Source: Beroe ovata (lineage: Eukaryota; Ctenophora; Nuda; Beroida; Beroidae). From it: DNA of 38,930 nt. Position numbers and translations under genes: made by a program. Position 1 is the first letter of the stretch, and every line of letters starts with the position of its first letter. The notes beneath the pieces are model-generated. The model searched no databases. It was not told the origin of the DNA and was given only the letters and a program-made list of their open reading frames with translations. Shown here piece by piece: positions 1 through 38,930 of the stretch. The stretch covers positions 705,109-744,038 of the forward strand of contig CAMPET010000003.1 of assembly GCA_946803715.1 (NCBI GenBank), in the 5' to 3' direction.

Positions 1-83
1 AGAGTTGGTGTGCATTGAACAGGGAGATAGGAATGAAACGCTAAGATGAATAATATCATGGATTGCTTCCGTCCCTCCGTTTC

Positions 84-162
84 TGTGTGTGTGTGTGGGT
101 GTTTGTGGGTGTGTGTGTGTGTGTGTGCGTGTGCGTTTGTGTGTGTGTGTGTGTGTGTGTGT
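84..162. repeat. GT microsatellite
   Basis: This is an almost pure TG dinucleotide tract with a few GGG and CGTG interruptions. It lies just downstream, on the minus strand, of a candidate splice donor (GTGAAC) and would be intronic there. The short Cys/Val-rich open frames across it come from the repeat and are not genes. Confidence 0.95.
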
Positions 163-175
163 ACACGCGGTTCAC

Positions 176-532
176 CTCATCCTCGCTGCTACCCTGATCG
201 TCACTACTCAGATCTTGGAACATTTCCATCAGCTCCTTATCGAAACTTTTGTCATCAGCACCAGCCTAGGGATGTATAATTCTTTGATTCGAGCACAAAA
301 CTGATTTCGAGCGAAATTCTGAAAAGATCATTTCGTCGTTGTTAAATGTCTGAGGAAGTTGGTAGGTAAGTGCGATACTTGAGACTTACAGTAATTGTAG
401 TGTTCATTGCCGAGTTGGGACCAGCAGTGGTCCCTGTGTCAGCGGTCAGTGTGTCGTCCAGCATTTTGGAGAGATCGCACGCGGCACCAGCAGAATCATT
501 CTGAACCCCTACACCCGAACTTTGAGATTCAT
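176..532 (-). CDS. Two candidate exons of an unidentified acidic protein, partial at left edge
   Basis: Two phase-compatible minus-strand exons can be read. Exon 532-390 follows a CTGTTTCAG acceptor and ends at a GTAAGT donor. Exon 265-176 follows a CATCCCTAG acceptor and ends at GTGAAC. The joined peptide is Ser/Thr/Asp-rich; it includes DLSKMLDDTL and then a short helical acidic stretch, ELMEMFQDLSSDDQ. The 5' exons were not located, and the 3' part would lie outside the window. The arrangement of a hydrophobic helix followed by an acidic linker loosely recalls the middle of PEX19, but the similarity is too weak to name the gene. Support is splice signals and open frame only. Confidence 0.4.
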
Positions 533-1171
533 CTGAAACAGAGTCATAGCTGTCACGTGATGATCACGCAGTAACGTTATCAGCTCACGTCGTGATACGA
601 GCACCAGGTTTTTTTCGAATTATACCATGAATATATGCGCGAAATAATCCCATAAAATGACATGAAATGTTATTTCCGAGGACATACTATATGTACAATG
701 GAGAGGCAGAATACTGGTGATTAATCTGTACTCTGATTCCAATTGTATATTATTGAGTAACGTGTTTGAACGCAATGCACAAGCTGTCCAATATCATAAA
801 TTGCATAAGCTGGTTAACAGTTAAGCGCTTTCAAATCGAGTGCGTTCGTCGTTATACACTTTAAACTATTGCATCCTTAATCCAGAAGATAAGTAATCAG
901 TTTTTTACAATTGCGCTATCGCGAATGAATGTTCTAATTAAATATTCAGCCAATAATAACGAGGAATGTCGTCGTAGTTCAATATCAGAGTTCGATGAGG
1001 CAGTGGAATGCAGGGGGAAGTAAAGCTGCACAGTTACCGTCTTCATCATTCCCGACATACCTAGACCATAACTTTGACCAGTGTCCCAGGTGAATTATGA
1101 AGGATCAAATCAAGCGGTACCCATTCTCTCAGCAGCTATATCATATCCATATCTCATAATATCATAGTATA
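533..1171. other. Intergenic, probable divergent promoter region
   Basis: No convincing exon was found. The stretch lies between a minus-strand candidate gene and a plus-strand gene, so it may hold promoters and 5' exons for both. A tiny minus-strand ATG frame before GTAACT near 1040 was seen but could not be joined in phase to the exon at 532. Confidence 0.3.
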
Positions 1172-2761
1172 ATGTCCCATTCTCCTCCCTCTTACATGTT
1201 CTCCTCATTTCACTATTTCAGAAGGGTGAATGCAGTGAAGAAGAAGCTGCAATTCTCGATCCCCCTCTACCGGGGTAGAGAGCGTCTCTCACTCCTCACT
1301 TTCCTCGCCTTCCTCCACCTCACGAGTGAGGAATACGAGGCTGCCGAGCAAATCCTCAGCAAGTGCCGACTCATCTCCACCAACTCCATCATGCTCAGCA
1401 CGACTGAGTACCACTGCCACTACCGGCAAGGTCAGCTGAAGAAGGCGCGCGCCACCATGAAACAGCTGAGACGCGATATTGCGGAGGACCAGTATTCGGA
1501 TCATTTTCAGGCAGAGGCTTTGATAGATCTTGCCATGGCTCTCATCGTTTTCGGGCTGAATTGTGCGGCGCTAGAACACCTCCATAAAGCTAAAGTCGGG
1601 TTAAAGTCCAAAGGTTGCAGTAGGACGAACTGCTTCCTTAATCTTTGTTACGGTATGGTTTACTACCATTTCAATCAGAATGATGGTGAAAGAGGCTTAT
1701 CAACATATTATGCACAACTGTGCTCTGAACGATTCAAACCCCTGCTAAAATTCTCTCAGTACCGAAACGTTTGCGGAGTGTATCTATGGAAACTGAACAT
1801 GAGGTCAACTGCTGGTGGTGTGGGCTCTCTGTCTGCTAATCTGATCGGTACTGCGTATGGGAAGTATCAGATAGGCAAGGAGTGTATCAAGTGCGGCTAC
1901 CCAGGCAAAGGACTGTTTCTACTCAGGAAAGCTCTGGACGTATGCAAGATGGCGGATGTCTATTACTGGATAGGAGAGGGGATGGTGAAGCTGGCAAACA
2001 GGCGATGGGGACACGACATGGTCTGGGATGAGATACGAGGCAGGTGTCCAGTGTACGTGAAACACTCACTCAGTGAGCAGGACAGTGGCGTGTCACCACC
2101 CCCGCCCACCGCCATTGCCTGCTACAGGAAGGAAAGGGAGCGGAAGATGGCGATCACCTCGCCCACAGGGATACAGAAAGTCATGGAGAAGATTGACAAC
2201 GACACGAGGTTTCTAAACGACACTGTCTATATGGAGGCGAGGGATTACTATCGAAAAGCAATCATGCTCTCCCCTGTTCTTGTTGAGAAATACTGCATAT
2301 CCCTGGCGAAGTTACTCATTTATCTGAACGATATGATAGGAGCTGAAGAGATATTGTCCAGGGTGGTGGAAGAGAAGAGCTCGCCGTTTGTCCAGTTCGA
2401 CGCGTCACTTCTCCTCGCCACGTGCTATGCTAATGGGAAAGTGCAGGTGGCGGCGCAGCACGTGTCCAGATGTCTGGACCTCCTCCCGAAGGTCACCGTT
2501 ACCCCGGATACACTTCACCTCCTCATGCAGTGGTGCGAGTTTTACGCTTATCAGAACTCATACCGGAGGAATAGCCACGATTTTAAGTTCTGGTTGGAGG
2601 CGCTCAGCCAACTCGGTTACACCAAGTTGGAGCCGCTCCTGGACAGGCTGAGACAGTTGCAGGATGAGAAGCTGCTTCGGATGGTTGGACAGAAGTGGGC
2701 GGGGAGGAACAAGGGTAGTATACCGGGTACTAAAACTACCAGCTTTGGGGACAAGAATTGA
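1172..2761 (+). CDS. TPR-like helical repeat protein, function unknown
   Basis: This is a single uninterrupted frame of 529 codons. The protein is helical with repeated TPR-like units, for example FLAFLHLTSEEYEAAEQIL near residue 45, then AARDYYRKA-type and LLIYLNDMIGAEEIL-type units around residues 355-395 and LLATCYANGKVQVAAQHV near 415. The tail is basic (KWAGRNKGS). A good acceptor (CACTATTTCAG) at 1221 is in frame with the ORF, so the first 17 codons may be intron or 5' UTR and the true start may lie in an upstream exon not found. I do not recognise the family beyond TPR-type repeats. Its stop codon is only 60 bp from the TAF7 stop on the opposite strand, so the two 3' UTRs must overlap or be very short. 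Confidence 0.75.
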   Translation: MSHSPPSYMFSSFHYFRRVNAVKKKLQFSIPLYRGRERLSLLTFLAFLHLTSEEYEAAEQILSKCRLISTNSIMLSTTEYHCHYRQGQLKKARATMKQLRRDIAEDQYSDHFQAEALIDLAMALIVFGLNCAALEHLHKAKVGLKSKGCSRTNCFLNLCYGMVYYHFNQNDGERGLSTYYAQLCSERFKPLLKFSQYRNVCGVYLWKLNMRSTAGGVGSLSANLIGTAYGKYQIGKECIKCGYPGKGLFLLRKALDVCKMADVYYWIGEGMVKLANRRWGHDMVWDEIRGRCPVYVKHSLSEQDSGVSPPPPTAIACYRKERERKMAITSPTGIQKVMEKIDNDTRFLNDTVYMEARDYYRKAIMLSPVLVEKYCISLAKLLIYLNDMIGAEEILSRVVEEKSSPFVQFDASLLLATCYANGKVQVAAQHVSRCLDLLPKVTVTPDTLHLLMQWCEFYAYQNSYRRNSHDFKFWLEALSQLGYTKLEPLLDRLRQLQDEKLLRMVGQKWAGRNKGSIPGTKTTSFGDKN

Positions 2762-2820
2762 GTTCCTGCATTGATAAACCGCTACCTATCAGCAGTGCAA
2801 GAAATTGAATTTGAACGATA

Positions 2821-4082
2821 TCAATAATCAGATGAGTTGAAACCAAGCCAACGTCGGGTATTACCTTGGAAAGAAGAAGGAACAGATTCAGTAGTTTTGC
2901 CCGTGTCCGTGGTAGTCTTGTTATCGTATACAAGTCGTGTCTGTACACTGATAGCACTGATATCAGCTCGTAGCAACCGTCGAACCTAACAAAGGTGAAG
3001 TACCCGCTCGTCACAATGAACTGTCATCGAAATGTCACTGCGCTCGCGATATACATGGTCTCCATATTTTGATTTCATTCTAAGTAATGAGTAAGCCAAA
3101 CGAACAGTGGATGTGAATATGAGATACAGTTGTGTAAAGTATTAATATAATGGGTACCTCTTTTTCGACTTCGGGGTCGTCTATGATCTTCTTAGGGGCT
3201 GTTTTTCTGAACCGCTTCTTCCGCACATTTTTCATAGGCGGGGTTACTCCGTGTGGGTAAACGAATTTCTTGTGATCGTTCTTCTCTTTCCGGACTTGTT
3301 GCGACCTCACTACTTCATCATCCGCGAGTGGGGTTTCGTTCACCTATATCATAGTAATTGTACTACAGTTGTACAACCTACTTACTTTGGTCTCATCGAC
3401 CTCCACATCATGTAAACATAAGTTCGGATGATTTTCGAAATGTTAATGATAGTTCCTACTTGTTCAACATTAGTTTGGATGATTTTCCAAATGCTACTGA
3501 TAGTTCCTACTTGAACAGTATTTCCTACTTGAATAGCTTTATACGCACCAACAGCATCTGGCATATATCACCGGATTTGTAGAATGTCTTGTTATCAATA
3601 GTTTTCTGACACTCTACAATACACGGCAAGTCAACCAATTTTCCCGTTAAAGTCTCGTTTTCTATCTGTGGAAATGGAATGATGATTTATCGAAGTTTGA
3701 CTGCCTCTGGAGCAGTGGTTTGTCAAGATAATTACAATCATTTTAGTTCAGTTATTGGCTCACATCCAAAGGGATTGGCTCACATCCAAAGGGATTAAAA
3801 ATGATTCGATGCAACAATAACGCAACGCAATGAGGCCACAAGCGACTCGATTTAAAACAACAATAACGCATCGACACCGGCACGAGTTGCCAATGATTCT
3901 TATCCACGTACCTTGAGCAGGGCATTCCTACAATCATCCTTGATATCTATCTGTAGTCGTTCCCGGAGATTTCCCTTGTTGACCGCCTGCCTGACGATCT
4001 GTGCGTACTTCTCCGGCAGTCGCAACACCATCAGGTTCTCCTGCGTCTCATCGTCGTCTTCATCTTTCTTGCGAGACATCAT
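2821..4082 (-). CDS. TAF7: TAF7, TFIID subunit 7 (TAFII55)
   Basis: There are four phase-0 exons: 4082-3912, 3665-3549, 3343-3158 and 2985-2821, giving about 212 residues. TAF7 is a TFIID subunit that binds TAF1 and restrains its acetyltransferase activity. The family core is clear. Exon 1 has an [13 protein letters not shown]-type opening. Exon 2 has [10 protein letters not shown] and [17 protein letters not shown]. Exon 3 has [20 protein letters not shown], then RKTAPKK and DPEVEKE. Exon 4 opens [14 protein letters not shown]. The protein is much shorter than human TAF7 (about 349 residues): the C-terminal coiled region after RLLRAD is nearly absent, unless the GTAATA inside exon 4 is used as a donor. 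Two ATGs in tandem open exon 1 (MMSRKK); either may be used. Confidence 0.93.
3755..3794. repeat. 20-bp perfect tandem duplication in TAF7 intron 1
   Basis: The unit TTGGCTCACATCCAAAGGGA occurs twice back to back, with no mismatch, inside the intron between TAF7 exons 1 and 2. It looks like a recent local duplication. Confidence 0.9.
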
Positions 4083-4814
4083 ATAATATACCTACAGCTG
4101 GACCGGATAGGCAATCAATTGTTCTATTCAGAAGGTTTCAAGACCCATGATAGCACTGTGCTTTTTGTTGAACACTCGGTCAATAATCACCATTCCAATT
4201 TTGTAGATAATTCGAATTTCCAGGTTTATGAAATTAAAAATAACTGAAAAGGCCGTTCATGAAACTTAGTAATAACTTCAATTAATAACAATCATACACA
4301 TCACGATAATATACAATGGATACAGCGATAATAATATCTGGATTAGCTTCTGGATAACATGAAATAGGGTTATCTTCAAAATAATATCAAGTACACAACT
4401 GTGGTGATAGTATGGAATCAAAAATTAAATAGGTAACACAAAAATAATTATGTATTTTCTGATTTGCTCTGACAATTATTCACACGATTAGATAACAAAA
4501 CATAGTATTTGGTAACGAATAACATAATATAGGATAACAGATAAGAGGGTCAGTCGAGTCAATCGAGTCAATCGAGTAATAAGTTACTGTATGATAATAT
4601 ATAAAGATGAAAGGTCCCAAATCACCCCTCCCTGTACCGGTCTGTGGTCACTGGTCACTGTTTGCTCAATAAAATATTCCTAGCAGGAAAATACGCCAAC
4701 TGACAATGCAATTTTCAATGTACTTTAGTACTTCTTATGTACTCTATAGTACTTCCACACTCTCCTATTCTTGCAACACTCCAAGATCTCACCTCCCCCT
4801 ACTCTCTGCTATTG
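4083..4814. other. Intergenic between GCLC 3' end and TAF7 5' end
   Basis: AT-rich sequence with no supportable exon. It should hold the TAF7 promoter and the GCLC 3' UTR. A short run of GTCGAGTCAA-like repeats occurs near 4553-4576. Confidence 0.5.
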
Positions 4815-7682
4815 CTACTCCTGTAGCTCACTGAGAAGATCCTCGGCATGATCCTCTGTGTTGTAACTGTCTCGTCGGAAGTGCTTGTCGTGGAAATCAC
4901 TCTTCTTCCGTAGCGTTCCGATCAGCTCGGGACATTCTTTCCCGTTGGTTATCGCATCGCACTCCATCATCAGATCGTACGTTATCTGAGGAGTTCGATT
5001 TTGCTGTGATTTGGTCATTAGGTACCTTCTACTTATTACTCTACTGATAATACTGATAATAGGTATGCCATTGGATAAATTTTTTTCAAATAAAGGAAAT
5101 ATGGGTGAAATATAGCATCATTAGACCTACCTCTTCTGAGACGACAGAATCGTTTTGGTAGAGTGGATGGTTTCTGACGTAGTCCCTCAACCATCGTGCC
5201 GTTGTCTTCAGCTCCCCACTTGCTCTCTTTTGGATAAGGGTGACGTAGGAACATATTCGAGCTGCAGTCACGAACTCCAAATCCTGCAAGTGATATCATA
5301 TGATTCCATGTTTGAATAAACGTGCTGATGCGCAGTGCTGCAGAAGATTGCTGCTGAGCATGGTGAAGATATTCATTGTTCTGGGGAGTATCGCTGTTTG
5401 GAATCATACCATGTTGTTGATGTAGGCTCTGATGATTCGACAAACGCCAGGAAAATCGTCGGACCCATTGATAATCTCATTAACGGTCATTTCTGCAATC
5501 ACAGGTTCACAGTCACACTTACAACACTGGATATTTTTCCTGGAACGAACGATTTTAAAGGGAGAGGTAGTTATCTAGGAATTGAATAGATATTGATACT
5601 AGCTCCTTTTTCTAGTTGATTCTAACGGAGTTTTTACAAGTTGACAAACACTTCGCAGAGCAACTAACCTAAAGAAGAACTTCTGCTCGAGAACTGCATC
5701 CCGAACTTGTGCTCGCTCCATGTTCTTATGTACCAGCGATAGTGGCACATAGAAATTACATTTGAAGCTAGCCAAAGCCCTGCTCAACAAGATACAAAAC
5801 GAAACAAAGGCTGCATTTTCAAAGTCTGTGATCTGAGCCTCGGTTGTCCTAAACTCAACTCTCCAGCCGATGTCCGAGCCGGCAGGAGGAGGTTTGAACC
5901 GCATGTTCTGCCAGTTTGATGACTGAAGACTCTCGAAATGGTCTGTGTCCACCTCATCGTCCAGCTCTATACGATTACTGAACGCCGAGATGGGGTCTCT
6001 CTTGAAGAGGTGAGCGATGTGCTTCGCGAGGAGAGGGTCAATTGTGTCCACATTCGCTGACATCAGCGTCTCGTATATTTTCTGATCATAGGGCGGGTTT
6101 ACATCACTGAATTTCTCCGACTTGAGGTAGGAGTTGATGCAGGAGTAACGAGAATTCCTCGGTGTTCCGGAGCCAGGATTTATAACCTCCTGGAAATAAC
6201 AATCATGACATTGCCAGCGTATATAACCTAATCACAAATGGAACTTTCTCATTGAAGATACTTAACCTCTTCAGTCCGATCGTCTGTAGCAGCAGATATG
6301 ACATTCCATCGGCAGTCCACGTCGCAGAGGTAACCTCTGAAGATGGGCGCTCCTGCCGATAGAGCCATCACAATAGGGGATATGACTGCCAGCTGATCAT
6401 ACAGAATCTTTGCTTCATCGAGATCACACGCCTAGGACATTATTTCATCTCAACATCATAGTTTCATGAGTGGATAACATAGCATCAGGTTCTAAGGAAA
6501 TTCTGTATCATGGCCATAAAACTAATCTGTGACACTAACCTGAAAGGTGACTTGAATGCAGCAGCAGCCCATCCCGAATCCCATGGCATCCATGTACACA
6601 TGATCTGGCTTTGCAGCTGGGTTGTCAGGAAACTCTACAAAGGGAGTCGGTGTATTGCTGTCTTTGTAGATGGGCACGTTTATTTCAACCTGGAGTTATT
6701 ATGAGGTTAGGTATTACTAACGATAACATCATGATACTTCCGATTTGATCACCGAGAGAAGCAACAAAACTACAACATTTTCTGGCTTCAGTTCTATATC
6801 CAATGTTCATGTTACCTTTTTACCTCTGCGTTCCATGATATTCTTAGCCAGATTCGGGAATCTTGGGTGAGAGTTTACACACTCATCTGGGAAAAACAAA
6901 CTCTTCAATATCTTCCCATTCGGTGGAGCAGGAGGCCAGCAGAAATCCGGGCATCCAAGACGAGGGAAATTCGTCAGGGTCAATACAGTTTCAGTTCGAG
7001 GATCCATCTGAAGTGCTAGTTCCTGTAGAGTTTGGTGAATGTGACAAGCTGTTTATAACAGTATAACCTTATAACGTATGGTGGTCTGAGAAGGGAGGGC
7101 GAATGTTTGGAGGCATTTTATCTACATACTTTTCTTCGGTGCCTCATGTCCCTTATCACATGATTAAGCTCCTCGAAATCTTCGAGAAATGGCTTATTAG
7201 GAGTTGATTCGATCTGGAAAGCACCAAACTCCTCAACAAACGTAACGGGCCTGAGTGAGGTCATTCATAATGTAAATAATGATGTTATCGTTGCAAAAGG
7301 TAATGGAAAATGGAAGCCATACGTACATGTCGAATTTGCAATTGTATTCAGCAAGTTTATCGAGATATTCCTGTGTCTTGCAGTGGAGGTACACCCTCTT
7401 CTTCTCATGATCGAATTTTAGCAGGAGATATTCTATCTCATCTCCCCACTTCAAAACTTCGTATGACCTGTAATAGACTCAAACTTAAATATTAGCCATT
7501 TTTGGAAGGATAGATGGATTACTGCAGGAACCGTATTTCAAGCATATTTCTCCCTTCTCCTACCTATTGCTCATTTTCTTCATGATATTGATGAACTGTA
7601 TGATGCCATGCGCTCGAATATAATCTGCTAGCTCCTTAGTTCGCTCCCATGATAGAGGAGTTCCCTTAACAAGCAGCCCCAT
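4815..7682 (-). CDS. GCLC: Glutamate-cysteine ligase catalytic subunit
   Basis: Ten exons join in phase: 7682-7564, 7467-7327, 7250-7130, 7022-6816, 6689-6540, 6431-6267, 6189-5669, 5539-5410, 5283-5131 and 4985-4815. They give about 625 residues against 637 in human. The enzyme makes gamma-glutamylcysteine from Glu, Cys and ATP, the rate-limiting step of glutathione synthesis in the cytosol. Landmarks in order are [13 protein letters not shown] at the start, [10 protein letters not shown] (acidic active-site motif), [74 protein letters not shown] with [10 protein letters not shown], and [13 protein letters not shown]. The start matches the family N-terminus. The region that carries the cysteine linking human GCLC to GCLM (near Cys249) reads YLKSEKF, without a cysteine. 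Exon 8 adds a Cys-rich patch (QCCKCDCE). Confidence 0.96.
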
Positions 7683-8536
7683 TGAGAACTTCCGAGCTAA
7701 GAGTTTGGCGGTTTTACCTTAACTTTGCTATTCGTCAAACCCATGTTTTGAGGGGTCCTCAGATCGCCAATTTACAAAGAAACCACGTTATTATGAACTT
7801 GAAAAGATACGGCAATCAACCTTTAAAACTGGAGACAAATGTGTAGAGGGGAATTCTTGACCTTCATAAATGAACATGAAAGCTATAAATGAAGCAAATT
7901 TCAGTTATGAAAAAGAAAGAAAAAGGATAACGTGGCACATAATGACATCTTGCATACTGCACAATGTTCATATGCTGTGGACACGTTTCATTAAACAATT
8001 ACAATGTTTCAGTGATTTATGAGAGCCGAGAGGAAATGTATTCTAAGGAATGAGAAATTCGACGCCAGTTTTTGGAAGGTAAAATACTCTGAGAGCATGA
8101 ACGAAAGAGATTTCATAAATGGATAATTGGGTGTAAAAGAAGCTGATAAGAAATGTATTCTAAATGCCATAATATAGGTAAGTAGGAAGTAGCTACAGTG
8201 TACAGGTCATGACAAGGGGAATGCAGTAATCAGCCGCACTCAACAACTGCAATACCAATAAACCTACATACCTACATCATTTATGATTAATGCAGACTGA
8301 CAGAAGAAAAGCACAGTAAAAAATCTAATATGGGTCTAACAGGTAATTCATCCACACGTACGGGTGCAATGTCATGAAAATATCGGTTCAAATCTGATAA
8401 TAGGCACATTAGGTATATTATTCAATAGCATTGAATACCTAGGCAAAAACCATTCAAGAAAATATGCTTCCTACAAACCTACAAGACTATCAGGCATAAA
8501 ATAGATCATCCCATACCCAGTATATAATAAAAAGGA
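7683..8536. other. Intergenic, GCLC upstream region
   Basis: No exon is supported on either strand. It should contain the GCLC promoter and the MPHOSPH10 3' UTR. I looked for a canonical antioxidant response element (TGACnnnGC) close to the start codon and found only imperfect matches. Confidence 0.4.
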
Positions 8537-10265
8537 TTAACCAAATTTATTAAACTTCTGCTTTTTCTTCACTTTAGACTTATAAGAGCTGCCCCCAATT
8601 GATTCCTTTTGATTTATAGAATCCTGTAGCTTAGAGAAAAAGTTCGAGTTCACTTTTTCAGATGACTTTTTCGCAAGGGAGATACCCTGCTTTACTTCCT
8701 CACTGACCAAAGAAATTGCATCCTTCTTTGATTTTACTTTCTTAGAGCCACTATCCCTATCAAGCTTTAGCTTCTTCAACTTCTGTTCATGAGACTTGAT
8801 GGATTGTGACTTCTTAATTTTTCTTTTCTTTCGTTTCTTATCAGTCTTATCTTCTTCCACGGCACTCCTCAGCTCTTCTTTCTGCTTTGATTTAATCTCA
8901 GCTGGTGCAAGAATTTGTCTGTCAGATACAGCAGCAGGAATTGCCTCTTCTAAACTGATAGCAGGTGCATTAACAACGACTTTGATTTCATCTTTCACCC
9001 CTTTTGGCGTGTAATTGAAGTTAGATAATGCATCAAGCTTTCTGAATAGGTGCTCTAAATCAATTTTGATTGATTCCTCTGCTTCATTTATTTCTTCAAC
9101 CCTATCAGAAACTGTTGCTTGATCACAAGCATCAAGATAATCTTTTTCATAAATTTCTGCCAGGCTCATTTTACTTTTCTCATGGTTCAACGGCAGCTCT
9201 TTCTGCTTCATTTTATCTTTGCCAACGGGCTTTTCTTTCCTTTCAACATCATCGAATAGTTTAATCTTGATTCTTTCAATAATGAGTTTTTCAATCTTAG
9301 TGCTTGTCTCCATAGTAATCTCTGGGGCAGCTCTTGCGCCATGGTCAAACTGAAGATGCTCTTCCAGTAAGGTGTTCGATTCCCTATCTTTAGTAGATGC
9401 CTCGCCTAACATTTTCCATGACTTAGTTTCCAATGACTGTTCTTCATTAGCAGAAATCTTGGCTCGCATCTGGAAAAATTGATTGGGTTAAATTTTCACG
9501 TAAAATACACACCAACTCATTGGTCCCGACATAAAAGAAAGCGAAAATACCAATTGGCTATCAACAATCATGAGGATTTATATATTATGCATATCATTGT
9601 GATGGATTGAAATTTACCTTCTTGAGCTCCTTCTCGAGCCGAGACTCAATTTCTCCTTCATCTTCGGACTGGTTGAGTTCTTCATCATCACCGATGAAAA
9701 TATTTCTTTGCATCTCATCACCACTCTCCTCACTGCTTTGGTTTTCTGCTTGTCTCTCAACTTGTTCACAAAACTTATCCATATCCTCCCAATCCAGATT
9801 GGGGTCTTCCTTTGGCATTCTTTCATTTGATGAGTCCAGCTCTTCATCAATATCACTCTCATTACCAGTGCCGTCATGTTGTTCATTTTCATTTTGAGCT
9901 ATTGTCATCTTTTCAGCTAGTAAAGGATCTCTCTTGACTGAGTTAGCAACTGTTGCTTTTTCTGCAAGTTTCTTGTTGATTTCTGATGCTATGTTCTTGA
10001 TAAGTATATCATTCAATAATTCAATCTGTTGCCATATTTGTTCATTATCAAAATCTTTGGTTAGAAGTTTTGGTAAAAGTATCTTCTCTTTGATACATTC
10101 ATCAGCAGAAGCAACTAAGGAGAGATGGTTATAACTATTCTCCAGAATTGATGACCAAATACTCCTCTGGGATTGACTTGCAGTGAGATATGATAGTACG
10201 CTGGACACATCTTCAAACTGTTGCAAACTCACATTTAGAGGATTATCATCAGGAACCTTGTTCAT
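8537..10265 (-). CDS. MPHOSPH10: U3 snoRNP protein MPP10
   Basis: Two exons, 10265-9618 and 9469-8537, join in phase 0 to give about 526 residues. MPP10 is a component of the U3 snoRNP and small-subunit processome; it partners IMP3 and IMP4 in 18S rRNA processing in the nucleolus. Family signatures are DFDNEQIWQQIELLN in the N-terminal part, a long acidic middle, the helical EKELKK region, then NTLLEEHLQFDHGARAAPEI, HEKSKMSLAEIYEKDY, LFRKLDALSNFNYTPK, a VVVNAPAISLEEA segment and a Lys-rich tail with FFSKLQDS. It is shorter than human (about 681) because the acidic linker is reduced. The ATG lies two bases after a good acceptor (CTTACTCCAG), so a 5' UTR intron is likely. Confidence 0.93.
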
Positions 10266-10619
10266 ATCTGGAGTAAGAAATTGCTATCTTATTAACAATG
10301 TTATTAACAATTATTTGAAGATAATAAGGTATAATATGTCTCACTAACAACGGCTGTTTCACTTGTTGCATCTGTGCGTTATCAGAAAGTCCAAATAAAA
10401 TGTCTATATCCCTAAGGCCAAGATGGAGAGCCTCACCAATCCAATCTAACATTGACTCAATGAAAGACCAAAATATGCGAGGATTTCAAAACATCGATAA
10501 TTCATGAGATGTTTCATTGTATTCTACTATTCTATGCCCTAATCCGAAAGATTTAGCTCATCACCTACGTCATCATTGATATTATAAACTGTTGAAAAAT
10601 GAAAATACGAAATCATTTT
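10266..10619. other. Gap between MED11 and MPHOSPH10 with a small unexplained frame
   Basis: On the minus strand, a 36-codon frame starts at ATG 10452 (MLDWIGEALHLGLRDIDILF) and ends at a GTGAGA donor near 10345. It resembles a short coding exon, but joining it to the MPHOSPH10 acceptor gives a frame with an early stop. It may be a 5' leader exon with an upstream ORF or an unrelated small gene. Confidence 0.3.
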
Positions 10620-11000
10620 TCATTTATCAAAACCTTCCTCTTCGAGCTCTGAACTTCTCCTGAACTTTCGAGGTTTGCTCTTCACAGAGAGTTTATGAAG
10701 TCTGTCCATTATAATTGTACACTGTCCATGTGCAAGCTGAAATCCCTTCTCAGCATTATAGACACTTCCACCATGTGGGACAGATGAAGAAACTTCAGCT
10801 AGATAGTTTATGGTGTGTAGAAGTTTCTCATTCACTTTTTGAACTGAATTCATGAAGTGTTGAGCATCATTCTTGACTTTGAGGGTATTAATTGCTGAGT
10901 CATGGGACACTTCTTCTAATGTTGATTGTGCATATTGTATTGACTGGATGACTGCTGTTTCAAGATGGACCAAATTCTGCAATTCACGACTTCGCATCAT
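10620..11000 (-). CDS. MED11: Mediator complex subunit 11
   Basis: A single-exon gene of 126 residues. Human MED11 is 117. The subunit sits in the Mediator head module with MED17 and MED22 and helps recruit TFIIH and Pol II. The match lies along the whole length: an N-terminal helix (ELQNLVHLETAVIQSIQYAQ), then FMNSVQKVNEKLLHTINYLA, and the family's PH-G-S-Y motif as VPHGGSVYNAEKGFQLA. The C-terminus adds a short basic/acidic tail (KPRKFRRSSELEEEGF). Two tandem Met codons open the frame. It lies 354 bp upstream of MPHOSPH10 and 267 bp downstream of ITFG2 on the same strand. Confidence 0.88.
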   Translation of the reverse strand: MMRSRELQNLVHLETAVIQSIQYAQSTLEEVSHDSAINTLKVKNDAQHFMNSVQKVNEKLLHTINYLAEVSSSVPHGGSVYNAEKGFQLAHGQCTIIMDRLHKLSVKSKPRKFRRSSELEEEGFDK

Positions 11001-11267
11001 CCGCCTTCGAAATTTATTTCACCCACTCTGAGCTATAAAACGATGTGAGTGTTAATGAGAAGTCTATGCACAATAACACATTGAAATAAAACAAATGAAT
11101 ATGATAGAATTATGGGTGAAAGTATGATCGAAATAAAAGATAAATAACAGTCTATATAATCATCGTGATAAAAAGATTCATTCAGTTGACACAAAAAAAG
11201 AAGTAAATTTCTGATCTGGTGAGGAGTACCTATACGTACATTCCGAATTAACATACTTTAGCCATTA

Positions 11268-12473
11268 TTAATCATATTGCCTATTTCGATTCAACAATTT
11301 CCTTATGACTTTAGCACGATGTGTTTCAGATTCTGAGTCACACAATGGGAGCAAGTCTATACAATGGTCATTTAGTGTATGAACACCTAAACTTGTCAAT
11401 TGCACATCATAAAAAATAACCACATCACCGCTGAAAGTGACATATACAAGAGCAGGCTTATTATTTCCTCCTTCCATTGCGTATTGCCCAGCACAAAAAG
11501 CCCTTATGGGCACAGACGCTTTGAACTTGAATCTCACACAATTCTTGTTGTGATCCACAAAGAAAGTGAGACCATCCCATGAACAAGCAATAACTTCATC
11601 GGTATCATCATTGTCGATGTCTATCTTGACGAGAGCAAATATAGGATTATCCAATTGTAATGTCCATAACTCCTCATCTCCTCTGTACATTGTGAGCGAC
11701 CCATCTAATGATGCGAAAGAAACCATATTGTCGCCCTCCCCTATGATGCTTGACTTGATATCACCAATAGCATCAGTCACTCTGGACAACAATTTGACAT
11801 TTTGTGCAAGGGGCTCCCAACAAATAAAGTTATTATCATCACCAGGGTTACGCACTGCTTTCAAAATGCGAATCCCCTCACTGGGGATACAGACAAATAG
11901 ACTATGTAAACCATCTTTAGATGTATTTATCGTGATAGCATCTATCTGTCGTTCGAAATTATAAATTTCATGATCCTGATGTTTTAGTTTATCTTCCGCA
12001 TCACTGTCCCAAGAGTATATCCGCACAACAGTATCTAGAATTACTATCAGGTCGTTTGCACCCCTATTGGTTACATCAGCAATAATGAGTTGTTTAATGT
12101 TCAAGGGAAATCTCTGCTTATGGTTATAACTGAGGAGATTCTGATTAGAATTTGAGGCATGTTCCGATGACTTGATTTCTGTGGTATAATCATAGTCGAA
12201 AATGTAACAGAGTCCTTCGCCAGTTATTACTACTAACGAGTTTGATCCCTGATTTTTAATGTCACCAACTCCAAGGCATGTAATCATTCCCAAATTAGAA
12301 GCACACCATCTGCACTCGTCCTCCTTAAAAACTGAAAGATCTCCAGCTACATTGCCAATACACAGCTCATTTATGCCATCATTGTCAAAATCTGCTAATG
12401 AAATTGCTTCTTGGAAGATGCTACCTTCAAAATGAAAAGTATGGCTTTGGACAAATGATACGGTTCTGACCAT
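11268..12473 (-). CDS. ITFG2: Integrin-alpha FG-GAP repeat-containing protein 2 (KICSTOR subunit)
   Basis: One intronless frame of 401 codons; human ITFG2 is about 447. ITFG2 is a beta-propeller protein of the KICSTOR complex, which holds GATOR1 at the lysosome and makes mTORC1 sensitive to nutrients. FG-GAP-like blades are visible: LADFDNDGINELCIGN (residues 26-41), ADVTNRGANDLIVI in the middle, and DIDNDDTDEVIACSWDG towards the end. The segment RAFCAGQYAMEGGNNKPALV, followed by YVTF, is almost diagnostic. The N-terminus (MVRTVSFVQ) matches the family start, so the ATG is well supported. The lack of introns in a gene this long is notable beside its multi-exon neighbours. Confidence 0.93.
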   Translation of the reverse strand: MVRTVSFVQSHTFHFEGSIFQEAISLADFDNDGINELCIGNVAGDLSVFKEDECRWCASNLGMITCLGVGDIKNQGSNSLVVITGEGLCYIFDYDYTTEIKSSEHASNSNQNLLSYNHKQRFPLNIKQLIIADVTNRGANDLIVILDTVVRIYSWDSDAEDKLKHQDHEIYNFERQIDAITINTSKDGLHSLFVCIPSEGIRILKAVRNPGDDNNFICWEPLAQNVKLLSRVTDAIGDIKSSIIGEGDNMVSFASLDGSLTMYRGDEELWTLQLDNPIFALVKIDIDNDDTDEVIACSWDGLTFFVDHNKNCVRFKFKASVPIRAFCAGQYAMEGGNNKPALVYVTFSGDVVIFYDVQLTSLGVHTLNDHCIDLLPLCDSESETHRAKVIRKLLNRNRQYD

Positions 12474-13431
12474 CAGCGACTTCTAAAGGGGGTGGGGGCA
12501 GGGGGTTATGTCAACACCTCATTTGATCAATTATCATTACCTAGGTACCTTTGATATGATTATATCTATATCATAATCTGGGCGTTTGACCTTTTGTCTG
12601 TTCGTTTGTCAGCACGAAATGGGGGATTGCACGTGTGCTGATCTTTAACTAGAATGCGCTACTGCTATAATAATATAATAGTGAACTGAGAGCTAATATC
12701 GGTAGCTGCTGCTTTGATTAAGTTTCTCTCTTTGGTGATATAGGAAGAATGCGTAAGCTGATTCGAGCAACTCTCGATAAAATACGTTGTTCTGTCAAAA
12801 AGAATTACAGGAAAAGTCAGACAACGGAGCAGGCACCATCTTTCAGCGCCAATATGTGGAAATGACCGAAATGTGACGAATAATAAGTGCTCTTTCATGA
12901 AACTATGAAAGTTTCTTTTGAAACATGATATTAACATGATTGTGGCAATACATCGTTCTAAATTTAGGTCCTGTTGTCTTATCCAATGGGTGGTGTACCA
13001 CATCCATTTGACGGATTTTCTAGCATTATATAACAGTATAACTGTCATTCCTGAGCTGCACAATAGAATTGAATTTACCCATTACATTCCATGAAGGAGG
13101 ACTGTGGGGCTTCAGTAACTACTAACTTGCTGTATAAATGAAGTGTCGAAAATTGGAATAAATACAAGTAAAACAGTCCGAATTTTCTATCTACATGAAC
13201 CATGGTCAATTCTCAGATCTTATTTTGTCAGTATGTAAACCGTTTTATATGTTCCTTTTATTTGAAAGTATGAAATAATGTAACCCAAAAATAATTATTA
13301 CCTTGAGCATAAGAATGTAAAAATGAACGCTCAAGTCATGCGAAAACAAGTCCTACTTACCGTCAGTAATTGACATAACCCCATTAAAAATTCAATTTTG
13401 AGCAGATACTAGGTTGGTACTACTTATCGAA
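12474..13431. other. Intergenic, ITFG2 upstream and helicase 3' flank
   Basis: A minus-strand frame at 12665-13063 has no recognisable domain, no conserved splice context and biased composition; I do not call it. The region probably carries the ITFG2 promoter and the 3' UTR of the large helicase gene. Confidence 0.4.
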
Positions 13432-16400
13432 TCAAAAATACAGCACATACATAGGTATGAGCAAAGAACCGTCTTTTATAACGATTTCTCTGCCAAAGCC
13501 TTTACCGCTCTGTCTAACATAAGTATATTCTCCTTGGATGAGGAGAGCTTTAAAAACTATTTCACAGTGATCATGTTGATCCAGTTTCAACTGAGGGTGT
13601 TCATAAAACTTATAACCCCAACCATCTCTTCCAATTTGGGAATGGTCATTAATGATTCCAGGTACCTCATCTGACCTTGAACTATGATACAAGAAGACTT
13701 CATCATCTATCTTAGAATCCTTCTTCAAGATATTCCTATTAAAATCATACCGTTCATTTGCTGTCTTAGAAAACACTAGGCCAACATATTGAATTCGTCG
13801 CAAAGGCCGCGTTGCTCTTTGATATGATGGTCTGGTTAGACAATCATTTTCATAAAGAGCCATGGCTTTATTTATTTCTGAACAGTCTGGGTTAGCTGAG
13901 TTCATCAAATCATAACTGTTGACATTATATAATACTTCGCCATCTGGACGGTTCTGAACGCTAGCCTTCTTCAATTTCTTAGTCTTTATATGGACGATGT
14001 ATTTTATATGAATTTGCTTTGGATCATGTACTGAGAAGGACGTTGGCTTAGCAGCTTTTTTATGGACAATAGAATCTTTACTCATGCTATCAAGAAGGAC
14101 CACAATTGGATTTTCACAAGCTTTTTCAGCAACCAGACTTTGTTCAACCGTCTCACCGAGAATTACGTCTGCTATAATGACAGTAAAGTTATTTCCCAAT
14201 GCAGTCAGTAGCCCAGATGCAAATTTCGTAAATTCATAGCTCTCCTTGGAAGATATAACATAATAAATATCTGAAATGTCAGTTATTTCGTTTATGTTAA
14301 GGAAGCCTTGAGACAGTTTGTAAAGTTCTTCACTCATTGGACCAAAGGATTTACTTGAAGCGAATTCCCAAAACTTTTTTGAAGATTTAGTGCAATTGAC
14401 CTTCCAAACACTATTGATCTGACTTACAGTACAGTTAGCATGAAAGTTGAATAAGGTATAGCACTTATCCTTTACCATTTTGAACTCTGAACTTTCATCT
14501 TCAACTTTTATAAGCCCAAACAACCTACCATAGGTGTATCCATGTGACTTAACCTTCGAAGCAGCCTCATTCTTAGTTTCTTTAATGAAAGAATTATACT
14601 TTTCCTCACAAAAACGACATTCTTCTGACCATTGACAAGATTTGTAACATTTATGATCGCATGAATGCCCGCAATCAGGTCTTATCTTTTCACAAGGATG
14701 CTGACATTTCTCCTCTTCAGAGCACACCCTTTTCTGCTGATGGCCACATAATGTGCTTCTGTAATTAACTGTTGTTTGGCATTTCACATAAGATGGAATA
14801 GGAGCACTACAAGCTTTTCTTGATGGAGCATCATGGCCACAAGATGGGATTTTGTATTTTATCAGAACAGAACAGTCCTTTTCTCCGTGACTGTGAACTG
14901 AACTACAGGGTTTTGGACACCCATGCTTCAATTGACAATTGTACGACATTGCACACATTTCTTCACAAGAAAGAGTGCTCCTATGGAAATTCCATTCATA
15001 ACAGGAAGCAATCTTTTCGTGCCCACAAGCCAATATCTCAGCCATCAGAAAAGTACATTCTACATCTTCTTCTTTCATGAAACATTTGCGCATAATGTTG
15101 TGCCCACATGGCTTTGAAATGAATGGCATATCAGCCATACATTTATCATCATTGTGACGTGGCGTACATGGTTTTTTACATCTGTGATCTTCAATTGCAC
15201 ATTCAAACAGTGTGTTGCAAACTTCCTCACACCAGCTACCATTGCTGCGAGCAAAATACATGAGCTGATTCTTATCACCCCTATCACTAGAACTGATGGT
15301 CTGTGATTGGACAACATAGTGCACATTAGAAGGATGCCTGTAGCACACAATAGGAATTTCGGGACTAATATGATTTCTTTCCTGCAGCCTATTCATTAAA
15401 TACATCCACGTAGAATCATTTCCGAACATTTCATCATTGCCTACGAAGTACATACCACATCTGGCTCTTGATTGGGCAACGCAACGTCGTTCAATCTCTT
15501 TCAGAAAACCAATGCTCCTTTGTTTATTGGATCTTGTAAGTGAGATAATGATAATGTCATTCTCATCACCCTGGTATTCGTCGATGGTCTTGATGTTTAT
15601 AAAAACATTATCAGAGCTATTCTGTGAACGATAAAGTCGCCTTACGACTTGTAGCTGCCCTCTGTAAGCACAGAGAATGGTTATTTTCGACTCTTGAACA
15701 TCACTTGAAGCGAAGAACAATGCCAAAGCCACAACCATATTTGCTTCACCAATGTTTTGTATCGACCGATCCCTTTCTTCAGGAAACTTATGGGTCCAAA
15801 AGAATGTTGTATGTGGCATACATTTGATGGGCTTATTTTTCTCCTTCAAACCGCAAAAATCTTCATAATCAGGGTAAATGTCTTTCAGTAAAACAGATAA
15901 CTCTGGTCGCATGCGGCCCTGCTTGAGAAGCTTCCCAAATGGATATTCCAAGAGAATGAGTCTTTCCATCATGGAAACATGGAAGTTATAGTTTGTCCTC
16001 AAATGATGGGTTTCTACCTGTGCTTTTAGTTGCTGATGATCACCAATTAGTATTAACTTCTCTACACTTTTAGACAATACAGCAACAAGAGATGCTTCCA
16101 ACACTTCGGCAGCTTCCTCAATAACAACAATTCTTGGAGACACCTTTTGGATAACAGATCGATTTATTGAGGCCCCTGTAATGGTTGCTCCTATAATTTT
16201 TTGGGTCTTCAACACCCTCACTTTGTTTTTTTCATCAGCAACTTGCTTCTTTCTTTGAGTAGTACTGATCTCCTCTAAAATACCATCCATTTCTTTTATA
16301 ATATCTTCAAAGCCGCTATTCAGACAAATAAATATAAGGTGATACTTCTGAACATCAGAAAGTTTCCATAAGTTCTTTGTCAGTAATAAACTTTCACCTT

Positions 16401-19400
16401 TGACGCATTCCTTGGGGAAGTCGGCAAGAGAGAAGATATTCTGGAGCGTATTTGTCATCTGCTGCTTAGCATTTAAAAGCCTATTTATTCTCTTAGTCTT
16501 TTCACTATCCCCTTGGAACATGGATGGGCGATCATCAAAAGCAGAAGTTCGTATCTCCATTTCACGCCTAATATCTTCTTCATCCTCATCTCTGAAAGTA
16601 CAGTTCATATCATTCTCTTCACTACCAACAAGAACTCCAATCTCTTTTGACGAATTTTGACTGAATATAACTGATTCCTTATTGGCGAACTCAGTCAATT
16701 CTGTTAGCTTCTCTTTTGTTGGGAGCCAATTATCGACAAAATGATTATTCAAGTGTTTTGAAATGCTAAACTTTTCCGTCGTTGTATCCAGTGATTTCTC
16801 TTGGAGTTCAATTGATTCTAACACAGATAATAGTTCGTCTTTGAAAGTTGCCGCATTTGCCCAAGTTTTGAGGAACTTGACTAAATCATCGGGAGTTGTG
16901 TCTGGTTTCAAGCCCTCATGAACAAATCTTCGAACTTGATCATCGGACAGTTTTTCAAGAAGCCTTATCAATGTGAAGTACTTCATTTTTTCAAGTTTAT
17001 CCAACCGCTCTTTAAAGTCATCAAACAAATTTTCTATTTTCCTATACAAGTGCCCTATTGGCACTTTATTGCATTTTGTGTTTTTCATCTTTTCAAACAT
17101 CAAACAACTGTCGAGTTCTAATTCTTTTGACTGCCTTCCAATTCGAGTAATATATTCTTTATCACAAAACTGAGTGCACATTTTGAGTAACTCGTCAAGA
17201 GCATGGTTTTTGAAGGTCATTATCAATATCGGAGCTGAATGTGAATGCTGTATTGTAGGACTGAATAGGTCATTTGAATCTTCTGATTCACAAGATGAAT
17301 CACAATCAGAAGTTCCTTCAGGCTCAAACTCATTGAGAATTCCGAATTGTTGAGTGTTCAGCAGGAAATGTATTAATTTAGAACCAATAAACGTTTTTCC
17401 TGTTCCCGGTGGTCCTTGTATCATAGCAAGAGGGGTAATTAAAGCATGCCAGAATGACTGCTTTTGGCTTTCTTCAAAGTTGTCATAGTCTATATCTTTC
17501 AAGTAGTTTTTCCAACGCTTCTCAGATTTTTCTTGACACCACATTTCATTTTTCTCATGTTTCCCATGAACAATCGCATTTTTCAAGGGGAAATTATCCA
17601 GTTGAGAATCCTTCAAACTCTCCAATACATATTGAAAAGATTTGAAAAACGTTGGGCTTTCCACCATGATCATTGTACCAGAGTGATAAAGAAGGTCTTT
17701 TAGGATCCGAGCATTTTTATTTTCATTAGAAAATGATATAAGTTCTACTCCCACGACTGCGTGTTTCTCTAAAAGTTCCTCATCCCGGTCTGCAACAGTG
17801 ACCCATATTGCATCAGAAAACTCACCATTCATTGATATGCATAGCAAATTACCATGCATAAGTTTTCTTGAAGTTTTCCAGGAAGTTCCAGAATTGTTGG
17901 TTCTGAATTGAAGATATACCAATATACTGGAATGTGATAAATTGATATCCACGACTGCGACATTTTTGTACACATTCATGTCTCGCTGATCTAAAACACC
18001 AACCTTGAAATCTTTTATCCCTTTCTGAATGGCTGCAAAAGTCTCCACTCTTACAAGTCTATAATAAATATCAAGATATTCCTCCGTATTTTCATATCCA
18101 TGGTATAGTTTAACTGGCTTAAGATTTTCAACATGTTCCATTGGGTCACCAGATAGCTCATCGACGGTGGGGACATTTTTCAAAGACTTCCAGTCACCAA
18201 CTTTTGTTATGTTAGCAGTTTTTAAGAGAAGTTCGAGAAAAAGACTTGCTGCAGGTGATGAGCTTCCAGATTCAATGGTTTCCATAATTGGTAAAAACTG
18301 ACCAATAAGAGTGGAATCAAATAATATTGATTGTCTTATGAATTCAATTTGGAAACCTCTCTTTGATTCTACATCTCGTATCCTATTAAGTAGCTCTTTT
18401 TGATGAATGATATCCAAAATTTCACGTTTTCGTGAAGGAAAGCCATCCATATCTCCGTTTGAGCTGAGGAAAAATATGAAATCAAATAATTCCTCTAGAT
18501 ACTGCTGATAAATTTCTTCATTGAAGCATTTTACATGGAATAAATAAAGCCAAAGAGCATCACAACACATTATAGAATTTATCGCTTCATTGTGTGTGTT
18601 CAATTCTAAGACTTTGGCTTTAGATGTGGTAAAATAGGCTTTCAAATCACACCATTGTCGTGGAGCTGAAAATGATGATGGAATTGCTTTGTAAGCTGAT
18701 GGTTTAATGCCAATTGGAGTTTTGTCTTGTGAACGAGGTTTCTTCAAATCGAAAAACAATCTATCACCGTGAAGAAGATTAAGAATATCTTCTATCCCAT
18801 CAACACAATCTCTTCTAACAAGAACATCTTTGTTTTGCAGATAACAACTAGGTAGGGCTGTATCGGGCTTCACAAAAAATATGTCATTATTTCCTCCTAC
18901 AAATGTCCCCATTAACCATTTATCATCTGGAAGTTTTTCATTTCTCTCCATGCAGCGAAATGTCTGAAACATTTTTCACTGGTAAACTAATGACTAAGAT
19001 ATGATATTTATTAACAACAATCATTCTTAATAATTAACTGACTAGACCTGATCTATCAAAGCTTTGTTGTTCCTTCTTGGTTTGTCCTGAAACTTCAGGG
19101 GAATTTTTGTGAATCCGGTAAAGTTCATAATTACAACATTATATCTCATTTAGGGATTATATCTGATTACACATACCTCTTCATATGGATCTACAAGATC
19201 TTTTTTCATGATATCTCCATTGGAGTGATTACTTTTCTCAATTCTTGAATGAAGATGCGTAATTTCTATATCCTTCTTAACTGATATGAGGAGTAATGTA
19301 GGATTTTCATTTACAATGCCTCAAAACATCTGTTGACAATGAATATGGCTAAAAAGGCAAAAACTCTGCATTTAGGTAAAGTGTTCATTCATTTCACTTA

Positions 19401-20083
19401 GAGTGTTCAACTCACATATCTGTTCCTTCAAAATTTCATTTGACTTGATCTGCATGTCCAGTTGGTGTTGTGTCTTTCCAAGTTCCTGAATGTAAGTAAT
19501 GAAATCATAAGGCAATTTCAAATAAAACAATACCAATTGAATCTTCTTCACATTTATTAAAAATTGGTTGTCCATACCACCTTACCTCTTTTAATACCAA
19601 CTCTTGATCTAAAGAACACTCATAATAAAAGCTCCTGTCATTTATTGTAAAGATATCACCATGTCTGATAATACAACCATCTTCTATCGGTAAGCCATTT
19701 AATTTGGTTGGATTATGAGAGCTGTAATTATTCAGTGTAACCTGAAAAGACTGATAAGAACCTTCTTTATTTTCCCTTTTCAAAAAAGACTATTATATTG
19801 AGAAGGTCTTAACCTGATCAGTGAGGAAATCCAATTGTGTATGAACATGTTCAATGTCAGGTCCAAGAATTTTAACATCACATGATGGATCACTGAAAGC
19901 AGAAGTTATAATTAAAGCAAAGCCCTTGCAGGGTTTTTGATGTTATTTAGTTAAAACTATCATCCAATCTTCCATTAAGATAGTTGATCACAACCTTCCA
20001 AATTTTAGCTCCTTTTCAGTTACAAAGAACTTAGAGCTATCTGCTCCTGAACTCTCAATGATGGTTATGGAATGTTCTGTCAT
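13432..20083 (-). CDS. ZNFX1-like SF1 helicase with N-terminal FHA exons and C-terminal PARP-like domain
   Basis: The last exon (18963-13432) alone encodes 1843 residues of a ZNFX1-type protein. It has a ZNFX1-like pre-helicase region (NTEEYLDIYYRLVR, HGNLLCISMN), Walker A GPPGTGKT, motif II VVIEEAAEVLEAS, motif III LIGDHQQLKAQ, motif V TIDEYQGDENDIIIISLTRS and motif VI CVAQSRAR. These are followed by an NFX1-type Cys/His array (about 15235-14590). The final 155 residues (13905-13432) resemble a PARP catalytic domain: IRRIQYVG-like helix, LYHSS, GWGYKFY and GREIVIKDGSLLIPMYVLYF. Upstream exons 20083-19995, 19892-19814, 19741-19586, 19485-19416, 19280-19177 and 19086-19048 join to it in phase and encode an FHA domain and a short coiled coil, for about 2022 residues. 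ZNFX1 proteins bind RNA and act in antiviral or small-RNA pathways. The helicase call is firm; the FHA join is inferred from splice phase. The helicase exon also has its own in-frame ATG at 18972. Confidence 0.82.
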
Positions 20084-20460
20084 CACAATTTATCCATCTA
20101 AGGGAATTTGAATGTAAGTCATCACATGTTTACATTTGAATGAAGATTGGAGTAACACGCAAAGGAGAAGTTATCAACAGCCAAATCCTATTTGGGTTGA
20201 ACGGTCATTAAATTTAGGAGAAACTGCAATCTCTCCTTCTATACTATCAAATGAAGCCTTGCCTGGTAATGCTAGGCCCTCTGGCAGCTCAAACGAAACC
20301 TAGACAGACAAATAAAGCCCAGCATGAGATTAAATGCCAACAAATGTCATACATGCCTAAAAAGAGTACAAATATTGGGCATCCGCAGCACGTAATGCAA
20401 ATGCAATGCTCATGCTCGCTGAATCTGCAAAGCTGAGCATTAATTTCAACAATAGTCATG
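20084..20460. other. Upstream flank of the FHA-helicase gene
   Basis: No gene was recognised. The stretch carries AATGCAAATGCAATGC-like sequence near 20395-20415 that recurs in inverted form after the repeat island (near 21270-21285), so the repeat may extend slightly into it. Confidence 0.3.
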
Positions 20461-20569
20461 TCGATCGATGATAGACCCTGTCGACTGTCGAGAATTTCGT
20501 TTCGCGCGCGCGGCCCGCAAACTTATATTCTCAAACTTGCTGGCGCAAGCCGCTTCGCGGCTTGCATCA

Positions 20570-20675
20570 TTGTAGGATTTTACCCTACCGTCGGTGCAGG
20601 TGCGCGCGATTTTCAATCCGCCCCGATCCGACAGGGATGAAATCCCGCCAGCAAGGGTAGGGTGAAATCCTACAA
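20570..20675 (+). mobile_element. MITE-like element, copy 1, nested in the foldback repeat
   Basis: The element is 106 bp, bounded by 20-bp terminal inverted repeats (TTGTAGGATTTYACCCTACC). It is flanked by a perfect 9-bp direct repeat, CTTGCATCA, at 20561-20569 and 20676-20684. It interrupts the foldback repeat between CTTGCATCA and the CAGCGGTCTGGC block that is nearly continuous in the other arm. Target duplications of 9-11 bp are typical of Mutator-like elements. Confidence 0.85.
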
Positions 20676-20745
20676 CTTGCATCATATCAGCGGTCTGGCA
20701 TCGCCCGACAACAATAGTCTCGCATAGCATGGACCAGCTGATCTA

Positions 20746-21049
20746 GCATGCTCATGCTAAATTGCTAAGACATGAACTGCAGCAGCTGACAACGCTTTGC
20801 GCGGCCGCGGTTTAGCATCGCCTTGTCGATCGATGATAGACCCTGTCGAGAATTTCGTTGCGCGCGCGCGCAAACTTATTCTCAAACTTATTCGCGGCTT
20901 GCATCAGCGGTCTAGCATCGCCAGACAAGCATCGCCAGACAACTGCATTTCGCGGAATGCAGTTGTCTGGCGATGCTAAACCGCGGCCGCGCGCGCAAAG
21001 CGTTGTCAGCTGCTGCAGTTCATGTCTTAGCAATTTAGCATGAGCATGC
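20746..21049. repeat. Long inverted repeat, 77 and 81 bp arms
   Basis: Bases 20746-20822 are repeated in reverse complement at 20969-21049; the only clear difference is a 4-base GCGC expansion. Inside the spacer, 20929-20949 and 20956-20976 form a second perfect 21-bp hairpin around TCGCGG. A transcript here would be strongly double-stranded. Confidence 0.9.
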
Positions 21050-21057
21050 GGAATTCC

Positions 21058-21170
21058 GCCTGTTCACACGTTGCGCCGCGCGCGCGGCCCTGTTCTACCC
21101 AGTGAACTGAAAAGTCGCGTCGCGGTCGTAGAGCGCGCGGAATATTTGGGTCACGCAACGCGGGAATTGT
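21058..21170. repeat. Dispersed repeat block shared with island 2
   Basis: The block running from CACACGTTGCG through CCTGTTCTACCCAGTGAACTG to ATATTTGGGTCACGCA recurs in the same orientation around 33810-33885 and in inverted form around 33945-34080. The copies differ by scattered substitutions. Confidence 0.75.
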
Positions 21171-21340
21171 CGGGCGATGCCAGACCGCTGATGCATATGC
21201 AAGTCTGAGAATAAGTTTGCGCGCGCAACGAAATTCTCGACAGGGTCTATCATCGATCGACAACGCGGGAACAATCATTTGCATTTGCACGGATCGACCA
21301 AATTTTACGTCGCGCCGCGCATATATGCAATTTCCTCCAA

Positions 21341-22135
21341 ATCTTTTTGTTCCTGAGATTTGGTGTACCAATAAAGTTTGCAACCTCAGTTAAGCCTTTC
21401 ACTTGTCCATATTCCATTGCATCAAAAGATGTGCATGGCACGAAAGTTATGTCCTACATGTGATTATTATTTATTTATTATCCAGTCACCAGTGGATATT
21501 ATGATTCAATCGACTTAGTATCTCTGTCTGAAATGTTCAATTGAATTGAATTGAACCATCTACTTACTTACAAGTGAAGTCTTGTAGGGATCAGTCTTAA
21601 GTGAATATTAGTGTTAATTCATGTCAAAATTATTCAATTCAATTCAATTCAATTCTGAAGCACATAAGGATAGCTGATTAAAAGATAAGGAGTAACATGG
21701 CCAAATGTTATCTTTCCACTGTTCCCAGCATATAAGTGAACAGTTACATTCAGGAAGAGTTACCTGATTTGTTCCTATGAATTTGAATCACATTTTTGGG
21801 AGCTGTCACATATCACCTCTAGGCCTATTCTACCCCTTCTTGTGAACTCAGGTTAAGCATTATTATGCTTAGACTTTCTTCATGCTGAAAAAAGTGTGGG
21901 CTTCAAACAAATTTGATTGTAATGACATAATTGATAAGCTAGTTATTTCATTGAAATATGGATATTTGTATAGATAACCAAAAGCTGACTTCCAACATAG
22001 CGTAAAGCATCACTCATTTGTATCTCATATCACTCTTATTACCCAAGTGAAATAATATAATTCCATGATACATGCAGTGAACATTTCTAATTTAATTATT
22101 GGAATTAAAAACAAATTTCCAGTAGGTCAGAAATC
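21341..22135. other. RPL26 upstream region with ATTCA repeats
   Basis: No coding sequence was recognised. It contains a TTGAA pentamer run near 21537-21555 and an ATTCA run at 21632-21655, which are reverse complements of each other about 80 bp apart. A likely 5' UTR splice acceptor (AAATTTCCAG) lies at 22122, 13 bases before the RPL26 ATG; this fits the known RPL26 intron just before the start codon in other animals. Confidence 0.5.
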
Positions 22136-22567
22136 ATGAAGTTCAACTCTCATGTGTCAAGTTCTAGAAGGAAACAGAGGAAGGCACATTTCTCTGCTCC
22201 TTCTAGCATTCGAAGGAAGCTGATGACTGCGCCCCTGTCCAAGGAGCTGAGACAAAAGTACAATGTGAGAAGCATGCCTATAAGGAAGGATGATGAAGTA
22301 CAAATAACTCGTGGACAGTATAAAAGTCAGCAACTTGCAAAAGTGATCAGTGTGTATCGAAAAAGATGGGTCATATATGTTGAACGTGTTCAGCGAGAGA
22401 AGGCCAATGGAACAACTGTCCCAGTTGGTATCAGTCCTTCCAAAGTTGAAATATCCAAACTAAAAATTGACAAAGATAGGAGAGCTATCCTTGAGAGAAA
22501 AGACAGGTCTAAGAAGAAAACAGACAAAGGAAAAATAACGGAAGTTGAAGCCATGGCTGCTGAATAA
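22136..22567 (+). CDS. RPL26: Ribosomal protein uL24 (RPL26)
   Basis: An intronless coding frame of 143 residues; human RPL26 is 145. It is a large-subunit protein near the polypeptide exit tunnel. The match is clear throughout: [19 protein letters not shown] at the start, [20 protein letters not shown], the KOW motif from [11 protein letters not shown] to VISVYRKRW, and [18 protein letters not shown]. The tail is basic and divergent ([18 protein letters not shown]). Vertebrate RPL26 has introns in the coding region and this copy has none. It is in full frame without decay and has a plausible 5' UTR acceptor, so I take it as the functional gene, not a retrocopy. The next gene starts only 154 bp downstream. 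Confidence 0.96.
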
Positions 22568-22721
22568 TTTGGATTTATTTTTAATGTATTCATGATGGCT
22601 TTATTCTCCTCTGACATAAGAATATTGTGAAATTAGTTGTAGAAAATTATATCAGCTATTACTCATATTTGGGCATAAACTGGTAACTCAATAACCAATG
22701 TGCAATCTTTACCATAGATCA

Positions 22722-25700
22722 ATGGCAGATGAAACAGCCAGGTCTCTTCAGTATGAATACAAAGCAAACTCCAATTTGGTCCTTCAAGCTGATAGATCTC
22801 TAATTGAAAGAAGGGGTCGAGATGAAGCTACTGGAGAAGTTGTATCCCTTGCTGGTAAACTTAGTGGATCCAAAATGGGAGATAGGTTCATGAGAGGAAC
22901 AGCACCCGAAATTTCGTCAGAGAAGGTATGAGCAATTACATTTCTCAAATGTACCAGTTTCAAGTCACAGTGTTTGATTACTTTTGTTTTCCACAGGCTG
23001 CTAAGAGGCAAAAAAGAGATGAAGATGAAAAAGAGATGGCAGCAATGGCGACTGGCCTTTTATCTACAGTTGATGAGTCAGATTTTAGTGGACTTTCCTA
23101 TCATCCTAAAACAAGAGAAACAAAAGGAGTATTTGAGGTACATTTGCACAGCAGTAATTTGAGATTTTACATATTCAAAAGATCTCTTTCCATTTTTCAA
23201 CTTGGCCAACTAGTTTGTACTCACTTCAGGTGATTTTGAGCTTCATTCAGTCATACATTGGTGAACAACCTCGAGACATTCTATTGGGAGCTGCTGATGA
23301 GGTCCTCATAAGTATGAAACAGAGCTCTTCTAAAAAGGAGAAGCTTGACGAGGTGAAAGAATTATTAGGCGGAGTTACAGAAGACAGGTTTCTGATTATA
23401 ATGATAAGAAATTGAAATTGTGAACACTGCTCTTAAGACAAGCTTGTACTCAGCTTATATTTTGCATCAACCAATTCATAACTGAGAGATGACATCTTTG
23501 AGACTTTGAGTCGTTTTGCTACCAGGTTTTCAGTGTTGGAGAGCCTAGTTGAAAAACTGACTGATTATGGATCAAAGACTGATAAAGCAGAAGACGCAAT
23601 AGACGAGATGTATGGTGTTGCAGTGGTCTTTGATGGTGATGAAGACAAAGAGGGTCAGCTGGATGAAGTTCAGGTAACAATTCGACTGGAACTTGTTTTC
23701 AACTCACCAGTTAATTAAGCTGTGATAAATTTCCCTGTTCAGTAGTTCAGTGTCCACTTCGTTACCAAGAGCTTGGATAGAAACCTTTCTTCAGGACGAT
23801 AATGATTTATCTGACAACGAACAACCTATGCTGGACTCCTCTAAAGATACTGGGATGGGGGCATCAGCTGGGCTTTCATCAGCTGGTACAGGGGGAGACT
23901 CTGGTGGTGTCGTAAAGCCTAGTGAAGTTGATGCTTTCTGGTTGCAGAGGATACTCAACAAACATTACAACGACGCAGATGTATCTCAGGTAAGGAAGTC
24001 AAAGTGTTTATGATCTTCTTTCTTGGTGTCAGCATTACTTCTTTTCTCGTCAAAATCTTTGTCTTAAATTCCTTTTCTAAATTATTGCATCTCATGAATG
24101 TATTCAGGAAAAAGCAGAGCGTGTGTTGAATATTCTTAAGACCACAACTGATGACAGAGAATGCGAAACGAAACTGGTTTTGCTGTTGGGATATGATCTG
24201 TTCAACGTAATCAAGTTAGTTCGTCAGAACAAACAACTCATCCTGTATTGCACTTTGCGTGCCCGTGCTGAAACAGAAGCCGAAAGACACCAGATTGAGG
24301 AAGAGATGAGAGGAAGTGCTGTTGGTGCGGCCATATTGGATGAGTTGCTGGGGGATAACACGAATGTCAACGTAAGTTGTGGCCTTTCATCCTTTCTTAC
24401 CAGCCGTTGAATGAAAACAGAAAACTGTTCAGTTTTATTAATCTTTACTTCATTGTTAGGAACTTTATTTTGTTTTGCAGGTGGCAAAAAGGTCTACCAA
24501 GAAGGAAATCAAGGAAGAGGATGAGGAAATGGAAGAAGACATTTCATCCTCATCTATTAAACCCAAAGCAGTGCTTGACCTCCATGACCTATCATTTGAT
24601 CAGGGCTCTCACTTGATGGCAAATAAGAAATGTCTCCTACCAGATGGAAGTTATCGTAAACAGAAGAAAGGATATGAAGAAATTCACGTTCCCGCTTACA
24701 AGCCTAAACCGTTTGCAGACGGAGAAAAGTTGGTTAAAATTGAGGATCTACCAAGCTGGGCCCAAAAACCGTTCAGGAAATTTTCGGCCCTCAATCGTAT
24801 TCAGAGTAGATTGAAAAATGCTGCGTTAGAGAGTGATGAGAACCTTCTAATTTGTGCACCAACCGGTGCAGGTAAAACCAACATAGCTGTTTTGACCATG
24901 GTGAGAGAAATCGGCAAACACATGAATCCAGATGGTTCGATAAGAAAGGACGAGTTTAAGATCATCTATATTGCTCCAATGCGTTCTCTTGTCCAAGAAA
25001 TGGTGGGGAGTTTCGGCAAGAGTCTCGAACCTTATGGTATAAAAGTTTCTGAGCTGACTGGTGATCATAATCTGAGTCGGGAGCAAATAAATGAAACTCA
25101 GGTAAATATACTGACTATCACCTCGATATATTGCATATTATAGTTGTACGCTAATAACATCTCACTGAATATCATTCTCCAGGTGCTGTCTTGACAGAGC
25201 TCATATCATTGTTTCCTGAATTCGAGAAATTATAGACATATTCCCGCGTTCCAAAAGTAAGTGTGCCCAGTTTATTGCTCAGTACTTCATAATTTGGCTT
25301 ACTCATTGAGCTCGAAAATGACCAATTTTACAAATATTCCATGATTATGAATTCATATTTGGCTTGGCCTCTGAGATAATGCACTAAACTGGGCAAACTT
25401 GCGACCACAACTCATCCATTTATTCCTTGACCCTTCTCTATTTCAGGTGATTGTGTGTACTCCTGAAAAGTGGGACATCGTAACAAGGAAAGCCGGGGAA
25501 AGGACATACACTCAGCTTGTTTCCTTGATCATCATTGATGAAATTCACTTGCTTCATGATGACAGGGGTCCTGTGTTAGAATCAGTGGTGGCAAGGACTA
25601 TAAGGCAGATTGAGAGTACTCAGGAATTAGTACGTCTGGTCGGGTTGTCTGCCACTTTGCCGAATTATGAAGATGTTGCGGCCTTCCTTCGTGTCCACTT

Positions 25701-28700
25701 AGAAACAGGCCTGCACTATTTTGACAACAGCTTCAGACCAGTACCCCTTGACCAGACTTTCATTGGAGTCACTGAGAAAAAAGCAGTCAAGAAGTGGAAA
25801 CTTGTTAATGATACCTTGTATGAAAAAGTGATGGAGAATGCTGGCAAGCACCAAGTCCTTGTTTTCGTTCATTCTCGAAAAGAGACCGCCAAAACTGCGA
25901 AAGCCCTTCGTGACATGGCACTTGAGAATGACACAATTGGTCAGTTCTTGAGAGAAGGCTCAGCTAGTACAGAGGTCCTGAGGACTGAAGCAGAAGGGTG
26001 TAAGAGTCCTGATCTGAGAGATTTGCTTCCATACGGCTTTGCCATTCATCATGCAGGACTTACTAGGATTGATCGTACATTGGTGGAAGATCTGTTTGAT
26101 GACCGTCATATCCAGGTATTGATTTCCACTTCGACCCTTGCTTGGGGTGTTAACTTACCAGCTCATACTGTCATCATCAAGGGAACTCAGATATACAGTC
26201 CAGATAAGGGGAAGTGGGTTGAGTTAGGTGCCCTCGACATTCTCCAGATGTTTGGTCGTGCTGGTCGGCCACAGCACGACTCCAGGGGTCAAGGGGTGTT
26301 GATTACAAGTCACAACGAGTTGCAGTATTACCTCTCCCTTCTAAACCAACAACTGCCCATCGAGAGTCAGTTCATCAAGAAGCTCGCTGACAATCTCAAT
26401 GCAGAAATCGTGTTGGGGACCATCAGGAATGCAAAGGAAGCAGTCCACTGGTTGGGTTACACTTACCTTTACATCAGGATGCTGAGGAACCCAACTCTTT
26501 ATGGGATGCCGGAAGATGTTCTCAAGGACGATCCAATGTTGGAGCAACGCCGAGCTGATCTTATACACACTGCTGCTTCACTTCTAGACAAGAATAATTT
26601 GGTGAAGTACGACAGGAGATCGGGAAACTTGATGGTAACCGACCTGGGAAGAATTGCGAGCCATTACTACATCACAAATGACAGCATTGCCACTTACAAC
26701 AGCCTGCTGAAGTCAACGCTAAGTCAGATTGAATTGTTCAGAGTCTTCTCTCTGAGCAGTGAGTTTAAAAACATAACAGTTCGCGAAGAAGAAAAGTTAG
26801 AGTTAGCAAAGCTTATTGAAAGAGTGCCAATACCCATCAAGGAGAGCATTGAAGAGCCAAGTGGAAAAGTGAACGTGCTTCTACAAGCTCACATATCACA
26901 ACTTAAACTTGAAGGTTTTTCCTTGGCTACTGACATGGTTTACATCACAAGTTCTGCTAATCGACTCATGAGGGCGATCTATGAGATTGTTTTACACAGA
27001 GGTTGGGCCCAATTGGCCGAGCATACCCTCAACTTGTGCAAGATGGTTGAAAAAAGGATGTGGCTGAGCATGACACCATTGAGACAGTTCAAGAAGCTGC
27101 CAGATGAAGTGGTGAAGAAGATTGAGAAGAAATATTTTACATGGACCAGATTCTATGACTTGTCACCAGCTGAATTGGGAGAACTGATCAGAATGCCCAA
27201 ACTGGGAAACAACATACACAAACTTGTTCACATGTTTCCCAAAATGGAACTGTCGACTCACATACAACCCATTACACGTTCTACTCTACGAGTAGAACTC
27301 ACCATTACTCCCGACTTCCAGTGGGAAGAGAAAGTCCATGGAATGTCTGAAGCATTCTGGATTATGGTAGAAGACTGTGACAATGAGATTGTTCTTCACA
27401 ATGAGTACTTCCTCCTGAAATCAAAGTATGTTGGAGAAGACCATATCGTTGAGTTTTTTGTTCCTGTATTCGAACCTCTGCCCCCTCACTACTTTATCAG
27501 AATAGTCTCGGATAAGTGGCTCCACTCTGAGACACAACTTCCTGTCTCGTTCAGGCATCTTATTCTCCCTGAGAAGAACTTACCCCCCACTGAGCTACTT
27601 GATCTGCAGCCTCTTCCTGTCGGCGTTTTTAGAAACCCCGACTTCGAAAATTTGTATAAGGACAGCTTTTCATACCTCAACCCCATCCAAACACAGGTCT
27701 TCAATTCATTATACAACACTGATGAAAATGCCTTCATTGGCGCACCTGTAGGTTCAGGGAAGACTCTATGTGCAGAGATAGCCATCCTGAGACTACTCTC
27801 AAACAAAGATGAGCCAAGGTGTGTGTACGTTGCCCCTCTTCAATACATAGTGGATCAAGTGTACAGCGATTGGAGTAACAAGTTCGGGACCCAACTAGAT
27901 AAGAAAGTAGTGGTTCTCACCGGTGAGACAAGCGTGGATTTGAAGCTTCTTGCCAAGGGTAATATCATCCTGAGTACGGCTGAGAAGTGGGATATTCTTT
28001 CTCGCAGATGGAAGCAGCGGAAAAATGTGCAGAATGTGGATTTGTTCATTGTTGATGATGTTCACCTCATAGGAGGTGATGTCGGCCCTATTTTGGAGGT
28101 TGTGTGTACCAGGATGAGGTATATGGGAGCTCAGATAGAGAAAAATATTAGAATAATCGCACTTTCCTCCTCACTTGCAAATGCTAAAGATGTTGGGGAG
28201 TGGTTGGGATGTTCCAGTAACGCAATATTCAACTTCCATCCCAATGTCAGACCTGTCCCTCTGGAGCTACACATCAACGGATTCCACATAACGCATGCCC
28301 AGTCTAGGCTGCTGTGCATGATGAAACCTGTGTACAATGCCATCTGCAAACATTCACCCACAAAACCGGTAATCGTATATGTGCCATCTCGGAAACAAGC
28401 CAGACTCACTGCAATCGATGTTCTAACCTTTGCTGCTGCCGAAGGAAGTCCTAAAAAGTTCCTACACTGTTCAGACGATGATTTGAAGCCGTATCTTGAG
28501 CAGTTAACAGACAAGACTCTTTGTGAGACGTTGTCTCATGGTGTGGCCTACACACATGAGGGACTCCCAGAGGCAGAACGTCACATAGTGGACAAGTTAT
28601 TCGACATCGGTGCTGTCCAAGTGATGGTCAGCACGCGACAGCTGGCATGGGGCAGTCCTATATCAGCCCATCTTGTGGTGATCATGGACACTCAGTACTA

Positions 28701-29676
28701 TGACGGCAAAGAACACCGATATGTAGACTACCCCATCACGGACATGTTGCAGATGGTCGGTAGGGCTAACAGACCTCTCCATGACCAGAACGGGGTATGT
28801 GTGGTCATGTGCCAGGGATCCAAGAAGGAGTTCTTCAGGAAGTTCCTATATGAGCCTCTTCCAGTAGAGTCCCATTTAGATCACGTGTTACATGATCACT
28901 TTAATGCGGAGGTCGTCACTAAGACCATCGAGAATAAGCAAGATGCCGTGGACTATCTTACATGGACTTTCCTATACAGGAGACTAACTCAAAACCCCAA
29001 CTACTATAACTTGCAGGTTTGACATATCTTCTACTTGAACTCCCACCTAACGCCTGACACCTAACTCCTCCTAATTCCCAATCTCACCTAATTCCCTCAC
29101 CAGGGCTCGTCTCACCGTCACTTGTCAGACCACCTGTCTGATTTGGTGGAAAACACTTTGAACGATCTGGAACAGTCCATGTGTCTTGCTGTTGAGGATG
29201 ATATGGACACGACGCCCCTCAACTTGGGCATGATAGCTGCTTACTACTACATTAACTACACCACGATCGAACTTTTCTCCCTCAGTCTAACTCCCAAAAC
29301 CAAGATGAAGGGTAAGATACTGGATATATTCTCACGATCTGAACAATTGGTCTATTGTTTCACATTCCATGTATTATGTACATTTCGCAGCTATTATCAA
29401 CCACATTTGACAGGTATTATCGAGATCATATCAGCTGCAGCGGAGTACAGCTCCCTTTCAGTGAGGCACCACGAAGAGAACATCCTGAAGCAGCTGTCCA
29501 ACAGAATTCCACAGAAATTACCCGACGGACACAAGTTCAACGATCCTCACTGTAAGGCTAACCTCCTCCTGCAGTCGCATCTGTCCAGGATAATCCTCCC
29601 CACCGAGTTGCAGAGTGACAAGGATGACATCCTCAAGAGAACAGTCCGACTCATTCAGGTTGTGTGTGTGTGACGT

Positions 29677-29708
<32 letters not shown>

Positions 29709-30802
29709 GNGCGTGTGTGTGTGTGTGTGTGCGTGTGTGTGTATGTGTGTGTGTGTGTGTGACGTGTGTGTTTGTGGATGTGTATTGCGTTGGTCTGGGT
29801 GTGTTGTGTCGTATGAGAGAATCTTGTACATATTATCTCCACTTGGACATCTGTTACTTCTTCTCGAAGTATACCCGACTATTCTCATTTTGACAGGCAT
29901 GTGTTGATGTATTGTCGAGTAGTGGATGGCTAGCACCTGCCTTGGCTGCCATGGAGCTGTCACAGATGTGCACTCAAGCCATGTGGAAGCGTGACAGTTA
30001 CCTCAAACAACTACCACACTTCACTGAGGAAATGATTAAACGGTATGATTCACTGACTATCATTAAGTCATTTGATGACCAAGTGTACCTATCAATTATA
30101 ACTGCAAATGCACATGTATCATGTGAGGGTCTCATTGCAGATGTGAGGAAAAGAGTGTTGAGAGTGTGTTTGATATCATGGATCTCGAGGATGCTGAGAG
30201 AAATGAGTTACTTCAACTACCTGACTCCAAGATGCAGGTTCGTGTGACACACACAAAAACACACACACACACACATACACACGACCACAGACAGTAGACA
30301 GTAGACACACACAGTATACACATTGCACACACACAGTATACACACACACACACAGTTGACAGTATATACACTCACACACACTACATCTCCGCAGGACTTG
30401 GCACGATACTGTAACAGATACCCGAACATAGAGTTAACATACAAGGTACTCGACAAGGATAACATCAAATCAGGGGGTCCAGTGACAGTCACTGTGGATC
30501 TGGAGCGAGAGGATGAGGTTGTGGGTCACGTGATCGCTCCATTCTTCCCTACAAAACGGGAAGAGGGTTGGTGGGTAGTGGTCGGCGACACCAAAACAAA
30601 CACTCTCACATCAATCAAACGTATCACACTGTACCAGAAAGCGAATGTGAAGCTGGAGTTCATGGCTCCTGAGCCTGGCATGCACGAGTACGTGTTGTTC
30701 TTCATGTGTGACTCGTACATGGGCTGTGATCAGGAGTACACGTTTACACTTGGTGTGTCAGAAGCAGGCGAGTCATCAGATAGCAGTAGCGCAGAGGACT
30801 GA
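22722..30802 (+). CDS. SNRNP200: U5 snRNP helicase BRR2 (SNRNP200)
   Basis: Thirteen exons: 22722-22925, 22997-23137, 23230-23387, 23526-23673, 23795-23989, 24108-24371, 24481-25101, 25447-29016, 29104-29311, 29414-29658, 29897-30042, 30141-30237 and 30395-30802. They join in phase to about 2134 residues (human 2136). BRR2 unwinds U4/U6 during spliceosome activation. The start ([20 protein letters not shown]) matches the family. Cassette 1 has [28 protein letters not shown] and [10 protein letters not shown]. Cassette 2 has [17 protein letters not shown] in place of the usual [14 protein letters not shown] and [10 protein letters not shown]. Each cassette is followed by Sec63-type segments; the C-terminus keeps KREEGWWVV and [10 protein letters not shown]. 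Exon 8 (3570 bp) holds most of both cassettes. Two donors are non-standard: GTTTCT after exon 3 and GTTGTG, running into a GT microsatellite, after exon 10. Confidence 0.97.
29658..29777. repeat. GT microsatellite in SNRNP200 intron 10
   Basis: A GT tract with one ambiguous base (N at 29710) begins right at the 5' splice site of the intron 29659-29896. The donor is therefore GTTGTGTGTG, not a standard GTRAGT. Confidence 0.95.
30246..30380. repeat. CA microsatellite in SNRNP200 intron 12
   Basis: An interrupted CA tract fills most of the intron 30238-30394. In the pre-mRNA it is complementary to the GU tract of intron 10, with exons 11 and 12 lying between the two. Confidence 0.95.
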
Positions 30803-31240
30803 GCGTCAAGTGAATTGCTAGACCTATAGATTATTGATGTTATTCAGGATATTAGTGCTAACTTACTGTTCTTAATATCGATTGATCAGAATCAGTGCGT
30901 TAAACCGAGAGATGAAATTCCATGCCTGATATTGACCAATACTAACGGTTTTCCTGCTTTTATCATTGACATATGCGGATAATGGACATCGCTCTATTTC
31001 GCCGGAAAAAACGTAAAGGACATTACTCTTTTCATTGTATGCTATTAACATGTGATAATTATGTTAACATGTAATTACTTTATTCTTTTACATGTATATT
31101 TACATCCAAATTAGTCTAGGCCGTTTTTTCGAACTATCTATTTTGAACTGGCGATGAATTGAAGTTAGAATCCTAACTGAAATAATAATCGATTACTCAC
31201 CATTCCTCTACCTATAGCTAGTTCTCAAGTCGCTGTCCAG
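30803..31240. other. SNRNP200 3' UTR and upstream region of the next gene
   Basis: No protein-coding frame is supported. The end of the stretch (CTCAAGTCGCTGTCCAG) looks like a splice acceptor just before the ATG at 31241, so a non-coding 5' exon of the small gene may lie here. Confidence 0.4.
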
Positions 31241-31506
31241 ATGGTATGAATATCATGCATTCTTGTCCCTCTGTGCCTGTGGATATATGCTAAGTTCATT
31301 CAGCCGCTAATTAACAAGATCTGGACTCCTGTTGTCAAGGCAGAGGAGAATTCCAGTGATGTTGCTGATCGACCTAGTGAATTCCCAAAGGACGAGGTAA
31401 AGTTTATGCACGGAATTCAACGTCTTCTCTGTTCCCCTGCCCCTTTAACCCCATTACACGCCGTAATAACGAAAATCTCTTTCAGGAAGAAGACAAGGTA
31501 AAGTAA
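31241..31506 (+). CDS. C18orf32/UPF0729-like small membrane protein with in-frame TGA (candidate selenoprotein)
   Basis: Two exons, 31241-31396 and 31486-31506, join in phase and encode about 58 residues if the third codon (TGA, 31247-31249) is read through. The peptide is M-V-(TGA)-ISCILVPLCLWIYAKFIQP, then a basic/polar segment (LINKIWTPVVKAEE) and an acidic tail ending EEDKVK. From memory, human C18orf32 opens MVCIPCIVIPVLLWIYKKF, so the TGA falls exactly on Cys3 with no gap, and the hydrophobic helix and following KF.(E/Q)P also align. The motif becomes U-x-x-C if TGA encodes selenocysteine. C18orf32 is a small hydrophobic protein reported on ER and lipid droplets; its function is poorly known. 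A SECIS-like fold lies in the 3' UTR. Alternatives are a base error (TGC or TGT read as TGA), a start in an unseen exon, or a decayed gene. Confidence 0.72.
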
Positions 31507-31512
31507 GGAAAT

Positions 31513-31583
31513 CGTGCAAACTTTGGATGATGGCTGTTCTCGAAAGTCTTCGACTGAGGCATGCTTGATGTTAGTTTTGTTCG
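31513..31583 (+). promoter_or_regulatory. Candidate form-2 SECIS element in the 3' UTR of the C18orf32-like gene
   Basis: Folded by hand, 31513-31522 pairs with 31573-31583 (helix I). Then comes an internal loop and the core ATGA (31527-31530) opposite TGAT (31566-31569), which can form the non-Watson-Crick quartet. Helix II pairs 31532-31541 with 31556-31565, with two single-base bulges. The unpaired AA (31543-31544) lies 12 nt after the core TGA, and the mini-stem AGTC/GACT (31545-31548 with 31552-31555) is closed over TTC. This is the layout of a form-2 SECIS. It starts 6 nt after the stop codon, with the core about 20 nt after it and about 190 nt of spliced mRNA after the in-frame TGA. 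Confidence 0.65.
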
Positions 31584-31979
31584 ATTTTCATTCACTTTGG
31601 ATAAAAATCCTACAACATTATTTGATTTCAGAAGTTCCTTAGATATTTTGTGTATAGTGTCAAAGTTATGACGAATATAATATGATGAATTTTCTTTGTA
31701 CGTACGACCGTGTGACACGAAAACATCTTTTTGTACTAGCAAAGTTTTGCCTTTTTGTTCTATGAGTAACGAACGCGCAGCAACTCTTTGGACAAATTTC
31801 GCGCTCACGTCTTGTCATTTCGTGGATGTGTGGATTTAACGCGTTTTGATATGATACGTATCTTCAATCATATCACAATCAAGTTGAATTTGTTGAAGTC
31901 ATAACAACTCTTATGATAGGCTCTGGACACACTGCAAAGCAAGACTCAATTGTAGTTTTAATAAGTAGCGGTGAAATTT

Positions 31980-33029
31980 ATGAAGGAGTCAGCAAACTTT
32001 GAGAATGCAGCTGTCACACATTCGTTGCACGTCGTGTATGATTTTAGTTGCAAAACAAAGTTGACATTTGAATTGATGCCGACCATCAGACTTTCAACCG
32101 AGTATGGATCGAAATATAATCGTGAATTGTGGGACAGAGATACTAGATCGAATTACTTTCAGCTGGTTGACGATCGCCGAAAGCGGATGCTGAGAGCTGG
32201 TTGTCATGCACCAATCCATTGGGAGCATGGGCCACAGTTTGAAGAAATTAAGATAGAGACCCCTGATCCATTCAAGGACCAAATACCCACTCTCTCCGAC
32301 GTACGACGTTCCCACGAACATACGATGAAGGAAGATGGTTCACTGAAAAGTAAACTTTCGCCGCCCCCTTCACGTACGGCGAAAATTGCATGGGTTGGTA
32401 CGGCAGCACCTACTCCAATTTCCGAATTTGAGCACCTTGAATGGAATTCCAATCATCAGGACGCCAATGAACATGGACTCAAGCGCAAATCTGAACAAAG
32501 AAGTCCTACTCCTGTGCAGGAGGATCGCAAGAAGATAAAAAAGCCTTTGTCTGCTGTTTGTCAACGACAAACTCCCATGCGACGTCCAATGTCCGCTCCA
32601 GCTTCACAGTTGTCCCGAGATTCATATCGATCTGCACGAAAGCAAAGTGACAGATGCACCACAAGCCCCCTATCTAGACCCGGGTCAGCCGTTAGTTCTA
32701 GAAGCAGGATGAGTTTGGATTATGAACGAACACATGGAAGTACAACTGCTGCATCTAAATCGTCTAGAAAAGCTCTCTTCATTGGTTCCTATCGAAGTCC
32801 AAGTCGAGAAGAATTTCGAACAGTCAAAGATGTACCGAGGATCTTTGAAAGGAATCAACTATCAAAACAACGACTTGCTGAGACTATGAAGTTCGAAAAG
32901 TTACCATCTGATAAGTACACTGGTCATAAAAATATTACACATTCGATTGAAATGGGTAACTTGCCCAAAGACATGTCTTCTTGGATTACTGAATACCAAG
33001 GCAATTTTAAAGTTTTCAAACCGTTTTGA
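31980..33029 (+). CDS. Uncharacterised basic, Ser/Arg-rich protein
   Basis: A single-exon frame of 349 codons from ATG 31980; a second in-frame ATG at 32076 gives MPTIRLSTEYGSKYNRELWD and may be the true start (317 residues). The protein has a folded-looking N-terminal part (KRMLRAGCHAPIHWEHGPQF), a long low-complexity basic middle (RRPMSAPASQ, SPLSRPGSAVSSRSRMS) and a conserved-looking tail ending MSSWITEYQGNFKVF. Short aromatic W.TEY..F motifs of this kind occur in several ciliary microtubule-associated proteins, but I cannot assign a family. It begins about 470 bp after the stop of the C18orf32-like gene on the same strand. Confidence 0.7.
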   Translation: MKESANFENAAVTHSLHVVYDFSCKTKLTFELMPTIRLSTEYGSKYNRELWDRDTRSNYFQLVDDRRKRMLRAGCHAPIHWEHGPQFEEIKIETPDPFKDQIPTLSDVRRSHEHTMKEDGSLKSKLSPPPSRTAKIAWVGTAAPTPISEFEHLEWNSNHQDANEHGLKRKSEQRSPTPVQEDRKKIKKPLSAVCQRQTPMRRPMSAPASQLSRDSYRSARKQSDRCTTSPLSRPGSAVSSRSRMSLDYERTHGSTTAASKSSRKALFIGSYRSPSREEFRTVKDVPRIFERNQLSKQRLAETMKFEKLPSDKYTGHKNITHSIEMGNLPKDMSSWITEYQGNFKVFKPF

Positions 33030-33425
33030 GCCAGAAGCCTATCATAAGAGACGATGAATCCAACTTCAATGACTCATCAGAAGCATTAACAAGTCAATTT
33101 TGAAAATTGAGTGCTGGAAGCAATTACGATTTTAGTTTTTTTAATCGAATTCAGACTTCAGTGTCGATGACTGCATTTATCCGCTGACTATGATTTTCAT
33201 GATTCCTATCTGGTCACAACATGATGATGATATGATACCATTTTAGGATTACTCTTTACCCTCGCTGGCAGGATATGTTTCATATCTGGCGAGGCCATAA
33301 TCAAAATTGCAATTCGCCGTACCTTCGTTGCAACTTGCACGGGTCTCGGGAGGGGGAAAGGGGGTTCAAAATAAAAATTCTGCCGGTTGTTATTCATTAT
33401 TGTCAGATTTCATCAACTGTCAGAT
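33030..33425. other. Non-coding flank before repeat island 2
   Basis: Nothing coding was recognised. It is probably the 3' UTR of the upstream gene followed by repeat-derived sequence. TCAGATTTCAWCAACTG occurs twice near 33402-33436, leading into the hairpin that follows. Confidence 0.35.
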
Positions 33426-33428
33426 TTC

Positions 33429-33500
33429 AACAACTGAGATCAGAAAATGTCGTGCACAGGTCATCTGACCTGTGCACGACATTTTCAGACCTCAGTTGTT
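33429..33500. repeat. Near-perfect 35-bp palindrome with 2-nt loop
   Basis: Arms 33429-33463 and 33466-33500 are reverse complements with two mismatches, meeting at GGTCA-TC-TGACC. A transcript would form a very stable hairpin. It stands at the edge of repeat island 2 and may be a terminal structure of that element. Confidence 0.9.
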
Positions 33501-33525
33501 AATCGAACTGGACATGGATGATTTA

Positions 33526-34080
33526 GACCCTGTCGAAAGTTTCGTTTCGCGCGCGGCTTGTATCTGCGGCCGTGGTCTGGTTGTCGGGCTATGCCAGACC
33601 GCTGATGCAAGCCGCGAAGTTTGCGCCGCGCGCGCGCGAAACGAAATTCTCGACAGGCAGGGTCTATCATCGATCGACAATGGTCTGGCAATGCGTTGTA
33701 GGATTTCTCCCTACCCTTGCTGGCGGTATTTTACCCCTCAACTGCAAGTGCGCGGAATGACAATTGCGCGGCGTGGTCAGGGTCTTTTCCCTTTATACGA
33801 CTTTTCTGTGCACACGTTGCGCGCCCCTGTTCTACTCAGTGAACTGAGAAGCGCGGAGTATTTGGGTCACGCAGCGCGGGAACAGACTTTTCATGGACCA
33901 CAGTAAAATAGTCGGCGCGCAATAAGCAATTTGAGTTGCACTGGGCTGTTCCCGCATTGCGTGACAAATGCTTATACACTCCGCGCGCACTAAGCGTCTC
34001 CATGGATTGGTCTCCTTTCTACGAGTTTTCAGTTCACTGAATAGAATTGAACAGGGGTGCGCGGCGCAGCGCGGGAACAG
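33526..34080. mobile_element. GC-rich foldback repeats, island 2
   Basis: GACCCTGTCGA and TTTCGTTTCGCGCGCG at 33526-33558 are mirrored by the reverse complement ending CATCGATCGA at 33677. This gives a compact foldback copy of the family seen in island 1. A second shared block (CACACGTTGCG to GGGTCACGCAG, about 33808-33885) is followed by its inverted copy at about 33945-34080. No coding capacity was found. Confidence 0.75.
33696..33738 (-). mobile_element. Truncated MITE-like copy
   Basis: One terminus (TTGTAGGATTTCTCCCTACC) and the adjoining CTTGCTGGCGGTATTTTACCCC match the right half of the MITE family. The other half is missing. Confidence 0.7.
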
Positions 34081-34087
34081 TGCAAGT

Positions 34088-34185
34088 TTGTAGGATTTCA
34101 CCCTACCCTTGCTGGCGGGATTTTATCCCTGGCAAGGGGGCGGATTGAAAATCGCGCGCACCGACGGTAGGGTAAAATCCTACAA
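34088..34185 (-). mobile_element. MITE-like element, copy 2
   Basis: The element is 98 bp, carries the same 20-bp terminal inverted repeats as the copy at 20570 and lies in reverse orientation to it. It is flanked by a perfect 9-bp direct repeat, AGTGCAAGT, at 34079-34087 and 34186-34194. The interior matches copy 1 in reverse complement except for an indel of about 8 bases. Confidence 0.88.
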
Positions 34186-34341
34186 AGTGCAAGTGCACAC
34201 TTTTTGCCGGATGTTATACTTATCTGACCACTGTTTCACGCGCGCGGCGCGCCTTCATCGAAGGCCAGGCCGAAACACCAGTGTCGCACCATGTCATGTC
34301 AGTATTTTATTGTCGGGTGAATGATCGAGATGCCATGCCAG

Positions 34342-34880
34342 ATCCAAACTGCTGATGCAAATTGCAAGTTTAATTGAAAAATCCTTGCCAGATTTTATAT
34401 CTGACAAAGAATCCCCACTAACTTTAGACTTTACTCCAGTCTTGCAGGATGTTATCTCTCCACTGTTTCTCCTGTGCGAGAAACCTCGGCGTGGACAGAT
34501 AACATCTAGCAACTCCAATCTACTAACAAAACTTAAGTCCTCTTCTTCAGTTCTTCAGGATCTCCACAAAGTATTGCCATTGCTTCTCAAATTTAATGTA
34601 ATATGTAGTGTTGTCCCATTGTTCAGTAATTCTTGCATATATGCAGTGCTCATTTACTAATGAATGGAATATTTGCCAACTTTCATTTCAGCTGCGTGCA
34701 AACTTGTCTCTTAATTTGAAATGCTTCCAAACTGGAGCTCTCAGTTTACAGTTATCTTATTATGGACTATTTATTGTATTATTCATTTCAGTTGTCAATG
34801 TTCAATTCAATGACCTGATGTTATTGCTGGCATCAGAAAAATATGGATATTTTCTTCAGAAGAAGCAAAGCTGGTCTTAA
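34342..34880 (+). CDS. Candidate exons of an unidentified helical protein
   Basis: Exon 34342-34597 follows a CATGCCAG acceptor and ends at GTAATA. It encodes a protein-like helical sequence (SKLLMQIASLIEKSLPDFIS, then VLQDVISPLFLLCE and LHKVLPLLLKFN). A second open stretch starts at 34692 after TTTCATTTCAG in the same phase and runs to a stop at 34878, or leaves by a weak GTTATC donor near 34751. The upstream part of the gene must lie before repeat island 2 or be lost. HEAT-like character is possible; I cannot name it. Confidence 0.4.
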
Positions 34881-35826
34881 ATCTAATTCATGTGGCAGTT
34901 TAAGGTATAAAACTGAGCATGAAAATAAATTATATCTTTTTTGTTTGATTCACATAATTGCAATTTGAGTCTCAATATTATATATTTGCACGACTATAAC
35001 CACTTATAAATCCTAACCATGATTACAAATTTGCATGAGCCACTACATTATACTACAGGGTGTGTCAAAAAAAAGTGGACAAAAGTAGACGTCCATATCT
35101 CAGCTTGTGTTTAGAGTTTCCGGATGAAATTTGGAGGTGTGGTAGGTATCGGTGATAAGTTTTTGCAAAACAATTTTCAAGTCCCTAGCTCGAAAAATGT
35201 GGATTTTNTGTGAGGGTAAGTGAATATTGAGAACAGCCACATCAGTATCTAACACATGAATGAGCAAAACATTGCTGGGGAAACTTCTGTTTCCCTTAAA
35301 CAATCTTTGACAAGCAGTGGTGGAAGTGATTGGTGAGTTTTTCAATGGAAGTACAAGTGATCAGTGTTTCAATTCTGTGTAACTATTGGTTATACAAGTG
35401 GGCTTGTCATTGTGGTGGTCTTTAGAATTTTCGTACCTACCTCAAATGTGAAATGATCATTAATTCCTCTTCTGGATAAAAAATGAAATCCTTTGTATGA
35501 TTCTTAGTGAGATTAGGCTAGAACCTAGATGCATGACGCATGCTGTAAGTTCATTCATGTATCAGTAAGAAATGCATGAGGTAATCCTTAACATGGTGGA
35601 AGAAGAAATACTGAGATGAACAACTTCATTGCATAGAAATTTTCGTTAACCTAAATCCACAAACTTTGATTTATCTTGATCTACAGTGTTTAGTGTAAGC
35701 ACAGTACAATTTTAGGATTGGTTATTTAGAACAATTAATTATCTGAATGAATAACAGAAGTCTTGCTTCACTATTGTATACCAAATATTTAAGGCGTATC
35801 ATTTCAAAATGACATATGTAATTCAG
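34881..35826. other. Intergenic or intronic AT-rich stretch with a transposon end
   Basis: No exon is supported. A TE-like segment begins at 35056. The remainder has nothing recognisable. Confidence 0.4.
35056..35350 (+). mobile_element. DNA transposon fragment (end with CAGGGTGTGTCAAAAAAAAG)
   Basis: CAGGGTGTGTCAAAAAAAAG followed by GTGGAC resembles the terminal sequence of many animal DNA transposons (CAGGGTGTCCCAAAA-type ends). The opposite terminus and any transposase are not visible. An N occurs at 35208. The right boundary is a guess. Confidence 0.4.
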
Positions 35827-36240
35827 GATGGTAAAAATCTCGAGCATCCATAAGTCTTGTGCTGTAGAATTGAAACACAACTCTTGCAGTGTGATGAGTG
35901 GGGGGAGTAACTGCAAGGAGAAGTCCAAGTCACCGAGGTTCATGTCAAGGCTAATGGACAGCAATCCTCTCAGCAAGTCTGCATCATCTTCCTCTGTTAA
36001 CACTCTCAGATACAGGTTACTAGTCTCCCAAACTGGCCCATATAGTTAAGCACAAGCTTAAGTTACCAAGTTATAATATGAAAACTACTAATGTTTAGTG
36101 CTGAAATTTCTTAAATTGGAATCATTCAAAATAAGTTCACTGAATTTCAGACCTAAGGATATAGCATCACGTTTGCGGAGGAAAGTAGTGACCCCTTCAG
36201 TCCAACTTCGTGATACCGGATCCACAGCAACGAAAGAAGA
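35827..36240 (+). CDS. Two candidate exons of an unidentified Ser/Lys/Arg-rich protein
   Basis: Exon 35827-36015 (acceptor TGTAATTCAG, donor GTTACT) and exon 36151-36240 (acceptor TGAATTTCAG, donor GTAAGT) join in phase. The peptide runs KSPRFMSRLMDSNPLSKSAS, then LRYRPKDIASRLRRKVVTPS and QLRDTGSTATKEE. It might be the continuation of the helical exons at 34342-34752, since the weak donor there has the right phase. The minus strand of the first exon is also open and Leu-rich, so the strand is not certain. Confidence 0.4.
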
Positions 36241-37011
36241 GTAAGTGTTTTCTTTGTGCTTCATTGTATCAACCTTAAAACGAGAACCATAATTGCTCTA
36301 TCATTCCCTGCTGGTTCTTTTACCCACGTCATGAAATATCTTGGGCTGATTCTGAGTTGTCAAGGCTAAGTGTGACAGGAGCTGTTATGTAGGTAGAACT
36401 GACTGTATTATTTATAGTTGAAAAGGTGTGTATTGTGCGTCATGCGCTTTATAATGTTAAAAATATCACGGACGCATTTGGTTTTGCTATGGCTTCAAGC
36501 AGCTACCTTGTTCCCAGAATATTATGGATCTGACAGAGTTGTATAGCACTGGTAGCCTGGCACTTATCAGAAAAACGACAAACTGTTCAGTTTACCCACA
36601 GGGAGCAATTACTCGTCATAATGTAGATCGAATCTTAATCACTTGATCGCCTTATTTTAGGTAAAAAAAGGTAACTGTGGATTTAATTTCTATCATAACG
36701 TCGGGTCGCATAAAATGTTGAAATCTGTGATAGATAAAGTTGCCTCAAATCAGATTGGTAAACCTTCAAAATTCTGATATTTGGATCAAAGATTAATGAA
36801 CTTTGACACCCTTGAAGCCGTTTTAGATCCTGCTCTGGTGATTAACATGACTCCACTAAGCACCTGGTGTGACTATCCACACTTTAGAGGGGGTGATAAT
36901 CGATTGGGCAATCCTAACGATCAAGAGAACAAAAAGCGAGAAAGTGAGAGATGGAGTATTGTAAGCATAGGCCATATTTTGTTCTCGTCTTGCTCCCCCC
37001 TTTCTCCCAAA
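36241..37011. other. Non-coding stretch, nothing recognised
   Basis: No exon could be supported. A possible short terminal exon after TTACCCACAG near 36600 would end within nine codons and is not called. Confidence 0.3.
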
Positions 37012-37218
37012 ATGAAGCGATGTCTGGGGATCCTACTCGTTGCTATCGTCTGCGTCATCGTCATCACTGGAAGTATTATAGAGCAGAGGAGTGAGCGGGA
37101 AGATGTCCATAGCTCCGGAGACCTTGAAGAACGAGACATCCTGGAGCGCCCGGCCAACTTCCGAGATACAGAGCAGATCAGAGCAAGGCGTGACTATCTA
37201 TACCATGGACACGGGTGA
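37012..37218 (+). CDS. Small secreted or membrane peptide, possible neuropeptide precursor
   Basis: A 68-residue ORF starts MKRCLGILLVAIVCVIVITG, a strong signal peptide or single membrane anchor. The rest is hydrophilic and acidic with several Arg pairs. It ends R-A-R-R followed by DYLYHGHG and a stop. A dibasic site, a short aromatic peptide and a C-terminal Gly are the features expected of an amidated peptide precursor with one copy at the C-terminus. The frame is also open upstream, but the hydrophobic run fits an initiator here. A donor-like GTGACG overlaps the stop, so splicing could change the C-terminus. No homologue was recognised. Confidence 0.4.
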   Translation: MKRCLGILLVAIVCVIVITGSIIEQRSEREDVHSSGDLEERDILERPANFRDTEQIRARRDYLYHGHG

Positions 37219-37919
37219 CGACGAGGAATTTCAGGGAGGCATTTTGAATGAAAAATTTTATAGTGCTGAATATATTTCATCTTTTCCGTTATCTAATTTT
37301 ATGGTTTTATTCACTATTCAGTGAATTACATTGTACAAGCATGAATGTTATAGAACGGTAATGTTATAATGTGTTTTTGAGCGGACAGTAGATTTTAAGA
37401 AGTTCTCCAATGTCGATTTCATCTGACTAGTTGTTCTGGCAACTGTGTAATACTTCATACTTATTCTGGATAATTGCAGCAAAACTTTGTTTCTATGGCT
37501 ACAGAACTCTGCCCTTTCAACTATACACGCAATTCTGATCTGGCTGTAGACAGCTTCTCCGACATTTGCAGAGCCTTGGCGAAGAGGTAGGGTTACTGCA
37601 GCACATTAACTGCAGAAGAAGTGCATTACAGAGAAGAGATGATGGATTAATCAAGTGATTAATTGGTTAATTCATCTGGATAACCAGATAATGGCATATC
37701 TCTACCGGTTGTGAGCAATTCTTGGAATTTTGTCGACGGCCGTTGATAGGTAGTTGACCTTTATTAACTCGCGACAAGTTGAACTATTGAGGCAGTCAGA
37801 GTGGCAATTTCTTCAATCAGTTTCAACTCAGAACGAGTGTATCTAATGAAATAGACTATCTACTTAAGTGTTCCATCTTATTCCATCGCCACTGCCGTGT
37901 TCTCCCCGCTCCTTCATCT

Positions 37920-37961
37920 GGGGTTACCCGAGCAAATCCGAGCACTCTGGGGTAACCCGAG
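37920..37961. repeat. Paired GGGGTWACCCGAG motifs
   Basis: GGGGTTACCCGAG (37920-37932) and GGGGTAACCCGAG (37949-37961) are spaced 29 bp apart, start to start. The core GGGTWACCC is itself a palindrome, and C/G-rich stretches (CTCCCCGCTCC and GGCGGGGGA) flank the pair in inverted fashion. It could be a duplicated binding site or a small foldback. Confidence 0.6.
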
Positions 37962-38410
37962 TAGGAGACATGGTGCGGCGGGGGAAATCTTCAATACAAT
38001 TACTCATTATTACCACAACCCACGCTAGCAGCTGCTGTTGTTGCTAATTGAGTGTGAAGATGTCTCCAGGTGAATGGTGTCATGACAATGTGTCATGGCG
38101 ACACGGAGACTGTTGTGACAGTGGTACACAGATTTCACAGTGATTGAATTTGGAGGAAGTGGGATTGTTGACGTGTTGATTGGCACTGCAGTGTGGAGTG
38201 CGGGAATATTGAATTGAAGAGATCAGTGAACAACGAGGTTCCATTCAGTACGTCTTGTCCCATTCAATTTGATGACATGAATACTAAGATGTATTTGAGG
38301 GGCAAGCTTTCATCAGATTAGGTTTATAAATAGAAATATCCACGTGGTGGTTCATGGCTATGCAGATACAATTAGCACTTCCATCGTGAGAGACACGATA
38401 CGCTCTGCAA

Positions 38411-38446
38411 TCAATTATACACTCAATTATACACTCAATTATACAC
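38411..38446. repeat. Three tandem copies of TCAATTATACAC
   Basis: Three perfect copies of a 12-bp unit lie in non-coding sequence. Confidence 0.9.
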
Positions 38447-38763
38447 TCTACCACCGATTTCGAAAGTCGAAAGTGATCTTTCAGAAATCAGAATAGCCCT
38501 CTGACGCTAATTTTTAAAAATTGAGCTGTTAATTCATCACGTAATCACAGTCACGCACACACGTCCACTCACTTACACACATTACTCAGTACTACGGCAC
38601 TCACTACTAAAGTTCACAATCAAGTACTCAAGTAGTTGGTAGCAACACTCACACACTCAAATATTTTCGCCTGATCATTACATCACAAAATTTACTGTTT
38701 ATTAATATCAATGATATCATGATAATCATCTGTCAGTAATTGCTATTGTATTCATTAACACAT

Positions 38764-38789
38764 GTGTGGGTGTGTGTGTGTGTGTGTGA
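38764..38789. repeat. GT microsatellite
   Basis: A short TG tract. Confidence 0.9.
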
Positions 38790-38909
38790 GTAGGGATGGG
38801 CTAGCACTGTTAAAATGGTGATAACGGCATATCTACAATCTACATCTCTCACCTGTACCATGAGGTAATGATGTCTAGATCGATGTGAGACGCACACAGT
38901 ACACATAGA

Positions 38910-38930
38910 ACACACACACACACACACACA
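38910..38930. repeat. CA microsatellite at window end
   Basis: A CA tract running into the end of the window. It is complementary to the GT tract about 130 bp upstream. Confidence 0.9.

Follow-up and report, generated by a model that had tools for sequence, protein, structure and literature searches.

A predicted selenocysteine codon at the invariant Cys3 of a DUF4512/C18orf32 gene in the ctenophore Beroe ovata

A gene of the ctenophore Beroe ovata very probably encodes a selenocysteine (Sec)-containing protein of the DUF4512 family (C18orf32/UPF0729; PF14975), in which Sec would be inserted at codon 3 under the direction of a SECIS element. The gene is located in a stretch of 38,930 nucleotides (assembly GCA_946803715.1, contig CAMPET010000003.1, positions 705,109 to 744,038 of the forward strand), hereafter referred to as the window, and all the coordinates given without a locus name are positions in it. 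By the standard sequence criteria other than conservation in relatives, the gene probably represents a new animal selenoprotein family; such new families are rare. The genome also gave matches to Wnt, a family that is not known outside animals.

The DUF4512 gene and its in-frame TGA

Positions 31241-31258 of the window read ATG GTA TGA ATA TCA TGC and are followed by an open frame, as the preliminary description of this DNA had reported. Coding exon 1 (31241-31396, plus strand) comprises 52 codons and includes the TGA at 31247-31249, which is the predicted Sec codon and gives the putative N-terminus M-V-U-I-S-C. With the TGA read as one residue, exon 1 matches PF14975 from the first position of the profile at 48.0 bits (cut-off 27), and the part that follows the TGA matches at 41.8 bits on its own. 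The match extends across the TGA, so that the in-frame UGA is placed inside conserved coding sequence. The earlier identification of the gene as a C18orf32/UPF0729 homologue is borne out by this profile match and by an alignment with the human C18orf32 protein in which the first 32 residues need no gap.

A GT donor (31397) stands right after exon 1 and an acceptor, CTCTTTCAG, ends at 31485, delimiting a predicted intron of 89 nt (31397-31485, plus strand; GAG/GTAAAG at its start, CTCTTTCAG/GAA at its end). The predicted splice 31396/31486 would join exon 1 to a short coding exon 2 (31486-31506, same strand) that specifies E-E-D-K-V-K and ends in the stop codon TAA at 31504-31506. The resulting tail, EEDKVK, resembles the short charged C-terminal tails of several homologues. 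Farther downstream on the same strand, an open frame of 354 amino acids (31965-33026) was found to have no Pfam family above cut-off. A near-perfect palindromic hairpin at 33432-33497, which looks like a MITE-type element, was matched on both strands by several miRNA models below cut-off.

The first AG 3' of the TGA occurs at 31293, already within the conserved part, in agreement with the earlier observation that no splice acceptor lies between the two, and an upstream exon bypassing the TGA is ruled out on the same ground. Within exon 1 the TGA is followed by no in-frame ATG; the two CTG codons in frame there (31271 and 31277) both lie past the CxxC. The conserved N-terminus is therefore unreachable without the TGA, whether by splicing or from a later AUG. 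The adjoining gene, which carries a PF02889 match and which we take to be SNRNP200, terminates in TGA (30800-30802), and TGA is thus a normal stop codon in this genome. As exon 31241-31396 is the only DUF4512 match above cut-off in the whole 77.8-Mb genome, no Cys-containing copy able to cover for the TGA gene was found. A second genomic match (C5, 18.7 bits) was set aside as a chance match, its frame consisting, as judged by eye, of laminin-EGF-like repeats.

The position of the TGA was examined in a set of 240 distinct homologues, consisting of the 120 listed of 434 and the 120 listed of 255 obtained in two profile searches. Bait sequences were added to the homologue search, since a protein search with exon 1 alone gave no match. 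The listed homologues are mostly vertebrates and insects by name, together with unnamed sequences; the set is bilaterian-biased and no named non-bilaterian was seen in it. The TGA corresponds to column 3 of the alignment, at which Cys is present in 238 of the 240 listed homologues, the two others being P0075, in which the N-terminus is missing, and P0116, in which it is out of frame. Cys6 is likewise present in 239 of the 240 (P0116 being the exception) and is retained in the Beroe ovata gene. The TGA therefore sits on one of the few invariant residues of the family and, as proposed in the preliminary description, would change the C-x-x-C of residues 3-6 to U-x-x-C; the family pattern would be preserved only with Sec taken as equivalent to Cys. 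Met-Val at positions 1-2, Cys6, Pro10, Leu13, Phe19 and Pro22 are common to the Beroe ovata protein and the family, whereas position 3 is TGA (predicted Sec) in the former and Cys in nearly all of the latter. A scan of prokaryote and viral contigs found no DUF4512 relatives, and the gene matched none of the Pfam models of the thioredoxin family at E 1 or better.

The putative SECIS element and other selenoprotein genes of the genome

A permissive Rfam scan of 2.7 kb surrounding the gene gave a match to SECIS_1 (RF00031; 20.8 bits) at 31517-31579, which begins ten bases past the predicted stop TAA on the same strand as the gene, and the element is thus predicted to sit in the 3' UTR of the transcript. 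The use of Sec by the family in this lineage, earlier inferred from the TGA/Cys exchange alone, is supported by this match. The element consists of AUGA (31527-31530), 12 nt, AAA (31543-31545), a mini-stem GUC/GAC and UGAU (31566-31569); the mini-stem apparently makes it a form II SECIS. In spacing and core letters it is the same as six elements found at known selenoprotein genes, and the energies of its helices are comparable to those of known SECIS elements in this genome.

These six elements were recovered in a genome-wide SECIS_1 search, which yielded at least eight matches (133 of the 1316 first-look candidates being scored): six adjoin selenoprotein genes, one belongs to a dispersed repeat and one is the element of the DUF4512 gene. 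The latter has the lowest score of the eight, all of which, including the six at selenoprotein genes, fall below the Rfam cut-off of 35 bits; this cut-off is therefore too strict for the genome. The six genes are SELENOO (SelO, 25.5 bits, cut-off 22.8), SELENOF (Sep15_SelM, 76.1 bits, cut-off 26; VCG-U-KLGRFPQ), SELENOK (24.7 bits, cut-off 23.3), SELENOH (Rdx, 25.6 bits, cut-off 22.6), GPX (a partial exon, 26.0 bits, below the cut-off of 27) and SELENOS (a partial exon, 16.9 bits, below the cut-off of 29.8). Each has an in-frame TGA at the place of Sec expected from the human proteins. At the SELENOS locus CIAPIN1 scores higher (18.2 bits), also below its own cut-off, and the identity of the gene follows mainly from the C-terminal GGG-U-G stop motif.

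The match in the dispersed repeat (L008, 23.8 bits, above the 20.8 bits of the DUF4512 element) was rejected as false: it belongs to a dispersed inverted repeat and fails our own scorer, described below. At least 99 genome matches to this repeat (L008:1429-1571) are listed, itself included, among 40 of 338 candidates scored. The minus strand of the window carries, at 21030-21389, a peptide-like fragment resembling the repeat, IDDRPCREFR.

The probability of a chance match was estimated in two ways. The Rfam E-value of the DUF4512 element is 6.85 per genome, which translates into 2.2e-5 for a single-strand stretch of 500 nt. In addition, a geometric scorer was set on the six known elements, with an upper helix of -5.3 or better and a lower duplex of -3.1 or better. 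The DUF4512 element was its sole match on both strands of the window, and at the other loci examined it gave no match besides the known elements. Random sequence of the same dinucleotide composition as the locality (145.9 Mb) yielded 110 matches, or 3.8e-4 per 500 nt, a rate to be taken as a guide only because the geometry was picked with the DUF4512 element in view and the cut-offs are those of the weakest of the six known elements; the scorer can also count one place twice, at spacings 11 and 12. Taking the Rfam E-value and the scorer together, a chance SECIS match within 500 nt has a probability of about 2e-5 to 4e-4.

The scorer was also applied to four SELENOW-type (Rdx) genes (L027, L028, L029 and L030) that had not been used to set it. 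Each of these has one in-frame TGA, and a fifth Rdx match has none. An element was located shortly downstream in three of the four; the gene missed was L030, which has an ambiguous base and is a near-copy of L028 about 1.5 kb apart from it on one contig. The three scorer-positive elements are absent from the eight SECIS_1 matches, and SECIS_1 thus misses true elements in this genome.

A covariance model was built from nine other SECIS elements of the genome, with the DUF4512 element excluded. It ranks this element top in the window, weakly (17.9 bits, E 0.27), the runners-up scoring 14.6 and 14.4 bits. Compared with shuffled sequences, the folding energy of the element is no better (z from -1.25 to 0.15, depending on the length of the flanks). 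Among the nine known elements z ranges from -4.21 to 0.02, two of the nine (-0.08 and 0.02) being near the DUF4512 element, and the folding energy of the whole structure fails to discriminate SECIS elements. The minimum-energy fold of the DUF4512 element at 67 nt is not the SECIS fold, which is obtained with longer flanks.

Selenocysteine machinery and alternative explanations

The genome was searched for tRNA-Sec, eEFSec, SelD and SepSecS. A tRNA-Sec is present at 70.1 bits, above its cut-off. An eEFSec domain (107.8 bits) and SelD (221.4 bits) were also found. SepSecS was not found in the genome with two models; the search was performed exon by exon and returned zero candidates, and its result is therefore weak evidence of absence. 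The missing SepSecS match is unexpected in view of the further apparent selenoprotein genes. Eight further tRNA-Sec-like matches (L011-L017) fall below the cut-off, five having scores of 42 to 46 bits, and are possibly pseudogenes or tRNA-Ser.

Three other accounts of the TGA were weighed against Sec insertion. A TGC or TGT codon might read as TGA owing to a sequencing error, a rare allele or a newly arisen pseudogene, the SECIS match then being due to chance. The gene is known from a single assembly, the SECIS score is low and the folding z is unremarkable, all of which agree with such an origin; yet the change would have had to strike an invariant Cys column and to coincide with a chance SECIS at the right place and on the right strand, for which the range of about 2e-5 to 4e-4 applies. 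The rest of the frame is, moreover, intact and conserved, and no other copy was found, and we consider this explanation improbable. Splicing provides another possibility, in that a second possible donor at 31498 (AAG/GTAAAG, sharing the donor hexamer of exon 1), used with the acceptor TTTGATTTCAG ending at 31631, would remove the SECIS-like hairpin as part of an intron; the TGA would then be a true stop in most of the transcripts and the product a null or regulatory transcript. The tail that would result, EEDKKFLRYFVYSVKVMTNII, does not, however, resemble the charged ones seen in the homologues, the sole copy found would be left without a product and the SECIS would become a coincidence, all of which makes such an arrangement very improbable.

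The in-frame TGA and the conserved frame downstream of it would also be expected of a selenium-free protein, produced by ordinary readthrough, from a near-cognate CTG start past the TGA (the in-frame codons at 31271 and 31277 being available) or by reassignment of TGA. Both of the CTG codons are, however, beyond the CxxC and would leave it out, and TGA serves as the ordinary stop of the SNRNP200-like gene. The exact replacement of Cys by TGA, in combination with the SECIS element and the Sec machinery, indicates Sec instead, and a selenium-free product is given almost no credence here.

According to the preferred reading, that of SECIS-directed Sec insertion, the mRNA would retain UGA as codon 3, and the SECIS element of the 3' UTR, situated some 190 nt further along the spliced mRNA, would recruit a SECIS-binding protein and eEFSec with Sec-tRNA. 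Sec would then be inserted in place of the invariant Cys3 of the family, converting CxxC to UxxC. Both the transcription of the SECIS element and the actual insertion of Sec are predicted here from genomic sequence. If the prediction is true, the ribosome must recode UGA at the second elongation step after initiation. Sec at residue 3 may be the most N-terminal Sec in animals, and no Sec closer to the start is known to us. Among the proteins of E. crassus, a SelW (eSelW) with Sec at position 9 is described in the available text of PMC3737529.

Relation to known proteins and implications for the family

SELENOK and SELENOS, the small selenoproteins of the ER membrane, are present in this genome and resemble the predicted protein in being short and membrane-associated and in the geometry of their SECIS elements; they differ from it in their unrelated sequence and in having Sec near the C-terminus rather than at residue 3. 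The human SELENOK and SELENOS proteins act in ERAD, a pathway that also bears on human C18orf32, as set out below. The SELENOW-type proteins also have Sec paired with Cys at a two-residue spacing, although as C-x-x-U in an Rdx domain, which is thioredoxin-like, whereas in the DUF4512 protein, which is short and hydrophobic, the pair is U-x-x-C and N-terminal. The AphC-like selenoprotein of sponges, as presented in the available text of PMC3473315, is likewise a lineage-limited animal selenoprotein family identified by genome search, but its domain is of the thioredoxin type. A TGA is absent from all nine AhpC-TSA matches that the present genome gave.

The preliminary description was not aware of UPF0729 as a listed selenoprotein family, and a search of the full-text literature, with subscription papers and preprints outside its scope, likewise found no paper in which DUF4512, C18orf32 or UPF0729 is treated as such. 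Other new families are named in the available parts of a metazoan (PMC3473315) and an algal (PMC7539508) selenoprotein survey. PMC9213792 describes human C18orf32 as a protein of lipid droplets, the level of which is set by ERAD. Among the GPI-anchor genes that PMC10940682 lists as mutated in patients with neurodevelopmental anomalies, C18orf32 is included (citing Salian 2022). The available portions of these two articles state no role for the invariant CxxC.

The exchange of Sec and Cys at one position is strong evidence of a catalytic residue. The predicted U-x-x-C protein of Beroe ovata is thus probably redox-active and, less certainly, its U-x-x-C pair may constitute a thiol/selenol redox site at the membranes of the ER or of lipid droplets. 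The replacement of Cys by Sec suggests, in turn, that Cys3 performs redox chemistry across the whole DUF4512 family. We are inclined, with some reserve, to regard DUF4512/C18orf32 as a redox family with an invariant N-terminal CxxC active site, which in this lineage has become a selenoenzyme with Sec as residue 3. If this is true, a UGA at codon 3 would provide a stringent test of how early after initiation Sec recoding works, and a chemical function, thiol/selenol redox, would be indicated for C18orf32.
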